Origin: Roseovarius lutimaris
Lineage (GTDB): Bacteria; Pseudomonadota; Alphaproteobacteria; Rhodobacterales; Rhodobacteraceae
Assembly: GCF_900115165.1 (NCBI RefSeq)
Contig: NZ_FOVP01000002.1
Location: forward strand, 1-64,000
Direction of reading: 5' to 3'
Length of the DNA stretch: 64,000 bases
Translations under genes and position numbers: made by a program
Shown: positions 1 to 64,000 of the stretch, piece after piece
How positions within the stretch are numbered: the stretch's first letter is position 1
How the letters are laid out: the number at the start of each line of letters is the position of its first letter
Notes under the pieces: model-generated
The model's database searches: none
What the model saw: only the letters and a program-made list of their open reading frames with translations
What the model was told of the DNA's origin: nothing

Positions 1-333
1 CGTCTGACAGCAGCTTGATTGTATCGAGTAGTCAGTAGTGGAAGTCGGCGTGTGAGGAGGTCATAGACAGGAAGGACAAAAGATCGGTGACGACGGTTTT
101 GAAAACGCATCCGGGTCAATGGGCCAAGAGCCCGCAGAACTGATTTTGCATCAAAGCCGCGCAGCTCCATACCGGCCAGCGGTCATTTGATTGCCGCACA
201 ACAGGCCTGATACATGACCGCACCCGATCACACGTCACTATGTCGAAAAACCATCTTGCGCGAACGGGGGTATCCATACATGACCCGGTGTTGTCACCGA
301 GATTTGACCCGCTCAGTCGTTATGCTTTGTTCG
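1..333. other. Non-coding stretch at left edge
   Basis: No credible reading frame is seen here. The heptamer TGACCCG occurs twice, at 281-287 and 305-311, just beyond the 3' end of the istB gene. IS21-type elements carry repeated sequences near their ends, so this may be an element end, but no partner end is in the window to compare with. Confidence 0.4.
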
Positions 334-1086
334 TCATGATGTGGTCAATGGTGGTGTCTCCTTCCTTTTCTGTTTCGCAATCTCAGAGCTGGCTTTGAAG
401 CGGTAGCTGTCATTGCCGGTCTCGAGGATGTGGCATCTGTGGGTGAGCCGATCGAGCAGCGCAGTGGTCATCTTGGCATCACCAAAGACCGTTGCCCATT
501 CGCTGAAGCTGAGGTTGGTGGTGATGACGCCGGTACGCCCATAGAATCGGCTCAGCAGGTGGAACAGCAGCGCACCGCCTGATGTGCTGAACGGCAGGTA
601 GCCCAGCTCGTCGAGGATCACGATGTCTGTCTTCACCAGTGCCTCAGCGATCTTTCCAGCCTTGCCGAGGGCCTTTTCCTGTTCCAGCGCGTTGACCAGT
701 TCGACCGTCGAGAAGAAGCGCACGCGTTTGCGGTGATGTTCTATGGCTTGGATGCCGAGAGCAGTCGCAACGTGGCTTTTACCCGTGCCTGGCCCACCGA
801 TTAAGACCACATTTTCAGCGGCGTCCATGAACTCACACCGTTGTAGTTGGCGTACGAGAGCCTCATTGATCTCGCTGGCGGAGAAGCTAAAGCCGGAAAG
901 ATCCTTGTAGGCTGGGAAGCGCGCGACCTTCATGTGGTATGCGATTGAACGCACCTCTCGTTCAGCCATCTCTGCCTTGAGCAACTGCGAGAGTATAGGG
1001 ACGGATGCATCGAATGCAGGCGCTCCCTGTTCGATGAGATCGCCAACAGCCTGCGCCATTCCGGGCATCTTCAGGCTGCGCAGCAT
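334..1086 (-). CDS. istB: IS21-family IstB-like ATP-binding transposition helper
   Basis: The 250-residue product is an IstB-type AAA+ ATPase, the helper that in IS21 elements works with the IstA transposase in target selection. A Walker A motif (GGPGTGKSH, about residues 97-105) and a Walker B segment ([11 protein letters not shown], about 155-165) are visible, and the C-terminal part ([15 protein letters not shown]) is typical. No istA lies beside it. The 5' side abuts an IS3-type fragment near 1100, and family members usually begin 10-20 residues further upstream, so the natural start is probably lost and the Met at 1086 may be internal. The ATPase core looks intact, but the element cannot move alone. 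Confidence 0.85.
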
Positions 1087-1099
1087 GATAACGATAGCG

Positions 1100-1385
1100 G
1101 CACCGACGGTTCGATGCCAGCCTCGGCCAAACGCTCTGTGTAGGAATGGATAAATATTGCCCGCTGCGGTCCGAGTGATGAATCAGTCCGCCTTTCTGAA
1201 CTGGCCGTCGATCATGTAAGGCCTGTTCCAGAACATCCAGCACAAAGTCAGTTTTGGCAGACCGCGAGACCCGCCATCCGACGATGCGGTCAGCGAACGT
1301 GTCGATGACGAAGGCCACATAGATAAAGCCCTGCCACGTGGACACATAGGAAAAGTCGCTGACCTGTGCTACGGAATTGGTCGTT
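1100..1385 (-). pseudogene. IS3-family transposase OrfB fragment, frameshifted
   Basis: Reading leftwards from about 1385, the frame gives VAQVSDFSYVSTWQGF then VAFVIDTFADRIVGWRVSRS and [12 protein letters not shown], which is the DDE integrase core of IS3-type OrfB proteins with the first two catalytic Asp (in SDFSYV and HSDRS). At about 1147-1150 the frame slips by one base: the continuation [14 protein letters not shown] is in another frame. The region with the third catalytic residue (Glu) is missing because the sequence runs into istB near 1100. It is therefore a dead remnant, cut at both ends. Exact junctions are approximate. Confidence 0.8.
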
Positions 1386-1389
1386 CAGC

Positions 1390-1826
1390 TCTCTGACCCG
1401 TCCCTGCGGGGTTGGCCCACCGTCCCGAAGATCCTGGACCTCGTCGATATCGACAGCAGTTGCTTTGCGGGCGCTCAGTTTATCAATCGCAAGGTTGCGC
1501 GCAAGCGTAATGAGCCAGGTCATCGGACTATACCCATTGACGGCATAGTTGTCTTATCTTTGCCAGATTCTGACAAAGACCTCTTGCAATGCGTCTTCTG
1601 CTTCGGCGCGGTTATTCAATATACGAAGGCGAACCCCAAAGAGTTTCGCAGAGGTTGCATCATAGAGCATCGAGAATGCCCGTCGGTCCCCCAAACCAAC
1701 GCGGGCGATCAGACCCTCTATTTCACTGCGTGTTGACACCGGGTAAGGGCGGCCCTGGCTGTTGGGTTCGACTACATGATCCCGCCGTTTGAAGGACACT
1801 GTCGCGAACATTATTGAACGCCGCAT
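1390..1826 (-). pseudogene. ECF (sigma-70 family) sigma factor, nonsense-mutated and truncated
   Basis: The translation from the start side contains RSEIEGLIARVGLGDRRAF, LYDATSAKLFGVRLRIL and AEDALQEVFVRIWQR, the region 2 signature of extracytoplasmic-function sigma factors. An in-frame TAA at 1554-1556 follows, after which the same frame resumes with NGYSPMTWLITLARNLAID, also region 2 sequence. The frame then degenerates near 1400 where the IS3 fragment begins, so region 4 (the -35 binding domain) is gone. No anti-sigma gene is left next to it. The start codon is uncertain (ATG at 1826 or 1811, or a later one). It is an inactivated gene and shows that the insertions broke a functional regulator. 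Confidence 0.8.
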
Positions 1827-2184
1827 CGGTGTTCAAGCACCGCCGAAACCCGGCAACCAAAAATGCCGGGATCAAATGACCTGCGCGCCGTGATTGTATC
1901 GCTGAAAACAATACGCCCATGGATGTATCTGGACTCATCTGAAATCACCTTAAGAGCTCGCAGTTTCTGCGAATTTCGGGTGATTTTACAGGTGAAACAG
2001 TCCAAGTGCCCGAAAAATAAGCTCAGTTGGTCAAACATTCTTACCAGAATGCTTGTCTTTGATCCCATAACCAGTAACATCGCGCAGGCGTGGCGATCCG
2101 CCTTACGTCGAATCGACTTTTGCGGTTCTATCGGCTCGCCATCAAAATGCGATTAATCGCAAGTGAACGTAATGGGAGGAAACC
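1827..2184. other. Intergenic region before the TRAP operon
   Basis: About 360 bases without a recognisable gene separate the sigma-factor pseudogene from the TRAP operon. The promoter of the TRAP operon must lie here or overlap the palindrome at its right end. A GGAGG ribosome-binding site is at about 2174-2179 before the ATG at 2185. Short reading frames on both strands show no family resemblance. Confidence 0.5.
2148..2161. promoter_or_regulatory. Perfect 14-bp palindrome, candidate operator of the TRAP operon
   Basis: The sequence TGCGATTAATCGCA is its own reverse complement and lies 24 bases upstream of the dctP-type start codon. Its length and symmetry suit a dimeric helix-turn-helix repressor of the LacI or GntR kind, which commonly control TRAP transporter operons. 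No such regulator is encoded nearby, so the binding protein is unknown. Confidence 0.5.
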
Positions 2185-3312
2185 ATGACAGACAAGGCAA
2201 AATTGGACCGGCGCTCGTTCCTGCAGCGCGCGGCCTTTGCCGGGACCGCTGCAGCAGGCACGCTGGCAGCTCCGGCCGTATTGGCGCAAGCGCCGATCGT
2301 TCTCAAAATGCAAACATCCTGGGGTGCGGGCAACATCTGGCAAGAATTTGCACAGGATTATGCCGATCGCGTCGAAGCAATGTCCGGCGGCCGTTTGAAA
2401 ATCGATGTTCTGCCCGCAGGTGCCGTTGTTGCGGCGTTCCAGGTTCTGGACGCGGTGAACGATGGTATTCTGGATATCGCGCACTCGGTGCCGGTCTATT
2501 GGTACGGCAAAAACAAAGCGGCGTCGCTGTTCGGCACCGGCCCGGTTTTCGGCGGCTCGGCAACCACGATGCTGTCATGGTTCTATGAAGGCGGCGGCAA
2601 GGCGCTTTACGACGAGCTGACACAAGACATCCTCGGGATGGACGTTGACGGCTATCTTGGCTTCCCGATGTTCGCACAGCCCTTTGGCTGGTTCAAAGGC
2701 GAAGTGAACACCGTCGAAGACCTGGACGGCTTCAAATACCGTACCGTGGGTCTGGCGGCTGATCTTCTGCAATCCATGGGTATGTCTGTGGCACAGCTTC
2801 CGGGCGGCGAAATCGTTCCCGCGATGGAGCGTGGCGTGATCGACGCGTTCGAATTCAACAACCCGTCGTCAGATAAAGACTTTGGCGCGCATGACGTCGC
2901 CAAAAACTACTATCTGTCATCCTATCACCAGGCGTCGGAAAGCTTCGAATTCCTCTTCAACCGTCTCACGATGGAAGATCTTGATCCCGATCTTGCGGCG
3001 ATCCTGAAGTACGGCGTTGAAGCGGCGTCGACCGCGAACACCGCAAAAGCGATGCGCCGTTATTCGGCAGACCTGAAATGGCTGCAGGAAGAGGCCGGCG
3101 TGAATGTGCACCGCACCTCGGAAAGCATCCTTGCCGGTCAACTTGAGGCCTGGGATAAACTGATCCCGCAGCTTGAAGAAGATCCGTTCATGAAGAAAAC
3201 TCTCGACAGCCAGCGCGCCTGGGTCGAGCAGGTCACCTATTATGAGCTTATGAACTCGCCGGATTATACGCTTGCGTTTAATCACTACTTCCCCGGCAAG
3301 CTTAAAATGTGA
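2185..3312 (+). CDS. TRAP transporter substrate-binding protein (DctP family)
   Basis: The 375-residue product is the periplasmic solute receptor of a tripartite ATP-independent periplasmic transporter. It opens with a twin-arginine signal (DRRSFLQRA at residues 8-16, hydrophobic stretch, AxA-type site near residue 33), so it is probably exported folded. The body carries the family pattern, including WFKGEVNTVEDLDGFKYR and the PGGEIVPAMERGVIDAFE segment (about residues 207-224), in which acidic and Arg residues usually contact a carboxylate ligand. It resembles the TakP/FcbT1 branch that binds keto acids and related carboxylates. It heads an operon with both permease subunits, an amidase and a dehydrogenase. 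The substrate is not deducible. Confidence 0.93.
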   Translation: MTDKAKLDRRSFLQRAAFAGTAAAGTLAAPAVLAQAPIVLKMQTSWGAGNIWQEFAQDYADRVEAMSGGRLKIDVLPAGAVVAAFQVLDAVNDGILDIAHSVPVYWYGKNKAASLFGTGPVFGGSATTMLSWFYEGGGKALYDELTQDILGMDVDGYLGFPMFAQPFGWFKGEVNTVEDLDGFKYRTVGLAADLLQSMGMSVAQLPGGEIVPAMERGVIDAFEFNNPSSDKDFGAHDVAKNYYLSSYHQASESFEFLFNRLTMEDLDPDLAAILKYGVEAASTANTAKAMRRYSADLKWLQEEAGVNVHRTSESILAGQLEAWDKLIPQLEEDPFMKKTLDSQRAWVEQVTYYELMNSPDYTLAFNHYFPGKLKM

Positions 3313-3339
3313 TCTCAGAGTAAAATCTGACGTGATCAA

Positions 3340-3373
3340 GGCCTCGGCGACAAACGCGCCGGGGCCACTTTTC
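3340..3373 (+). terminator. Intercistronic stem-loop between receptor and permease genes
   Basis: A 10-bp stem (GGCCTCGGCG at 3340-3349 with CGCCGGGGCC at 3357-3366, one G-T pair) with a 7-base loop is followed by ACTTTTC. It looks like a leaky terminator or an mRNA-stabilising hairpin. Its place just after the receptor gene would let the periplasmic protein be made in excess over the membrane subunits, as is common in binding-protein-dependent operons. Confidence 0.65.
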
Positions 3374-3391
3374 AACTGAAAGGGGGCTCGT

Positions 3392-3976
3392 GTGATTAAT
3401 TTCATACGTTTTGCCGACAACCTGTCGGCCTGGTTTGGCAAATCCTTTGCCTGGCTCATCATCCTGATGGCCGTTGGCACCGGATATGAGGTTGTCGTCC
3501 GCTATATCTTTAACAATCCGACCGCCTGGGCACTTGATGTGTCTTTCATCATGTATGGCACGCTGTTCATGATGGGTGGGGCCTATACCCTTTCACGGGG
3601 CGGGCATGTAAGGGGCGATTTTCTTTATCGGCTTTGGCAGCCGCGCAATCAGGCAAAGATTGATTTCGTGCTCTATATCATCTTTTTCTTTCCGGGCGTT
3701 ATCGCGCTGGTTCTGGCTGGATGGAAATACGCGGCACGATCATGGTCTTACGGCGAAGTTTCGGTCAACAGCCCTGCCGGTGTGCCGATCTATCAATTCA
3801 AGACCGTCATCGTTGTCGCCGGTCTTTTGCTGTTCATTCAAGGTATCGCCCAGGTTTGCCGCTGCATTCACTGCATGCGCACCAATGAATGGCTTCCCGC
3901 CGATGAAGACGTCTTTGAGACCGAAGACCTGCTGATGCAAAAGGCCTCTGAGGCCGAGAAGGATGCACATCCATGA
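3392..3976 (+). CDS. TRAP transporter small permease subunit (DctQ family)
   Basis: The 194-residue membrane protein is the small subunit of the TRAP permease. Four hydrophobic segments can be seen (about residues 18-36, 46-66, 88-110 and 128-150), as expected for DctQ. The start is a GTG at 3392, preceded by GAAAGGGGG. Its last codons overlap the large subunit gene by four bases, which implies translational coupling. The C-terminal tail after residue 160 is cytoplasmic-like and rich in Glu and Asp. Together with the receptor and DctM it would import an organic anion using an ion gradient. Confidence 0.9.
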   Translation: MINFIRFADNLSAWFGKSFAWLIILMAVGTGYEVVVRYIFNNPTAWALDVSFIMYGTLFMMGGAYTLSRGGHVRGDFLYRLWQPRNQAKIDFVLYIIFFFPGVIALVLAGWKYAARSWSYGEVSVNSPAGVPIYQFKTVIVVAGLLLFIQGIAQVCRCIHCMRTNEWLPADEDVFETEDLLMQKASEAEKDAHP

Positions 3977-5391
3977 CCGATCCCCAAATCGCCCTGATGA
4001 TGCTGGGCCTGTTCATCATCTTCGTGTTTCTGGGCTTTCCGATTGCCTTTACGCTGATGGCCATGGGCATTGGCTTTGGCTATTACGCTTATTTCGACGC
4101 GCGCCGGATGTGGCGCAGCTTTGACCGGATGGCCGACGATACCGGCTGGCTTGATTCAACGAGCCTCTGGATAGAGGGGTTATTCAACAACCGAATATTC
4201 GATTTGTTCGTGAACCAGACGTTCACGGTCATGTCGAATGAGGTTCTGACCGCCGTTCCGCTGTTCCTGTTCATGGGCTATATCGTCGAGCGCGCCAATA
4301 TCGTTGACCGGCTGTTTTCCACGCTCAATATCGCCGCCAAGAACATGCCCGGCTCGATGGGGGTTGCGGCGCTTATCACCTGTGCCCTGTTCGCCACCGC
4401 AACCGGCATCGTGGGCGCGGTTGTCACGCTGATGGGTCTTCTGGCGCTGCCGGCGATGCTCAAGGCGCGGTATGATCCGTCGTTCGCCAGTGGCATTATC
4501 TGTGCGGGCGGGACGCTTGGTATCCTTATCCCGCCGTCGATCATGCTGATCGTCTATGCGGCGGCCTCGAACGTGTCGATTGTCCGCCTTTATGCGGCGG
4601 CGCTCTTGCCCGGTCTGACGCTGGTGTCGCTTTACCTCATCTACGTCATCGGTCGCTCCATCCTTCAGCCGTCGGTCGCACCGCGCCCGACCAAAGAAGA
4701 AGTGCCCGACATTCCCAAGTCGCAGCTTTTCATCATGATCCTGACGTCGCTTGTGCCGTTGGCCTTTCTTATCCTTGCTGTGCTTGGCTCGATCCTGTTT
4801 GGTCTTGCCACCCCAAGCGAGGCGGCCTCGATCGGTGCATTGGGCGGTATCTTCCTTGCCTTTGTCTATCGTGCGATGACCTGGCAGCGGATGCGCGAAA
4901 GCGTCTATCTGACGGTGCGGACCACCGCGATGGTGTGCTGGCTGTTTGTTGGCTCTTACACCTTCTCGGCCGTGTTTTCATATCTTGGCGGCGAGCATCT
5001 GATTTCAGAGTTCGTTCAGGGCCTGAACCTTAGCCCGCTGATGTTCCTGTTGCTTGCGCAGCTGATTATCTTCCTTCTGGGCTGGCCGCTGGAATGGTCC
5101 GAGATCATCATCATCTTCGTGCCGATCTTCCTGCCGTTGCTGGCGTTCTTTCAGATTGACCCGCTGTTCTTCGGCATTCTGGTCGCGCTTAACCTTCAGA
5201 CCAGCTTCCTAACGCCACCAATGGCGATGTCAGCCTATTATCTGAAGGGCATCGCGCCGCCGGAAATCAAGCTGACGCAGATCTTTTCGGGCGTCATGCC
5301 CTTCCTGTTCTGTGTCTTCATAGCCATGGCGATGATGTACATCTTCCCGCAGATCGTCTTTTATCTGCCGGAGCTGATGTATGGCAAATAA
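3973..5391 (+). CDS. TRAP transporter large permease subunit (DctM family)
   Basis: The 472-residue polytopic protein is the transport-catalysing subunit of the TRAP system. Typical DctM segments are seen: FLFMGYIVERANIVDRLF, the glycine-rich ATATGIVGAVVTLMG, and CAGGTLGILIPPSIMLIVYA, which belongs to the conserved transport core. About a dozen hydrophobic helices are visible. An insertion of roughly 60 residues after the first helix (about 40-75) is a feature of the longer DctM proteins. GAAGGA lies before the start. The gene overlaps the DctQ gene by four bases and the amidase gene by 11. Confidence 0.93.
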   Translation: MTDPQIALMMLGLFIIFVFLGFPIAFTLMAMGIGFGYYAYFDARRMWRSFDRMADDTGWLDSTSLWIEGLFNNRIFDLFVNQTFTVMSNEVLTAVPLFLFMGYIVERANIVDRLFSTLNIAAKNMPGSMGVAALITCALFATATGIVGAVVTLMGLLALPAMLKARYDPSFASGIICAGGTLGILIPPSIMLIVYAAASNVSIVRLYAAALLPGLTLVSLYLIYVIGRSILQPSVAPRPTKEEVPDIPKSQLFIMILTSLVPLAFLILAVLGSILFGLATPSEAASIGALGGIFLAFVYRAMTWQRMRESVYLTVRTTAMVCWLFVGSYTFSAVFSYLGGEHLISEFVQGLNLSPLMFLLLAQLIIFLLGWPLEWSEIIIIFVPIFLPLLAFFQIDPLFFGILVALNLQTSFLTPPMAMSAYYLKGIAPPEIKLTQIFSGVMPFLFCVFIAMAMMYIFPQIVFYLPELMYGK

Positions 5392-6727
5392 GGCCGATAT
5401 CCTGATGCTGGACGCTTGCACCCTTCGCGAGCGTCTGGCGACCGGTGCGCTTAGCGCGCTGGACGTGGTCGAGGCCTCGATTGCGCGGATCGAGGCCCGC
5501 GAACCCGAAGTACACGCCTGGGCATGGTTTGATCCCGAATTTGCCCGCCATCAGGCGCGCCAACTTGATATCCACCGCCAGACCGGGCGCGCCATCGGGC
5601 CGCTGCATGGTTTGCCGGTGGCGCTTAAGGACATCATCGACACCGCGAAAATTCCGACGGAAAACGGCTGTGTTCTCGACAAGGGCCGGGTGCCGGTCAG
5701 GGATGCCACTATCGTCGAAAAGCTCAAGACGGCCGGCGCAATCATCATGGGCAAGACGGTCACGACCGAGCTGGCCTTCATGCAGGCCGGGCCGACGTGC
5801 AATCCGCATAACCTTGCGCACAGCCCTGGTGGCTCCTCTTCGGGTTCTGCGGCGGCGGTGGCCGACGGCATGGTGCCCCTCGCGGTTGGCACACAGACCG
5901 GCGGGTCGATCATTCGCCCGGCGTCTTACTGCGGGATCACCGGGTTCAAACCCAGCTTTGGGGCGATCCCGCGCACCGGCGTTCTGATGCAATCGCCGAC
6001 CCTCGATACGGTCGGCGTCTTTGCCCGCACCCCGGCCGATGCCGCGCTTCTGTCCCAGGTGCTGTTTGGCTATGACGAGGCCGATCCGGCGACCCGCCCC
6101 GAACCGGCGCCGCCCCTGCTTGAGATCGCGAGGTCGGACCCACCGATCAAGCCGATCTTTGCCTTCGTCAAACCGCCCGGCTGGGACGACGCCGACCCCG
6201 AGCTTCACGCCGCCTTTGCCGAACTGGCCGAGGCCCTTGGCGACCGTATGTTCGAGGTTGATCTTCCCGCGCCCTTTGGCGATGCCGCCATGCTGCGCGA
6301 GCGGGTGAACTTTGCCGAGATGGCCCGCTATTATTACAGCTATGGCAACAAAGGCTCTGAGCAACTTGGCCCCCTCACGCTTGAGGCGCTGAGTAAGGGC
6401 AACGCCATTCTGGCGCGCGATTATCTTGCGGCACTTGATTGGGGTGACGTGCTTTATGCCGGGCTTGACGAGATCTTCGATCGCTGTGACGCGATCATCT
6501 GCCCCGCCGCCATGGGCCCCGCGCCCGAGGGGCTTGAGTTCACCGGAAGCGCGCTCTTCAACGGGCTTTGGACATTCGTGGGCACGCCCGCGATCACCAT
6601 CCCCGCGTTTACTGCGGAAAACGGGCTTCCGATGGGGATTCAGCTTGTCGCCGCACGCGGCAATGACGGGCGGCTTTTACGGAATGCAAACTGGTTTCAA
6701 GGCTGGCTGACCGAGGCCGGCGCTTAA
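5381..6727 (+). CDS. Amidase-signature family hydrolase
   Basis: The 448-residue product is an amidase of the Ser-cisSer-Lys class. The catalytic Lys is K83 in PVALKDIID; the signature GGSSSGSAA at 150-158 supplies the cis-Ser (S152 by spacing), and S176 in TQTGGSII is the likely nucleophile. The C-terminal half is divergent, as usual in this family where it shapes the substrate pocket. A GatA role in tRNA amidation is unlikely because no gatB or gatC is present and the gene sits in a transport operon. The gene starts inside the end of the DctM gene, with GGAG at about 5370. I infer that it splits an amide or carbamoyl bond of the imported compound. Confidence 0.85.
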   Translation: MANKADILMLDACTLRERLATGALSALDVVEASIARIEAREPEVHAWAWFDPEFARHQARQLDIHRQTGRAIGPLHGLPVALKDIIDTAKIPTENGCVLDKGRVPVRDATIVEKLKTAGAIIMGKTVTTELAFMQAGPTCNPHNLAHSPGGSSSGSAAAVADGMVPLAVGTQTGGSIIRPASYCGITGFKPSFGAIPRTGVLMQSPTLDTVGVFARTPADAALLSQVLFGYDEADPATRPEPAPPLLEIARSDPPIKPIFAFVKPPGWDDADPELHAAFAELAEALGDRMFEVDLPAPFGDAAMLRERVNFAEMARYYYSYGNKGSEQLGPLTLEALSKGNAILARDYLAALDWGDVLYAGLDEIFDRCDAIICPAAMGPAPEGLEFTGSALFNGLWTFVGTPAITIPAFTAENGLPMGIQLVAARGNDGRLLRNANWFQGWLTEAGA

Positions 6728-6742
6728 CGAAAGGACAGACAC

Positions 6743-6901
6743 ATGAACAGATTCCTTGCCCTCTTCGCCTTTGCGGTTTTCGCGGGATTTCTTTACATTC
6801 TCGCCAGCAAGATCGGCGAAATTGACCTTTGGATCGTGACGCTTCTGACGGCTGGCCTTGCGGCATATGACTTCGTAACCTCCAGCAAGGACAATAGCTG
6901 A
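6743..6901 (+). CDS. Small membrane protein of 52 residues, unknown function
   Basis: An ATG with AAGGA eight bases upstream opens a 52-codon frame that ends one base before the next gene's ATG. The product has two hydrophobic segments, about residues 4-21 (LALFAFAVFAGFLYIL) and 30-43, with a short polar C-terminus (TSSKDNS). It fits tightly into the 175-base gap between amidase and dehydrogenase genes and has its own ribosome-binding site, which argues that it is real. I know no family for it. It could be an accessory to the TRAP permease or a general membrane micro-protein. Confidence 0.6.
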   Translation: MNRFLALFAFAVFAGFLYILASKIGEIDLWIVTLLTAGLAAYDFVTSSKDNS

Positions 6902-6902
6902 T

Positions 6903-7868
6903 ATGTCGGACAAGCCTGTTATCTGGATTCCGCGGCGCCTTTCGGATGCGACACTGGCCCGCGCGCGCCGCGACTACGAGGTCATCCTGAACGAGGACGA
7001 CACCCCCGGCAGCGCCGAGGATATCATCGCGATGAGCGCCCGTGTCGAGGGCATGATCCCTTGCCATTCCGAGCATTTCAGCGCCGAGGTCGTGGCACAG
7101 CTTGATCCGCGCATGAAGATCGTCGCCAATCATTCGGTCGGGGTCGATCATTGCGACCTGCCCGCGCTTGAATCGCATGGCGTTGTGGTGACAAACACGC
7201 CGGATGTTCTATCGGATGCCACCGCCGAGATTGCCATGCTCTTGATGCTGGGTGCTGCGCGTCATGCGGTCGCCGGCGACAGGATTGTACGCACCGGCGC
7301 CTGGGATAGCTGGTCACCGTCCTTCATGGTCGGAAAACAGGTAACCGGCGCGCGTATCGGGATTGTCGGAATGGGCCGGGTCGGTCGTGCCTTCGCGCGC
7401 AAGGCGCGTGGGTTTGACATGGAAATCCATTACCATAACCGCTCGCGCCTCTCGCCCGAGGATGAGGCCGGGGCGATCTTTCACGCCGATGTTGACAGCC
7501 TGCTTGAGGTGTCTGATTTCCTGTCGCTGCATTGTCCCGCGACGCCGGACACCCGAAAGCTGCTGAACGCCGAACGCCTGGCGCGCCTGCCGGTAGGTGC
7601 CGTGATCGTCAACACCGCACGCGGCGCCCTGATCGACGAGTCGGCCCTGCTTGAGGCCCTCAATTCCGGGCATGTCGCCGCCGCAGGGCTTGATTGCTTT
7701 GAGGTCGAACCCGGCGGCAACCCCGACTTTGCGGCGCATGACAACATCTTCATGCTGCCCCATATCGGCAGCGCCACACGCGCCACGCGTGACGCGATGG
7801 GGTTCCGGGCGCTTGATAACCTCGACGCATTTTTTGCAGGCAAGGAACCGAAGGATCGGCTGGTCTGA
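6903..7868 (+). CDS. D-isomer-specific 2-hydroxyacid dehydrogenase (glyoxylate/hydroxypyruvate reductase type)
   Basis: The 321-residue enzyme has the fold of NAD(P)-dependent 2-hydroxyacid dehydrogenases. The nucleotide-binding motif GMGRVG is at 156-161, and the strand end HYHNRSR (177-183), with basic residues after the second beta strand, suggests NADP(H) preference. Catalytic residues are R240 (NTARGALID), the Glu of FEVEP (267-269) and H287 (LPHIGSAT). It would interconvert a 2-oxoacid such as glyoxylate or hydroxypyruvate with its hydroxyacid. It is the last gene of the TRAP-amidase operon, so it may process the carbon skeleton released by the amidase. Confidence 0.88.
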   Translation: MSDKPVIWIPRRLSDATLARARRDYEVILNEDDTPGSAEDIIAMSARVEGMIPCHSEHFSAEVVAQLDPRMKIVANHSVGVDHCDLPALESHGVVVTNTPDVLSDATAEIAMLLMLGAARHAVAGDRIVRTGAWDSWSPSFMVGKQVTGARIGIVGMGRVGRAFARKARGFDMEIHYHNRSRLSPEDEAGAIFHADVDSLLEVSDFLSLHCPATPDTRKLLNAERLARLPVGAVIVNTARGALIDESALLEALNSGHVAAAGLDCFEVEPGGNPDFAAHDNIFMLPHIGSATRATRDAMGFRALDNLDAFFAGKEPKDRLV

Positions 7869-7928
7869 GTTGCGCGTGCAGGATAGGCTGTCTACCTTGG
7901 CCATATCCGAGGCAAAGGGAGCGGCGCA

Positions 7929-8210
7929 ATGGGCCTGTTCGACCATCGCAACCGAGAGCGCAACGCGGATACTCGCAGGATTTATGCCGCTTATGAAATC
8001 GCACACACAGTCGTGGATTTCATGGCGGCGATCTGTTTTCTGGTTGGGTCGGTTCTGTTTCTCTGGTCAGACTACGAGACCGAAGCGATCTGGCTTTTCA
8101 TTGTCGGATCCTTCTTTTTCTGCGTGAAACCAACGCTGCGGCTGGCGCGCGAGGTACAGCTTTGGCGCATGGGGCAATTGGAAACACTGGCGGAGCGCGC
8201 GGACAAGTGA
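7929..8210 (+). CDS. YrhK-like small membrane protein
   Basis: The 93-residue protein has a charged N-terminus (FDHRNRERNADTRRIYAAYEIAHT), two hydrophobic helices (about 33-48 and 54-68) separated by a short polar turn, and a tail with KPTLRLAREVQLWRMG. The repeated FLVGSVLF / FIVGSFFFCVKP pattern is that of the YrhK domain family, whose function is not known. AAAGGGAGCGG precedes the ATG. It lies 60 bases after the dehydrogenase and may be on the same transcript or start its own. Confidence 0.75.
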   Translation: MGLFDHRNRERNADTRRIYAAYEIAHTVVDFMAAICFLVGSVLFLWSDYETEAIWLFIVGSFFFCVKPTLRLAREVQLWRMGQLETLAERADK

Positions 8211-8277
8211 GATAGCGCCCTTCATCGCAGGTTTGCCCAGGTTGAATGACCGCGTCGGGCACCGCCCAAAACCGACC

Positions 8278-10161
8278 CTATTCCGCCGCGATAGGCGTCT
8301 GGATTGTCTCATGAAACAGCATGCGATGCGAGCGCGCCAGAGTCAGGATCGGCGGCATCTCCAGCATTTCCGGCGTCGCCATCACGTGGCGCAAGCCGCG
8401 TCGTGACCCAAGTCGAACGCCCGATATCATCGACAAAGGCACCGCCAACACAAGGCTTATCGTGATCGGCAAAAGCCAGATCGAGACCATCCCCGCCAGC
8501 ATGCCAATCCCAAGCAACGCCCCGCTCAGGGTTTCAACCGCATGGAACTTGAGCACCGTTAGCGGGCCATAGCTACCACCCTTGCGGGCCTGCGGCGACC
8601 ATGTTGGCCGGATGCCGATCACCGTGCGCAGAACCGCCACCAGTTGTTGCACCATCATGATCGGGGCAAACAGGATCGACAGGGCGATCTCGGCCACAAG
8701 CGACAACACGAACCGCACCCCACCGCCAAACCGCGCGATCCGCACCTCGGCAAGGCCAAGCGCCGCCGCCCCCATCAGCTTGGGCGCAAGCAACATGCCG
8801 TACATGAACAGCAGGATCAAAACAGAGCTAACGCGGCTCATCTCGGGCCAGATCGGATAGAGCGGGTTTTCGGCCGAGAAATAGGTGATCACACTATCGG
8901 GTCCGTTCCCCAACAGCGCCCAGATCACCAAAAGCCCAAACCAGGCCGGTGACAAAAGATAGCTAAAGGCGCCATGCAGCAGGTGAAAGCGCGACACCGC
9001 ATGCAAACCGCGCGTGCCCAAAAGGCCAAGGTGTTGCAGGTTGCCATGACACCAGCGGCGGTCGCGCAGGGCATAATCAATCAGGGTCGCGGGCGGCTCT
9101 TCATAGCTGCCGCCGATCGAGGGCATGAAGCGCACCGCCCAACCGGCCCGGCGCAAAAGCCCGGCCTCGACAAAGTCATGGCTCAGGATCAGATTTCCCT
9201 TACCCCAAAGCGACGGCATCCGTGGCAGGCCGGCACAATCGGCAAAGGCGCGGGTGCGCAGAATCGCGTTGTGACCCCAGTAATTGCCCTCTGGACCGGT
9301 CCAACCGGCGAGGCCTTCGCTAAGCAGGGTGCCATAGACCGAGGCCGAGAATTGCTGCACCCGGCCAAACAGGGTATCCGACCCGACCACAAGCGGGGCC
9401 GATTGAATAAGGCCTGCGGATGGGTCGGCGGCCATTTCATCGCTGAGGCGAATCAACGCCTCGGCGCTCATCAGGCTATCGGCATCCAGCACCACCATCG
9501 CGGCATAGGCAGCGCCCCAGTTTTCCAGCCATTGTGCAATATTGCCGACCTTGCGCTCGGTGTTCTGAACGCGCCTGCGATACCAGACCCCGGCCCCCGG
9601 CGGCAGCGCGGCGCGCAGCGTGGCAAAGGCGCGCTGTTCGGCCATGGCGATGGCGGCGTCCTGGGTGTCGCTGAGGATAAAGAGGTCGAATTTATGCGCG
9701 GTTTTGGCGTGATTCAACGCCATCACCATGGCGCAGGCATTGCCGAACACCTCGGCAGGGTCTTCGTTATAGATCGGCACCAAAAGGGCAACGTTCATCG
9801 GCGTCGGATGCCCTCGCGCGCCCTTGGTCTTGCGCATCACGAAACAGGCCAGCCCAAGCATCGCGGTGCCCACCGCCAGAGCGATCCAGAAAAACGTCAC
9901 CACCACCAGCGCCAAAAGCACCCATTCAAGCCACCACATGCCCCCGGTCGACAGCCAGTCGGCAAAGGCCAAGCCAAGCGCCCCTGTGGTGGCGATGGCC
10001 GGCAAAAAAGCCGCCGCACGCCGCAACCAGATGCGCCCGACCGGCACCCAACCGGGCGCGCGCGGGTCGCGGTGCGCACGGCGCAGGCTCTGAACCGGGT
10101 GGGCCATCGGGCTTGGCGGCGGCATATGCGCCGACCTTGGAAAGGCGGTCAGGCGGTCCAT
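8278..10161 (-). CDS. opgH: Periplasmic glucan glucosyltransferase OpgH (MdoH)
   Basis: The product (627 residues from the ATG at 10161; a GTG at 10173 is possible) is the inner-membrane family 2 glucosyltransferase that polymerises the glucan backbone from UDP-glucose. Two N-terminal membrane helices are followed by the cytoplasmic catalytic domain with LLVPIYNEDPAE, the VLDADSLMS Asp motif and RDRRWCHGNLQHL, then several C-terminal helices that would form the export path. It is more than 200 residues shorter than the enterobacterial protein, which has a longer N-terminal extension. It overlaps the opgG 3' end and is the last gene of the opgC-opgG-opgH set. Confidence 0.93.
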   Translation of the reverse strand: MDRLTAFPRSAHMPPPSPMAHPVQSLRRAHRDPRAPGWVPVGRIWLRRAAAFLPAIATTGALGLAFADWLSTGGMWWLEWVLLALVVVTFFWIALAVGTAMLGLACFVMRKTKGARGHPTPMNVALLVPIYNEDPAEVFGNACAMVMALNHAKTAHKFDLFILSDTQDAAIAMAEQRAFATLRAALPPGAGVWYRRRVQNTERKVGNIAQWLENWGAAYAAMVVLDADSLMSAEALIRLSDEMAADPSAGLIQSAPLVVGSDTLFGRVQQFSASVYGTLLSEGLAGWTGPEGNYWGHNAILRTRAFADCAGLPRMPSLWGKGNLILSHDFVEAGLLRRAGWAVRFMPSIGGSYEEPPATLIDYALRDRRWCHGNLQHLGLLGTRGLHAVSRFHLLHGAFSYLLSPAWFGLLVIWALLGNGPDSVITYFSAENPLYPIWPEMSRVSSVLILLFMYGMLLAPKLMGAAALGLAEVRIARFGGGVRFVLSLVAEIALSILFAPIMMVQQLVAVLRTVIGIRPTWSPQARKGGSYGPLTVLKFHAVETLSGALLGIGMLAGMVSIWLLPITISLVLAVPLSMISGVRLGSRRGLRHVMATPEMLEMPPILTLARSHRMLFHETIQTPIAAE

Positions 10162-11660
10162 CGGTATAACCACACCTCGGTCACAGACCGGCCCTGATAA
10201 AACAGTTGCGCGCGCAATTCCGCCGCCGTGACATCGCCGGGTTGAAACGAAAACGCAAGCCGGGGGCCGCCGGTATCCGGGTTGCGTTGAACCAGCCCCT
10301 CGGACACCTCAAGCCGGTTCGAGCTTGCGTGGATCACTAGATCCTCAAGGTCATCGGGAAGCGCCTCATGCGGGGCAAAATCAATCGCCACGACCTTTTT
10401 CTCGCCGTGGGTAAAGCCCTTGCCGATCCGGGTGTTGAGAACCTGCGATACCGGTTTTTTGGTCTCGATCTGATCGACCCAGGTCATGTGATAGCTAAAG
10501 CTGTGCTCGCTTCCGGCCGCCAGCGGATCGCGCGGGCGCCAATAGGCGACGATGTTGTCGTAAATTTCTTTGTCGGTGGGGATTTCCACAAGCGTGATCG
10601 CACCCCGGCCCCAATCTTCGCCGGGGGTAATCCAGAGGCTGGGCCGCTTGTGATAAAGCGCCTCAAGATCGGCAAAGTCGGAAAACCGCCGCTCGCGCTG
10701 TGCAAGGCCAAAGCCCTGCGGATTTTCATCGACAAAGCTTGAAATCTGCACGTCCCGCGGATTGGCCAACGGTCGCCAGATCATCTCTCCCCGGCCATTG
10801 AGGATGCTGAGCCCGTCACTGTCATGGACCGCAGGCCGGAAATCATCAAACCGGTTGCGGTTGGTTTCATCGAAAAAGAACATCGAGGTCAGCGGCGCAA
10901 TCCCGATATTGCCTAGCTCGACCCGTGGGAACAGCGTGCAACTTACATCGACATCGGTCGCCTTGCCGTTGGGACGCAGGGCAAAATGATAGATGCCGGT
11001 CACCGACGCGCTTTCCATCAACGCATGGATCTTATGCGTGGTCGCGCCCATGGCGGGGCGTTCGATCCAGAACCGGGTGAAGTCGGGAAATTCCTCGCCC
11101 TCGGGGGCGGCGGTGTTCACCGCAAGCCCGCGCGCCGACAGCCCGTAAACCAGATCGCGCGCAATCACCCGGAAATAGCTGGCGCCCTGAAACACCGCGT
11201 ATTCCTGAAAAATGCCCGGCTTTTCAAGCTCGGCGCGCAGACGAACCCCGGAATAGCCAAGATGTCCGTCAAGCGGCAGGTCCGGCGCGGTATCGGTCTT
11301 GTCAAACAGGCTGAAATCGAACGGCAAAACGCGGCTCTGGCCATCCTCGACAAGGTTCACCTCAACCGTGTTGGGGAAATACAGGCCCGGATGAAACAGA
11401 TCGACGCGCAGCGGATAATCCGTATCCGACCAGATCGCGTCGCGGCTTCTGAACCAGATCGAGCGGTATTCGTCATAGGACATTTCACGCCAGGCCTGCG
11501 GCACGGTCGCGCGTTTGGCATAGGGTTTGCGCGCGATGTCGCGGGCCAGATCAACCAACCCCTCTTTGGAAAAGGGTGTCGTGGCCACGTCATCGGCGCG
11601 CGCCAGGGCAGGGCTTAGCGCGAAGGCCGCGACGGATTTCAATAGGTCACGCCGATTCAT
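10149..11660 (-). CDS. opgG: Periplasmic glucan biosynthesis protein OpgG/OpgD family
   Basis: The frame is open further upstream, but the ATG at 11660 (MNRRDLLKSVAAFALSPALA) gives a 503-residue protein with a proper export signal. The RRDLLK motif suggests the Tat route, which is known for OpgD in enterobacteria, while classical OpgG uses Sec. The body has the conserved segments YRSIWFRSRDAIW, YFRVIARDLVYGLSARGLA and FTRFWIERP, and an immunoglobulin-like end. The protein acts in the periplasm on nascent glucan. Its start overlaps the opgC stop by four bases, and its 3' end overlaps opgH. The symbol opgG is used because only one such gene lies in the operon; opgD cannot be excluded. Confidence 0.88.
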   Translation of the reverse strand: MNRRDLLKSVAAFALSPALARADDVATTPFSKEGLVDLARDIARKPYAKRATVPQAWREMSYDEYRSIWFRSRDAIWSDTDYPLRVDLFHPGLYFPNTVEVNLVEDGQSRVLPFDFSLFDKTDTAPDLPLDGHLGYSGVRLRAELEKPGIFQEYAVFQGASYFRVIARDLVYGLSARGLAVNTAAPEGEEFPDFTRFWIERPAMGATTHKIHALMESASVTGIYHFALRPNGKATDVDVSCTLFPRVELGNIGIAPLTSMFFFDETNRNRFDDFRPAVHDSDGLSILNGRGEMIWRPLANPRDVQISSFVDENPQGFGLAQRERRFSDFADLEALYHKRPSLWITPGEDWGRGAITLVEIPTDKEIYDNIVAYWRPRDPLAAGSEHSFSYHMTWVDQIETKKPVSQVLNTRIGKGFTHGEKKVVAIDFAPHEALPDDLEDLVIHASSNRLEVSEGLVQRNPDTGGPRLAFSFQPGDVTAAELRAQLFYQGRSVTEVWLYRWTA

Positions 11661-12889
11661 TTCGCGACCCTCCATGGGTGGGATTTGAACCACGCCACTG
11701 AATAGGCCACCACAATCAGCGCGCCAAAGCCGATGAAGTTGGCCAGCGTCATGTTCCAGGTATTGCGCCCGATCTGATCCATTACAAAGCCCGAGAGGCG
11801 CGCGAAGAACATCGAGAAGACAAAGACCGCAAGTGATTGCTGGCCAACCTTGAGGATCATTGCCAAAAGGCCGCGCCAGAGCCGCGCAAGCGTGCCGTCG
11901 CCCGCGACCTTGAGGCGCGCACCGCCTTCGCCGGCCGCGACCCAGCACAGATAGGCAAGCGCAAGGAAATGCGCATATCGCAGAATGCCAAAGTCGGATT
12001 TGTTGAACAGCCCGCGATTGTCGATCCGCCAGCTGCGCGCCCAGTCAAAGCCAAACTCTCTTATGCCGATGTTGGAGAACGGGATATTGGCAACAACCAC
12101 AACTGCGGCCACGATAATCAGCGTCCGGTTTACCGGCGGTTTCGGAATCCAACCGCGCATGAAGGCAAATCCGGTAAAAAAGATAAGCTGCCAGCCGAAG
12201 GGGTTGAAGAACCACTTGCGATCCGACCATGGCTCGGCCGGGAAACCAAGGTGCATATCGCTTAGCCCAAGCCCCTCTAGCACCGAGCGTTGCGCGAAAA
12301 GCCAGATCAGCGCGATGATCCCCGCCACGGCCCAGAGGTTTACACGGCTCAGGGCCATGATCAGCGGCATCATCGCCAGGATCACCATATACATCGGCAG
12401 AATGTCGAAATAATTCGGCACATAGGTCAGGGTGAATATCCCCACCAGTTCCGGGCCGGGATCATCAAAGAACTTCCAAAGATTGAGCGAGCCGATATAG
12501 GTCTTGTCGAAATTGCCGAAATGATCAATCGCCGCCAACAATGTGGCGATGGCGAAAAACATGCAGATATGTGACCAGTAAACCTGCCAGACGCGGTGCC
12601 CCACGCGCATCGTACCCAAGGGCAAACCCGCGCGGTCAAAGGTGCGCCCAAAGGCGATGGCCGACGCCATGCCAGAGCAGAACACGAAAATCTCGGTCGC
12701 GTCGGAAAAGCCCCAGCGGGCCGGAATCCAGCTTGTGAAGAAATTGCGCGGGGTATGGGCACACAGGATGATGAACATCGCGATCCCGCGAAAGAAATCC
12801 AGACGGATATCGCGGGTCGACGCCACGGGAGCGGCAACGGCCTGGGTTGGACGGCTATTGGTCATGGCCGGATCGGCAACACTCGTCAT
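11657..12889 (-). CDS. opgC: Glucan acyl-modifying membrane protein OpgC
   Basis: The 410-residue polytopic protein belongs to the OpgC family, which transfers succinyl-type groups onto periplasmic glucans. It shows RDIRLDFFRGIAMFIILCAHTP near residues 26-47, the hallmark of this acyltransferase-like family, then ATEIFVFCSGMASA and about ten hydrophobic segments. AAGGAG is placed ten bases before the ATG at 12889. It is translationally coupled to opgG and lies 33 bases after the TPR gene. In this order the modifying enzyme is first in the glucan operon. Confidence 0.9.
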   Translation of the reverse strand: MTSVADPAMTNSRPTQAVAAPVASTRDIRLDFFRGIAMFIILCAHTPRNFFTSWIPARWGFSDATEIFVFCSGMASAIAFGRTFDRAGLPLGTMRVGHRVWQVYWSHICMFFAIATLLAAIDHFGNFDKTYIGSLNLWKFFDDPGPELVGIFTLTYVPNYFDILPMYMVILAMMPLIMALSRVNLWAVAGIIALIWLFAQRSVLEGLGLSDMHLGFPAEPWSDRKWFFNPFGWQLIFFTGFAFMRGWIPKPPVNRTLIIVAAVVVVANIPFSNIGIREFGFDWARSWRIDNRGLFNKSDFGILRYAHFLALAYLCWVAAGEGGARLKVAGDGTLARLWRGLLAMILKVGQQSLAVFVFSMFFARLSGFVMDQIGRNTWNMTLANFIGFGALIVVAYSVAWFKSHPWRVAK

Positions 12890-12922
12890 GCGGTGTCGGC
12901 TCCTTTTGTGGAAAATAAGCGC

Positions 12923-14299
12923 TTATTCGGCCGGAAGGCGGCCTGCCTGTTTCCAGTCACCTTTGGACTCGGCAATCAGATCGAAGCGGGCACTGGCATA
13001 GGCATCCAGTCGGCCAGCGCGCTGTGTCAGGCGTTCCTGCAAAATGACCTCTGCATCATCAAGGAACCCGCCACGAATCGCAGAATCGATTGTCAGGCGT
13101 TCGAACACGTCTCGTTGTGCATGACTGCCGCCAGCAAGTTGCATGGATCGTCTTGCCCGTCCAAGGTTAAGAAACGCGGTCTTGTAATCCCCTTCCCCGA
13201 AGGCCTCAAGCCCTGTTGCGGCCGATAGGCCGGGTGTTGCCAGGCGCGCTTTCATCTCATCGGCGGTGGTTGTGCGGGCATCGCGTTGCAGGCGCGCCAT
13301 CATACGTTTGACGGCTTCGGTCCGCTCGCCCCCGATAAGCGCCATGAGGTAGTGCAGATCGGCAAAGACAAGGCAGGCATCTTCGGTGCGGCGTTCGGAT
13401 ATATCGGCAAGCTCTTCCCAGCGGTCGCCGACATTGATGCCCTCAAGTTCGAGCCGCATCAAAAGCGCGCTGCCATTGGAAATATCGCGGAAATCGTCGG
13501 TTCTATCGCTGCGGATTTCAGTATCGTAAAGGTCGAACACCACGTCGATCTCGCCCTGATCAAGGTGCATCAGGGCCTTGTGCCACCACACGTGATAGCG
13601 AAAGTTGTTGCAATGCGCCCAGGCATGTTCGCGCCCGTCAAGCCAGCTCAGGCCCGCGCGCGCGTTGCCGGTCATGTCAAACACATGCGCCATCGCATGC
13701 AGACCCCAGGCATCATCCGGCGACAGGCTCAGCCCAAGGCGCCCGGCGGTTTCGGCGCGGCTATATTCGCCGGTTTCCTCAAGGGTGAACGCGTGACAGC
13801 CAAACAGATAGCCGCGCGCCGGATGTTTGGCATCATAAGCCGGCAAAACCGCTTCGACCGAGGCGCGCATGCCCTTGCCATCCCCTAGGATAAACCGGGT
13901 GGCGTGGCTGATCTTCATCGCCATCGCATCTTCGGGCCAGCGCGCAAGGATCGCTTCCATCTCGTGGATGGTCTCGCTTGGTCGCCCCGCAAGCCATGCA
14001 CAAAGCCCGCGTACATAGCCCATTTCACGCTCGTTCGGCGTGATCCTTTGGGCGCCCGCCAAAGCCGCAGAATAGGCTTCTTGCGCGGTTTCCATAAGCT
14101 CTCGGCGCCCCAGCATCAGGAAGAACATGCCCTTGACCGCATGGGCCATGGCAAAATCAGGCGCCTCTTTCAGAACCATGCCAAGATGTTCAGGCGTACT
14201 CGCGGCATGGGCCAGAAACGCCAGCACCATCCTATCCCACGCTTGGGCGGCGACAGGCGATGATACGGTCATTTCGTACCCAAATTGATCATTGCGCAT
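12923..14299 (-). CDS. Tetratricopeptide repeat protein (TTC38-like)
   Basis: The 458-residue soluble protein is built of helical repeats and resembles the TTC38/StaR-type TPR family; the segments AYSAALAGAQRITPNEREM, AMAHVFDMTGNARAGLSWLDGRE and NNFRYHVWWHKALMHLDQGEID are typical. There is no signal peptide or membrane helix, so it is cytoplasmic. AAGGA precedes the ATG at 14299. It stands 33 bases ahead of opgC on the same strand, so it is probably the first gene of the glucan operon, although its role in glucan synthesis is not established. Confidence 0.8.
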   Translation of the reverse strand: MRNDQFGYEMTVSSPVAAQAWDRMVLAFLAHAASTPEHLGMVLKEAPDFAMAHAVKGMFFLMLGRRELMETAQEAYSAALAGAQRITPNEREMGYVRGLCAWLAGRPSETIHEMEAILARWPEDAMAMKISHATRFILGDGKGMRASVEAVLPAYDAKHPARGYLFGCHAFTLEETGEYSRAETAGRLGLSLSPDDAWGLHAMAHVFDMTGNARAGLSWLDGREHAWAHCNNFRYHVWWHKALMHLDQGEIDVVFDLYDTEIRSDRTDDFRDISNGSALLMRLELEGINVGDRWEELADISERRTEDACLVFADLHYLMALIGGERTEAVKRMMARLQRDARTTTADEMKARLATPGLSAATGLEAFGEGDYKTAFLNLGRARRSMQLAGGSHAQRDVFERLTIDSAIRGGFLDDAEVILQERLTQRAGRLDAYASARFDLIAESKGDWKQAGRLPAE

Positions 14300-14506
14300 G
14301 GCCCGATATCCTTTCGGCAGTAACGTCTTAATCAGCTAGCCAGCTATTTGACACGCCAGCAACACGTCGGCGAGGCACTTCACCAATACGTTATCGAGTC
14401 TTTAACGAATGTGACGAACACCAGGCAGGGGTTCACGCTTAAGGTGCTGCAAAATCGGCGCAAACCCGCCCAACGCGAGCGGTTTCAGCGATAGTTTGCC
14501 CGAAAA

Positions 14507-14977
14507 TCACTCTGCAATGGCGGCTTTTGCGACAGTTTCGAAAACTCCGTCCAATTCGGCGGCCAGATCGCGCAGAGTGTCGCCGCCCTCATCGAAATAG
14601 GGGGTAAAGACCGCCGTTGGCGTGCGGTAACTCAGGCTCGCGGTGCCATCAGCGTCTTCGGTCACATAAATGCGAATCGGTGCTTCGATGCCCGATGCGA
14701 CACTCGCGGCCAGCATCCGGCGGGCATAATCGTTGCGATAAAGCCCAAAGACCCGGTTCCCCGGAATCTCGTGACCCTGAGCGCGCGCGCCATCCGACGC
14801 GCTCGCCTGAGTGACGATTGCAATAGGTGCGGTTTTGACAGCGTCACGCAGCGCCTCGACAAGATCGCCGTAGGACTTGCCGGTGTCATGCACCACCCAG
14901 CCATCGCGCGGCTCAAGCGCCTGTACACTCCCTGCCGCAAGGCCAAGAATCGCTAGGATGCTCAGAAAACGTTGCAT
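14507..14977 (-). CDS. Exported DUF302 protein
   Basis: The 156-residue protein starts at the ATG at 14977, after GAAAGAGGGGG; a longer upstream frame lacks a ribosome-binding site. Residues 1-21 form a Sec signal peptide ending in VQA. The mature part (DGWVVHDTGKSYGDLVEALRD, then GNRVFGLYRNDYARRML) matches the DUF302 fold, a small domain of unknown biochemical function found in bacterial periplasmic proteins. It follows the CoA-transferase gene by 76 bases on the same strand, with a short hairpin at 15011-15029 between them, so it may be separately transcribed. Confidence 0.8.
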   Translation of the reverse strand: MQRFLSILAILGLAAGSVQALEPRDGWVVHDTGKSYGDLVEALRDAVKTAPIAIVTQASASDGARAQGHEIPGNRVFGLYRNDYARRMLAASVASGIEAPIRIYVTEDADGTASLSYRTPTAVFTPYFDEGGDTLRDLAAELDGVFETVAKAAIAE

Positions 14978-15053
14978 ATCATAGCCCCCTCTTTCGCGCC
15001 TATAGCTACTGCCGCAGGCCCTGTGCGGCAAATCACTATGGCGAGAGGGCGGG

Positions 15054-16229
15054 TTACAGCCCGCTCTTGATCCGCGCCAGAACTGCCTCTGTGTCGGCCC
15101 CAAGACTGGGTGGGGCACTGCGGTAACTGACTGGCGTGCGCGAGAATTTAAGCGGGTTGCCGAGCAGGCGCACCTCGCCCTTGGCGGTCTGTGGCGCGGA
15201 GAGGGTCACGGTCATATCGCGCGCCTGTGCCTGATCGGATTCAAGGGCTTGCTCGATCGTGTTGACCGGGCCGACCGGCACCTTGCGCAATTCGAGCCCC
15301 GCAATCACATGATCGGTGTCGCGCCCGGCAAGCGTCTCGGCGATCTGGCCAACCAAAAGATCACGATGCGTCAGACGGGCCGTATTGGTGGCAAAGCGCG
15401 GATCACTGGCCCAGTCGCCCTGTCCCAGATAGTCGCAGAACCGAGCGAATTGGCTATCGTTGCCGACCGCGACGATGACATAGCCATCGCGTGTTTCGAA
15501 CACCTGATAGGGTACGATATTGGGGTGCGCATTGCCCGCCCGCGTCGGGGCCACGCCGGATGTCAGATAATTGAGGCCCTGATTGACCAGCCAGGACATG
15601 GTCGCATCGACCAGCGCGATATCAATATGTTGGCCCTCGCCGGTGGCATCGCGATGGCGTAGCGCCGACAGGATACCGACCGTCGCATAAAGCCCGCAGA
15701 CCACATCGGCCACGCCAACGCCGACCTTCATCGGCTCTTCACCGGCCTCGCCGGTGATGCTCATGATGCCGCCAAACCCCTGTGCCATAAGGTCGTAACC
15801 GGGCTTGTCACGGTTCGGACCGGTCTGGCCAAACCCTGAGATCGAGCAATAAACAAGCCCCGGATAGGCGGCACAGAGCGTGTCATGATCAAGTCCGTAT
15901 TTCTTTAGACCGCCAGGTTTGAAATTCTCGATCACCACATCGGCGCGCCCGGCAAGATCGTGAAGCGCCTTTTGCGCCGCCGGATCGGTGAGATCGAGCG
16001 CGACGGATTTCTTGTTGCGGTTCGAGGACATGAAATAGGCCGAAAGATCGGTCGGCTTGCCTGTCGGATCAAGCGCAAAGGGCGGGCCCCACGTGCGCGT
16101 GTCATCGCCGCCGGGGCTTTCGATCTTGATCACCTCCGCGCCAAGATCGCCCATAAGCTGGGTACAGGTTGGTCCTGCAAGGATGCGGCTGAGGTCGAGA
16201 ACGACAAGGCCGTCAAGCGGTCCGGGCAT
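15054..16229 (-). CDS. Class III CoA-transferase (CaiB/BaiF family)
   Basis: The ATG at 16229 is preceded by AAGGAGA at ideal spacing and gives 391 residues starting PGPLDGLVVLDLSRILAGP, the usual family opening. The LMGDLGAEVIKIESPGGDDTR segment and YFMSSNRNKKSVALDL follow, with the catalytic Asp expected in GYDLMAQGFGG (about residue 158). Members move CoA between carboxylic acids; formyl-CoA:oxalate and carnitine enzymes are examples, but the substrate cannot be read from sequence. The gene begins 10 bases after the end of a TPP-dependent enzyme gene, so the two likely act in one pathway. Confidence 0.88.
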   Translation of the reverse strand: MPGPLDGLVVLDLSRILAGPTCTQLMGDLGAEVIKIESPGGDDTRTWGPPFALDPTGKPTDLSAYFMSSNRNKKSVALDLTDPAAQKALHDLAGRADVVIENFKPGGLKKYGLDHDTLCAAYPGLVYCSISGFGQTGPNRDKPGYDLMAQGFGGIMSITGEAGEEPMKVGVGVADVVCGLYATVGILSALRHRDATGEGQHIDIALVDATMSWLVNQGLNYLTSGVAPTRAGNAHPNIVPYQVFETRDGYVIVAVGNDSQFARFCDYLGQGDWASDPRFATNTARLTHRDLLVGQIAETLAGRDTDHVIAGLELRKVPVGPVNTIEQALESDQAQARDMTVTLSAPQTAKGEVRLLGNPLKFSRTPVSYRSAPPSLGADTEAVLARIKSGL

Positions 16230-16239
16230 GGGAGTCTCC

Positions 16240-17871
16240 TTAAATTCGGCCATCATAAGACCCGCGATCAATTTCGGCGGCGATCACGGTGAAGGTATCA
16301 GCGGTTTGCGCCTGTTCCAGTGCCGCGCGCAATTCGGCCCGCGATGTAACACGCACGCCATTGCCACCAAAGGCCCGGCCAATGGCCGCAAAATCATGAT
16401 GGCCGAAATCAACCGCAAGATTGACCATCTGGCGCTCGCGCTGTTTCTTTTCGATCAGCGACAGGCTTGCATCGACAAACACCACGAAAATCACCGGCAG
16501 TTTCAACTCGGCCACGGTCGAAAGCTCGCCCGCGACCATCAGGAAACCGGCATCGCCGGAAAAGCTTACGACGGGGCGGTCCGGCTCTGCGATCTTGGCG
16601 CCCATGGCCAGCGGCACGGCACAGCCCATGGTGCAAAGCGCGGTCGATTGCAAAAGCGCCTGCGGGGCGTAAGAGGTCCACATTTGCGACAAGAGAATGC
16701 GGTGCGCGCCGCTGTCACAGGTGGCAATCGTTTCAGGGGGAAGGGTCGCGCGCGCCTCGGCAATCACGCCCGCCGCGCCCCATTCATCGTCATGCGGAAA
16801 GGCATGGGCCAAAGCGGCGCGCACCGCCGCCGGTTCGCCGCCGGGCCATGTGGCACGCGGGGCAACGCCCTCGCAAAGCGCGCGCAGGCTTGCGCCGCAA
16901 TCGCCGACGATATTCATCGTCGCCTGGTGCATGTACTGATGGTTTGGCTCCGCCGCGATGTCGATCACATTCACCTTGGCCGGGTCCCAGATTTCGCGCC
17001 AGCCGGGGCGCATTTCGATCGGGTCATAACCAACGCAGAGGATCAGATCGGCGCGCTCGACCAGCGGCACCATGATGCCATCGGCCAGCGGCGACAGGCC
17101 CGCGCCCCCCATCGCCATGGCATGGGTTTCCTCAATAAGACCCTTGGCCTTGTAGGTGGTGATCACCGGAATGCCATATCGTTCGGCCAGGGTCGCAATA
17201 TCGGGGCCGGCACCCTCGTTCATGGCATCAAGGCCGACGATCATCACCGGGCGTTCTGCATCGGCCAGCCAACCGCGCGCACGAGTCAGCGCCTCGCCCG
17301 GCGCGGGCACCATCACTTCGGCCATCGGGCGGCGACGCAGGATCGGCAGGGTCACGCGGGTGTCGGCGACGCTGATCGGCACGTCGATATGCACCGGGCC
17401 GGGCCGCCCCTCAAGCGCGATGCCCATGGCCTTGTCGGCGATGATATCGGCGCCCTGCGCGGTCAGGCGAAAGGTCGCCTTGGTGATCGGGCGCAAAACC
17501 GCCTCGTGATCAAGGATCTGATGGGTATATGTCAGCGCCTCATCGGCATCGACACAGCCCGACAGCACGATAAGCGGCACCCGGTCTTGATGGGCATTGG
17601 CAATCGCATTGACCCCGTTGAGAACCCCCGGCCCCAGCGTCGCAATCAAAATGCCCGGCGCACCGGTGCGATGCCACACACCTTCGGCCATGAAGGCGGC
17701 GGCATTCTCATGGCGCGCCAGAACGCATTCTATACCCGCACGCGACAGCGCATCCATCACGGTCAGAACCTCGCCCCCCGGCATCCCGAACGCATGGCGG
17801 CACCCGGCCTCGTACAAGCGCCGCGCAAGGTAATCGGCGGCGCGATCGGCGGTTTGATTGGCATGTGTCAC
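16240..17871 (-). CDS. Thiamine diphosphate-dependent enzyme, acetolactate synthase-like
   Basis: The 543-residue product has the three-domain layout of the acetolactate synthase/oxalyl-CoA decarboxylase superfamily. The cofactor-activating Glu is E55 (ARHENAAAF), the central domain spans about 190-340, and the diphosphate/metal site starts at GDAGF (439-443). Here the usual GDG is GDA, and the Asn that normally ligates the metal about 26 residues later is replaced by Val (FVDASL, V466-D467). Start is GTG at 17871 after AAGGAG. It precedes a CoA-transferase gene with 10 bases between them. By analogy with oxalyl-CoA decarboxylase/formyl-CoA transferase pairs it could act on an acyl-CoA or 2-oxoacid, but this is inference. 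Confidence 0.85.
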   Translation of the reverse strand: MTHANQTADRAADYLARRLYEAGCRHAFGMPGGEVLTVMDALSRAGIECVLARHENAAAFMAEGVWHRTGAPGILIATLGPGVLNGVNAIANAHQDRVPLIVLSGCVDADEALTYTHQILDHEAVLRPITKATFRLTAQGADIIADKAMGIALEGRPGPVHIDVPISVADTRVTLPILRRRPMAEVMVPAPGEALTRARGWLADAERPVMIVGLDAMNEGAGPDIATLAERYGIPVITTYKAKGLIEETHAMAMGGAGLSPLADGIMVPLVERADLILCVGYDPIEMRPGWREIWDPAKVNVIDIAAEPNHQYMHQATMNIVGDCGASLRALCEGVAPRATWPGGEPAAVRAALAHAFPHDDEWGAAGVIAEARATLPPETIATCDSGAHRILLSQMWTSYAPQALLQSTALCTMGCAVPLAMGAKIAEPDRPVVSFSGDAGFLMVAGELSTVAELKLPVIFVVFVDASLSLIEKKQRERQMVNLAVDFGHHDFAAIGRAFGGNGVRVTSRAELRAALEQAQTADTFTVIAAEIDRGSYDGRI

Positions 17872-17904
17872 GGGGGCACTCCTTCGTCATCCTGACCCAC
17901 TTTC

Positions 17905-17922
17905 TGGCCGAGCAATCGGCCA
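17905..17922. repeat. Perfect 7-bp inverted repeat with 4-base centre
   Basis: TGGCCGA at 17905-17911 and TCGGCCA at 17916-17922 flank GCAA. It lies in the leader or promoter region of the TPP enzyme/CoA-transferase operon, 34 bases upstream of its start codon. It could be an operator or an RNA hairpin; no T run follows on either strand, so it is not a convincing terminator. Confidence 0.4.
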
Positions 17923-18080
17923 ACCGCAAGCGCCTTTGGCGGTGGTTTGAGGTCTGTTTACTGGAATTTCCCCTGTGCCATGCCTAAATGCCGGGTTGAG
18001 GCAGGGCCGCAAAACGCTTAATCACAACGCTAATTCTTACGATCTGCCCATGCTTTTTCATCCGGGCGCAAGGACATAAA

Positions 18081-18692
18081 ATGGCAAACCATCTTTATCA
18101 GAACGATCTGCCCGATGGGCTGAACCTCGGACCTGTTGTTGCAATCGACTGTGAAACCATGGGGCTTCAGCCGCATCGTGACCGGCTTTGCGTGGTGCAA
18201 TTGTCCGGTGGCGATGGCAACGCCCATATGGTGCAGGTTGCCAAGGGCCAGACCAGCGCCCCCAATCTTGCCGCCCTTCTGGAGAACCCGGATGTGCTCA
18301 AGCTGTTCCATTTTGGCCGGTTCGATATCGCGGCTATGTACAACGCCTTCGGCGCGCTTGCGGCGCCGGTCTATTGCACCAAGATCGCCAGCAAGCTGAT
18401 CCGCACCTATACGGATCGGCATGGCCTCAAGTATCTGCTTCAGGAATTGCTGAGCGTTGATATCTCGAAGCAACAGCAAACCTCGGATTGGGGCGCGGCC
18501 AAGCTAAGCAATGCGCAGCTTGAATATGCGGCTTCGGATGTTCTTTATCTGCACCGCCTGCGCGAGGCGCTGAATGTGCGGCTTGAGCGCGAGGGGCGCA
18601 TGGACCTTGCGCAAAGCTGTTTCGATTTCCTGCCGACCCGTGCGCGGCTTGATCTTGCCGGATGGCCCGAGATTGATATCTTTGCCCACTGA
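18081..18692 (+). CDS. nrnC: NanoRNase C, DEDDy 3'-5' exoribonuclease
   Basis: The 203-residue protein is a short RNase D relative without the HRDC domain, matching NrnC, which degrades dinucleotides and short RNA oligomers at the end of RNA decay in alphaproteobacteria that lack Orn. The DEDDy residues are all visible: D23 and E25 (AIDCETMGL), D82 (HFGRFDIA), Y149 and D153 (YAASDVLYLHRL). Length and the ending GWPEIDIFAH agree with the family. AAGGA precedes the ATG. Its stop codon overlaps the next start by one base, so it is co-transcribed with lptC. Confidence 0.93.
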   Translation: MANHLYQNDLPDGLNLGPVVAIDCETMGLQPHRDRLCVVQLSGGDGNAHMVQVAKGQTSAPNLAALLENPDVLKLFHFGRFDIAAMYNAFGALAAPVYCTKIASKLIRTYTDRHGLKYLLQELLSVDISKQQQTSDWGAAKLSNAQLEYAASDVLYLHRLREALNVRLEREGRMDLAQSCFDFLPTRARLDLAGWPEIDIFAH

Positions 18693-19306
18693 TGGTGCCC
18701 ACAGATAACACCTATTCGCGGGTCGTTGCATGGATGAAGATCATCCTGCCGATGGCCGCACTTGGGCTGTTATCAACGTTGTTTCTCATCTCGCGCACCA
18801 TCGACCCGTCGCAATCGGCGCCCGAAGCCCAGATTGACCTTGAACAGCGTGCGCAGGATCAGGGTGCGACCAAGCCAAGCTTTTCCGGGGTAACGCAGCA
18901 AGGCGACGAAATCCTGTTCACCGCCGATATCACACGCCCCAAGCGGGACGAACCCGAGACGATCCTGGTAGAAAATATCATGGCGCGGATGGCGCTTTTT
19001 GAGGGCGCGGTTGTCAATATCACTTCCCAGCACGCGCAAATGAACCTCAATAGCCTGACAGCCAGCCTTGAAGGCCGGGTGGAAATCACAACCTCGACCG
19101 GCTATGTGGTGGCGACAGACCGGCTGGATACACGGCTGGATGAGATCCATGCCGAGAGCCCGGGACCGGTTAGCGCAAGAGGGTCGATCGGCGCCATCAC
19201 CGCCGACCGCATGCTTTTGCAGAACAATAACAAGAGCAATGCACCGGAATTGATTTTCACGGGCGGCGTCAAGCTGATATACCACCCCGGAAATGCCAAG
19301 GAATGA
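18692..19306 (+). CDS. lptC: LPS transport periplasmic bitopic protein LptC
   Basis: The 204-residue protein has one N-terminal membrane helix (about residues 13-33) and a periplasmic beta-rich domain, the layout of LptC, which hands lipopolysaccharide from the LptBFG complex to LptA. Segments such as ILFTADITRPKRDEPETILVEN and ASLEGRVEITTSTGYVVATDRLD are the repeated strands of the OstA-like fold. It overlaps nrnC by one base and lptA by four. Confidence 0.88.
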   Translation: MVPTDNTYSRVVAWMKIILPMAALGLLSTLFLISRTIDPSQSAPEAQIDLEQRAQDQGATKPSFSGVTQQGDEILFTADITRPKRDEPETILVENIMARMALFEGAVVNITSQHAQMNLNSLTASLEGRVEITTSTGYVVATDRLDTRLDEIHAESPGPVSARGSIGAITADRMLLQNNNKSNAPELIFTGGVKLIYHPGNAKE

Positions 19307-19806
19307 CCGACGTGGCGAGACTTATGATACTAGTGATCGGGCTGTTTTTCATGGGCCTGCCCTCGATGACCGAGGCGCAGGGCGCACAGGTGGCGTTTGG
19401 CAATACTCAACGGGATCGCGATCTGCCGGTTGAGGTGACCTCAGATAATCTTAACGTTAATCAGAATGACAACACTGCGATTTTTACCGGCAGCGTGGTG
19501 ATTGGTCAGGGCGAAATGCGGCTTTCGGCGCCAAGGGTTCTGGTGATTTATCTCAGTGATAAATCCGGGATCGAAAGCCTTGAGGCGACCGGCGGCGTGA
19601 CAGTGGTCAGCGGCGCCGATGCCGCAGAGGCCGCCCGCGCCGATTACAACCTCATCACCGGGATGATCGAAATGCAGGGTGATGTTCTTTTGGTGCAGGG
19701 CGAGAATGCCATCACCGGCGACACCATGATCGTGGACACGACCGCAGGCACCGCACAGGTCAGCGGTCGGGTTAAAACCCTGCTTCAACCAAAGGCCAAG
19801 GAATGA
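19303..19806 (+). CDS. lptA: LPS transport periplasmic bridge protein LptA
   Basis: The 167-residue protein begins with a signal peptide (hydrophobic core [12 protein letters not shown], cleavage near residues 25-27) and continues with the OstA/LptA fold: [39 protein letters not shown] and [20 protein letters not shown]. LptA polymerises into the periplasmic bridge that carries LPS to the outer membrane. The gene overlaps both lptC and lptB by four bases, so the three are translationally coupled. The ATG seven codons in is an alternative start. Confidence 0.9.
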
Positions 19807-20561
19807 ACACACCCAACCTGACCCTGGCGCATGAAAATACCGGATTGCGGATCGAGTGCCTGCGCAAAAGCTATAAAAAGCGGGTGGTCATCCGCGATGT
19901 CTCGCTCTCGCTTGAACAGGGTGAGGTGGTGGCGCTTTTGGGGCCGAACGGGTCGGGCAAGACCACGACGTTTTACGCCATCGCCGGGCTTATATATCCA
20001 GAGGGCGGGCATATCTTTATCGACGGCCGTGATGTCACCAACCTGCCGATGTATCGCCGCGCCAAGCTTGGAATTGGCTATCTGCCACAGGAAATGTCGA
20101 TTTTCCGTGGCCTGTCGGTAGAAGATAACATCATGGCGATCCTCGATATTTCAGAAAGCGATCGGCGCAAGCGGCGCGAGCGGTTGGAAGAGCTGTTGTC
20201 GGAGTTCTCGATCGAGCATTTGCGCCGCGCGCCCGCGCTTGCGCTTTCGGGCGGTGAACGCCGCCGGGTCGAGATTGCGCGCTGTCTGGCGGCGAAACCG
20301 CGTTATCTCTTGCTGGATGAACCCTTTGCCGGGGTCGATCCGATTTCGGTTGGTGATATCCGCCATCTGGTGGCCGATCTGAAAAAACGCGGCATCGGTG
20401 TTCTGATCACCGATCACAATGTGCGCGAAACGCTGGAGATCGTCGATCGTGCCTATATTCTGCATGACGGCAAGGTTCTGATGTCCGGCAGCCCGCAGGA
20501 TGTGGTTGCCAATGAAAACGTGCGCCGGGTCTATCTCGGCGACAATTTTCGGATTTCCTGA
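19803..20561 (+). CDS. lptB: LPS export ABC transporter ATPase LptB
   Basis: The 252-residue ATPase drives LPS extraction from the inner membrane. Walker A is GPNGSGKTT (about residues 46-54), the Q-loop region is [16 protein letters not shown], the signature is [15 protein letters not shown], Walker B is [13 protein letters not shown] and the switch His is in LITDHNV. This PQEMSIFR-containing Q-loop is characteristic of LptB. The short N-terminal extension before the first strand is unremarkable. The lptF/lptG partners are not in the window. Confidence 0.95.
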
Positions 20562-20600
20562 ACGCCGGCCTTTTGCCGCCCAAAACACCATGCGATCCTT

Positions 20601-20642
20601 TCAATTTGAATTGACAAGACGGCCAGAAAACGCGTCAATTGA
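20601..20642. promoter_or_regulatory. Clustered TCAATT inverted repeats upstream of hpf
   Basis: TCAATT (20601-20606) and AATTGA (20609-20614) form one inverted repeat with a 2-base centre, and a second palindrome TCAATTGA is at 20635-20642; AATTGAC and GTCAATT are symmetric over 18 bases. A TTGACA hexamer at 20611-20616 lies within the cluster, but no good -10 follows at 17 bases. This is a candidate operator in the 246-base gap between lptB and hpf. Confidence 0.35.
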
Positions 20643-20807
20643 GCTATGACATGTGTTGAACTTACGCTGTTCTTTGACTGGCCCCCGCGACAAGGGCCTG
20701 CTTTTGGACAGATTTCACATATGTCGAATATCAGCATCCCGAACTGGCACTGAACTTTTGCGCAGGCGCGCCGTGCTAGTCGAGGTTTGTCAAATAAAGG
20801 AGACAAG

Positions 20808-21371
20808 ATGCGTTACCAAATCAGCGGACGGCAGATCGACATCGGTGAAGCTCTTCAGGTGTATGTAAAAGAACACCTTGGAACCGTCGTCGATAAATAT
20901 ACCGGGCGGCCGACCGACGCGACTGTATTCTTTTCCAAAACGGGCAGCGAATTCAAATGCGAAGTGACCGTGCATCTGTCCACTGGTCTGACGGCACAGG
21001 CCAACGCCAAGGCGCATGAAATTTACGCGGCGTTTGATGCGTGTTCCGAAAAGATGGACAAACAACTTCGCCGGTACAAACGCCGCCTGAAGGACCACCA
21101 CAAGGAACGCCCGCAGCCTGTTGAACTTTCTGGTGCTTCCTCCTATATCCTCGCCTCAGATAGTGAAGAAACGGAATCAGAGCCTGATAGCCTGCAGCCG
21201 ATCATCATCGCCGAGATGGAAACCAAGATTCCATCGCTATCGGTTGGTGAAGCGGTCATGCAAATGGAGCTTGCTGGCGCCCCGGTTCTGGTCTTTCGCA
21301 ACGAGGGCAAAAAAGCGGTCAACGTCGTATATCGCCGGGAAGATGGCAATATTGGCTGGGTTGACCCGTAA
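20808..21371 (+). CDS. hpf: Ribosome hibernation promoting factor (long HPF)
   Basis: The start is the ATG at 20808, placed by AAGGAG nine bases before it; this gives 187 residues beginning RYQISGRQIDIGEALQVYVKEHL. The N-terminal domain (about 1-100) binds the 30S decoding centre, and the C-terminal domain (about 125-187, EAVMQMELAGAPVLVFRNEGKKAVNVVYRREDGNIGWVDP) makes dimers of 70S ribosomes in long-form HPF. It stands between lptB and ptsN, a common order in alphaproteobacteria when rpoN is elsewhere. Confidence 0.93.
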   Translation: MRYQISGRQIDIGEALQVYVKEHLGTVVDKYTGRPTDATVFFSKTGSEFKCEVTVHLSTGLTAQANAKAHEIYAAFDACSEKMDKQLRRYKRRLKDHHKERPQPVELSGASSYILASDSEETESEPDSLQPIIIAEMETKIPSLSVGEAVMQMELAGAPVLVFRNEGKKAVNVVYRREDGNIGWVDP

Positions 21372-21418
21372 ATTAGGGCGATGGGCGGTAAAAAACCTCC
21401 TGTTTGAGCAGTACAGTA

Positions 21419-21883
21419 ATGGAAATACCTATGATCCTCGATCCTAACGCCGTGCGCGCCTTGTCAGGTGTGACCAGCAAAAAGCGTCTCATGCAAGAGT
21501 TGGGTTCGATTGCAGAAGCCGCCTATGGGGTTCCGCATTCCACCGCTGTTGAGGCACTTTTGGATCGCGAAAGCCTTGGCCCCACCGGTGTGGGCCATGG
21601 CGTCGCCCTTCCGCATGCCCGCCTTGAGGGGCTTGAGCAGGTGGTCGGTGTTCTGGTCGTGCTGGACAAGCCGATTGGCTTTGATTCCGTCGACCGCCAA
21701 CCGGTTGATCTTGCCTTTGCGCTTTTTGCCCCGATTGACGCCGGGGTCGAGCATCTCAAGGCGTTGGCGCTTGTGTCGCGCACCCTGCGGGATGCATCGC
21801 TTTGCGCAAAATTGCGCGCAAACAACGACCCGGCGACGCTTTATACGATTCTGACTGAGGCGCAGGCGGTTCAGGCCGCCTGA
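21419..21883 (+). CDS. ptsN: Nitrogen PTS EIIA protein PtsN
   Basis: The 154-residue regulatory phosphocarrier has the EIIA-Ntr fold with the phosphorylated His in GVALPHARL (H66 from the ATG at 21419). It normally receives phosphate from NPr and acts on potassium and nitrogen physiology. A TTG at 21404 is an alternative start, but the ATG gives the usual family N-terminus (ILDPNAVRALSGVTSKKRL). No clear ribosome-binding site is seen. It lies 47 bases after hpf and is convergent with the sulfotransferase gene. Confidence 0.92.
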   Translation: MEIPMILDPNAVRALSGVTSKKRLMQELGSIAEAAYGVPHSTAVEALLDRESLGPTGVGHGVALPHARLEGLEQVVGVLVVLDKPIGFDSVDRQPVDLAFALFAPIDAGVEHLKALALVSRTLRDASLCAKLRANNDPATLYTILTEAQAVQAA

Positions 21884-21901
21884 TCCCAAGGTCTGACGCC
21901 C

Positions 21902-23329
21902 TCAGGCCCAGCGACCAAACCCAAAGGTTACATAATCGCGCTGATAGACGTCACGCGCCAAGGCCTCGATTTCATCATCGTAAATCTCTGAGAGATCGAA
22001 TGGCGTATCCGTCAACGCTTGGGGTGGCACCGGCGGCTTGGCATAACCGACCTGACGCGCCAGGGCGGCAAGATAACCTTTCATCTCGGTTTCGCGGATC
22101 ACCATGTCGGGTGATCCAAACTGTGCCATTCCTTCCAGAACCGAGGCCTGCGTGGCCCAATGCGCATCGACCCGAATGCCGGTCTGCCCTGCAAGATTGG
22201 ATTTTAGAAAGATCAGGAATGCGACGAAAGCCTCGCGGTGGGCGCGCCGGTCATAGTCTTCCTCCAACTCGCCGCCTGGCAGCGGCAGTTTATGAAAATT
22301 GCGCAAGGTCTTGCGAATATCGCGATAACAGCCGGGGCCCTTGACCAAGATCTTGGCGCAGAAAGCGGCATGCGCGCGCGCCACCGGATGGCGCAGAACG
22401 CTAAAGCGGCGATGTCCGGGCTTGCGCCGCATCCATTGCCGCAGCGCCCTTTGGTTAAGCTTGGTCGGCAAGGTGTCGGGCGGCACACCGTCAAGCGCCG
22501 CAAGCCAGTGACGTACTTCGGTCTCGGGGCCAGAGCGGACCGGCATGTAAAGCAGCGCCGCCTTTGCCGCGCTGACAAATCCCGGCACGGCGGCGCCGCG
22601 ACGCGGCTCGAAATTCGGTGTGCGCGTCAGATTGAAAGTGTCCAACCCCGCAAGCGCGTGTTCCATCTCGTCAAAGTTGGAAACCTTATCTTCAAGCCCG
22701 CCGGGGTTTTGCTTTTTCAGAGAATCGTCAAGGGCATCCAGAACCGTCGCGCAGCCAAGATAGCGTGCCAGACCATTCATCACCTCAAGGCTTTGAAGAT
22801 CATCATAGGCCACATAAAACGCGGTCTGTCCACTATGCTGAAGCCGGTTCAGAAGGAACACCTGAAAGTCCTGAAGCCGCCCGACATGGCGTTCAAATTC
22901 CACGCCGTCAAACTCGATCTTGCTATCACGGCGCCGTTTGACGTTGGTCAGCTTCCACTGGCCGGTGGCCTGGGCGATTTTCCACGAGACATAGCTATCG
23001 ACCGGGTTGCGGGTCAGCACGATCTTGGCACAGCGCGGATCATCAAGCACGATATCCAGAACCCTTGGATCGTGATCATGAAAGAACCGAAAGCCGCCAA
23101 TGCCCTCGGACCCGGTTTTTATCGCCTCGATCAACCGCCCCGGATCGCCATCGCGCATTGCCTGCGTCACGCCCAAAACCTCGGTCTTGTTCGGATAAGC
23201 GATGAAGTGCGGATTGAATGCCTCGCCATGGCATTCGATGCCGTCAAAGGCGTTCAGATTGCTTTCAAGAAAGTTCGATCCAGTGCGCATTTCTGCAAAC
23301 ACAACGAAATAGTCAAACGGGGCTGTCAT
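21902..23329 (-). CDS. Sulfotransferase-like protein with two PAPS-type regions
   Basis: The 475-residue protein starts at the ATG at 23329, six bases after the upstream gene. Its N-terminal part has the 5'-phosphosulfate loop (VFAEMRTGSNFLESNL, about residues 10-24) and a 3'-phosphate motif (IVLTRNPVDSYVSWKIAQ, about 103-120) of the Stf0/NodH-like sulfotransferases. A second stretch, RFSVLRHPVARAHAAFCAKIL (about 308-328), looks like the 3'-phosphate motif of another sulfotransferase domain, while its 5' loop (LYMPVRSGPETEVRHW) is degenerate. It probably sulfates a carbohydrate made by the adjacent glycosyltransferases. Acceptor unknown. Confidence 0.75.
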   Translation of the reverse strand: MTAPFDYFVVFAEMRTGSNFLESNLNAFDGIECHGEAFNPHFIAYPNKTEVLGVTQAMRDGDPGRLIEAIKTGSEGIGGFRFFHDHDPRVLDIVLDDPRCAKIVLTRNPVDSYVSWKIAQATGQWKLTNVKRRRDSKIEFDGVEFERHVGRLQDFQVFLLNRLQHSGQTAFYVAYDDLQSLEVMNGLARYLGCATVLDALDDSLKKQNPGGLEDKVSNFDEMEHALAGLDTFNLTRTPNFEPRRGAAVPGFVSAAKAALLYMPVRSGPETEVRHWLAALDGVPPDTLPTKLNQRALRQWMRRKPGHRRFSVLRHPVARAHAAFCAKILVKGPGCYRDIRKTLRNFHKLPLPGGELEEDYDRRAHREAFVAFLIFLKSNLAGQTGIRVDAHWATQASVLEGMAQFGSPDMVIRETEMKGYLAALARQVGYAKPPVPPQALTDTPFDLSEIYDDEIEALARDVYQRDYVTFGFGRWA

Positions 23330-23335
23330 CAATAT

Positions 23336-25033
23336 TTACCGCACCAGATAAGGTTTGCGTTGGTTCTGCTGTGGTTCGTTCAGCCTGTGCTCGACCGGGA
23401 AATCGCCCATAAGATAGGGATGCATGCCCTGATTCTTGAGGTTTTGCAAAAACTGGCCAAAGCCGCTTAAATCGGTCATGCGCGGCACCTCGGCGAGGCC
23501 ACGCAGGTTTTGCTGACCGATTTCGTCAATGATGGTTTGCAGCGGCTCCATCGGGGCCTCGATAAATTCGGCCATGGTCCAGATCCGCACCCGCGCCTTG
23601 GTCCACTGCGAGCGCAGCACCTCAAGATGTTTGCTTTCGACCTGTTGCAAAAGCGCGGCCTCGCGCCGGATGTCCGAGAAATTGCTGTTGGATTTGAAAA
23701 GCGGTACGGCCCAGGCGCCGGAAATCACCGAAATCTGAGCGTTCGGGTCTTTGGCGATTTCCCATTCGATCTTTTGCTTGTCGCGCGGGCCGAACTGAAA
23801 ACACTGGCGTTCGCCGCGGGTGTTCCAGATCAGGCTGGCCAGAAACGCGCGCGGATTATAGTCGCGCAGGGCGGCGCTATCGCTTAGCGCGCCATTCATC
23901 ACCGTTTGCCCATCGGAAAACACGGCCCGTTCTGGCGCAAAGAGATGCCCATGCACCCGCATGCCAGTCATCTTGGCCAACCACGGTTCGAAATTCTCGA
24001 AGAGGTCGGAAAATCCTTCAAAAACCGAATATTGCGCACAGGTCAGGCCATTTTCACGGCCCTCGACCGGAAACCGGCTTTGCATGTAAAGACCGGGGCG
24101 CCCGCGCGTGCGCCGCTCAACCGCCTTGGCGAAAATCCGGTCGATCTTGCCGGGGTTTGGTTCGGTCCGGTTCATCGCGCCGGCCTGATCGGTCAGAAAT
24201 GCCTGATAAAGGCGATCGGCAAACGGCCAGATCTTGCGCGCAACAAAACAATCCGACCGGCGCAAAAGTTGCAGGTGGTCATCATAGAAAATATGCGGCT
24301 TGCCCTGATAGTCGAACTTCGAAAGCGTCAGTGAGCGGCTTTCGATCTGGCGCGAATATTGCCGGACAAGTGTCTGGAAATAACTTTCATCGGGGATCCA
24401 GACCTTGCTGAAATAACGGTCATAGGTGTCGCGCTCGGGATCCTGAAGAATGGCCGACAGGGTTTGACGCGTCAGACACCACCACTGGCTTCCCATATGG
24501 GGAACAATGCCGTTGGGAATCTTGCGTTTGAATCGCAGCACGCGTTGAAGGGCGACGTATTTATCAAACAGATAGCGTTGGTTACGCCATGAGAACGGGA
24601 ACCGCAGGGTAAAGCGTTCCTGATCAAGTCCGCCCATTGTCCAGGGCACATCGGCGGTGGTGGCGGATTCGATGAAATCGGTATGCGGGCGTTTGGCAAG
24701 GTAATCTATCAGCTCCTGCACCGGGCGCAGCGGCAGGCAGGACCCCGAGGCCAGATAGACGTGGCGGACTTCGGCAAAGTCATTGAGCATGATCTTGGCC
24801 GCGTCCTGTGTCGCGGCCACAAGCCCCCAGGTGCCCCATTCACAGCGATGCCGCCTTGCAAACCGCACATCCGGCATATCCGAGAGGGCGTTTACAAAGG
24901 CATCATAGGTTTTGCGCGGGACGGCCTTGTCGACATGGATCACCAGCGGACAGCCCGCCGCTGCCCAGTGGCGCGCCACCTGTTCGGCACGGCCAAAGGC
25001 GGTATGGACCAACATGATGATCCCGACACCCAT
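23336..25033 (-). CDS. GT14-type (core-2/I-branching) glycosyltransferase with C-terminal domain of unknown function
   Basis: The 565-residue protein opens with GIIMLVHTAFGRAEQVARHW and continues with VIHVDKAVP, HVYLASGSCLPLRP and MGSQWWCLTRQTL, the pattern of family GT14 enzymes related to beta-1,6-N-acetylglucosaminyl and xylosyl transferases. This domain covers about residues 1-270. The remainder (about 290-565: LTCAQYSVFEGFSDLFENFEPWLAKMTG onward) is not a domain I can name; it is likely specific to this group. There is no signal peptide or membrane helix. AAGGG precedes the ATG. It sits between a GT2-type and a sulfotransferase gene on the same strand. Confidence 0.78.
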   Translation of the reverse strand: MGVGIIMLVHTAFGRAEQVARHWAAAGCPLVIHVDKAVPRKTYDAFVNALSDMPDVRFARRHRCEWGTWGLVAATQDAAKIMLNDFAEVRHVYLASGSCLPLRPVQELIDYLAKRPHTDFIESATTADVPWTMGGLDQERFTLRFPFSWRNQRYLFDKYVALQRVLRFKRKIPNGIVPHMGSQWWCLTRQTLSAILQDPERDTYDRYFSKVWIPDESYFQTLVRQYSRQIESRSLTLSKFDYQGKPHIFYDDHLQLLRRSDCFVARKIWPFADRLYQAFLTDQAGAMNRTEPNPGKIDRIFAKAVERRTRGRPGLYMQSRFPVEGRENGLTCAQYSVFEGFSDLFENFEPWLAKMTGMRVHGHLFAPERAVFSDGQTVMNGALSDSAALRDYNPRAFLASLIWNTRGERQCFQFGPRDKQKIEWEIAKDPNAQISVISGAWAVPLFKSNSNFSDIRREAALLQQVESKHLEVLRSQWTKARVRIWTMAEFIEAPMEPLQTIIDEIGQQNLRGLAEVPRMTDLSGFGQFLQNLKNQGMHPYLMGDFPVEHRLNEPQQNQRKPYLVR

Positions 25034-25050
25034 GATTTACTGCCCTTCCC

Positions 25051-26061
25051 TCATGCCCAGTTCCCCTTGGACATTAGGCCAAGGATCTCCAGCTGACGCC
25101 AGTTTATATATTTTTCCGACCATTTGCACCAAAGCTCTGGGTTTTCCTGCACGGTTCTTGCGTAGGCCTTGTATTCGACACTGGCCGAATAGTGCTGTCG
25201 GCGGGTTAATTCCTCGGCGGCTTTGGCGGTGAAGGTGTCAAGAAACTTGGCATGAAGCAAAATTCCGCTCGCCTTTTCGCCACCCCATTCATCATAGGTC
25301 AGGTTAAGCCCACGCGGCAAAAGCATATGAGTCGAGCTTTCATAGGCATAGCGTCGGTCCCATTTCACCAGCGGCGTCTTGTTCAGCGCGGGGGCCTTCT
25401 TCGGGGCGTCAGGAAAGAACACCCGCGCCCGTGGCCCGCCCTGAATCCAGAGATTTCCGTAAAACTTGTTTTTATCGATCACATAGTTGCCGGGATCAAA
25501 CCAGGCGGCGATTTCAAGCGGGTTTTGCCCGGTTTGATAGGGCACCGCATCAATGCGTCCCTTGGGGTACATGTCCAGAAGCATCGCACCAAAGGATTTG
25601 ACCTGACTGGTATCAAGCCAATCGGTCAAGGCCCGGATCGGGCGCGTATCGCAGAATGGATAAACAAAGAATTCATCGGCATCGACCACAAGCGTCCAGT
25701 GATCATGGCCGTATTTCTGTTGTAGCCAGTTCAGCCAATCCACCCCAAAGCGGGATCGCTTATAGCTTGATTTGGTGGACCAGAGCGAAACGTCATCCTG
25801 TTGCGCCAGATACTCGGCACCGCCATCGGTGCTGTCGTTGTCGACGATCAGGAAATGCGACACACCCATATCTCGATAATACCGCAGGAAATACGGCAGG
25901 CGGATATGTTCATCGCGCAGTGTAGAAAACAACAGGATATCACCGGGGCGAATCCTTTCCGTGCGGTTGGCAACCGGCGTCAGCGAAAAATGCTTGCGAT
26001 AGGCGCGCAATTTTGCCCGCTTACGCCGCAGCCGCATTCGATATGACTGCCAGATACCCAA
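25051..26061 (-). CDS. Glycosyltransferase family 2-like protein
   Basis: The 336-residue protein has a GT-A fold of the type often annotated as glycosyltransferase family 2 or GT92-like. Seen are DILLFSTLRDEHIRLPYFLRYYR, VSHFLIVDNDSTDGGAEYL and the metal-binding motif LVVDADEFFVYPF (about residue 126). The N-terminus is very basic (YRMRLRRKRAKLRAYRKH). It is the first gene of a three-gene minus-strand set with the GT14 protein and the sulfotransferase. The product may be a cell-surface glycan; acceptor and donor are not deducible. Confidence 0.78.
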   Translation of the reverse strand: MGIWQSYRMRLRRKRAKLRAYRKHFSLTPVANRTERIRPGDILLFSTLRDEHIRLPYFLRYYRDMGVSHFLIVDNDSTDGGAEYLAQQDDVSLWSTKSSYKRSRFGVDWLNWLQQKYGHDHWTLVVDADEFFVYPFCDTRPIRALTDWLDTSQVKSFGAMLLDMYPKGRIDAVPYQTGQNPLEIAAWFDPGNYVIDKNKFYGNLWIQGGPRARVFFPDAPKKAPALNKTPLVKWDRRYAYESSTHMLLPRGLNLTYDEWGGEKASGILLHAKFLDTFTAKAAEELTRRQHYSASVEYKAYARTVQENPELWCKWSEKYINWRQLEILGLMSKGNWA

Positions 26062-26218
26062 AGATTTCGGCCCCCGTTAAACGTTTGTCATCGCCGCACA
26101 CTATCTCAGGGCAATTAATACAATCTTTTTACTGCACAATCTCTGGCAAAAACGCAAATTGTTGCCAAGTCAGAAAACCCGTTTGTCTGGCCCAGCGCAA
26201 CCGGCTTTGCGGTTTAAT

Positions 26219-26770
26219 TTACCGTGGCGAGCGCTTGGCAAGGATGCGCTGAAGGGTGCGACGATGCATGTTAAGGCGACGGGCGGTTTCGCTCACATTG
26301 CGATCGCAAAGCTCATAAACGCGCTGAATATGTTCCCACCGCACGCGATCCGCGCTCATCGGGTTCTCCGGGGGGGGCGGCAATGTATCACCGGTGGCCA
26401 GCAAGGCGTTGGTGATATCCGTAGCATCGGCCGGTTTTGAAAGATAATCCGTCGCGCCAATCTTGACTGCGGCAACCGCCGTGGCGATCGCGCCATAGCC
26501 GGTCAGAACCACGATCCGGCTATCGGGGCGCTTTTCGCGAATGATTTCGACCACATCAAGACCATTGCCATCTTCAAGCCGCAGATCGCAGACCGCATAG
26601 GCGGGCGGTCTTGCGGTGGCAATCGCGCGCCCGGCGACGACCGACCCGGCGGTTTCAACTTCAAAGCCGCGCTTTTCCATGGCCTTGGCCAAACGTTTCA
26701 GAAACGGTTCATCGTCATCCAACAACAGAAGCGTTTTGTCCTCACCAATATTATGCTGGTCCTCGGCCAT
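26219..26770 (-). CDS. regA: Redox response regulator RegA (PrrA/ActR)
   Basis: The start at 26770 is fixed by AGGAGGAACGGG; the product has 183 residues. The receiver domain has the acidic pocket LLLDDDEPFL, phospho-acceptor D62 (VCDLRLEDGNG) and the switch Lys in YLSKPAD. A proline linker (DTLPPPPENP) leads to the Fis-type helix-turn-helix DRNVSETARRLNMHRRTLQRIL. RegA is the global regulator of redox-dependent genes in alphaproteobacteria, phosphorylated by RegB. It lies 77 bases after the senC gene on the same strand, with regB divergent, the standard arrangement. Confidence 0.95.
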   Translation of the reverse strand: MAEDQHNIGEDKTLLLLDDDEPFLKRLAKAMEKRGFEVETAGSVVAGRAIATARPPAYAVCDLRLEDGNGLDVVEIIREKRPDSRIVVLTGYGAIATAVAAVKIGATDYLSKPADATDITNALLATGDTLPPPPENPMSADRVRWEHIQRVYELCDRNVSETARRLNMHRRTLQRILAKRSPR

Positions 26771-26847
26771 CCCGTTCCTCCTGTTGCGCGCAATCCCTAG
26801 AAAGGTTCTAGCCCGCGCTTTTGCCTGCGTCAAACAAACGCAGCGCT

Positions 26848-27477
26848 CTAGCTTGCATCAACAAAACATTGAATGCGTTCAGCCATTTGTTCGGCGGTGG
26901 AATCCCGGCGGAAAAACTCGACAAAGCCATGCTCCGGCAAAGTCAGATATGACATGGTGGAATGGTCCACGAGGTAGAATTCTTCCTCGCCCTCGGTCGG
27001 CTTCTGGGCCTGATAAAATGTGCGATAGGCCTTGCTCGCCGCCTTGACCTGTTCCGGTGAGCCGGTAAGCCCAAGCATGCGCGGGTGCAGGTAATCAGTA
27101 TATTCTTTCATCACCTCGGGCGTGTCGCGCGTGGGGTCAATCGAGATAAACACCGGTTTCACGATTTTGCCCCGGCTTTCAAGAATATCCACCGCCTCTG
27201 CATTGCGCGCGGCATCAAGCGGGCAAATATCAGGGCAGAAGGTATAGCCGAAATATATCAGCGTCGGCTGGTCGACTACCTCTTTGTCAGTCACCGTCTC
27301 ACCGTCTTCACTCACAAGCGTAAACGGACCACCGATCTGTCCGGCGCCCCCCGCCACGCTTGAGGCGCGGCATTGTGCAAACTGATCATCATCGCCGCCA
27401 GCCATCGTCATGTAATAGGTTACGCCAAGCAGCAGAATCACGGCAGCCGTGGCGGTAATGGCAATCAAGCGGGTCAT
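26848..27477 (-). CDS. senC: SCO1/SenC/PrrC family copper chaperone
   Basis: The 209-residue protein has one N-terminal membrane anchor (residues 4-26) and a periplasmic thioredoxin-like domain. The copper-binding CPDIC motif (YTFCPDICPLD) and the distal His (VDHSTMSYL) are present. SenC/PrrC proteins deliver copper to cytochrome c oxidase and, in Rhodobacter, influence the RegB/RegA signal. AAGGAA precedes the ATG. The gene is transcribed away from regB over a 66-base shared promoter region and towards regA. Confidence 0.93.
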   Translation of the reverse strand: MTRLIAITATAAVILLLGVTYYMTMAGGDDDQFAQCRASSVAGGAGQIGGPFTLVSEDGETVTDKEVVDQPTLIYFGYTFCPDICPLDAARNAEAVDILESRGKIVKPVFISIDPTRDTPEVMKEYTDYLHPRMLGLTGSPEQVKAASKAYRTFYQAQKPTEGEEEFYLVDHSTMSYLTLPEHGFVEFFRRDSTAEQMAERIQCFVDAS

Positions 27478-27543
27478 CGGGATTTCCTTGCGTTAGGGGG
27501 CGTTGGGTGCAACTTTCAGACTTTCTAACATCCCCCTCCCTGC

Positions 27544-28962
27544 ATGCAATGGGACGCAATCGCACATATGGTTGATCACACCGCCGCCTCCTTCAAATCG
27601 CGCCAGAGCGGAAGCTGGATTCGCCTGCGCACGCTTGTGCTCTTGCGGTGGTGGGCGATAATCGGTCAGGCGAGCGCCCTGATCATCGCCGAGCGATTTT
27701 ATGACCTTAACCTGGAAATCGGCCTGTGTTTTCTCGTGATCGGCGTATCCATCGTCAGCAACCTTGTGGCCGCCTTTGTCTTTGCCGAAAACAAACGCCT
27801 GTCCGAACAGGACACGCTTTTGGTCGTATTGTTCGATATGCTGCAACTTGGGTTGCTGTTGTATCTGACCGGCGGGCTGAACAACCCGTTTACCATTCTG
27901 ATCGTCGGGCCGGTCACGGTGTCTGCCTCGGCGCTGTCGTCTCGGTCAACCGCGTTTCTGGGGGTGATGGCGATCCTGATCGTCTCGGTCCTGATGCAGT
28001 TTTACCTGCCGCTGCGCACCGAACAGGGGTTTATCCTTCGGGTGCCGGATGTGTTTCGCTTTGGCAATTGGGTGGCAATTGTCATCGCGGTGATCTTTCT
28101 TGGCGTCTACTCACGCTGGATCGTGCAGGAAATGCACGCCATGTCGGATGCCTTGCAAGCCACGCAAATGGCCCTGGCGCGCGAACAAAAGCTGACCGAC
28201 CTTGGCGGGGTCGTTGCCGCCGCCGCGCATGAGCTTGGCACGCCGCTGGCGACGATCAAGCTTGCCAGCACCGAATTGGCAGAAGAGTTATCTGATAGTC
28301 CCGACCTGCGCGAGGATGCGCTCTTGATCGTGCAACAGACCGACCGCTGTCGTGATATCCTGCGCTCGATGGGGCGGGCAGGCAAAGATGATCTGCATCT
28401 GCGGACCACCCCCCTGACCGCGCTTGTCGAAGAAGCGGCAGAGCCCCATATTGATCGTGGCAAATACATTCATTTTGACCATGCGGTCGGTGAGGGCGAT
28501 ATTTCAGCTCCGCCTATCGTCCTGCGCCGACCAGAGGTGATACATGGGCTGCGCAACCTTATCCAGAACGCGGTTGATTTTGCGCGCGAAAATGTCTGGG
28601 TCGAATCAAGCTGGGACGAGAATACCATCACCATTCGGATCATGGATGACGGGCGCGGATATCCGCCGCATCTCTTGGGCCGAATTGGCGATCCGTTCAT
28701 GCGTCGCCGCGCGAGCACTGGCGACCCACGACGGCCGGGCTATGAAGGGATGGGGCTTGGCCTTTTCATTGCCAAAACGCTTCTGGAACGCTCTGGCGCG
28801 GACCTTAGCTTTGCCAACGGATCGGAGTCTTTCAAATCGCAGGAAAGCCATTCGGCCCGCACCGGTGCGTTTGTCGAAGTGACATGGGATCGGGACGCAA
28901 TCGCGGCGCCAACCGGCCCGGAATCGACCGCTCTGGGCCTAAATCAGCCCTTTCAAACCTGA
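27544..28962 (+). CDS. regB: Redox sensor histidine kinase RegB (PrrB/ActS)
   Basis: The 472-residue membrane kinase has six hydrophobic segments (about residues 30-190) containing the quinone-binding motif GGLNNPF (110-116). The dimerisation/phosphorylation box AAAHELGTPLATIKL has H229, and the redox-sensitive Cys is C269 (QQTDRCRDILRSMG). ATP-binding N, G1 and G2 boxes follow (NLIQNAVDFA, MDDGRGYP, GMGLGLFIAKTLL). It phosphorylates RegA when the respiratory chain is reduced. The ATG at 27568 is an alternative start that would bring His and Cys numbering close to Rhodobacter RegB; neither start has a clear ribosome-binding site. Confidence 0.95.
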   Translation: MQWDAIAHMVDHTAASFKSRQSGSWIRLRTLVLLRWWAIIGQASALIIAERFYDLNLEIGLCFLVIGVSIVSNLVAAFVFAENKRLSEQDTLLVVLFDMLQLGLLLYLTGGLNNPFTILIVGPVTVSASALSSRSTAFLGVMAILIVSVLMQFYLPLRTEQGFILRVPDVFRFGNWVAIVIAVIFLGVYSRWIVQEMHAMSDALQATQMALAREQKLTDLGGVVAAAAHELGTPLATIKLASTELAEELSDSPDLREDALLIVQQTDRCRDILRSMGRAGKDDLHLRTTPLTALVEEAAEPHIDRGKYIHFDHAVGEGDISAPPIVLRRPEVIHGLRNLIQNAVDFARENVWVESSWDENTITIRIMDDGRGYPPHLLGRIGDPFMRRRASTGDPRRPGYEGMGLGLFIAKTLLERSGADLSFANGSESFKSQESHSARTGAFVEVTWDRDAIAAPTGPESTALGLNQPFQT

Positions 28963-29057
28963 AAGTCGACAAGATTCAGCGCAACCGGATCGTCATTAAG
29001 GCGGCCTTAACCAGTTTCGATAAAGTTCGACCCGACTCCTGGGACAAAAGGTGCAGT

Positions 29058-30584
29058 ATGGTCGATCTAACCGTTTCAAACTCTGTCATCCTTGGCGGCC
29101 TTGTGGTCGCTTTTTCCTTTGCCGTGCTCTGGTTGATCGGGATGTGCCGGACCAGCCAAAGTTATAAAGGGGCGCTGCAACACCCTGGTACACGGGCAAA
29201 CAGCTTTTTGTTTCGCGACGAAGACCTGATCGAGCACGATGCGAGCACGATGACCCTGCCAAAGGCGGAAACCGAGGATGAAACCGACTGGCATCGCATG
29301 AGACGCTGGCTTGGGTTCCGCTTTCCCAATCTTCCAGAGCAGCTTGGCGATCTGACCGCTGATCTTGAAATCGAAAGCAATGAGGACGGTTTGAAATCGC
29401 GTCTTGAATTTTCGCCGGGCAAAAAGACCGTCCACCTTACGCTAAGTGAAACGCTTGCACCGGATTCCGTCGTACTGCACGAAACCCTGCGCCAACATGC
29501 GCTTTTGGAGGATCGCGCTGCCGCCTTATCGGCGGCGCCAATGCCGGTTTGGGCAACCGACAAAGACGGTAATGCGATATGGGAAAATCAGGCCAGCAAA
29601 GCGCTGGCCGATGAGCATAAAGAGCAGATGCTTCTGGCCCTTGGAGATGCGCCAGAGCCCGGCGTTTCGGTCTCAACGCAGGTTTCTCTAGAAAATCCTG
29701 TCGGGCCGTCGGATCTTTGGTATGACCTAAAGGCAGTCGGGTCTGATACTGGCACGTTGCATTATGCCGCAAACATTACTCGCATCATCCATGCCGAAAC
29801 CATTCAGCGTGAATTTGTCCAGACTCTGGCCAAAACCTTTGCCCATCTGACCACTGGCCTTGCAGTATTTGACCGCAGCAAGAACCTGGCACTGTTCAAC
29901 CCTGCGCTGATCGACCTTACTGCACTTTCCCCTGAATACCTGAGTGCGCGGCCCAGCCTGATCAGCTTTTTTGACACCCTGCGGGACCGTCAAGTGATGC
30001 CAGAGCCGAAAAACTATGCAAGTTGGCGCAGCCAGATCAACGATATGGTCAAAACCGCCGCCGGTGGGCTTTACCAGGAAGTCTGGAGTCTGCCCTCCGG
30101 CCAGACCTATCGCGTCATTGGTCGACCGCATCCGGATGGTGCCGTTGCCTTCCTGTTCGAGGATATCTCGGTTGAAATTCTCGCCACCCGCCGCCACCGC
30201 ATGCAAATGGATCTGCGCCAGACGGTGCTGGATCAACTTGATGAAGGGGTTGCCGTGCTGTCCGCCGAGGATCGCCTGATGTTTTGCAATAGCACGCTTG
30301 GCACACTTCTGGGCATCGACCCGGATGGAAGCTTTGCCGATATGGGCCTTTCCGATCTTCTGGCGGCCTGCCATTCCCGTTACCCCGATGTTGGTCTCTG
30401 GGCCGAGGTCGAAGAAAAGATAACCCGTAAATCCCTGAGCAGTCCGATTATCGACACGGTCGGCCGCCCCGGCGGGGATGGCGCGACCTGTCGGGTGATG
30501 CCACTTGGCGGTGGGGTGACGATGCTCTGTCTGACCCAGATCGTCCCGGAAGTTTCAGGCATGACCACCGCCGATCTGCCCTGA
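29058..30584 (+). CDS. Membrane-anchored protein with three PAS-like domains, no output domain
   Basis: From the ATG at 29058 the product has 508 residues: one membrane helix (about 9-29), then three PAS-like units at about 155-245 (APMPVWATDKDGNAIWEN), 260-372 (TTGLAVFDRSKNLALFNPAL) and 388-490 (LDQLDEGVAVLSAEDRLMFCN). There is no histidine-kinase box, ATPase, GGDEF, EAL, phosphatase or DNA-binding domain. It begins 95 bases after regB on the same strand, so it could be linked to redox sensing, or read with tsaE 40 bases downstream. It may act by protein contact or be the sensor half of a split system. Confidence 0.75.
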   Translation: MVDLTVSNSVILGGLVVAFSFAVLWLIGMCRTSQSYKGALQHPGTRANSFLFRDEDLIEHDASTMTLPKAETEDETDWHRMRRWLGFRFPNLPEQLGDLTADLEIESNEDGLKSRLEFSPGKKTVHLTLSETLAPDSVVLHETLRQHALLEDRAAALSAAPMPVWATDKDGNAIWENQASKALADEHKEQMLLALGDAPEPGVSVSTQVSLENPVGPSDLWYDLKAVGSDTGTLHYAANITRIIHAETIQREFVQTLAKTFAHLTTGLAVFDRSKNLALFNPALIDLTALSPEYLSARPSLISFFDTLRDRQVMPEPKNYASWRSQINDMVKTAAGGLYQEVWSLPSGQTYRVIGRPHPDGAVAFLFEDISVEILATRRHRMQMDLRQTVLDQLDEGVAVLSAEDRLMFCNSTLGTLLGIDPDGSFADMGLSDLLAACHSRYPDVGLWAEVEEKITRKSLSSPIIDTVGRPGGDGATCRVMPLGGGVTMLCLTQIVPEVSGMTTADLP

Positions 30585-30624
30585 TCCCGGTTGCGGGCAG
30601 GCGTGGCGCGTGTAGTGTCGTGCC

Positions 30625-31101
30625 ATGCCAGAGCACAGCGCCACAACACAGCTTTCCAGCCCCGATGCCACCTGCGCCCTTGCGCAGGCGATGGCACCCT
30701 TGCTGCATGCCGGGGATGTGCTTTTGCTATCGGGCGGAGTGGGCGCCGGCAAAACCCATTTTGCGCGCTGTGTTATTCAGGCGCTCTTGCCCGCGCCCGA
30801 AGATGTGCCCTCGCCGACCTATACACTGGTCCAGACCTATCCGGGGAAGACCGCCGACATCTGGCATGCCGATCTTTACCGGTTGAACGATCCTTTCGAG
30901 TTGATCGAACTTGGCCTGACAGAGGCGTTTTCCGACGCAATCTGTCTTGTTGAATGGCCAGATCGACTTGCCGATATGGCCCCCGAGGACGCGCTCTGGC
31001 TTGAATTCGCGCCAGGCAAAACGGACGATCAACGCCTTTTGCACCTGCGCTGGTCCGCTGCACATTGGAGCGAGCGGGTAAAGGGGCTTTGCCATGACTG
31101 A
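30625..31101 (+). CDS. tsaE: tRNA threonylcarbamoyladenosine synthesis ATPase TsaE
   Basis: The 158-residue P-loop ATPase supports the TsaBD complex that makes t6A37 in ANN-decoding tRNAs. Walker A is GVGAGKTH (38-45), the switch region is PSPTYTLVQTY (62-72), and DLYRL and VEWPDRL follow. Length is normal for the family. It overlaps the downstream kinase gene by eight bases, so translation is coupled. Confidence 0.95.
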   Translation: MPEHSATTQLSSPDATCALAQAMAPLLHAGDVLLLSGGVGAGKTHFARCVIQALLPAPEDVPSPTYTLVQTYPGKTADIWHADLYRLNDPFELIELGLTEAFSDAICLVEWPDRLADMAPEDALWLEFAPGKTDDQRLLHLRWSAAHWSERVKGLCHD

Positions 31102-32119
31102 TCGCGCCATCCTGCAACGCAGTTTCATCGCACGAACCGATTGGGCCGATGCCCGGATCGCGCCCCTTGCGGGCGATGCATCAAACCGGCGGTATTTGCG
31201 GCTGACGCGCATCGAGACCGGCGAGACCGCGGTTTTGATGGACGCGCCCCCCGAAAAAGGCGAGGACGTGCGCCCGTTTCTGCACATCGCGCGCTATCTT
31301 ACCGGTCTTGGCCTCAGCGCGCCGCGCATTCTGGCCGAGGACAAAGCCAACGGCTTTTTGATCCTGGAAGATCTTGGCGATACGCTTTTCGCGCGGGTGA
31401 TTCCCCAAGATGCCGCGCTCGAACTGCCGCTATACACCGCCGCAACCGATCTTTTGGCAGAGCTTCACCGTCACGCCCCACCACCAGACCTTGCCGCCTA
31501 TTCGCCCAAAATGATGGCCGATATGGCCACACTGGCGTATGATTGGTACCTGGTGGGTGCGATCGGCGACATCGGCGAGAATAGAGGCGCATTTCATACC
31601 GCCATAGAAACTGCACTGACGACTCATGCCTTTGAGGCCAACGTTCTGATCCAGCGCGATTACCATGCCGAAAACCTGCTTTGGCTTGCGAATCGAAAGA
31701 GTGTCGCGCGGGTCGGGCTTTTGGATTTTCAGGATGCGATGCTTGGCCACCCCGCCTATGATCTCGTGTCGATCCTTCAGGATGCACGACGCGACGTTCC
31801 GGGCGCGCTCGAAAAGCACATGATCGCCCGTTATATCGACAGGTCCGGCGCCGATGCCGCGCGCTTTGAGACCGCCTATCACTGTCTTGGCGCACAGCGG
31901 AACCTGCGTATTCTCGGCGTATTTGCGCGGCTTTGCATACGCGATGGCAAGGCGCATTACGTCGACCTCATTCCCCGCGTCTGGGCCCATCTTGAACGTG
32001 ATCTGTCACATCCCGCGATGGGCCCCGTCGCCGCGATTTTCCGCGCCGTTTTTCCACCCCCGACACCGCCCATATTACAAAGGCTCAAAGATCAATGCGC
32101 ATCCAGACCCACCCGGTAA
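31094..32119 (+). CDS. amgK: Anomeric MurNAc/GlcNAc kinase (AmgK-like)
   Basis: The 341-residue protein has the aminoglycoside-phosphotransferase fold: a nucleotide loop (PLAGDASNRRYLRLT), the catalytic loop QRDYHAENLLWL (Asp in RD) and the metal-binding LLDFQDAMLGHPAYDL. With the adjacent MurU-like gene it matches the AmgK-MurU route, which converts N-acetylmuramate released from old peptidoglycan to UDP-MurNAc and bypasses de novo synthesis and fosfomycin action. It overlaps tsaE by eight and murU by 25 bases. Confidence 0.85.
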   Translation: MTDRAILQRSFIARTDWADARIAPLAGDASNRRYLRLTRIETGETAVLMDAPPEKGEDVRPFLHIARYLTGLGLSAPRILAEDKANGFLILEDLGDTLFARVIPQDAALELPLYTAATDLLAELHRHAPPPDLAAYSPKMMADMATLAYDWYLVGAIGDIGENRGAFHTAIETALTTHAFEANVLIQRDYHAENLLWLANRKSVARVGLLDFQDAMLGHPAYDLVSILQDARRDVPGALEKHMIARYIDRSGADAARFETAYHCLGAQRNLRILGVFARLCIRDGKAHYVDLIPRVWAHLERDLSHPAMGPVAAIFRAVFPPPTPPILQRLKDQCASRPTR

Positions 32120-32787
32120 TGTTGTTTGCTGCGGGGTTCGGCACACGTATGGGCGCGCTCACCGCGCATCAGCCCAAGCCGCTTGTGCGCGTGGCCGGTA
32201 AGCCGTTGATTGATCATGCGCTTGATCTGGTGCGTGGCTATGGTGCCGACCGCGTTGTTGCCAATCTGCATTACATGCCCGAACCGCTGGAGCGCCATCT
32301 TGCCGGAACCGGCGTTGCCCTGTCGCATGAGGCCCCTGATATCCTTGAAACCGGTGGCGGCCTGCGCAATGCGCTTCCACTTTTGGGTAGTGGGCCGGTG
32401 ATCACCATGAACACCGATGCCGTCTGGAGCGGGCCGAACCCGCTTGCCCACCTGGCCGCGCTTTGGAATCCTGATCAGATGGACGCCCTTTTGCTTTGCA
32501 TCCCCAAACCTCAGGCCATTGGTCATTCTGGTGTCGGCGATTTCATCATTGGTGATGATATGCGGGCCCAACGCGGCCCCGACGCGATTTATTCCGGGAT
32601 TCAGATCATCAAGACCGACCTTTTGCACGACATCCCCGAGGTAAGCTTTTCGCTGAATCTGCTGTGGGACAAAATGCTCAAGACAGATCGCCTTTGCGCC
32701 ACCCCCTATCCCGGAAAATGGTGCGATGTTGGTCGCCCTGAGGGCATAAAGCTTGCCGAAGACATGCTGGGGTGGTCCGATGTTTGA
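32095..32787 (+). CDS. murU: N-acetylmuramate-1-phosphate uridylyltransferase (MurU-like)
   Basis: The 230-residue nucleotidyltransferase has the sugar-nucleotide signature FAAGFGTRMGAL then KPLVRVAGKPLIDHAL, and the metal-site Asp in TMNTDAVWSG. These fit MurU, which makes UDP-MurNAc from MurNAc-1-phosphate, and the neighbouring AmgK-like kinase supports this over a glucose- or GlcNAc-phosphate enzyme. Its end overlaps the addB start by eight bases, which ties cell-wall recycling and recombination genes into one transcript. Confidence 0.87.
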   Translation: MRIQTHPVMLFAAGFGTRMGALTAHQPKPLVRVAGKPLIDHALDLVRGYGADRVVANLHYMPEPLERHLAGTGVALSHEAPDILETGGGLRNALPLLGSGPVITMNTDAVWSGPNPLAHLAALWNPDQMDALLLCIPKPQAIGHSGVGDFIIGDDMRAQRGPDAIYSGIQIIKTDLLHDIPEVSFSLNLLWDKMLKTDRLCATPYPGKWCDVGRPEGIKLAEDMLGWSDV

Positions 32788-35719
32788 CCCAAGCGACACA
32801 GCACGAGTCTTTGGCCTGCCGCCCGGCGTCGATTTCCCGCGCGCCCTGGTTGACGGGTTGATCGCGCGCCATGCCGGTCAGCCACCCGAAGCCCTGGCGC
32901 GCGTCCGGCTGATCGTGAACACCAAACGCATGGCGCGGCGCATTCGTGATCTGTTTGATCAGGGTCCGGCGCTATTGCTTCCGCAGATCAGCCTTGTGAC
33001 CGACCTTGGCGAGGGCTGGGATCTTGGGCAAATCCCCGATCCCGTACCCTCGTTGCGTCGGCGTCTTGAACTGGTGCAACTGATCTCGGCGCTTCTGGAT
33101 CGCCAGCCCGACCTTGCCCCGCGCAGCGCGATCTTTGATCTGGCCGATAGCCTTGCCAGCCTGATGGACGAGATGCACGGCGAGGGCGTGTCGCCCGATG
33201 TGATCGACGATCTGGACGTCACCGATCAATCCGGCCATTGGGCACGGATAAAATCGTTTTTGGGCATTGTTCGTCACTATTTCGATGCAGGCTTTGATCA
33301 GCCAGACGTGGAAACCCGCCAGCGTCTTGTTATTGAACGGCGTATCGAGCAATGGCAAAACGATCCTCCGCAAGATCCGATTATCATTGCCGGATCCACC
33401 GGATCGCGGGGCGCAACACAGCTTTTGATGCAGGCGGTGGCGCGGCTGCCGCAAGGCGCGGTGGTTTTGCCGGGTTTCGATTTCCAGATGCCGGATCATG
33501 TCTGGTCATCGCTTGAAAATGCGCTGCAGTCCGAGGATCATCCGCAATACCGGTTTCACCGTTTCGCCGTCGGCGCCGGAATTGCCGCCCGCGATATTCC
33601 CCCCTGGTCCAATGAGGTGCCCGCAAACGCGAACCGCAATGCCATCGTTTCGCTTGCCCTTCGCCCGGCGCCAGTGACCGATCAATGGCTGCGCGACGGC
33701 CCGTACCTGAACGATATTCCGGGCGCATTGAAGAACGTCACCCTGCTTGAGGCCCCCTCCACCCGGATTGAGGCCCTGGCGATTGCCATGCGTCTGCGCG
33801 ACGCGGCGGAAATGGGCAAGACCGCCGCCCTGATCACCCCCGACCGCATGCTGACACGGCAGGTAACGGCGGCGCTTGATCGCTGGAATATCCTGCCTGA
33901 CGATAGTGCCGGTCTGCCGCTGCATCTGTCGCCACCGGGGCGGTTGTTGCGTCATGTTGCCGACCTGTTTCGCCACCGCCTGACTGCTGAAGCGCTTTTG
34001 ACGTTGCTCAAACACCCGCTAACGCACCAGGGCAGTGACAGGGGCGAACATTTGCGTCTCACCCGCGAGTTGGAGCTGCATTTACGTCGGCATGGCCCGC
34101 CCTATCCGACCGAGCAAAGCCTGATGCTTTGGGCCGATGGGCGCAAGGACAAGATGGCAGGGCGCTGGGCGCAATGGCTCTGTGCCTGCTTCACAAACAG
34201 GGACGATTCCGGCGAAATTGCACTTGTGACGCGGATAGAGGCGCATATCACTCTGGCCGAAAAAATTGCCCAAGGCAGCCTGGGTGAGGGCAGCGGAACC
34301 CTTTGGCAAAAGGATGCCGGGCAAGAGGCGCAAAAGACCATCACAGAATTTTCCGCCGAGGCCGAAGTTGCCGGCGCGCTGAACGCCGCCGATTACGCCA
34401 GCCTGTTTCACAAAATTCTGGCCGCGCGCGAGGTGCGCAACCCGGTAGAACCACATCCAAACATCCTGATCTGGGGAACGCTAGAGGCGCGGGTTCAGGG
34501 TGCTGACCTTTTGATACTTGCGGGTCTGAACGAAGGAAGCTGGCCCGACGCGCCAAAACCCGACCCCTGGCTTAACCGCACATTACGCCATCAGGCGGGG
34601 CTTTTGCTACCCGAGCGGCGGATTGGCTTGTCGGCCCATGATTTTCAACAGGCCATTGCCGCGCCCGAGGTCTGGCTTACGCGATCCGTGCGCTCGGATG
34701 ATGCCGAAACGGTCGTGTCGCGCTGGCTTAACCGGATTCAAAACCTGCTATCCGGCCTGCCGGATCAGGGGGGCGTCAAGGCGCTTGAGGATATGCGCGG
34801 GCGTGGGGGCGTTTGGCTGCAACGGGTCCGGCAATTGGAAGACCCGGGATTTGAGCCTTCGGCGAAACGCCCTGCCCCTTGTCCACCCACCGAGGCGCGG
34901 CCCAACCATCTCTCGGTGACGGAAATCAAACGGTTGATCCGCGACCCCTATGCGATTTACGCCCGCCATATTCTTGGGCTGCGCCGTCTTGATCCGCTGA
35001 TGAAAATACCGGACGCCCTGTTGCGCGGTATCGTTTTGCACGAGGTGCTGGAAAGCTTTGTACGTGAAACCGTTGAAGACCCGGAACGCTGTACGCGAGC
35101 AGTGTTGATGGAAAAAGCAGTGACTATTCTGGCTGAAAATGTACCCTGGGCCGAGGCCCGAGCGCTTTGGCTGTCGCGCTTGGAACGGGTTGCCGACTGG
35201 TTCATTGATAACGAACTTGGCCGTCAGATTCTTGCCAATCCAATCGCATTCGAAACCAAGGGCAAGGCCCGGATCGCCGATCTTGATTTCACCCTCTCTG
35301 CCCAGGCAGACCGGCTTGATCTTGACCGCTATGGCAACCTGCATATTTACGATTACAAAACCGGCCAGCCGCCAAGCAAGAAGGAACAAAAGGCCTTTGA
35401 CAAGCAGCTTTTGCTAGAGGCGGCGATTGCCGAACGCGAAGGCTTTGGCGAGATCGGCCCGACCAAAGTGGCGCGTGCGGTTTTCATCGGCCTTGGCGGT
35501 GGTGGGCGAGAAGAAGATGCGCCGCTTGAAGAAGACCCGCCAGAGAAGGTCTGGGCAGAGTTTCACGCGCTGATTTCGGCCTATATGGATCCCTCCAAGG
35601 GCTATATTTCACGACGTGCCCCGCGCAATAGCGACGATCAGGGCGATTACGATCAGCTTGCCCGCTTTGGCGAATGGGATATTACCGATGCGGCCGATTT
35701 GACGGATATCGGCAAATGA
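32780..35719 (+). CDS. addB: Double-strand break repair protein AddB
   Basis: The 979-residue protein is the B subunit of the AddAB helicase-nuclease, which resects DNA ends for RecA loading in alphaproteobacteria in place of RecBCD. The N-terminal half is an inactivated helicase-like region (RVRLIVNTKRMARRIRDLFD, IIAGSTGSRGATQLLMQAV). The C-terminal PDDEXK nuclease is seen in NHLSVTEIKRLIRDPYAIYARHIL and YGNLHIYDYKTGQPPSKKEQ, where Asp and Lys of the active site are in YDYKTG. The ATG at 32780 is chosen because it starts within the end of murU; the frame is also open upstream. It overlaps addA by four bases. Confidence 0.93.
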   Translation: MFDPSDTARVFGLPPGVDFPRALVDGLIARHAGQPPEALARVRLIVNTKRMARRIRDLFDQGPALLLPQISLVTDLGEGWDLGQIPDPVPSLRRRLELVQLISALLDRQPDLAPRSAIFDLADSLASLMDEMHGEGVSPDVIDDLDVTDQSGHWARIKSFLGIVRHYFDAGFDQPDVETRQRLVIERRIEQWQNDPPQDPIIIAGSTGSRGATQLLMQAVARLPQGAVVLPGFDFQMPDHVWSSLENALQSEDHPQYRFHRFAVGAGIAARDIPPWSNEVPANANRNAIVSLALRPAPVTDQWLRDGPYLNDIPGALKNVTLLEAPSTRIEALAIAMRLRDAAEMGKTAALITPDRMLTRQVTAALDRWNILPDDSAGLPLHLSPPGRLLRHVADLFRHRLTAEALLTLLKHPLTHQGSDRGEHLRLTRELELHLRRHGPPYPTEQSLMLWADGRKDKMAGRWAQWLCACFTNRDDSGEIALVTRIEAHITLAEKIAQGSLGEGSGTLWQKDAGQEAQKTITEFSAEAEVAGALNAADYASLFHKILAAREVRNPVEPHPNILIWGTLEARVQGADLLILAGLNEGSWPDAPKPDPWLNRTLRHQAGLLLPERRIGLSAHDFQQAIAAPEVWLTRSVRSDDAETVVSRWLNRIQNLLSGLPDQGGVKALEDMRGRGGVWLQRVRQLEDPGFEPSAKRPAPCPPTEARPNHLSVTEIKRLIRDPYAIYARHILGLRRLDPLMKIPDALLRGIVLHEVLESFVRETVEDPERCTRAVLMEKAVTILAENVPWAEARALWLSRLERVADWFIDNELGRQILANPIAFETKGKARIADLDFTLSAQADRLDLDRYGNLHIYDYKTGQPPSKKEQKAFDKQLLLEAAIAEREGFGEIGPTKVARAVFIGLGGGGREEDAPLEEDPPEKVWAEFHALISAYMDPSKGYISRRAPRNSDDQGDYDQLARFGEWDITDAADLTDIGK

Positions 35720-38700
35720 CAGAACGCAACGACGCCACCCAACGCCAGATTGATGCCGCGCGACCCGACCGATCCACCTGGCTTTCGGCGAATGCCGGAT
35801 CGGGCAAGACGCGGGTTTTGACCGATCGTGTGGCGCGGCTGTTGCTGGATCAGGTCGATCCACAGCATATTCTGTGCCTCACCTATACCAAGGCCGCCGC
35901 CAGCGAGATGCAGAACCGGCTGTTCCGGCGGCTTGGGGCCTGGGCGATGCTGGCCGATGATGCGTTGATCGACGAGCTGCGCGATCTTGGGTTTGAGGGC
36001 GCGATTACATCCGAAACCCTGCATGAGGCGCGGCGCCTGTTTGCCCGCGCGATTGAAACGCCCGGTGGGTTGAAAATTCAGACGATTCACTCGTTCTGCG
36101 CCTCGCTTCTTCGCCGTTTCCCGCTAGAGGCCGGCGTGACACCGCAATTCACCGAGATGGAAGACCGCACCGCGACGCTGTTGCGCGGTGAGATTGTCGA
36201 GGACCTTGCAGGGGGGGCGGGAGCAGATGTCTTTTATGAGGTGGCGCGCCACTATTCCGGCGAAAGCTTTGACAAACTGACCGCCGAAATCGTCCGCCAC
36301 AGGGGCGCCTTTGACACACCCCTGAGCGATGCCAGACTTGCCGAGATGTTCGGTCAGCCCGCAGACCTTGATCATGACATGATCACCTCGCGGATTTTTC
36401 TGGGCAACGAGCAGGCGCTTTTGACTGAGATGTTGCCCGCACTCAAGGCTGGATCAAAGACCGACGTCGCGGCGGCAGAAAAGCTTGGCAAGATCACGCG
36501 TCTCGATTTTGGCGCGCTGCCGGTCCTAGAGGGGGTCTTTTTGACCGGATCTGGGGCGAAATCACCGTTTTCGGCCAAGATCGGCACGTTTCCAACCAAG
36601 GCCACGCAAGGTATTCTTGCCCCGGTGATGGAGCAGATCAACCAATGGATGCTTCGGGTAGAAGAGGCGCGCAATGCGCGTCTGTCATTGATCGCGATGC
36701 AGAAAACCCGCGCGCTTCACGATTTTGCGCGGCTTTTCCTTCCGGCTTATGAGCGCGCCAAGCAATTGCGCGGCTTGCTGGATTTTGACGACCTTATCCT
36801 GCGCGCCCGCAATCTCTTGACCAATCCCGATGTTGCCGCCTGGGTTTTGTTTCGCCTTGATGGCGGAATTGATCATATTCTGGTCGATGAGGCGCAGGAT
36901 ACGAGCCCGGTTCAATGGCAGGTGATCGAACGGCTGGCGCAGGAATTTACCAGCGGTCAGGGCGCGCGCCCCGACGTGTTGCGTACGATCTTTGTGGTGG
37001 GCGACAAGAAACAGTCGATCTATTCGTTTCAGGGCGCCGATCCGCGCGAATTTGACCGCATGCAGCAGGATTTCGATGCGCGGCTTTCGGCCACGGACTC
37101 GCCGCTGCAATCCCAGGTTCTGGCCTATTCATTCCGCTCATCCCGTGCCATCCTTTCGGTGGTTGATCATTGTTTTGAAGATGCGCAGGAAAGCGGTTTT
37201 ACGCCGCAAGAGGGTCACAAAGCCTTTAAAGAGGCGCTTCCCGGACGTGTCGATCTCTGGCCCGTGGTCGAAAAACAGGATCAGGACGAACCACCCGAAT
37301 GGCACCTACCCGTTGATATCCGCACCCCCAACGATCCGGCGATCATTCTGGCCCGTCAGATCGCCCGCAATATCCGCAGGATGATCGATAGTAATCAGGC
37401 GATCCCGGATGAAACCGCGCCTTCGGGCTTTCGTGCGGTTCAGCCCGGTGACTTTCTTATTCTCGTGCGCAGGCGCTCTGGATTTTTTCACGAGGTGATC
37501 CGCGAATGCAAAATGCAGGATCTTCCGATTGCCGGGGCGGATCGGCTTAAGGTCGGGGCCGAACTTGCCGTGCGCGATCTCGCAGCACTTTTGTCATTTC
37601 TCGCCACCCCGGAGGATGATTTGTCATTGGCAACCGCGCTGCGGTCGCCACTATTTGGCTGGACCGAAGCAGAGCTTTATGATCTCGCGCAGGGCCGTAA
37701 ACAACGATATCTTTCCGTCGCGCTACGTGATCGGGGCGCCGAATTTCCCGAAACCACGCGGATTTTAGGCGACCTGAGCAATCACGCCGATTTCCTGCGC
37801 CCCTATGATCTTATCGAGCGGATCCTGACGCGCCATAACGGGCGTCAGAAACTTCTCGCGCGTCTCGGACAAGAGGCCGAGGATGGCATTGATGCGCTTT
37901 TGTCCCAGGCGATGGCTTATGAGCAGCGCGCGGTCGATAGTCTGACCGGGTTTCTGGTCTGGATGGAAACCGATGACCTTGAAATCAAACGTCAGATGGA
38001 CAGTGCCGGTAACCGGATCCGGGTCATGACGGTGCATGGTGCCAAGGGCCTTGAGGCGCCGATTGTCATTCTGCCCGATACGGCGCGGCGCAATCCGCCA
38101 AGCCTGGGCCAGATCGTGATCGCAGAAAATACCGCGCTTTGGACCGGAAAAGCCGACGAAATGCCATCCACCATTCGCAACGCAACCGAAGCTGTGAAAA
38201 CCGCGCAAGTGGCAGAGCGTGACCGCCTGCTTTACGTCGCGATGACGCGGGCGGAAAAGTGGTTGATCGTTGCCGCCTTCGGTGATTTGGGCAAGCAAGG
38301 CGACACGTGGTACGACAAGATCAAACGTGGCATGCAAAAGGCCGGGGCCGGGGCGTATGACTTTGCCACCGGGACCGGGTTGCGGCTTGATTATGGAAAT
38401 TGGACCGAAACAGAGAGTTTGGTTGAGCACGCATCAGAGCCGGAAATCGCCCCGCTTGCCGCCCATTTTTTCCGCCCCGCGCCAGAGATCGACCCAAGGC
38501 CAAAAACGATTAGCCCTTCCGAAATCGGCGGCGCCAAGGCGCTTGCGGGTGAGCGCGGCCTTGATGAAGAGGCCGCCAAACGGCGTGGTCGCCAGGTTCA
38601 CCGCTTGCTTGAATTCCTACCGCAGGTGCCCGCGCAGGATTGGCCCGACACCGCCACGCGCCTTTTGGAAAAGGGCGGCGATGGCGCGATGGGTGACGAG

Positions 38701-39090
38701 CTTGCCTTGTTGCTCGGCGAGGCCGCAAAGGTTTTGACCAGACCGGGGCTTCAGCCGCTTTTCGCCGCCTCTACGCTGGCCGAAGTATCAATCACCGCCA
38801 ATCTTGAGGCGCTGAACGGCGCGCGCATTCACGGCACGATTGACCGGCTGATTATCGAACCCTCCCGCATTCTAGCGGTGGATTTCAAGACCAACGCGAT
38901 GGTTCCCGATACGCCAGAAGAGTGCCCGGACGGGATTTTGCGACAAATGGGCGCTTATGCGCATGCGCTGGCCGCGATTTATCCGAACCACCGGATTGAA
39001 ACCGCAATCCTGTGGACGAGGACCGCGACGCTCATGCCGCTTGCGCACGATCTTGTGACAGATGCACTCAGCAATACCCAGGTAACTTGA
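35716..39090 (+). CDS. addA: Double-strand break repair helicase-nuclease AddA
   Basis: The 1124-residue UvrD-type helicase starts at the ATG overlapping the addB stop. Walker A is SANAGSGKTRVLT (about residues 22-34), motif Ia CLTYTKAAASEM, motif II VDEAQDTSPVQW, motif III FVVGDKKQSIYSFQGADPREF, and motif VI VAMTRAEKWLIV. The C-terminal nuclease domain is seen in ILAVDFKTNAMVPD followed by RQMGAYAHAL. It is the motor and second nuclease of AddAB. The gene ends 59 bases before trxA. Confidence 0.95.
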   Translation: MTERNDATQRQIDAARPDRSTWLSANAGSGKTRVLTDRVARLLLDQVDPQHILCLTYTKAAASEMQNRLFRRLGAWAMLADDALIDELRDLGFEGAITSETLHEARRLFARAIETPGGLKIQTIHSFCASLLRRFPLEAGVTPQFTEMEDRTATLLRGEIVEDLAGGAGADVFYEVARHYSGESFDKLTAEIVRHRGAFDTPLSDARLAEMFGQPADLDHDMITSRIFLGNEQALLTEMLPALKAGSKTDVAAAEKLGKITRLDFGALPVLEGVFLTGSGAKSPFSAKIGTFPTKATQGILAPVMEQINQWMLRVEEARNARLSLIAMQKTRALHDFARLFLPAYERAKQLRGLLDFDDLILRARNLLTNPDVAAWVLFRLDGGIDHILVDEAQDTSPVQWQVIERLAQEFTSGQGARPDVLRTIFVVGDKKQSIYSFQGADPREFDRMQQDFDARLSATDSPLQSQVLAYSFRSSRAILSVVDHCFEDAQESGFTPQEGHKAFKEALPGRVDLWPVVEKQDQDEPPEWHLPVDIRTPNDPAIILARQIARNIRRMIDSNQAIPDETAPSGFRAVQPGDFLILVRRRSGFFHEVIRECKMQDLPIAGADRLKVGAELAVRDLAALLSFLATPEDDLSLATALRSPLFGWTEAELYDLAQGRKQRYLSVALRDRGAEFPETTRILGDLSNHADFLRPYDLIERILTRHNGRQKLLARLGQEAEDGIDALLSQAMAYEQRAVDSLTGFLVWMETDDLEIKRQMDSAGNRIRVMTVHGAKGLEAPIVILPDTARRNPPSLGQIVIAENTALWTGKADEMPSTIRNATEAVKTAQVAERDRLLYVAMTRAEKWLIVAAFGDLGKQGDTWYDKIKRGMQKAGAGAYDFATGTGLRLDYGNWTETESLVEHASEPEIAPLAAHFFRPAPEIDPRPKTISPSEIGGAKALAGERGLDEEAAKRRGRQVHRLLEFLPQVPAQDWPDTATRLLEKGGDGAMGDELALLLGEAAKVLTRPGLQPLFAASTLAEVSITANLEALNGARIHGTIDRLIIEPSRILAVDFKTNAMVPDTPEECPDGILRQMGAYAHALAAIYPNHRIETAILWTRTATLMPLAHDLVTDALSNTQVT

Positions 39091-39149
39091 CGCGCCCGCT
39101 CAGGCTACCTAGTTTGCGTTCGAAACCCTGATCCCTAGGAGAGATTACA

Positions 39150-39470
39150 ATGGCCACCGTTGCCGTCACCGACGCTACCTTTGACGCCGAAGTCAAAAAT
39201 TCCGATATCCCCGTCGTCGTGGATTTCTGGGCCGAATGGTGCGGCCCCTGCAAGCAGATTGGCCCGGCTCTGGAAGAACTTGCCACCGAAATGGGCGGTA
39301 AAATCAAAATTGCCAAGGTCGATGTTGACAGCAACCCCAATTCCGCTGTCGCCATGGGTGTGCGCGGTATTCCGGCGCTTTTCATCTTCAAGAATGGCGA
39401 GGTTGTTTCAAACCGCGCCGGCGCCGCGCCCAAGGCCGCGCTGAAAAGCTGGATCGAAGAAAGCATCTGA
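39150..39470 (+). CDS. trxA: Thioredoxin
   Basis: The 106-residue protein is a classical thioredoxin with the active site [14 protein letters not shown] (WCGPC at about 29-33), the cis-Pro in RGIPALFIF and standard length. AGGAGA lies before the ATG. It would keep cytoplasmic protein thiols reduced and serve ribonucleotide reductase. A strong intrinsic terminator follows, closing the addBA-trxA segment. The 59-base gap after addA may hold its own promoter. Confidence 0.97.
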
Positions 39471-39493
39471 TCCGTAGAGTTCAAGAAGTTTGA

Positions 39494-39517
39494 GGGGCCG
39501 TTTTGCGGCCCCTTTTT
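39494..39517 (+). terminator. Rho-independent terminator after trxA
   Basis: GGGGCCG (39494-39500), loop TTTTG, CGGCCCC (39506-39512) and a run of five T (39513-39517) make a textbook intrinsic terminator 24 bases after the trxA stop. Confidence 0.92.
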
Positions 39518-39536
39518 CTTTGTAACAGGACTTTTG

Positions 39537-40688
39537 CTATGCCGGGCCCAAAAGATCGCGCGCGATACGTTCGAAAATCGCCGTTCCGATCGGAATAAGG
39601 TCATCGGGGAAATCATAATCCGGATTGTGAAGGGCCGCATGATCTTCGCCCGGCCCAAGGCAGAGCATTGCGGCCTTTGCATCCCAACCGAAAACACCAA
39701 AATCCTCTGAGGCGCGCATCGGCAGACCGAGGTCGCTGTTTTTAACGCCAATCGCGTTCATGGCGGAAACCGCAATCTCGGTCGCGTCGGCATCGTTGAT
39801 AGAGGCCGCGAAATCATCACAACACTCAAAATCAACGGCAAGCCCCGCTTCGCTGGCCAAAACCGCCGCGATCCGGCGGGCCTCTGTTGCGATTTTGGCC
39901 TTAGTCTCGTCCTGCGCGCTTCGCAGCGTTGCAAAGATCACGGCCTCGCCCGGCGCGATGCCAAAACTGGGCTCGCCGATTTGGACATGGGTAATCGTGA
40001 CCAGCCGAAAATCATCGTCCAGCGCCCCACCCCGGCCCAACGCCTGAAGCGCCGGAATGAGTTTCGAGACGGCTTCGACGGGGGATATCCCATCGTCGGG
40101 GTCGGCCGCATGGGCCGTCTTGCCCGTGAGCGTAATTTTCAACCCTTCCGAGGCGCAGTTCACCAACCCGACACGCGTCGAAACATGGCCAAACGGGCGC
40201 CCCGGTTCGTTGTGAATGGCAAAGGCCCAATCCGGTTTGATCGCTTGATAGGCCGGATCGGTCACCACCGCACGGGCGCCGCTGCCATCCTCTTCGGCGG
40301 GCTGAAACATCAGGATAACCCGGCCTTTGCCAACGGGTTTGCGCGATATCAACCTGCCCAACCCCAGAAGCATTGTCATATGCCCGTCATGACCGCACAG
40401 ATGCCCCTTGCCGGGCACCTCGGATTTCCAGGCGGCGTCTGATATTTCCTGAATCGGCAGTGCGTCCAATTCCGCGCGAAACAATACCGTGGGTCCGGTA
40501 CTGCCACTGTCGAATTCCGCAGCAACCCCATGTCCGCCAAGCCCGGTGAAAACGCGGGTCGGAGTCATGGCCTTCAAGGCATCCGTAATTGTTCTGGCTG
40601 TTTCGGCTTCTTCACCTGACACTTCCGGGCGACGATGCAGCGCGCGGCGGAACTCGGTTAGCTCAATCAGGTCAGAATTTGAAAGCAT
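39537..40688 (-). CDS. M20-family amidohydrolase (hippurate hydrolase/peptidase type)
   Basis: The start at 40688 (MLSNSDLIELTEFRRALHRRPEVSGEE) gives 383 residues with the common family opening. Metal ligands are seen in GHLCGHDGHMTMLLGLG, FQPAEEDGSGARAV, AIHNEPGRPFG and the C-terminal MRASEDFG. The dimerisation domain lies at about residues 165-280. Relatives cleave N-acyl amino acids, hippurate or indole-acetyl conjugates, and the exact substrate is not predictable. It is divergent from hslV, and its reading frame extends upstream, but no better start is seen. Confidence 0.88.
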   Translation of the reverse strand: MLSNSDLIELTEFRRALHRRPEVSGEEAETARTITDALKAMTPTRVFTGLGGHGVAAEFDSGSTGPTVLFRAELDALPIQEISDAAWKSEVPGKGHLCGHDGHMTMLLGLGRLISRKPVGKGRVILMFQPAEEDGSGARAVVTDPAYQAIKPDWAFAIHNEPGRPFGHVSTRVGLVNCASEGLKITLTGKTAHAADPDDGISPVEAVSKLIPALQALGRGGALDDDFRLVTITHVQIGEPSFGIAPGEAVIFATLRSAQDETKAKIATEARRIAAVLASEAGLAVDFECCDDFAASINDADATEIAVSAMNAIGVKNSDLGLPMRASEDFGVFGWDAKAAMLCLGPGEDHAALHNPDYDFPDDLIPIGTAIFERIARDLLGPA

Positions 40689-40725
40689 CACGCACCCCGG
40701 TTTCGAACGAACGGTTTGCCAAGGC

Positions 40726-40754
40726 CTTGCGTCCCTACCATTCCCCTTCCATAT
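40726..40754 (+). promoter_or_regulatory. Candidate heat-shock (RpoH) promoter of hslVU
   Basis: CTTGCG at 40726-40731 and CCATAT at 40749-40754 are separated by 17 bases, 25 bases before the hslV start. This resembles alphaproteobacterial sigma-32 promoters (CTTG ... CCATAT type), and hslVU are classical heat-shock genes. No transcription data support it here. Confidence 0.45.
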
Positions 40755-40778
40755 AGTCCCTAACGGAACGGAGGCCCC

Positions 40779-41333
40779 ATGAGCAACGAATTTCCCGGAT
40801 GGCATGGCACTACGATCATTGGTGTCAAAAAAGGTGGCAAGGTTGTGATCGCCGGAGACGGACAGGTCAGCCTTGGCCAGACCGTGATCAAGGGCAGCGC
40901 CCGCAAGGTGCGGCGCATTTCGCCGGGGGGCTATGACGTTGTTGCCGGTTTTGCCGGCTCGACCGCCGATGCCTTTACCCTGTTGGAACGGCTTGAGACC
41001 AAGCTAGAGGCAACCCCCGGCCAGTTGCAGCGCGCGAGTGTCGAACTTGCCAAGGATTGGCGCACCGATAAGTACCTGCAAAAGCTTGAGGCGATGTTGA
41101 TCGTTACCGACGGTGAAGAGCTTTACGTAATCACCGGCGCGGGCGACGTTCTTGAGCCAGAGCACAACGTTGCCGCAATCGGGTCAGGCGGCAATTACGC
41201 CCTCGCCGCCGCGCGCGCGATGATGGATAGCGACCGCGACGGCGAAGAGATCGCCCGCACCGCAATGGCGATTGCGGCCGATATCTGTGTTTACACCAAC
41301 GGCAACCTGACGGTGGAGAGTATTTCAAAATGA
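40779..41333 (+). CDS. hslV: ATP-dependent protease peptidase subunit HslV (ClpQ)
   Basis: The 184-residue protein is the proteasome-like peptidase. The mature catalytic Thr is T11 ([12 protein letters not shown]), so a propeptide of ten residues must be removed, longer than the single Met of enterobacterial HslV and normal for alphaproteobacteria. [14 protein letters not shown] and the sequence [13 protein letters not shown] near the C-terminal third are family hallmarks. CGGAGG precedes the start. It overlaps hslU by four bases. Confidence 0.96.
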
Positions 41334-42637
41334 CTGACCTGACCCCGCGCGAAATCGTCTCGGAACTTGACCGCTTTATCATCGGCCAGAGCGATGCCAA
41401 GCGCGCAACCGCCGTGGCGCTGCGCAACCGCTGGCGGCGCAAACAGCTTGGCGACGATCTGCGGGATGAGGTCTATCCCAAAAACATCTTGATGATCGGG
41501 CCCACCGGCGTTGGCAAAACCGAGATCAGCCGCCGTTTGGCCAAACTTGCCCGCGCGCCGTTTATCAAGGTTGAGGCGACGAAATTCACCGAGGTCGGCT
41601 ATGTCGGTCGCGATGTCGAACAGATCATTCGCGATCTGGTGGATATTGCCATCGCCCAGACCCGCGAGGATATGCGCGAGGATGTTAAAACCCGCGCCCA
41701 TGAGGCCGCCGCAGAGCGGGTGATCACCGCAATCGCCGGCGAAGACGCCCGCGAGGCCACGCGCGAAATGTTTCGCAAGAAGCTGAAGGACGGCTTGCTT
41801 GATGACACCGTGATCGAGATCGACGTTGCCGATACGTCAAACCCGATGGGGATGATGGATATCCCCGGTCAACCCGGTGGCCAGATGGGCATGATGAACC
41901 TTGGCGATATATTTGGCAAAGCTTTTGGCGGGCGCACAATGCGCAAGAAGGTGACCGTCGCGGAAAGCTATGAATTGCTTATCGGGGAAGAGGCCGACAA
42001 GCTTTTGGATGATGAGACCGTGAACAAGACAGCACTTGAGGCAGTCGCGCAAAACGGAATCGTTTTCCTTGATGAGATCGACAAAGTTTGTGCCCGCTCC
42101 GATGCGCGCGGCGGCGATGTGTCGCGCGAAGGGGTGCAACGCGACCTGCTGCCGCTGATCGAGGGCACGACGGTCACGACCAAATACGGCCCGGTGAAAA
42201 CCGACCATATCCTGTTCATCGCCAGCGGCGCGTTTCACATCGCCAAGCCGTCGGATCTTTTGCCCGAACTTCAGGGTCGCCTTCCGATCCGGGTGGAACT
42301 TCGCGCGCTGACCGAGGCCGATTTCGTTCGGATTTTGACAGAGACCGACAACGCCCTGACCCTGCAATACACGGCATTGATGGGCACCGAGAATGTGACG
42401 GTTTCCTTCACCGAAGACGGAATTGCAGCGCTCGCCAAGATCGCCGCCGAGGTCAATCAATCGGTCGAAAACATCGGCGCGCGGCGGCTTTATACGGTGA
42501 TGGAACGGGTGTTCGAGGAGCTGAGCTTTACCGCGCCGGACCGCTCGGGTGACACGGTGGTTGTCGATGCCGGTTTTGTCGAAAAGAACCTTGGCGAATT
42601 GATGCGCTCGGCTGATCTTTCGAGGTATGTGCTTTAA
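41330..42637 (+). CDS. hslU: HslUV protease unfoldase subunit HslU (ClpY)
   Basis: The 435-residue AAA+ ATPase unfolds substrates for HslV. The N-terminal [20 protein letters not shown], Walker [10 protein letters not shown], the pore motif VGYVGRD, Walker [11 protein letters not shown], and sensor regions [10 protein letters not shown] and [12 protein letters not shown] are all present. The I-domain lies between about residues 110 and 230, with the Gly/Met-rich insert [19 protein letters not shown]. It ends in RYVL, the conserved C-terminus that docks into HslV. Confidence 0.97.
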
Positions 42638-42703
42638 CACAGTTTTGTCGAACTGGTCCGTTCGCCAATTCTCTCTCTGGCTGTCGCGTGGTAAATTTGT
42701 TCT

Positions 42704-43279
42704 ATGGTTGTTTTGCTCCTAATCCTTATCGTGTCGCTGGGAGGCGTCGCAGCGGCGCTTTTCCTGCCCGGATATGCCGATTTGATCCTAGTCGCCGGGC
42801 CTAGCACAATTGCGGCTTTACTCTTATGGCTGCGTGTCGTCTTTCGCGGACAAAAACCGGCCCAAAACTGGATTCTAATCGACGGGTCTAACGTCATGTA
42901 TTGGAAGGGTAACAAGCCGCAGATCGAGACATTGCGCGAGGTAATCGCCTATCTCAGGAACCACAAGCATACGCCCGCTGTCGTTTTCGATGCCAATGCC
43001 GGCTATCTCTTGGTGGGTAGATATCAGCACGATTACGCGATGGCCAACCATCTGGGCCTGACAGAGGAATGCGTGATGGTCGTACCCAAGGGCACCGTCG
43101 CCGACACTTTCCTTTTGACCGTGGCCCGCGATTTTAACGCTCCGATCGTGACTGATGACCGCTATCGCGATTGGGCGGACGATTATCCGGAAATAGAAGA
43201 ACCAGGTCGGCTTATCCGTGGCGGCTATCGCAACGGGGTGCTCTGGCTCGATGGGATAGAGGCGCCAGTAGCGGCGTGA
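42704..43279 (+). CDS. Membrane-anchored NYN-domain (Zc3h12a-type) ribonuclease-like protein
   Basis: The 191-residue protein has two N-terminal hydrophobic segments (about 2-21 and 26-45) followed by a cytoplasmic-like NYN/PIN domain. Acidic residues of the expected active site are visible: D60 and N63 (WILIDGSNVMYW), D96 (VVFDANAG), D134 (TVADTFLL), D151/D152 (PIVTDDRY) and D156. The pattern is closest to the Zc3h12a-like RNase branch. A membrane-tethered RNase would act on RNA at the inner membrane, but its target is unknown. No clear ribosome-binding site precedes the ATG. Confidence 0.78.
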   Translation: MVVLLLILIVSLGGVAAALFLPGYADLILVAGPSTIAALLLWLRVVFRGQKPAQNWILIDGSNVMYWKGNKPQIETLREVIAYLRNHKHTPAVVFDANAGYLLVGRYQHDYAMANHLGLTEECVMVVPKGTVADTFLLTVARDFNAPIVTDDRYRDWADDYPEIEEPGRLIRGGYRNGVLWLDGIEAPVAA

Positions 43280-43340
43280 TGTTCGAACAAAGATAACGGC
43301 CACCCTTTTCTTTGGCGACGTTTCGCGCGACGTAAGGGAT

Positions 43341-44564
43341 ATGTCGATTCTCGCCTTCCTTCGTGACAATGCGCCCTGGCTTTCGGCCGGGGTGTTGCTG
43401 ACGTTTTTATCGGGCTTTGGGCAGACCTATTTTATCTCGATCTTCGCGGGCGAAATCCGTGAGAGTTTCGCGCTTAGCCATGGCCAATGGGGCGGGATTT
43501 ATACGCTTGGCACGAGTGCCTCGGCGCTTGTTATGGTCTGGGCCGGGGGGCTGACGGATCGGTTTCGGGTGCGTGCGCTTGCGCCGGTGATCCTGGTGAT
43601 GATGACCGGGGCCTGTGTTTTCATGGCGCTCAACCCGGTCTGGTGGCTGTTGCCTGTGGTGATCTTTTCGCTTCGCTTTACCGGCCAGGGCATGATGAGC
43701 CATATCGCCGTGGTCGCCATGGCGCGCTGGTTCGTGGCGGCGCGGGGCAAGGCCTTGTCGGTGGCAACGCTTGGCTTTGCGGTAGGCGAGGCGTTTTTGC
43801 CGCTGATCTTTGTGTCGCTTCTGCTGGTCTATGACTGGCGCATGCTCTGGCTGGTGGCGGCGGGAGCTGCGGTGCTTGGCATTCCGCTTTTGCTGCTGTT
43901 GCTGCGGCGCGAGCGCACGCCGCAATCCTGGGCACAGACGAGCCAGTCGCTTGGCATGGACGAGAGGCACTGGACCCGTCGCCAGACTTTGGGCCATTTC
44001 CTTTTTTGGTTCATGGTGCCGGCGCTTTTGGGGCCAGCGGCGTTCAACACCGCGTTCTTTTTTCATCAGGTCCATTTCGCCGAGGTCAAATTGATTTCCC
44101 ATATGGAACTGGTTGCAATGTTCCCGATTTACACGGGCGTTGGCATTGGGGCGATGATCCTGTCGGGCTGGGCGCTGGACCGGCTTGGCACGGCGCGACT
44201 TTTGCCGTTCATGCAAATCCCGATGGTGGCGGCGTTTATGGTTTTCGCCTTTGCCGAGGGGCCCGGCATGCTTTTGGTTGGGTTCGTGTTTCTGGCCATG
44301 ACAACCGGCGCCAATACCACCCTGCCGAATGCATTCTGGGCCGAGTTTTATGGCACCGCCAACCTTGGCAGCATCAAGGCAATGGCCGCCGCGATCATGG
44401 TATTTGGATCGGCAATCGGGCCGGGGATTACCGGTGTGGCGATTGATCTTGGGGTCGGGATCGAGACGCAGTATATTTTCGTGGCCGGATATTTCGTCTT
44501 CACCACGGTGATGATGACAATCGGCGTGAGGCGCGCGCGCCCCTTGTTATCGCTGTCGCCGTAG
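43341..44564 (+). CDS. MFS transporter
   Basis: The 407-residue protein has about 12 hydrophobic helices with a cytoplasmic loop near residues 185-215, and the MFS motif A-like segment GGLTDRFRVRALAPV after helix 2. TAAGGGA precedes the ATG. The phrase SHIAVVAMARWFVAARGKALSVATLGFAVGEA resembles the oxalate/formate- or monocarboxylate-type carriers of the family, but the substrate is not predictable. Its 3' end overlaps the smr gene, which runs the opposite way, by 18 bases. Confidence 0.85.
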   Translation: MSILAFLRDNAPWLSAGVLLTFLSGFGQTYFISIFAGEIRESFALSHGQWGGIYTLGTSASALVMVWAGGLTDRFRVRALAPVILVMMTGACVFMALNPVWWLLPVVIFSLRFTGQGMMSHIAVVAMARWFVAARGKALSVATLGFAVGEAFLPLIFVSLLLVYDWRMLWLVAAGAAVLGIPLLLLLLRRERTPQSWAQTSQSLGMDERHWTRRQTLGHFLFWFMVPALLGPAAFNTAFFFHQVHFAEVKLISHMELVAMFPIYTGVGIGAMILSGWALDRLGTARLLPFMQIPMVAAFMVFAFAEGPGMLLVGFVFLAMTTGANTTLPNAFWAEFYGTANLGSIKAMAAAIMVFGSAIGPGITGVAIDLGVGIETQYIFVAGYFVFTTVMMTIGVRRARPLLSLSP

Positions 44565-45140
44565 ATAGACGTAATAGGCCCCGCCGCCGCCGTGTTTCAA
44601 ATGCGCCTCGGTGATCTGCAACACCAGCGGAGCAAGTGGCGGCGTCCGCAACCAATGCGGCACATTATGGCGTAGCACGCCCTGGCGTACCGGGATCGGC
44701 CCGCCGGTATCGCGGTCTTTGCCCTTGCCGGTGACCACCAGAACAAGCCGCTTGCCCGCAGCGTGTGAGCGCAGAATAAATCCGGTCAGGGCCGGATGCG
44801 CCTGTGCCATGGTCATGCCGTGCAGGTCGATCTTGCCCTCTGGAATGATTTTACCGCGCTTGAGCCGGGTAAAAGCCTTTTTGTCCATCGCGACCGGCGC
44901 GGCGGCGACGCGTTCGGAAATACCGGGCAGCACATCATGGATATGGCCAGATCTCGTGGACTTCTCGCCAAGCGTGAACTCTTCGATCCGGGGGCGCTCC
45001 TTAACCTTCGGCGGTTTTTTGGAAAGGCTATCGGCCAAAGGCTGGGGTTTGACGGGCTGTTCGGGGTTTAGACGTCGTGCCGTGCGCGCAACCTGATGCC
45101 AAAGCTCAAGCTCTTCAGGTTTGACGCCACGGCGGCTCAC
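44547..45140 (-). CDS. Smr-domain protein (MutS2 C-terminal-like)
   Basis: The 197-residue protein has a basic, low-complexity N-terminal half and a C-terminal Smr domain (about 105-195) with KIDLHGMTMAQAHPAL, LVVTGKGK and HGGGGAYYVYLRRQR. Smr domains are nucleic-acid endonuclease or RNA-binding modules; stand-alone proteins are linked to ribosome collision rescue and DNA metabolism in some bacteria. The conserved LHG and GKG motifs are intact. It overlaps mltA by four bases. Confidence 0.88.
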   Translation of the reverse strand: MSRRGVKPEELELWHQVARTARRLNPEQPVKPQPLADSLSKKPPKVKERPRIEEFTLGEKSTRSGHIHDVLPGISERVAAAPVAMDKKAFTRLKRGKIIPEGKIDLHGMTMAQAHPALTGFILRSHAAGKRLVLVVTGKGKDRDTGGPIPVRQGVLRHNVPHWLRTPPLAPLVLQITEAHLKHGGGGAYYVYLRRQR

Positions 45141-46177
45141 GGCTTTTGCTCCGGCAACATGGCATAGGCGCGCTGGATCGGCATGAGCACCACCATGCGC
45201 CCCGGATCGCGAAGGCGCCCGGCGGCGAGCCCGGCAGCATCGCCGGTGCCAAAGAAGATATCCGCCCGCTGCGGCCCCTTGATGGCAGAGCCGGTATCCT
45301 GCGCGACCATCAGGCGGCGGATCGGATCATTGCCGCCCTTCTCGATCCAGACCGGCGCACCGAGCGGCACATAGGACGGATCAACCGCCACCGTGCGCCC
45401 GCTCGTTACCGAGCGGTTCATCGCGCCAAGCGGGCCAAGGTCGGCGTCCACATCGCCAATCGGGCGGAAAAAGACATAGGACGGGTTGTGAAACAACAAT
45501 TCCCGCCCCTCTTCGGGGTTGCGTCGCACCCAGTTCTTGATCACCTCGGCCGAGACCTGATGCACGTCGTAAACTCCGCGTCGCACCAATTCGACCCCGA
45601 TGGAGCGATAGGGGTGGCCGTTGGCACCGCCATAGCCGACGCGGATCACCCCGCCATCCTCTAGGCGAATACGGCCTGAACCCTGAATTTGCAGAAAGAA
45701 AAGCTCGACCGGGTCATCAACCCAGGCGATCTCAAGGCCTTGGCCGCGCATCACATCGGTGGTTTCGATCTCTCGCCGCGTCAGCCAGGGATTGGCCAAT
45801 TTGGCGGCGGGCGGTTCGCGGTAGATCGGATAGCGATAGCGCGCATCCGGGCGTCGCGCTCCGTGAAGCTCTGGCTCAAAATAGCCGGTGAAAAGCGCAG
45901 GCTTGCCTTCGCTGATCATGAGCGGGCGAAAGAAAAGTTCGAAAAAGGCCCGTGCGTCCGGGCCTTGCTGTGCCAGAGCACAAAGCGCGCGCCAATCAGG
46001 GTCTTTCATGTCAGGACAGGTGTTCAGAAAAACCTTTAGGGCCGCGGCATGATCATCCTCGGCCCACCCATTCAGGTCTTTGAAATCAATGATGTCATGG
46101 CGCAGATCTTCGGCTGCTGCCGGTGATCCGAGCCAAAGCCCAACCCCCAGAAGAATACCCCGAAGCGCGCCCGTCAT
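45137..46177 (-). CDS. mltA: Membrane-bound lytic murein transglycosylase A (MltA)
   Basis: The 346-residue protein has a signal peptide (about 1-22, no lipobox Cys is obvious) and the MltA double-psi barrel with FTGYFEPELHGAR, then the 3D domain (VAVDPSYVPLGAPVWIEK, VAQDTGSAIKGPQRADIFFGTG), whose Asp is catalytic. It cleaves peptidoglycan with formation of 1,6-anhydroMurNAc. It is part of the minus-strand set timA-mltA-smr, each overlapping by four bases. Confidence 0.93.
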   Translation of the reverse strand: MTGALRGILLGVGLWLGSPAAAEDLRHDIIDFKDLNGWAEDDHAAALKVFLNTCPDMKDPDWRALCALAQQGPDARAFFELFFRPLMISEGKPALFTGYFEPELHGARRPDARYRYPIYREPPAAKLANPWLTRREIETTDVMRGQGLEIAWVDDPVELFFLQIQGSGRIRLEDGGVIRVGYGGANGHPYRSIGVELVRRGVYDVHQVSAEVIKNWVRRNPEEGRELLFHNPSYVFFRPIGDVDADLGPLGAMNRSVTSGRTVAVDPSYVPLGAPVWIEKGGNDPIRRLMVAQDTGSAIKGPQRADIFFGTGDAAGLAAGRLRDPGRMVVLMPIQRAYAMLPEQKP

Positions 46178-46833
46178 TCGCCCGTTGCGATAAGCCGCCA
46201 GTTGGGGTCATCCGATCCCATCACCCGCTCATATGTCCAGACGTCTTTCTGACGTTTGGATTGACCGGGCTCACCTTCGACAATTTCGCCATCCTTGTCA
46301 CGCACCACCGAGATCAGCTCGCCCACGCATTTGACAGTAATCGCGGCGCGACGTGTCGCCTGATCAAATGTTGCGTCGATCAGCGCAAGCTCGCGCACGC
46401 CAACGAATTCTGCCTCGATGGTAAGCCCCTGTTCTTCACGGGCATCCACCACCTGGGCGAAGGTTTCATAGACATCCTTGTTGAGAAACGGAGTGATTTC
46501 ATCAAGCTTGCCCTTCTCGAAGGCCATCAGGATCATTTCATAGGCCCCGCGCGCGCCCTGCAAGAAGGTTGTGACGCTAAAGTCGGGCTCGATCCGCTTC
46601 ATATCGGCAAGCGCGCCGGCCGCGTCGGAATCTTCGGGGACGTGATCAATGATATCGTGATCCGGTCCGCCCTGGATAACCTCAAAGTCACGGCGGCGCG
46701 TTTTATCCGGTGCGGGTTGCGCCCGCGTCGGATCTTCAAACCCGTCACGATTTCCCAAAACGCTTTTCAGCCGCAAAATCAGAAAAATAGCGATGCCAAC
46801 AAGCACCAGTAACTGTAAAATGGGCGAATTCAT
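46174..46833 (-). CDS. Tim44/TimA-family putative adaptor protein
   Basis: The ATG at 46833 gives 219 residues with a short N-terminal membrane anchor (NSPILQLLVLVGIAIFLILRL), a charged linker, and a Tim44-like C-terminal domain (FLQGARGAYEMILMAFEKGKLDEITPFLNKDVYETF). Such proteins are bacterial relatives of the mitochondrial import motor subunit and may associate with the inner membrane. It is divergent from fxsA with about 110 bases between the starts. Position next to secB and fxsA is conserved in alphaproteobacteria. Confidence 0.88.
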   Translation of the reverse strand: MNSPILQLLVLVGIAIFLILRLKSVLGNRDGFEDPTRAQPAPDKTRRRDFEVIQGGPDHDIIDHVPEDSDAAGALADMKRIEPDFSVTTFLQGARGAYEMILMAFEKGKLDEITPFLNKDVYETFAQVVDAREEQGLTIEAEFVGVRELALIDATFDQATRRAAITVKCVGELISVVRDKDGEIVEGEPGQSKRQKDVWTYERVMGSDDPNWRLIATGE

Positions 46834-46943
46834 GGGCACCTCTTGTTGTGCAGGGCATGGTAAGGATCGTCGCTCGTCCTTATGTAGGTGAGGTGCGCAG
46901 CCAAGTCCACCTTGTGGACCGTAAAACAAAGGAGTGGCATAGC

Positions 46944-47429
46944 ATGTGGTTGTTTCTGGCTTTCATAGCGGTTCCGCTGATCGAAATTACCCTGTTCATT
47001 CAATTGGGGGGTGCGATCGGTCTGTGGCCAACGCTGGCGATCGTCGTGATCACCGCGATGCTTGGAAGCTGGCTTATCCGCAGGCAAGGCGCGATTGCGA
47101 TGACAAGCCTGCGTCGGTCGTTTTCCGATCTTGATGATCCGTCCGAACATCTTGCGCACGGGGCGATGATCCTGTTCGCCGGGGCGCTTTTGCTGACGCC
47201 GGGGTTTTTCACCGATGCGGTCGGATTTTCCCTTATGGTGCCGACCGTGCGGCGCGCGGTGTTCAATTTCATCCGCGCCCGTGTCAAGGTCGAGCGGTTT
47301 GAAATGGGCGGTCAGGCGCCTCGCGATCCCCGTCACCCCCATCAGCCCGATATCATCGAGGGCGAGTATCAAGAGGTCGATCCCCCAAAACGGCCAACCC
47401 ATGGGCCATCAGGCTGGACAAAGCATTGA
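46944..47429 (+). CDS. fxsA: FxsA family membrane protein
   Basis: The ATG at 46944, preceded by GGAG, gives 161 residues. Three hydrophobic segments are present (about 2-22, 25-44, 71-95) with GGAIGLWPTLAIVVITAMLGSWLIRRQG and LLLTPGFFTDAVGFSLMVPTVRR, the FxsA signature. The cytoplasmic C-terminus is long and ends in a Pro-rich stretch. In E. coli the protein relieves F-exclusion of phage T7; its cellular role is unclear. A secB gene follows after 63 bases. Confidence 0.9.
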   Translation: MWLFLAFIAVPLIEITLFIQLGGAIGLWPTLAIVVITAMLGSWLIRRQGAIAMTSLRRSFSDLDDPSEHLAHGAMILFAGALLLTPGFFTDAVGFSLMVPTVRRAVFNFIRARVKVERFEMGGQAPRDPRHPHQPDIIEGEYQEVDPPKRPTHGPSGWTKH

Positions 47430-47492
47430 GCCAAGCAAACCATCCTGCTAAGTCATAACCAAAGTATTTTGAACCTTCAGGAGAGACCAGAC

Positions 47493-47987
47493 ATGGCCGA
47501 AGAACAAAACGGTGCTGCCCCGCAAGTACCGCAAGTCAAGATGAATACCCTGTCACAGTTCGTGCGCGATCTGTCGTTTGAAAACGTGCTTGCCCAACGT
47601 GGCACCGGCGGCGAAGTTCAGCCCGACGTCAGCGTTGCAGTTAACCTTGACGCAAAAAAGCGCAGCACCGAGCATCAGTATGAAGTGTCGGTCAAGCTTA
47701 ACATCACGTCAAAAAACAAGGACGCGGACGAGCCGCTTTTCGTCATGGAAATGGATTATGTCGGCGTCTTCCACATTGAAGGCGTGCCCGAGGATCAGAT
47801 CCATCCTTTCCTGCTCATCGAATGCCCTCGGATGATCTTCCCGTTCATTCGCCGCATCGTAAGTGACGTGACCCGTGATGGCGGCTTTCCGGCGCTTAAC
47901 CTGGAAAACATTGATTTCATGCAGCTTTACCGCAACGAAATCGCGCGTCGCCAGGCCGACAACGAAAGCCAGAAGGCCGACGCCTAA
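47493..47987 (+). CDS. secB: Protein-export chaperone SecB
   Basis: The 164-residue protein starts at the ATG at 47493 after CAGGAGAG. Family features are MNTLSQFVRDLSFENVLA, YEVSVKLNITSKNKD and PFLLIECPRMIFPFIRRIVSDVTRDGGFPALNLENIDF. SecB holds preproteins unfolded for SecA. An N-terminal Gln/Pro-rich tail of about 20 residues precedes the fold. Its last codon and stop overlap those of dnaQ by four bases, so the two genes converge with no terminator space between them. Confidence 0.96.
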   Translation: MAEEQNGAAPQVPQVKMNTLSQFVRDLSFENVLAQRGTGGEVQPDVSVAVNLDAKKRSTEHQYEVSVKLNITSKNKDADEPLFVMEMDYVGVFHIEGVPEDQIHPFLLIECPRMIFPFIRRIVSDVTRDGGFPALNLENIDFMQLYRNEIARRQADNESQKADA

Positions 47988-48682
47988 CCAAGCTTTTTCC
48001 AAAGCGCGCCGTCGCCCATCTTGTCGACAAAGGCTTGATGGGCGGCGGCCTCTGCTTCGGTTATCCGCGGTGCGAGGGGCGTATGCCGTGGTTGTGGTCG
48101 CCAGTTTTCAGCAGCATCCTGTTTCTGGTCGCGGCGATTGCTTTGCGCACCCGCGAGCACGAAATCGGGCTGACGACCACCAATCAGCTCTAGATAAACC
48201 TCTGCCAAAATCTCTGAGTCGAGCAAGGCCCCGTGCAGGGTACGCGCGCCGTTATCAATCGAAAACCGGCGACACAGCGCATCAAGCGAGGCAGGTGAGC
48301 CGGGAAATTTCTTACGCGCGATGGCCAATGTATCAATCGCCTGTTCCCAAGGCAGCTGTCGCATCTTGAGCCAACCCAACTCGGCGTTGAGAAATTTCAT
48401 ATCAAAAGCCGCGTTGTGAATCACAAGCTTGGCATCTTCGACAAAATCCAGAAATTCCTGCGCCACCTCGGCAAATACCGGCTTGTCACGCAGAAAATCA
48501 TCGCCCAGGCCATGAACCTCAAACGCGCCTTGAGGCATGGCCCGCTTGGGGTTGATGTATTTATGAAAGGTCCGGCCTGTCGGCATATGATTGAAAAGCT
48601 CGACAGCGCCGATTTCGACAATACGGTCGCCCTGCTCGGGTTCAAATCCGGTGGTTTCGGTATCAAGGACGATCTCACGCAT
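47984..48682 (-). CDS. dnaQ: DNA polymerase III epsilon subunit (proofreading exonuclease)
   Basis: The 232-residue DEDDh exonuclease has ExoI VLDTETTGFEPEQGDRIVEIG, ExoII LVIHNAAFDMKFL and the ExoIII region NGARTLHGALLDSEILAEVYLEL with the catalytic His. The C-terminal tail after about 185 probably binds the alpha subunit. The start overlaps the coaE 3' end by eight bases. It removes mismatched 3' ends during replication. Confidence 0.95.
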   Translation of the reverse strand: MREIVLDTETTGFEPEQGDRIVEIGAVELFNHMPTGRTFHKYINPKRAMPQGAFEVHGLGDDFLRDKPVFAEVAQEFLDFVEDAKLVIHNAAFDMKFLNAELGWLKMRQLPWEQAIDTLAIARKKFPGSPASLDALCRRFSIDNGARTLHGALLDSEILAEVYLELIGGRQPDFVLAGAQSNRRDQKQDAAENWRPQPRHTPLAPRITEAEAAAHQAFVDKMGDGALWKKLG

Positions 48683-49268
48683 GGCTTATGTTCTTTCTGA
48701 TCTCTGCCAGCACAGCCTGCACCTGTTCGCGGGCATGCTCAAGCGTGTCGGTTTCAATCACGTAATCCGCACGGTCTCGCTTGATCTCATCCGGCAGTTG
48801 CTTTTCACGGATGGCGTCAAATTGTGTCTCGGTCATTGTGCCCCGGCTTAACACCCTTTCACGCTGGAGTTGCGGTGAAACAGTGACACATACAACCGCG
48901 TCCATTGCCTGATCACCACCGGTTTCAAACAAAAGCGGAATGTCTAAAACACAAACATCATCGGTTGTGTTTTGCAAGAATTCCTGTCGGTCCCTGGCCA
49001 CCAGAGGATGCACGATCTTTTCGATCTTTCGCAAAGCGCCCCGATCCGCAGAAATGATGTCTTTCAAACGCTCACGCGACACTGCGCCATCCTCGATGGC
49101 CGTCGGAAAGCTTGCGGCAATTGGGCCCACCGCCGCGCCTCCGTTTGCGTATAGTCGATGAACGGCCGCGTCCGCATCCCAATGCGCGCAGCCCTCTTCG
49201 ACAAACATCTGAGCCGTGGTGGATTTTCCCATGCCGATGGAACCGGTCAACCCAAGTTTAAAGGTCAT
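48675..49268 (-). CDS. coaE: Dephospho-CoA kinase
   Basis: The 197-residue P-loop kinase catalyses the last step of coenzyme A synthesis. Walker A is GSIGMGKSTT (9-18), the segment CAHWDADAAVHRLYANGG contains the substrate-binding Asp, and DIPLLFETGG follows. Length is normal. It overlaps aroE by four bases and dnaQ by eight, so aroE-coaE-dnaQ form one unit running away from the putative origin. Confidence 0.95.
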   Translation of the reverse strand: MTFKLGLTGSIGMGKSTTAQMFVEEGCAHWDADAAVHRLYANGGAAVGPIAASFPTAIEDGAVSRERLKDIISADRGALRKIEKIVHPLVARDRQEFLQNTTDDVCVLDIPLLFETGGDQAMDAVVCVTVSPQLQRERVLSRGTMTETQFDAIREKQLPDEIKRDRADYVIETDTLEHAREQVQAVLAEIRKNISHA

Positions 49269-50098
49269 CGCAACGCCGCAGCACGGGTCGCGCTATCGAC
49301 TGTCGGGCGAACGCCGAACCAACGCTCAAAGGCAGGCACGGCCTGATGCAACAACATCCCTAACCCATCAACTGTGACACATCCCGCCTTTTCCGCCTCG
49401 ATCAACAGCCGTGTTTTGAGCGGCGCATAGACGATATCGGTCACCAAGCTACCCCGGCGCAACCCATCCAGCGGCACCCGCAGCGGCGGCTTACCCAACA
49501 TGCCAAGCGATGTGGTGTTGACGACTGTAACGGCCTCTTCAAGCATATTGCCGGCCTGGACCCAATCGACCACCTGAATGCGCTTGCCAAATTCAGATTG
49601 AAGCGCCTCTGCGCGCACGCGGGTCCGGTTCGACAGTAAGATTTCGGGCACGCCAATATCCAGCAGCGAGGCGATGATTGCCCGCGCGGCACCCCCTGCA
49701 CCAAGAACGGCGGCCGGCCCTGATTTTGGATCCCAACCCGGAGCGTTCTGGCGCAGGTTCTGAATAAAGCCATAGCCATCGGTGTTATCGGCGTGAATCT
49801 TGCCATCCTTGCGAAAGATCAACGTATTCGCCGCCCCGATCAAGGTTGCGCGGTCTGTCACGAGATCGGCCAGCTCTAACGCCAGCTCTTTGTGAGGTAC
49901 GGTAATATTCACCCCGACAAAACCCATTTTCGGTAGGGTTTTTAGAACGTCGGCAAGATCATCCGCAGCAACGTCCATCGGAATATAATATCCTGGAATT
50001 CCAAGCGTCTTGAGCCAATGACCATGAAGCTGCGGCGATTTAGAATGGGCAATGGGCGAACCGATGACACCAGCCAGAGGTATTTTTGCATGGCTCAT
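49265..50098 (-). CDS. aroE: Shikimate dehydrogenase
   Basis: The 277-residue enzyme reduces 3-dehydroshikimate with NADPH in aromatic amino-acid synthesis. Seen are [16 protein letters not shown], the catalytic Lys in [13 protein letters not shown], the substrate Asp in [10 protein letters not shown], and the nucleotide motif [10 protein letters not shown] with the [12 protein letters not shown]-binding segment. It overlaps maf and coaE by four bases each. Confidence 0.95.
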
Positions 50099-50694
50099 TG
50101 TTCAAGATCTCCTCGTAGCGTCAGATAGGATAGCAGGTCCAGCAATGGCAGGCCAAGTACGGTGAAATAATCGCCTTCAACGCGGGAAAACAACCGCACA
50201 CCTTCTTCTTCAAGCTTATAGGCCCCGACGGAATGGCGAATACTTTCCCAGTTTCGCTCGACGTAGCCGTCCAGATAAGCATCGGAAAACGACCGCATTG
50301 TCATCCGAACAACGCCGACATGCCGCCAAATCGGTTTGCCGCCCTCACAGATCACCGCAGCCGAGAGAAGATCATGTCGTTTGCCACGCATATCTAAAAG
50401 CTGTGCGCGCGCCTCTTCTGGCGATTTGGGTTTCGACAAAAGCCTGCCTTGCAGATTGAGTACCTGATCACAGCCGATAGTCAAAGCGTCGGGGTGTTTC
50501 TGGCTTACCTTTGTTGCCTTCAATTCGGCCAATGCATCGGCAATATCGCGTGGCGAGGCATCTTCGGCCAACATCGAATCGCGAACCGTCTCTTCGTCTA
50601 CACGGGCCGGAACAACGTCAAAACCCAGCCCTGCATTTCGTAAAAGCGTTTGCCGGATGTCAGAGGTAGAGGCAAGAACAAGAGGCTGAGGCAT
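50095..50694 (-). CDS. Maf-family nucleoside triphosphate pyrophosphatase
   Basis: The 199-residue protein has the Maf fold: [39 protein letters not shown] and [37 protein letters not shown]. Maf proteins hydrolyse non-canonical or specific nucleoside triphosphates. It is the first gene of the minus-strand set maf-aroE-coaE-dnaQ. Its start codon (50692-50694) touches a perfect DnaA box at 50694-50702. Confidence 0.93.
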
Positions 50695-50702
50695 GTGGAT
50701 AA
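50694..50702 (-). promoter_or_regulatory. DnaA box, perfect match
   Basis: The minus strand reads TTATCCACA, the consensus DnaA box; it overlaps the first base of the maf start codon. Confidence 0.75.
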
Positions 50703-50983
50703 CCCATGGGAAATATCACTTGGGTTTTAAGAACAATTAACCGGTAAATCCATCCCAACTTAGGTTTCTATCGAATTGCGGCAATTTCACAGGCTTGTCA
50801 GTGTTTTCTACCGCTGTGGGAAAGGATAAATCCGTGTTGTGTATTTCATCCTCGAGGGCGAAGTTATACTCATTAGTTAAATCTGTTGTTAACCTTTAAG
50901 TTCTATGTCAAGGTATTGATATAAAACTAATATTTCATTTTTTGTTTTTTTGAAGTTCTAATGCCTCTGAATCATACACAGAG

Positions 50984-50992
50984 TTATCCACC
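50984..50992 (+). promoter_or_regulatory. DnaA box, one mismatch
   Basis: TTATCCACC differs from the consensus TTATCCACA only at the last base. It follows the AT-rich tract with many T runs that could be the unwinding element. Confidence 0.6.
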
Positions 50993-51018
50993 TGTTCTTA
51001 AGTCTGTTGAAAACACAA

Positions 51019-51027
51019 TAATCCACA
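51019..51027 (+). promoter_or_regulatory. DnaA box, one mismatch
   Basis: TAATCCACA differs from the consensus at the second base. It lies 35 bases (start to start) after the box at 50984. Confidence 0.55.
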
Positions 51028-51112
51028 GAAATTGGTCTCCCTAAATAAAACAACAATCTTTCTTATATATATTTTAATTATTAGAAAGATCCGGACCCGA
51101 GCGAGGATAGCC

Positions 51113-51562
51113 ATGTTTGATTTACTGAGTACGTTTTATCCTTGGATAAAAGCATTCCATATCATGTCCGTGATTTCATGGATGGCTGGGTTGTTTTATC
51201 TGCCCCGGCTCTTTGTCTATCATACGGAACAATCAACGCCGGGCGATAGCCGTGATGAGGTGTTCCAGACGATGGAGTACAAATTGCTGAGAGTGATCAT
51301 GAACCCCGCAATGGTGGCGACATGGGTATTTGGCCTTTTCCTGGTCATGACCCCCGGCATTGTCGATTGGTCGGCGGTCTGGCCTTACACCAAGATCGCA
51401 GGTGTCCTTGTGTTGACTTGGTTTCATCATTGGCTTGGCTGGCGCCGCAAGGATTTTGTGGCTGGCAAGAACACCCACACAGGCCGCCAGCATCGAATGA
51501 TGAACGAGGTTCCTACCCTTGCCATGGTGGTGATCGTTCTTTCGGTCGTGGTGCGTTTCTAA
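51113..51562 (+). CDS. hemJ: Protoporphyrinogen oxidase HemJ
   Basis: The ATG at 51113, with GAGG nine bases before it, gives 149 residues; the longer upstream frame would run into the AT-rich origin region and lacks family similarity. Four hydrophobic helices are seen. Conserved family features are WIKAFHIMSVISWMAGLFYLPRLFVYH, with the essential His at about residue 16, and YTKIAGVLVLTWFHHWLGWRRKDF. HemJ oxidises protoporphyrinogen IX in the inner membrane in bacteria lacking HemY or HemG. It is the first gene right of the putative origin and lies 119 bases before rho. Confidence 0.9.
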   Translation: MFDLLSTFYPWIKAFHIMSVISWMAGLFYLPRLFVYHTEQSTPGDSRDEVFQTMEYKLLRVIMNPAMVATWVFGLFLVMTPGIVDWSAVWPYTKIAGVLVLTWFHHWLGWRRKDFVAGKNTHTGRQHRMMNEVPTLAMVVIVLSVVVRF

Positions 51563-51681
51563 GGCTCGCATTGACGAAACCGGCTTTGATGCGTATGTAG
51601 CGCGCAAGCGCCCGTCCGGGTGGCCTGTTTTCCATCAATGACTGATACATGCGCCCATTGGGTGCGTCTGAGGGTTTTCCT

Positions 51682-52953
51682 ATGACTGACGAATGTCTGA
51701 ACCTTGCCGATCTCAAAGCAATGACTGCGAAAGATCTTCTTGCGATTGCCGAAGAACTTGAGATCGAGAATGCCTCGACCATGCGTAAGGGCGAGATGAT
51801 GTTCTCGATCCTGAAAGAACGGGCCGAGGATGGATGGACGGTTTTCGGGGATGGCGTGCTTGAGGTTCTTCAAGACGGGTTCGGGTTTCTACGCTCTACC
51901 GAGGCAAACTATCTTCCGGGTCCCGATGACATCTATGTTTCACCCGACATGATCCGGCAGTATTCGCTTCGCACCGGCGATACGATCGACGGTGAGATGA
52001 AACAGCCCGATGAGAACGAGCGCTATTTTGCTCTGACGTCGGTCACGCAGATTAACTATGAGGATCCCGAAAAGGCGCGCCACAAGATCGCTTTTGACAA
52101 CCTCACGCCGCTTTATCCGGATGAGCGGATGACCATGGAGGTCGAGGACCCGACGATCAAGGATCGCTCAGCGCGAGTGATAGACCTTGTCGCGCCGATC
52201 GGTAAAGGGCAGCGGTCGCTTATCGTGGCCCCGCCTCGGACGGGTAAAACCGTATTGCTTCAGAATATCGCGAACAGCATCGGAAAGAACCACCCCGAAT
52301 GCTATTTGATCGTTCTGTTGATTGATGAACGTCCCGAAGAGGTGACCGACATGCAACGCTCGGTCAAAGGCGAGGTTGTCAGTTCCACCTTTGATGAACC
52401 GGCCACACGCCACGTTGCAGTGTCCGAGATGGTGATTGAAAAGGCCAAGCGTCTTGTCGAGCATAAACGAGATGTTGTTATTCTTCTTGATTCGATCACA
52501 AGACTTGGTAGAGCGTACAACACTGTTGTTCCTTCTTCGGGCAAGGTTCTCACCGGCGGTGTGGATGCAAATGCCTTGCAGCGGCCCAAACGCTTCTTTG
52601 GTGCGGCCCGCAATATCGAAGAAGGTGGATCGCTCACCATCATCGCGACCGCCCTGATCGACACCGGAAGCCGGATGGATGAGGTGATTTTTGAAGAATT
52701 CAAAGGCACCGGCAATTCGGAAATCGTGCTTGATCGCAAGGTCGCGGATAAGCGGGTGTTCCCTGCCATCGACATCCTGAAATCCGGCACCCGCAAGGAG
52801 GATCTGTTGATCGACAAAATCGACCTTCAGAAAACCTTTGTTCTGCGCCGCATTCTCAACCCGATGGGCACAACCGATGCGGTCGAGTTCCTGCTGTCCA
52901 AGTTGAAACAGACCAAGTCGAACGCAGAATTCTTTGACTCGATGAATACCTGA
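51682..52953 (+). CDS. rho: Transcription termination factor Rho
   Basis: The 423-residue hexameric RNA helicase starts at the ATG at 51682 after GAGGG. The N-terminal part has the RNA-binding OSB fold ([15 protein letters not shown]), Walker A is [12 protein letters not shown], Walker B is [18 protein letters not shown], and the Q- and R-loops follow in [27 protein letters not shown] weak 6-bp hairpin (GCGCCC at 51651-51656 with GGGTGC at 51660-51665) lies in its leader; rho leaders are often self-regulated, but this is not shown here. Confidence 0.97.
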
Positions 52954-52980
52954 TTTAGCCACCATAACGGGGGCGTGTTC

Positions 52981-54267
52981 ATGGACACGATCTATGCTTT
53001 ATCGACGGCGCAGGGAAAGGCCGGGGTCGCGGTTGTTCGCGTCTCTGGGCCTAACGCGTTGGAGGCCTGTCACGTTCTCTGTGGTGATATCCCTGTGTTT
53101 CGCCGCGCGTCTTTGCGGGTGTTGCGCGATCAAGCTTGCACGCGCCTTGACGAAGCGCTTGTTTTGACCTTCCCGGAACATCAAAGTTTTACTGGCGAAC
53201 CTGTTGTTGAATTTCAACTTCATGGCAGCATCGCCGTCGTTTCCGCAGTTCTTGATACCCTGGCAAAGCTGGACGGTTTGCGCGCCGCAGAGCCCGGTGA
53301 ATTCACACGTCGCGCCTTGGAAAACGGGCGGCTCGATCTCGCCCAGGTCGAGGCGCTTGCCGATCTTATCGAATCCGAGACCGAGGCCCAACGTCAGCAG
53401 GCGCTGCGTGTGCTGTCCGGGGATCTTGGTCGCAAATGTGAGGAATGGCGCAAAGGCTTGATTCGCGCGGCCGCCTTGCTTGAGGCAACGATTGATTTTG
53501 CCGATGAGGAGGTTCCCGTTGATGTGTCTCCTGAGGTAACCGAAATTGTCCGGGCGGTTTCGTCGGCGCTTGAGCGTGAGATTGCGGGTGTGGCTGCGGC
53601 GGAGCGTATTCGCACGGGCTTTGAAGTCGCCATTGTCGGCGCCCCGAATGTCGGTAAATCCACACTTTTGAATGCTTTGGCAGGACGTGATGCCGCCATC
53701 ACATCGGAATTCGCCGGCACCACCCGTGACGTTATCGAGGTACGTATGGATCTTGCAGGTTTGCCTGTAACCCTTCTCGATACGGCGGGTCTTCGCGACA
53801 CCGAAGATGCAGTGGAATCTATTGGGATAGAACGGGCACGTGACCGTGCGGATCACGCAGACCTGCGTGTGTTTCTAATCTCGGATGGCCAGGAACCAGA
53901 GTTGCCGCAGCGGGCTGGCGATATCGTGTTGCGGGCCAAAGCTGATCTGCTTGACGATCCAACAGGTGCCATTTCCGGAAAAACTGGATCTGGCCTGTCT
54001 TCTTTGGTGGACAAGATCACAAAAACGCTAAGCCTGCGTGCTTCTGGTGCGGGACTTGCCACTCGCGCACGTCATAGGCAAGCTATGCAGCGTGGGCTCG
54101 AATCGCTTAGCGCTGCCTTGTCGTTGATCCCCTTGGGTGAAGAAATGGCAGATATTGCTGCTGAAGAGCTTAGGGCCTCTATTCGCGCGCTTGATTCTCT
54201 GGTAGGACGCATTGATATCGAAAATGTGCTGGATGAAATCTTTGCGAGCTTTTGCCTCGGAAAGTAA
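52981..54267 (+). CDS. mnmE: tRNA modification GTPase MnmE
   Basis: The 428-residue protein works with MnmG to modify U34 of several tRNAs. The N-terminal folate-binding domain begins [22 protein letters not shown] and has [20 protein letters not shown]. The G domain holds [26 protein letters not shown] and [15 protein letters not shown], and the C-terminus is the expected CLGK. An upstream GTG two codons earlier is possible. Its stop codon overlaps the ribosome-binding site of mnmG. Confidence 0.96.
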
Positions 54268-54271
54268 GGAG

Positions 54272-54287
54272 TGTTTCACGTGAAACA
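54272..54287. other. parS centromere site 1
   Basis: TGTTTCACGTGAAACA is a perfect 16-bp palindrome identical to the ParB-binding parS consensus. It overlaps the 5' end of mnmG, about 3 kb right of the putative origin and 2.5 kb left of parA. Confidence 0.93.
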
Positions 54288-56142
54288 TTTTGACGTCATT
54301 GTAATCGGCGGAGGTCACGCCGGGGCGGATGCTGCACATGCTGCGGCACGAATGGGTGCGCGCACTGCCCTCGTTACCCTGACCGGGGCAAGCATTGGCG
54401 TGATGTCATGTAATCCGGCAATTGGTGGTTTGGGGAAAGGCCATCTTGTTCGTGAGATCGACGCGCTTGACGGTGTTATGGGGCGGGTTGCCGATAAGGC
54501 CGGTATTCAATTTCGCCTTTTGAACCGACGCAAGGGCCCGGCGGTTCAAGGCCCGCGGGCACAGGCGGATCGTAAAATTTATCGAGAAGAAATGCAGGCA
54601 GAGATCGCCGCGCAGCCAAATCTCGACGTGATCGAGGGCGAAGCCTCTGATTTTATCCTCAAGGATGGTCGGGTCGGCGGTGTCGTCTTGGCAGATGGAA
54701 GTGAGATTACTGCCGCTGCTGTTGTTCTTACGACCGGCACATTCTTGCGCGGTGTGATCCATATCGGTGATGTGTCCCGTCCAGGCGGGCGTATGGGCGA
54801 TCGACCTTCGATAAAGCTTGCAGAACGGATTGACTCATTCAACTTGCCGCTTGGTCGCCTGAAAACGGGCACCCCGCCGCGTCTGAACGGCAAGACAATC
54901 GCCTGGGATCGGCTTGAGGCACAACCCGGTGACGATGATCCTGTGATGTTTTCCTTCCTCTCCAAGCACCCGCCCGCGCGGCAGGTTTCTTGTGGAATCA
55001 CATATACAAACGAAAAGACCCACGACATCATTCGCGAGAATCTTGAGCGCTCTGCCATGTACGGGGGCCATATTGACGGTATCGGCCCGCGCTACTGCCC
55101 GTCGATTGAAGATAAAATCGTTCGATTTGCCGATAAGACATCGCATCAGATTTTTCTGGAGCCGGAAAGTCTCTCGGATGATGTCGTCTATCCCAATGGG
55201 ATTTCCACCTCCCTGCCCGAGGATGTTCAGACCGAGTATGTCCGATCGATCGTTGGGCTTGAAAAGGCCGAAATTCTTCAGCCTGGCTATGCGATTGAGT
55301 ATGACTATGTTGATCCGCGCGCTTTGGATGGCACTTTATCGGTCAAGGATGTCCCTGGTCTCTACCTTGCGGGTCAGATCAACGGCACAACCGGCTATGA
55401 AGAGGCAGCGGCGCAGGGTCTTGTTGCCGGTATAAATGCCGCGCTGTCTGTTCGCGGCGGGGAACCAGCGATCTTTAGCCGGACAAATAGTTATATCGGT
55501 GTGATGGTTGATGATCTGACCACGCGTGGGGTAAGCGAGCCTTATCGTATGTTTACCTCACGTGCAGAATTTCGGTTGTCCCTGCGCGCGGATAACGCAG
55601 ATCAACGTCTTTCACCGCTGGGTCTTGCGTTGGGATGTGTCGGGGATAATCGTAAGGCGGTGTTTGAGGATAAGATGGCACGGCTTTCCAGCGGCCGGGA
55701 AATGCTCGAATCGAAAACATTTTCGCCACGCGAGCTTGCTGCGGCTGGCCTTAAAGTCTCACAGGACGGGGCTCGCCGGAGTGGCTTTCAAATACTCGCT
55801 TATCCAGATGTCGGGTTCATAGACCTTTTGCGAATAGATGACAGCATCTCGGCCATCGACCCCGAATGTCGCGCGCAGCTTGAAAAGGACGCGCTGTATT
55901 CCAATTATATCGAGCGTCAGACCCGAGATGTGGAAATGATGAAGCGGGACGAAGCTCAGATCATTCCTGTAGGTTTTTCATTTTCGGATATCGATGGCCT
56001 TTCAAATGAGCTCAAGCATAAATTGAATGCCTCTCGTCCAGGAAGCCTTGCCCAAGCAGCCCGGATTGATGGAATGACGCCTGTAGCTTTAACGCTCATT
56101 CTTGCCAGGCTACGGCACGCGCGCCGCGATCAATCCGCATGA
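54280..56142 (+). CDS. mnmG: tRNA uridine-5-carboxymethylaminomethyl synthesis enzyme MnmG (GidA)
   Basis: The product of about 620 residues is the FAD enzyme of the MnmEG complex, with the dinucleotide motif [21 protein letters not shown], the [22 protein letters not shown] segment and [10 protein letters not shown]. Two GTG starts exist at 54271 and 54280. The ribosome-binding site AAGGAG ends at 54271, overlapping the first GTG, so the second (54280, eight bases after it) is the more likely start; the three extra codons would come from the parS sequence. The gene overlaps rsmG by four bases. Confidence 0.95.
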
Positions 56143-56744
56143 GCGTGACACTGGATGTTTCACGTGAAACAAAGGCCAGGCTGGAAATCTATGCCGACCT
56201 GCTACGAAAATGGAATCCAAAGATAAATCTCGTGTCAAAGAACACAATCGATGACCTTTGGAACCGCCATTTCGTCGATTCTGCTCAGATATATTCTCTT
56301 GCGCCTCACCCTGTGAAGCACTGGGCTGATCTTGGATCAGGGGGCGGCTTTCCGGGGTTGGTCATCGCGATCATGGGCGCGGAACGGAAGTCACCCAAGA
56401 AAACCACGCTTGTCGAAAGTGATTCCCGCAAATGCGCCTTTCTGCGCACGGTCATTCGCGAAACTGGCGCCTTTGCAACGGTTGTGAATGAGCGGATCGA
56501 AGTATTGCCGGAATTGAGTGCAGACATAATCTCGGCCCGCGCGCTAGGGAGCCTGGACCTGCTTTTGTCCTTCGCTGAACGCCATTTGGCCAACAATGGC
56601 ACGGCTATTTTTCCAAAGGGCGCAAATTGGGAAAAAGAGCTGGCAGATGCGCGATCTAAGTGGAATTTCGATTACCAGCTTGCTAAAAGTAAAACCGAAA
56701 CCGGTCCCGTCATTATGAAGATAACAGGAGTTGCCCGTGTCTGA
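56139..56744 (+). CDS. rsmG: 16S rRNA G527 methyltransferase RsmG (GidB)
   Basis: The 201-residue SAM-dependent enzyme methylates N7 of G527 in 16S rRNA. Family features are [30 protein letters not shown] and the cofactor loop [17 protein letters not shown]. Codons 6-11 (DVSRET) are encoded by a second parS palindrome. The start overlaps the mnmG stop and its end overlaps the parA start, so mnmG-rsmG-parA-parB form one dense unit. Confidence 0.95.
56156..56171. other. parS centromere site 2
   Basis: A second perfect copy of TGTTTCACGTGAAACA lies in the first codons of rsmG, 1,884 bases from the copy at mnmG and about 580 bases upstream of parA. Confidence 0.93.
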
Positions 56745-57546
56745 TCCAACCCGACCACGCGGACCAAAGATCATCGCGATTGCCAATCAAAAGGGCGGCG
56801 TCGGCAAAACCACGACCACCATCAACCTTGGTGCGGCGCTTGCCGAGGCTGGCGCGCGAGTTTTGATTGTTGATCTTGATCCCCAGGGGAATGCGTCAAC
56901 CGGACTAGGAATAGAAGCAGATGCTCGGGAATACACAACATATGACTTTCTGCTTGATGAAATTAGTCTTGGCGAGGTGATTCAAGCGACGGCAGATGAA
57001 AACCTCATGATCATTCCGGCGACGGTTGATCTTTCGTCCGCCGATATCGAGCTTATCTCGAACGAAAAGCGAAGCTTTCTTTTGCATGATGCGCTGCGAC
57101 AGCATGCCATTGACGCCTATGCGCTTGATTATGTGCTGATTGATTGTCCGCCCTCACTTAACCTGCTGACGGTCAATGCCATGGTTGCGGCACATTCAGT
57201 TCTTGTCCCCTTGCAGAGTGAGTTTTTCGCACTTGAAGGTTTGTCGCAACTGATGCTGACAATCCGTGAGGTCCGCCAGACGGCTAATTCAAACCTTCGG
57301 ATCGAGGGGGTTGTTCTGACGATGTTTGATGCCCGGAACAATCTTTCTTCGCAAGTAGAGCTGGACGCGCGTGAAAACCTCGGCGATCTGGTGTTTCAAA
57401 CGCGCATTCCCCGGAACGTCCGGGTGAGTGAGGCGCCATCTTATGCAATCTCTGTGCTGAGCTATGATTCAAATTCAAAGGGTGCGCAAGCCTATCGCGA
57501 TCTTGCGCAGGAACTGATGCAAAACAACGCGCGCGCCGCCGCCTGA
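56737..57546 (+). CDS. parA: Chromosome partitioning ATPase ParA
   Basis: The GTG at 56737, six bases after AGGAG, gives 269 residues. The deviant Walker A is NQKGGVGKTTTTINL, with Walker A' in LIVDLDPQGNASTGLG and Walker B in VLIDCPPSLNLLT. ParA forms the gradient that moves ParB-parS complexes after replication. A TTG two codons upstream is less likely. It overlaps rsmG by eight bases and is 19 bases before parB. Confidence 0.96.
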   Translation: MSDPTRPRGPKIIAIANQKGGVGKTTTTINLGAALAEAGARVLIVDLDPQGNASTGLGIEADAREYTTYDFLLDEISLGEVIQATADENLMIIPATVDLSSADIELISNEKRSFLLHDALRQHAIDAYALDYVLIDCPPSLNLLTVNAMVAAHSVLVPLQSEFFALEGLSQLMLTIREVRQTANSNLRIEGVVLTMFDARNNLSSQVELDARENLGDLVFQTRIPRNVRVSEAPSYAISVLSYDSNSKGAQAYRDLAQELMQNNARAAA

Positions 57547-57565
57547 ACCGAAAAGGAAAACAGAT

Positions 57566-58471
57566 ATGGCCAGCAAGAAAACACAGCAGCGCGGCCTTGG
57601 GCGCGGCCTTTCGGCGCTTATGGCGGATGTCGGCGACGATGCTCGCGCCACTGCGGGCGATGGCGCAAAACACCCCGATCTTATGGTTCCTGTCGAAAAG
57701 GTTCAGCCCAACCCCGATCAGCCGCGCCGCAGTTTCGATCAGGAGCTCTTGCAGGATCTGGCCAATTCTATCGCGGAAAAAGGGGTAATTCAGCCGCTGA
57801 TCGTGCGGATGAACCCGCGTCGTGAGGGTGAGTATGAAATTGTCGCTGGTGAGCGTCGATGGCGTGCTGCTCAGATGGCCAAGCTTCATGAAATTCCGGT
57901 CCTTGTCCGCGAGTTCAATGACACAGAGGTGCTGGAAGTCGCGATTATCGAGAATATCCAGCGGGCCGATCTTAACCCGGTTGAAGAGGCGACCGGGTAT
58001 AACCAGCTTATGCACAAATTTGGGCATACCCAGGAAAAACTGGCCGAAGTTCTGGGAAAAAGCCGGAGTCATATCGCAAACTGCGTGCGCCTTTTAAACC
58101 TGCCGGAAGAGGTTTTGATCTTTCTGCGGGAAGGAAAGCTTTCGTCCGGGCATGCACGTGCGCTGATCACGGCAGAGGATCCCGCCAGTTTGGCGCGTCA
58201 GGTCATCAAAAAGAACCTGTCAGTGCGTGAGACCGAGAAATTGGCTAAAACCGCTGTAGGAAATATTTTCAATGAAAGTGGCACAACGGCCAAACCGCGA
58301 AGACCCGCAGCGAAGGATGCCGATACGATGGCGTTGGAGGGCGACCTTGCGGCCAACCTTGGTATGAAAGTGACGATTAACCACGCATCAGGACAGGAAA
58401 ACGGTCAGATCACCATTAGCTATGACACGTTGGATCAGTTGGATAAGCTATGTGGACTTTTGAGCAGTTAA
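57566..58471 (+). CDS. parB: Chromosome partitioning protein ParB
   Basis: The 301-residue protein has the ParA-interacting basic N-terminus (QQRGLGRGLSALMADV), the CTP-binding motifs NPDQPRRSFDQELL and GERRWRAAQMAKL, the ENIQRADLNPVEEA segment, a helix-turn-helix (LAEVLGKSRSHIANCVRLLNLP) and a C-terminal dimer domain. It would bind the two parS sites upstream in the same gene block. AAAAGGAAAA precedes the ATG. It is convergent with hemW with six bases between the stops. Confidence 0.96.
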   Translation: MASKKTQQRGLGRGLSALMADVGDDARATAGDGAKHPDLMVPVEKVQPNPDQPRRSFDQELLQDLANSIAEKGVIQPLIVRMNPRREGEYEIVAGERRWRAAQMAKLHEIPVLVREFNDTEVLEVAIIENIQRADLNPVEEATGYNQLMHKFGHTQEKLAEVLGKSRSHIANCVRLLNLPEEVLIFLREGKLSSGHARALITAEDPASLARQVIKKNLSVRETEKLAKTAVGNIFNESGTTAKPRRPAAKDADTMALEGDLAANLGMKVTINHASGQENGQITISYDTLDQLDKLCGLLSS

Positions 58472-58477
58472 ACGGCT

Positions 58478-59635
58478 CTAATCCGGCAGAAGATCGCGAA
58501 TTACGGCGTTTAGAACAGCCCGCCCCCGCCGCGTCGCACAGAGACGCGCGCCGCGATATTCAACCATGCCGATCTCTTCAAGATGCGTGATCGCGTTGGT
58601 GTTTAGCGGCGCGCCGGAAAGGGCGGTAAAGCGGGCGGGATCAATGCCACCCGATATCCGTAATCCCATCAAAAGATATTCTGTCGCCTGATCCGGGCCG
58701 CTTAGCGGCAGGGCGCGCTTTTCTGGATTGACCCGTTCGGTAGAGATAAGCCAACGTTCGGGTGACGAGAACGCCTCGGTGGCAAAGCGCTGCCCGTTGC
58801 GGGTGATGCGCCCATGTGCGCCGGGGCCGATCCCAACGTAATCGCCATAGCGCCAGTAAATCATATTGTGTCGGGATTCCGATCCAGGCCGCGCGTGGTT
58901 CGACACCTCATAGGCGCCAAGACCCGCCGTATCACAAATCTCCTGGGTCGCCTGATACATGTCGGCGGCAAGATCATCTTCCGGAAGACCGCGAAGGCGA
59001 CCGGCGGCATAGCGATCGCCAAAGGCGGTTCCCTGTTCGATTGTCAGCTGATAAAGCGAGAGGTGATCAATCGCCATGGCAAGGGCTTCGCCCAGCTCTG
59101 AGCGCCAATCATCAAGGGTTTGATCCTGGCGCGCGTAAATCAGGTCGAAACTTACTCTGCCGAAGGTTTCTCTTGCAATATCAAACGCTTGTTTGGCCTC
59201 CGCGACGGAATGAATGCGACCAAGACGTTTGAGATCACGATCATTGAGCGCCTGAACGCCCATTGAAATGCGCGACACACCGCCCTGGGAAAAGGCGCGA
59301 AACTTGCCCGCCTCGACAGATCCGGGATTGGCCTCGAGGGTAACTTCCAGATCGTTGGCGGCAGGCCATGTACGACGAACCCGGTCTAGGATCGCCGCGA
59401 CAACGTCGGGGTTCATCAAGCTTGGCGTGCCACCCCCGAAAAACACGCTATTCAACACACGACCAGAGAGCATCTCTCCGTAACGGTCGATTTCAGACAG
59501 ATAAGCGCGCAGCCAGCGGGATTGATCAATGTCACGCGCAACATGGCTGTTGAAATCGCAATAGGGGCATTTGGCCTGACAGAACGGCCAATGGATATAG
59601 AGGCCGAACCCCCCTGCTTGCCAATCCTCAGCCAA
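58478..59635 (-). CDS. hemW: Radical SAM family heme chaperone HemW
   Basis: The 385-residue protein has the radical SAM cluster motif in WPFCQAKCPYCDF (C19, C23, C26), followed by FFGGGTPSLM and VTLEANPGSVE. It belongs to the HemW branch, which inserts heme into respiratory proteins, and lacks the N-terminal extension of true HemN coproporphyrinogen dehydrogenases. It overlaps rdgB by eight bases. The rph-rdgB-hemW order on the minus strand is common in alphaproteobacteria. Confidence 0.93.
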   Translation of the reverse strand: MAEDWQAGGFGLYIHWPFCQAKCPYCDFNSHVARDIDQSRWLRAYLSEIDRYGEMLSGRVLNSVFFGGGTPSLMNPDVVAAILDRVRRTWPAANDLEVTLEANPGSVEAGKFRAFSQGGVSRISMGVQALNDRDLKRLGRIHSVAEAKQAFDIARETFGRVSFDLIYARQDQTLDDWRSELGEALAMAIDHLSLYQLTIEQGTAFGDRYAAGRLRGLPEDDLAADMYQATQEICDTAGLGAYEVSNHARPGSESRHNMIYWRYGDYVGIGPGAHGRITRNGQRFATEAFSSPERWLISTERVNPEKRALPLSGPDQATEYLLMGLRISGGIDPARFTALSGAPLNTNAITHLEEIGMVEYRGARLCATRRGRAVLNAVIRDLLPD

Positions 59636-60236
59636 AACAGCGCTTTACCAGTTTGTTGAACGCATCGGCGCGGTGGCTGATGCGGTTCTTTTCCCAGCGA
59701 TCCATTTCACCAAAGGTAATCTCATAGCCGACAGGCTGGAAGATCGGGTCATAGCCGTGGCCCTCACGCCCGCGCATCGGCCAAACCACCCACCCTTCGA
59801 CAGTGCCGGCAAAAACCTCGTCATGCCCGTCGGGCCAGGCGAGCACCAGGGTACAGCAAAACCGCGCGGTCCAGGGCTGCGCAGTCCCGCTTTGGACAAG
59901 TTTGTCATGGGTTTTGGACATCGCCATGACAAAATCTCGGCCCGTCTCTGTTTCGGCCCAATCGGCGGTATAAACGCCAGGCGCGCCGTTCAGCGCATCG
60001 ATTTCAATCCCGCTGTCATCGGATAGGGCGGGCAGGCCGGTTGCCTTGGCCGCTGCATGCGCCTTGATGCGCGCATTGCCGACAAAGGTCGTTTCGGTTT
60101 CGTCGGGTTCGCCAAGCCCTTTATCGGCGGCGCCGACAACGCGGACACCATAAGGGGCAAGCAGATTGCTGATCTCTTCAAGCTTGCCCGCATTATGGGT
60201 GGCCACCAATAGGGTGTCCTCGGTAAATTTACGCAC
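59628..60236 (-). CDS. rdgB: XTP/dITP pyrophosphatase RdgB
   Basis: Starting at the GTG at 60236 ([22 protein letters not shown]) the product has 202 residues; GAGG lies about six bases before it. The longer frame upstream overlaps rph without similarity. The family motifs are [36 protein letters not shown] and the C-terminal [11 protein letters not shown] then [10 protein letters not shown]. It removes deaminated purine nucleotides from the pool. It overlaps rph by eight bases. Confidence 0.94.
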
Positions 60237-60945
60237 CTGTCGCCTCAAGCTGTTTTGCGACAAGCGCGTCAACGCCTTTCTCAGCCAGATCAAGAAGGGT
60301 GTTCATCTGATCGCGGCTATAGGTAGAGCCTTCGGCGCTCATCTGCACCTCGATCAACTTTTTGGTGCTGGTCATGATGAAATTGCCATCAACGCCGGCA
60401 TCGCTATCTTCGGGGTAATCAAGATCAAGCACCGGCTGGCCCGCATAGATGCCGCAGGATACCGCGGCAACCGGATCAATCAGCGGATCGCTTACAACAT
60501 CGCCAGCCTTCATCAGTTTTTGCACGGCAAGGCGAAGCGCGACCCATCCGCCGGTGATCGAGGCACAGCGCGTGCCGCCATCGGCCTGAATGACATCGCA
60601 ATCGACGGTGATCTGACGTTCGCCAAGGGCGACACGATCAACCCCGGCGCGCAAGGAGCGGCCAATCAGGCGCTGAATTTCAACGGTACGCCCGCCTTGT
60701 TTGCCCGCCGTCGCCTCGCGGCGCATCCGGCTATTGGTCGAGCGCGGAAGCATGCCGTATTCGGCGGTCACCCAACCAAGGCCGCTGCCCTTGATAAACG
60801 GCGGCACGCGATCCTCGATGGTGGCGGTGCACAGAACATGGGTATCGCCCATTTTGATCAGGCAAGAGCCCTCGGCGTGCTTCAAAACCGCGGTTTCGAT
60901 TGAAACTGGCCGCAATTCGCTTAAATCTCTACCTGACGGTCGCAT
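60229..60945 (-). CDS. rph: Ribonuclease PH
   Basis: The 238-residue phosphorolytic exoribonuclease trims tRNA 3' ends. The ATG at 60945 after AAAGGGA gives the standard start [17 protein letters not shown]; the open frame continues far upstream but has no similarity. Characteristic segments are [43 protein letters not shown] and [19 protein letters not shown]. It is divergent from hrcA with 117 bases between starts. Confidence 0.96.
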
Positions 60946-61062
60946 GATATTTCCCTTTCGCTGTTGGGCGGGGGATACAGGTGAAGTACCTGCAATGGCA
61001 AGCCCGATTGACCTTTGGCGCAACCCGTCCTTAATGGCAGACCTATGAGGAAACCCAGTTAG

Positions 61063-62127
61063 ATGAATACCCCAAGACAGGCCCTTGACCAGATGAACGA
61101 CCGGTCGCGCGAAGTATTCCGTCGCGTGGTCGAAAGCTATCTTGCCAATGGTGATCCTGTGGGGTCGCGTACCCTGACGCGTGATTTTAGCGAAAAGGTA
61201 AGTGCGGCAACGATCCGTAACGTGATGCAGGATCTGGAATATCTTGGCCTTCTGGACAGCCCCCACATTAGCGCCGGGCGCGTGCCGACGCAGGAAGGGT
61301 TGCGAATGTTTGTCGATGGCTTGCTTGAGGTGGGTGATCTTGAGGCAACGGATCGCAAGATGATTGACGATACCGTCGCCACGAACTCTCAGGATGTTGG
61401 CGGCATACTTGATCGTATCGGCTCTGCCCTGTCGGGGGTGACGCGGGGGGCGTCTCTGGTTCTGACGCCGAAACACGAGGCGCCGATCAAGCACATCGAA
61501 TTCGTCAGCCTTGGGCATGACCGCGCGCTTGTGGTTCTGGTGTTTTCCGACGGTCATGTGGAAAACCGCATTTTCAATCCGCCCCCCGGTCAAACGCCAA
61601 GTTCGATGCGTGAAGCGGCGAATTTTCTGAATTCGTTGATCGAGGGCAAAACCCTGTCGGATCTTCAGACCGTGATCGCCAAACAGATCACCGCGCGGCG
61701 CCAGGAGATTGATCAGCTTTCCCATGCCATGGTCGAAAGTGGCCTTGCGGTGTGGGAAGGCGAAGGCGACACCTATGAGCGGTTGATCGTGCGCGGCCGG
61801 GCGAATCTTTTGAATTCAGGCGCGGAACAGGTTGATCTTGACCGCATCCGAACCCTGTTTGACGATCTTGAACGCAAACGTGACATCGCCGAATTCCTCG
61901 AACTTGCCGACGAAGGGGCAGGTGTGCGCATTTTTATTGGCTCTGAGAACAAACTTTTTTCACTTTCGGGTTCCTCTTTGGTTGTCTCTCCATATATGAA
62001 CGCTGACCGTAAGATCATTGGCGCGGTTGGTGTCATTGGCCCGACGCGCCTGAACTATGGGCGGATTGTGCCGATCGTCGATTACACGGCGCAACTGGTT
62101 GGCAAACTGATCTCGGACCGGAGTTAG
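61063..62127 (+). CDS. hrcA: Heat-inducible transcription repressor HrcA
   Basis: The 354-residue protein has the winged-helix N-terminus ([65 protein letters not shown]) and the GAF-like and dimerisation parts typical of HrcA. It represses groESL through CIRCE elements in related bacteria. No CIRCE repeat is seen in its own upstream region; TTGACC at 61008-61013 with TTAATG at 61031-61036 is a weak promoter candidate. grpE follows after nine bases. Confidence 0.95.
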
Positions 62128-62136
62128 AGGTATAAA

Positions 62137-62700
62137 ATGGCAGAGCCGAACAACGAAAGCTTTCTCGACGATATCGAGGAAGCAGCCGCAGAAGAGAACG
62201 AACAGAACGAGGCAGAGATTTCTGACGAAGAGTTGGAGCTTGATACCCTGCGCGCAGAGCGTGACGCCTATCAGGACAAGTTCATGCGCGCGCTTGCGGA
62301 CGCCGAAAATGCGCGCAAGCGATCAGAGAAGGATCGGCGCGAGGCCGAGAATTACGGCGGTTCCAAACTGGCCCGCGACATGTTGCCGGTATATGATAAC
62401 CTCAAGCGCGCTCTTGAAACCCTGACCGATGAACAGCGTCAGGCCTCGGCCGCGGTGTTTGAGGGAATCGAGCTTACGCTGCGCGAGCTTACAAACGTCT
62501 TTGCCAAGCATGGCATCACCGTGATTGACCCGCAGGTCGGCGATCGGTTTGATCCGCAGCATCACGAGGCCATGTTCGAGGCCCCCCTGCCCGGCACAAA
62601 GGCTGGCGAGATCATTCAGGTGTCTGGTCAGGGCTTTATGCTGCACGACCGTATCCTGCGCCCGGCGCAGGTTGGCGTCTCGTCAAATCGCGGCGCGTAA
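62137..62700 (+). CDS. grpE: Nucleotide exchange factor GrpE
   Basis: The 187-residue protein has an acidic N-terminus, a long coiled-coil helix (DTLRAERDAYQDKFMRALADAENARKRSEKDRREAENYG) and the beta domain with DRFDPQHHEAMFEAPLPGTKAGEIIQVSGQGFMLHDRILRPAQVGVS. It releases ADP from DnaK. It is co-transcribed with hrcA, and an intrinsic terminator follows. dnaKJ are not in the window. Confidence 0.96.
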   Translation: MAEPNNESFLDDIEEAAAEENEQNEAEISDEELELDTLRAERDAYQDKFMRALADAENARKRSEKDRREAENYGGSKLARDMLPVYDNLKRALETLTDEQRQASAAVFEGIELTLRELTNVFAKHGITVIDPQVGDRFDPQHHEAMFEAPLPGTKAGEIIQVSGQGFMLHDRILRPAQVGVSSNRGA

Positions 62701-62707
62701 CATCCAG

Positions 62708-62735
62708 GGCGGGCGTTAGCCCGCCTTGGTTTTTG
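62708..62735 (+). terminator. Intrinsic terminator after grpE
   Basis: GGCGGGC (62708-62714), loop GTTA and GCCCGCC (62719-62725) are followed by TTGGTTTTT. The loop contains the complement of the mutS stop codon, so the hairpin overlaps the end of the convergent mutS gene. Confidence 0.75.
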
Positions 62736-64000
62736 TCAGTCCCTTGAGCTCATAGATCAGGTCCAGCGCCTCGCGCGGGCTAAGTGCATCTGGCAGGATA
62801 TCTGCGAGTCGCGCCTCAACCTCGGATGGGCCACTGCTTTTTGCGGGTATCGGCGGGGGCGGCATTGCGGAAAAAAGCGGCAGGTCGTCGATCAGCGCCT
62901 TTTGGCGGCTTCCGCCTTCGCGCTCACCCTTTTCCAGCGCATCAAGCACGACCCGCGCCCGCGCGACTACCGTTTCTGGCAGGCCGGCCAGCTTGGCGAC
63001 TTGCACGCCATAGCTTCGATCAGCAGCGCCGCGGCGGACCTCGTGCATGAAAATCACATCGCCATCATGTTCCTTGACGGTCACGGTGGCGTTTTCAACG
63101 CGCTCCAGCTTGTCGCTCAGATTGGTCAGCTCGTGATAATGCGTGGCGAAGAGCGCCCGACACCGGTTCACGTCATGCAGGTTTTCAAGCGTCGCCCAGG
63201 CGATGCTCAGCCCATCATAGGTCGCCGTTCCGCGCCCGATTTCATCGAGAATGACAAGTGCATGATCGTCCGCCTGATTGAGGATCGCGGCGGTTTCGAC
63301 CATTTCGACCATGAAGGTCGAGCGCCCGCGCGCCAGATCGTCCGAGGCGCCAACGCGGCTGAACAACTGGCTGACAAGACCGATATGGGCGGATTTGGCG
63401 GGCACATAGCTTCCCATTTGCGCCAAAAGTGCAATTAGCGCGTTTTGCCGAAGGAATGTCGATTTACCGGCCATGTTCGGCCCGGTCAAAAGCCAGATAT
63501 CGCTTTCGCCGCCAAGATCACAGTCATTGGCGATAAAAGGCGCGCCGTTCTGGGCGCGCAAGGCGCGTTCAACCACCGGATGACGCCCACCCTTGATGTC
63601 AAGCGCGCGGCTGGTATCGACCATCGGTCTGCACCAGTTTTCCTGCGCCGCAAGATCGGCAAGGGCGGTCGAAAGATCAATTTCCGCCAACCCGCGAGCA
63701 ACCTGTGCGATGGCGCCGGATTGCTCTAGAACTGCGGCTTTCAGGGCATCATAGAGCCGCTTTTCAATCTCAAGCGCCCGACCGCCCGCGTTCAGGATCT
63801 TGGTTTCCATCTCGCTGAGCGGCACGGTGGTAAAGCGAACCTGATTGGCGGTCGTCTGGCGGTGTTTGAAGGTCTCGTTCAGCGGCGCCGCAAGCATTCT
63901 TTCGGCGTGGGTCGAGGTGACCTCGACGAAATAACCAAGGACATTGTTGTGCTTGATCTTGAGCGACTGAATGCCGGTCAGGGCGGAATACTCTCCCTGC
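62716..64000 (-). CDS. mutS: DNA mismatch repair ATPase MutS (3' part, runs off the right edge)
   Basis: About 427 C-terminal residues are present; the frame stays open to the window edge, where it reads [19 protein letters not shown]. The ATPase domain has Walker [18 protein letters not shown], signature [14 protein letters not shown], Walker [23 protein letters not shown] and [11 protein letters not shown]. The linker to the C-terminal helix-turn-helix is Pro-rich. The mismatch-sensing N-terminal domain would lie beyond the window. It is convergent with grpE. Confidence 0.96.

Follow-up and report, generated by a model that had tools for sequence, protein, structure and literature searches.

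A predicted chromosomal replication origin between maf and hemJ in Roseovarius lutimaris

The non-coding gap between maf and hemJ is predicted to be the DnaA-dependent origin of the main chromosome, with a probability that we put at about 0.92. The window in which it lies, the whole stretch of 64,000 nucleotides that was analysed, corresponds to bases 1-64000 of a 292-kb contig in a draft genome of 4.28 Mb and 72 contigs. An earlier note on this DNA had proposed a chromosomal oriC at maf/hemJ, and computation supports the proposal through the clustering of DnaA boxes, duplex stability, conservation of the gap, synteny with the position of parS and, coarsely, the GC skew of relatives. Judged by comparison of loci, an oriC at this place is ordinary for the relatives. 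The prediction would place the origin in a Roseovarius-like draft genome; among the matches listed, the closest maf proteins are those of Roseovarius (R. gaetbuli and R. marisflavi, both 92% identical).

The gap covers 418 bp (50695-51112) and has a GC content of 35.3% versus 57.5% for the window, and all 15 of the lowest-GC 420-bp stretches listed for the window fall within it. The sole open reading frame of at least 100 aa found there is the hemJ frame, extended upstream to a TTG at 51032; between 50685 and 51125 the longest stop-free stretch is 52 codons. The interval is thus non-coding and AT-rich, as had been claimed. To the right, the genes follow in the order hemJ, rho, mnmE, mnmG, rsmG, parA and parB, and to the left maf, aroE, coaE and dnaQ. 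The rho-mnmE-mnmG-rsmG-parAB block is shared with Caulobacter. The genes and landmarks are as follows.

50095-50694, minus strand: maf (profile match)
50695-51112, no strand: predicted oriC, the non-coding gap between maf and hemJ (boxes, conservation)
50909-50921, minus strand: perfect IHF consensus, YAAN4TTGATW as read on the plus strand (motif search)
50913-50962, no strand: AT-rich, second least stable stretch of the window (duplex stability)
51041-51065, plus strand: trinucleotide element conserved among relatives (consensus CCTACAACATCATCTTTTC) but degenerate in the window (alignment)
51041-51090, no strand: predicted DNA unwinding element; no other 50 bp of the 64-kb window are less stable (duplex stability)
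51113-51562, plus strand: hemJ (profile match)
51649-52953, plus strand: rho (profile match)
54272-54287, no strand: parS, perfect palindrome, 3.2 kb from the gap
56156-56171, no strand: parS, perfect palindrome, 5.0 kb from the gap
56731-57546, plus strand: parA (profile match)
57566-58471, plus strand: parB (profile match)

DnaA boxes cluster in the gap beyond chance, as judged both by Markov resampling and by box density in relatives. The perfect box is the only one in 64 kb and shares one base with the start codon of maf. With the two one-mismatch boxes, the gap holds 3 of the window's 13 boxes at up to one mismatch, a count of at least three being reached in 0.15% of 2000 Markov resamples; at up to two mismatches it holds 8, a number reached by none of the 2000. 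The claim of one perfect and several near-perfect boxes was therefore borne out. Genome-wide, perfect boxes are not enriched (19, versus 17 for the reversed pattern). They are scattered, those on the same contig being at least 26 kb apart, and the gap box is the sole one on the window's contig.

Box positions were also compared across 72 aligned gaps, the window's own and those of 71 relatives, a sequence being counted as box-like at up to two mismatches and within one column. Box-like sequence recurs at the same aligned places, while the median alignment position scores 0 (72 gaps, from the best 80 of 157 relatives). Several of the conserved positions are degenerate in the window, which counts against reading its gap as oriC.

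50694-50702, minus strand: perfect DnaA box; box-like in 45/72 aligned gaps
50705-50713, minus strand: second DnaA-box position, degenerate in the window; 34/72 aligned gaps
50806-50814, plus strand: DnaA-box position of relatives, window not box-like; 27/72 aligned gaps
50815-50823, minus strand: weak DnaA box, 2 mismatches; 22/72 aligned gaps
50838-50846, minus strand: DnaA-box position, degenerate in the window; 27/72 aligned gaps
50874-50882, plus strand: DnaA-box position of relatives, window not box-like; 23/72 aligned gaps
50972-50980, plus strand: weak DnaA box, 2 mismatches; 24/72 aligned gaps
50984-50992, plus strand: one-mismatch DnaA box TTATCCACC (box search)
50993-51001, minus strand: DnaA-box position, degenerate in the window; 46/72 aligned gaps
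51005-51013, minus strand: weak DnaA box, 2 mismatches (box search)
51019-51027, plus strand: one-mismatch DnaA box TAATCCACA, next to the site predicted to open; 38/72 aligned gaps
51029-51037, plus strand: tandem DnaA-box position of relatives, window not box-like; 35/72 aligned gaps

The loci of relatives were fetched via the maf protein (best 80 of 157 relatives) and come mostly from Rhodobacteraceae or roseobacters, with a few metagenome bins labelled otherwise. Their arrangement was maf-gap-hemJ in 71, maf-gap-rho in 8, and one ended too early; L009, which has no upstream sequence, was dropped, leaving 79 loci with a gap. Within this set the 71 maf/hemJ gaps measure 366-479 bp, with a median of 418. 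Gap GC is below locus GC in all 79 loci, and in every locus except L020, L021 and L065 (76/79) the 300-bp stretch of lowest GC overlaps the gap. Boxes at up to one mismatch were present in the gap of 76/79 loci, at least three of them in 53/79, and a perfect box in 36/79. Their density was 7.16 per kb inside the gap versus 0.16 outside (241 versus 150 boxes), and in none of the 79 loci does a perfect box lie exclusively outside the gap. The eight maf-rho loci all have a low-GC gap with boxes at up to one mismatch, and there the predicted origin seems to abut rho. By tblastn, hemJ was not found between gap and rho in L013, L046, L049, L058, L059, L064, L065 and L067. The eight maf-rho gaps contain stop-free stretches of up to 151 codons.

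Duplex stability was computed along the window, and its two least stable stretches, 51041-51090 and 50913-50962, both fall in the gap, which thus has an AT-rich, readily melted element next to its boxes. The perfect IHF-consensus site had gone unmentioned in the earlier note. The consensus occurs in the window's orientation in 9/72 gaps (0.8 in shuffles) and in the opposite orientation in none (0.9 in shuffles). Because just 16/72 gaps retain even a loose core at the corresponding position, and the close relatives L007 and L008 do not, use of IHF at the predicted site is possible only. TTAACC is present twice, at 50737 and 50889, and had been taken for CtrA-like half-sites. This attribution was rejected: the motif occurs in 17/72 gaps versus 15.0 in shuffles and falls in no conserved alignment column. 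A motif search for the full CtrA site, TTAA-N7-TTAA, found none in the window's gap, and CtrA control at the window's origin is not supported. The full site is over-represented among relatives (8/72 aligned gaps versus 0.7 in shuffles), so that some of them may use CtrA at their origins. GANTC (CcrM) sites are rarer than in shuffles, 78 versus 124.7 over the window's gap and those of 71 relatives.

The proximity of parS and parAB, also claimed before, was confirmed. The two parS sites are the only matches to the parS pattern in the whole genome. They sit at the mnmE/mnmG and mnmG/rsmG borders, and exactly two, about 1.9 kb apart, were also found in the three relatives searched. In almost all genomes of five orders parAB lies near the origin, with exceptions (PMC8116508).

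GC skew was sampled in two relatives, as 20 stretches of 20 kb each. In Roseovarius sp. 217 (4.11-Mb contig), cumulative skew is lowest after the sample at 1.03-1.05 Mb; the one following it (1.234-1.254 Mb) contains the gap, at about 1.245 Mb, and has positive skew. Samples are positive from the gap to half a sequence away, where the cumulative maximum falls, and 3/9 samples on the far side are positive, contrary to the trend. For OX638333 (4.54 Mb), the lowest cumulative value comes after the sample at 1.36-1.38 Mb. This is 0.1-0.3 Mb ahead of the gap, which lies at 1.706 Mb; near ties extend to 2.07 Mb, and the sign is wrong in the three samples closest to the gap. When its skew is cumulated from the gap onward, it climbs to a maximum at 0.43 of the circle and declines thereafter. 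On the strain's own draft contig the skew is -0.011 left of the gap and +0.038 just right of it, and further right +0.043, +0.039, +0.024, -0.005, -0.020, +0.052, +0.053, -0.010 and -0.017. Altogether, skew agrees with the gap in the large without pinpointing it, owing to the resolution of about 0.2 Mb, the offset in OX638333 and the sign changes on the own contig.

The origin of Caulobacter lies between hemE and COG1806 (PMC1914354), and the earlier note regarded the maf/hemJ setting, with no hemE, as a variant of that context. The setting does differ from that of Caulobacter, and hemE is absent from it: in this genome it is found on contig C24, adjoining hemC. COG1806, the PPPase (PF03618), is gone too, since a profile search of the genome gave no match. 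The flank genes hemE and COG1806 are thus not those of the window's gap; they are a trait of the Caulobacter origin Cori and are not needed for an origin. As a description of relatives, "variant" did not hold, because maf/hemJ is their normal setting (71/79 loci), one of several arrangements in which the flank genes vary around the gap.

The same variation was seen in a class sample of 67 evenly drawn alphaproteobacterial genomes, which included the strain's own and one other of the same family. The divergent gap was flanked by PPPase and hemE in 37, maf and hemE in 6, maf and hemJ in 2 (the two family members) and PPPase and hemJ in 1; it was not seen in 21, by a test that would miss flank genes that are absent or on separate contigs. 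These 21 genomes count against the origin reading, whereas the persistence of the gap beside changing neighbours speaks for it. Weak or fragmentary second matches (three hemE, nine hemJ and two maf pieces of G009) were left out of the neighbour count, and split matches of G045 and G051 were merged. Of 46 gaps found, 44 were fetched, the others being that of G063 (1638 bp) and the window's own. Many class gaps flanked by hemE and PPPase contain boxes at up to one mismatch. The comparison shows a predicted origin that kept its gap among relatives while both Caulobacter flank genes left. hemE would be unsafe as an origin anchor, and maf/hemJ/rho together with parS are to be favoured.

Two other readings of the locus have to be weighed. 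The gap could be a mere divergent promoter of maf and hemJ, its AT-richness and boxes stemming from DnaA-regulated transcription and the origin lying elsewhere. Being placed between divergent genes, it must indeed carry both promoters, and the perfect box touches the maf start codon. However, a promoter does not readily account for a length that stays within 366-479 bp across the 71 loci drawn from the best 80 of 157 relatives, for a low-GC gap with boxes at up to one mismatch that persists beside rho in 8/8 loci, or for such boxes in many class gaps flanked by hemE/PPPase, and we regard this reading as very unlikely. Many bacteria have oriC by dnaA, and dnaA lies on the same contig, at about 165 kb and some 115 kb from the gap. 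An origin there or at another site is nevertheless scarcely credible: the perfect boxes, the only class surveyed genome-wide, are scattered, with the contig's single one in the gap, and parS occurs exclusively near the gap.

The origin reading suggests the following course of initiation. DnaA would load on the box cluster of the gap, and IHF may bend its middle at 50909-50921. The DNA would then open at 51041-51090, adjoining hemJ, where the co-oriented box at 51019 would point the DnaA filament onto single-stranded DNA. Forks would leave in both directions, and ParB on the nearby parS sites would segregate the new origins. Several of these features recall Cori of Caulobacter crescentus, which likewise combines DnaA boxes, an IHF site and AT-rich DNA in a gap of about 400 bp with a heme gene as neighbour (PMC1914354). 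It differs in its flanks, COG1806/hemE instead of maf/hemJ, and the window's gap lacks TTAA-N7-TTAA. Origins of 101 Rhodobacteraceae strains were predicted with Ori-Finder on the same criteria, namely DnaA boxes, a local GC minimum, a GC disparity minimum and proximity to parAB (PMC6699656); its main text mentions neither maf nor hem genes. The origin of Rhodobacter sphaeroides chromosome 1 was located by skew and its DnaA boxes checked by OriFinder, in an account (PMC6315104) that does not name maf. Our literature search found no paper joining a replication origin with hemE, maf and rho in Rhodobacterales.

The best-conserved parts of the aligned gaps are the box at the maf start and the element at 51041-51065, which directly precedes the AT-rich block. 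At the same place many class gaps contain runs such as CTACCACTACTACTACCT or CAACAACAACAACAACAA, in which the triplets vary but C recurs at every third base. We defined an array as at least four such triplets followed by 25 bp with at least 75% AT, and omitted G006 (1.36-kb gap), leaving 43 class gaps. Arrays were found in 19 of these, compared with a mean of 1.0 and at most 5 in shuffles, 2 on the reverse complement and 1 on the reversed sequence. Among near-relative gaps, 39/72 had one, compared with a mean of 1.7 and at most 5 in shuffles, 8 on the reverse complement and 0 on the reversed sequence. At an AT threshold of 60%, counted without shuffles, 33/43 class gaps had an array versus 4 on the reverse complement, and at 65% so did 5/8 maf-rho loci. 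The window's copy, CCTAAATAAAACAACAATCTTTC, is too degenerate to pass, and so are those of L007 and L008. Since arrays are found before hemE, hemJ and rho alike, the element seems tied to the origin rather than to any single gene.

Periodicity was also measured in the gaps. In 44 class gaps C-periodicity was 5.68 versus 4.33, with T-periodicity at background (4.25 versus 4.11). The 72 near-relative gaps gave, versus shuffles, 5.93 and 4.38 for T, 4.69 and 3.72 for C, and 4.57 and 4.13 for A, so that the excess of T exceeds that of C. Among 315 array triplets, whose C at position 1 is fixed by the array selection itself, the central base was T in 171, A in 81, G in 59 and C in 4; some runs take in spacer triplets, e.g. 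CCC CAG. In the titles and abstract openings of the papers listed on DnaA-trios in alphaproteobacteria or Caulobacter the element was not described, and a C-every-third-base array in alphaproteobacterial origins is possibly new.

The arrangement resembles the basal unwinding system (BUS) of B. subtilis, which consists of DnaA boxes and DnaA-trios. Both have a co-oriented box, a spacer, a three-base-periodic element whose guanine lies on the same strand, and AT-rich DNA (PMC8287927, PMC10721633). On the complementary strand the array reads 3'-G-N-N-5', which recalls the B. subtilis DnaA-trio 3'-GAT-5' (PMC8287927) with the central base loose. Unlike the BUS, many alphaproteobacterial arrays miss the central adenine, and our script found no box at up to one mismatch with trios within 16 bp in the window's gap. 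Downstream of the box at 51019, the first NAN run, read by hand, starts 28 bp away.

We searched for the general trio pattern, a DnaA box followed within 16 bp by at least three NAN triplets (PMC8287927), with a script of our own instead of the published program with its screening. With boxes at up to one mismatch it was found in 23 of the 72 near-relative gaps on the expected strand and 9 on the other, versus 0.9 in shuffles, and in 8 and 12 of the 43 class gaps, versus 0.8. With up to two mismatches it was found on the other strand in 26 near-relative gaps and 18 class gaps, and the class gaps had no preference for the expected strand. Within the window, the two matches to the published type under the laxer rule, at two-mismatch boxes at 50864 and 50972, are at chance level, being equalled by 29% of shuffles, and lie away from the box at 51019.

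The array may be an ordinary set of DnaA-trios of the published kind, with the absent central adenine a matter of loose drift. At up to two mismatches the pattern is present on the expected strand in 51/72 near-relative gaps versus 11.4 in shuffles, and in 15/43 class gaps versus 6.9, part of the excess being box enrichment because shuffling destroys boxes too; moreover, 31/58 arrays contain three or more NAN triplets in one phase or another, and ordinary trios may serve many of these origins. Against this, 27/58 arrays lack such a run of three whichever phase is read, three bases on each side included, and class gaps have T-periodic runs at background and C-periodic runs above it. We hold this reading to be plausible, if short of an even chance. 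The array could also belong to the leader or promoter of the right-hand gene, or stem from simple-repeat slippage, and be no origin element; its place upstream of that gene and its variable repeat number would fit. This is rather unlikely, as such arrays precede hemE and rho as well as hemJ and combine triplets that have just the C at every third base in common.

More speculative still is a variant trio code by which alphaproteobacterial origins would open, with mainly the first base fixed (3'-G-N-N-5') and the centre free, the adenine-reading Asn of DnaA lost (mostly to Tyr), the guanine-binding residues kept, and the element staying in position as neighbouring genes are exchanged. The published-type trios above shuffle level in relatives' gaps weaken it. 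B. subtilis DnaA touches the central adenine through Asn187 and binds the guanine with Arg202 and Glu228, and the B. subtilis origin is impaired when the central adenine is changed to guanine or thymine (PMC10721633). Aligned to the solved structure 8btg, the strain's own DnaA has Tyr, Lys and Glu at 187, 202 and 228. Among 66 class DnaA proteins, residue 187 is Tyr in 50, Phe in 5, His in 3 and Asn in 1; residue 202 is Lys or Arg in 65 and residue 228 Glu in 65. Outside the class, in the best 27 loci from 44 genomes of the phylum, residue 187 is Thr in 8, Asn in 8, Ala in 7, Gln in 4 and Tyr in none, and with Asn in just 8/27 the argument from co-variation is weakened. Within the class, residue 187 and array presence gave no useful contrast, non-aromatic cases being few. 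That the guanine pocket and the periodic G are both conserved is suggestive; the altered adenine contact is too unspecific to count as proof. If real, the variant code would account for origin opening throughout a large class in which the central adenine is not fixed.

Another DnaA-related sequence lies near the left end of the window. At 532-816, a 282-aa frame on the minus strand has a weak match to the AAA domain of DnaA (E 5e-6). We guess that it is an Hda-like relative of DnaA.
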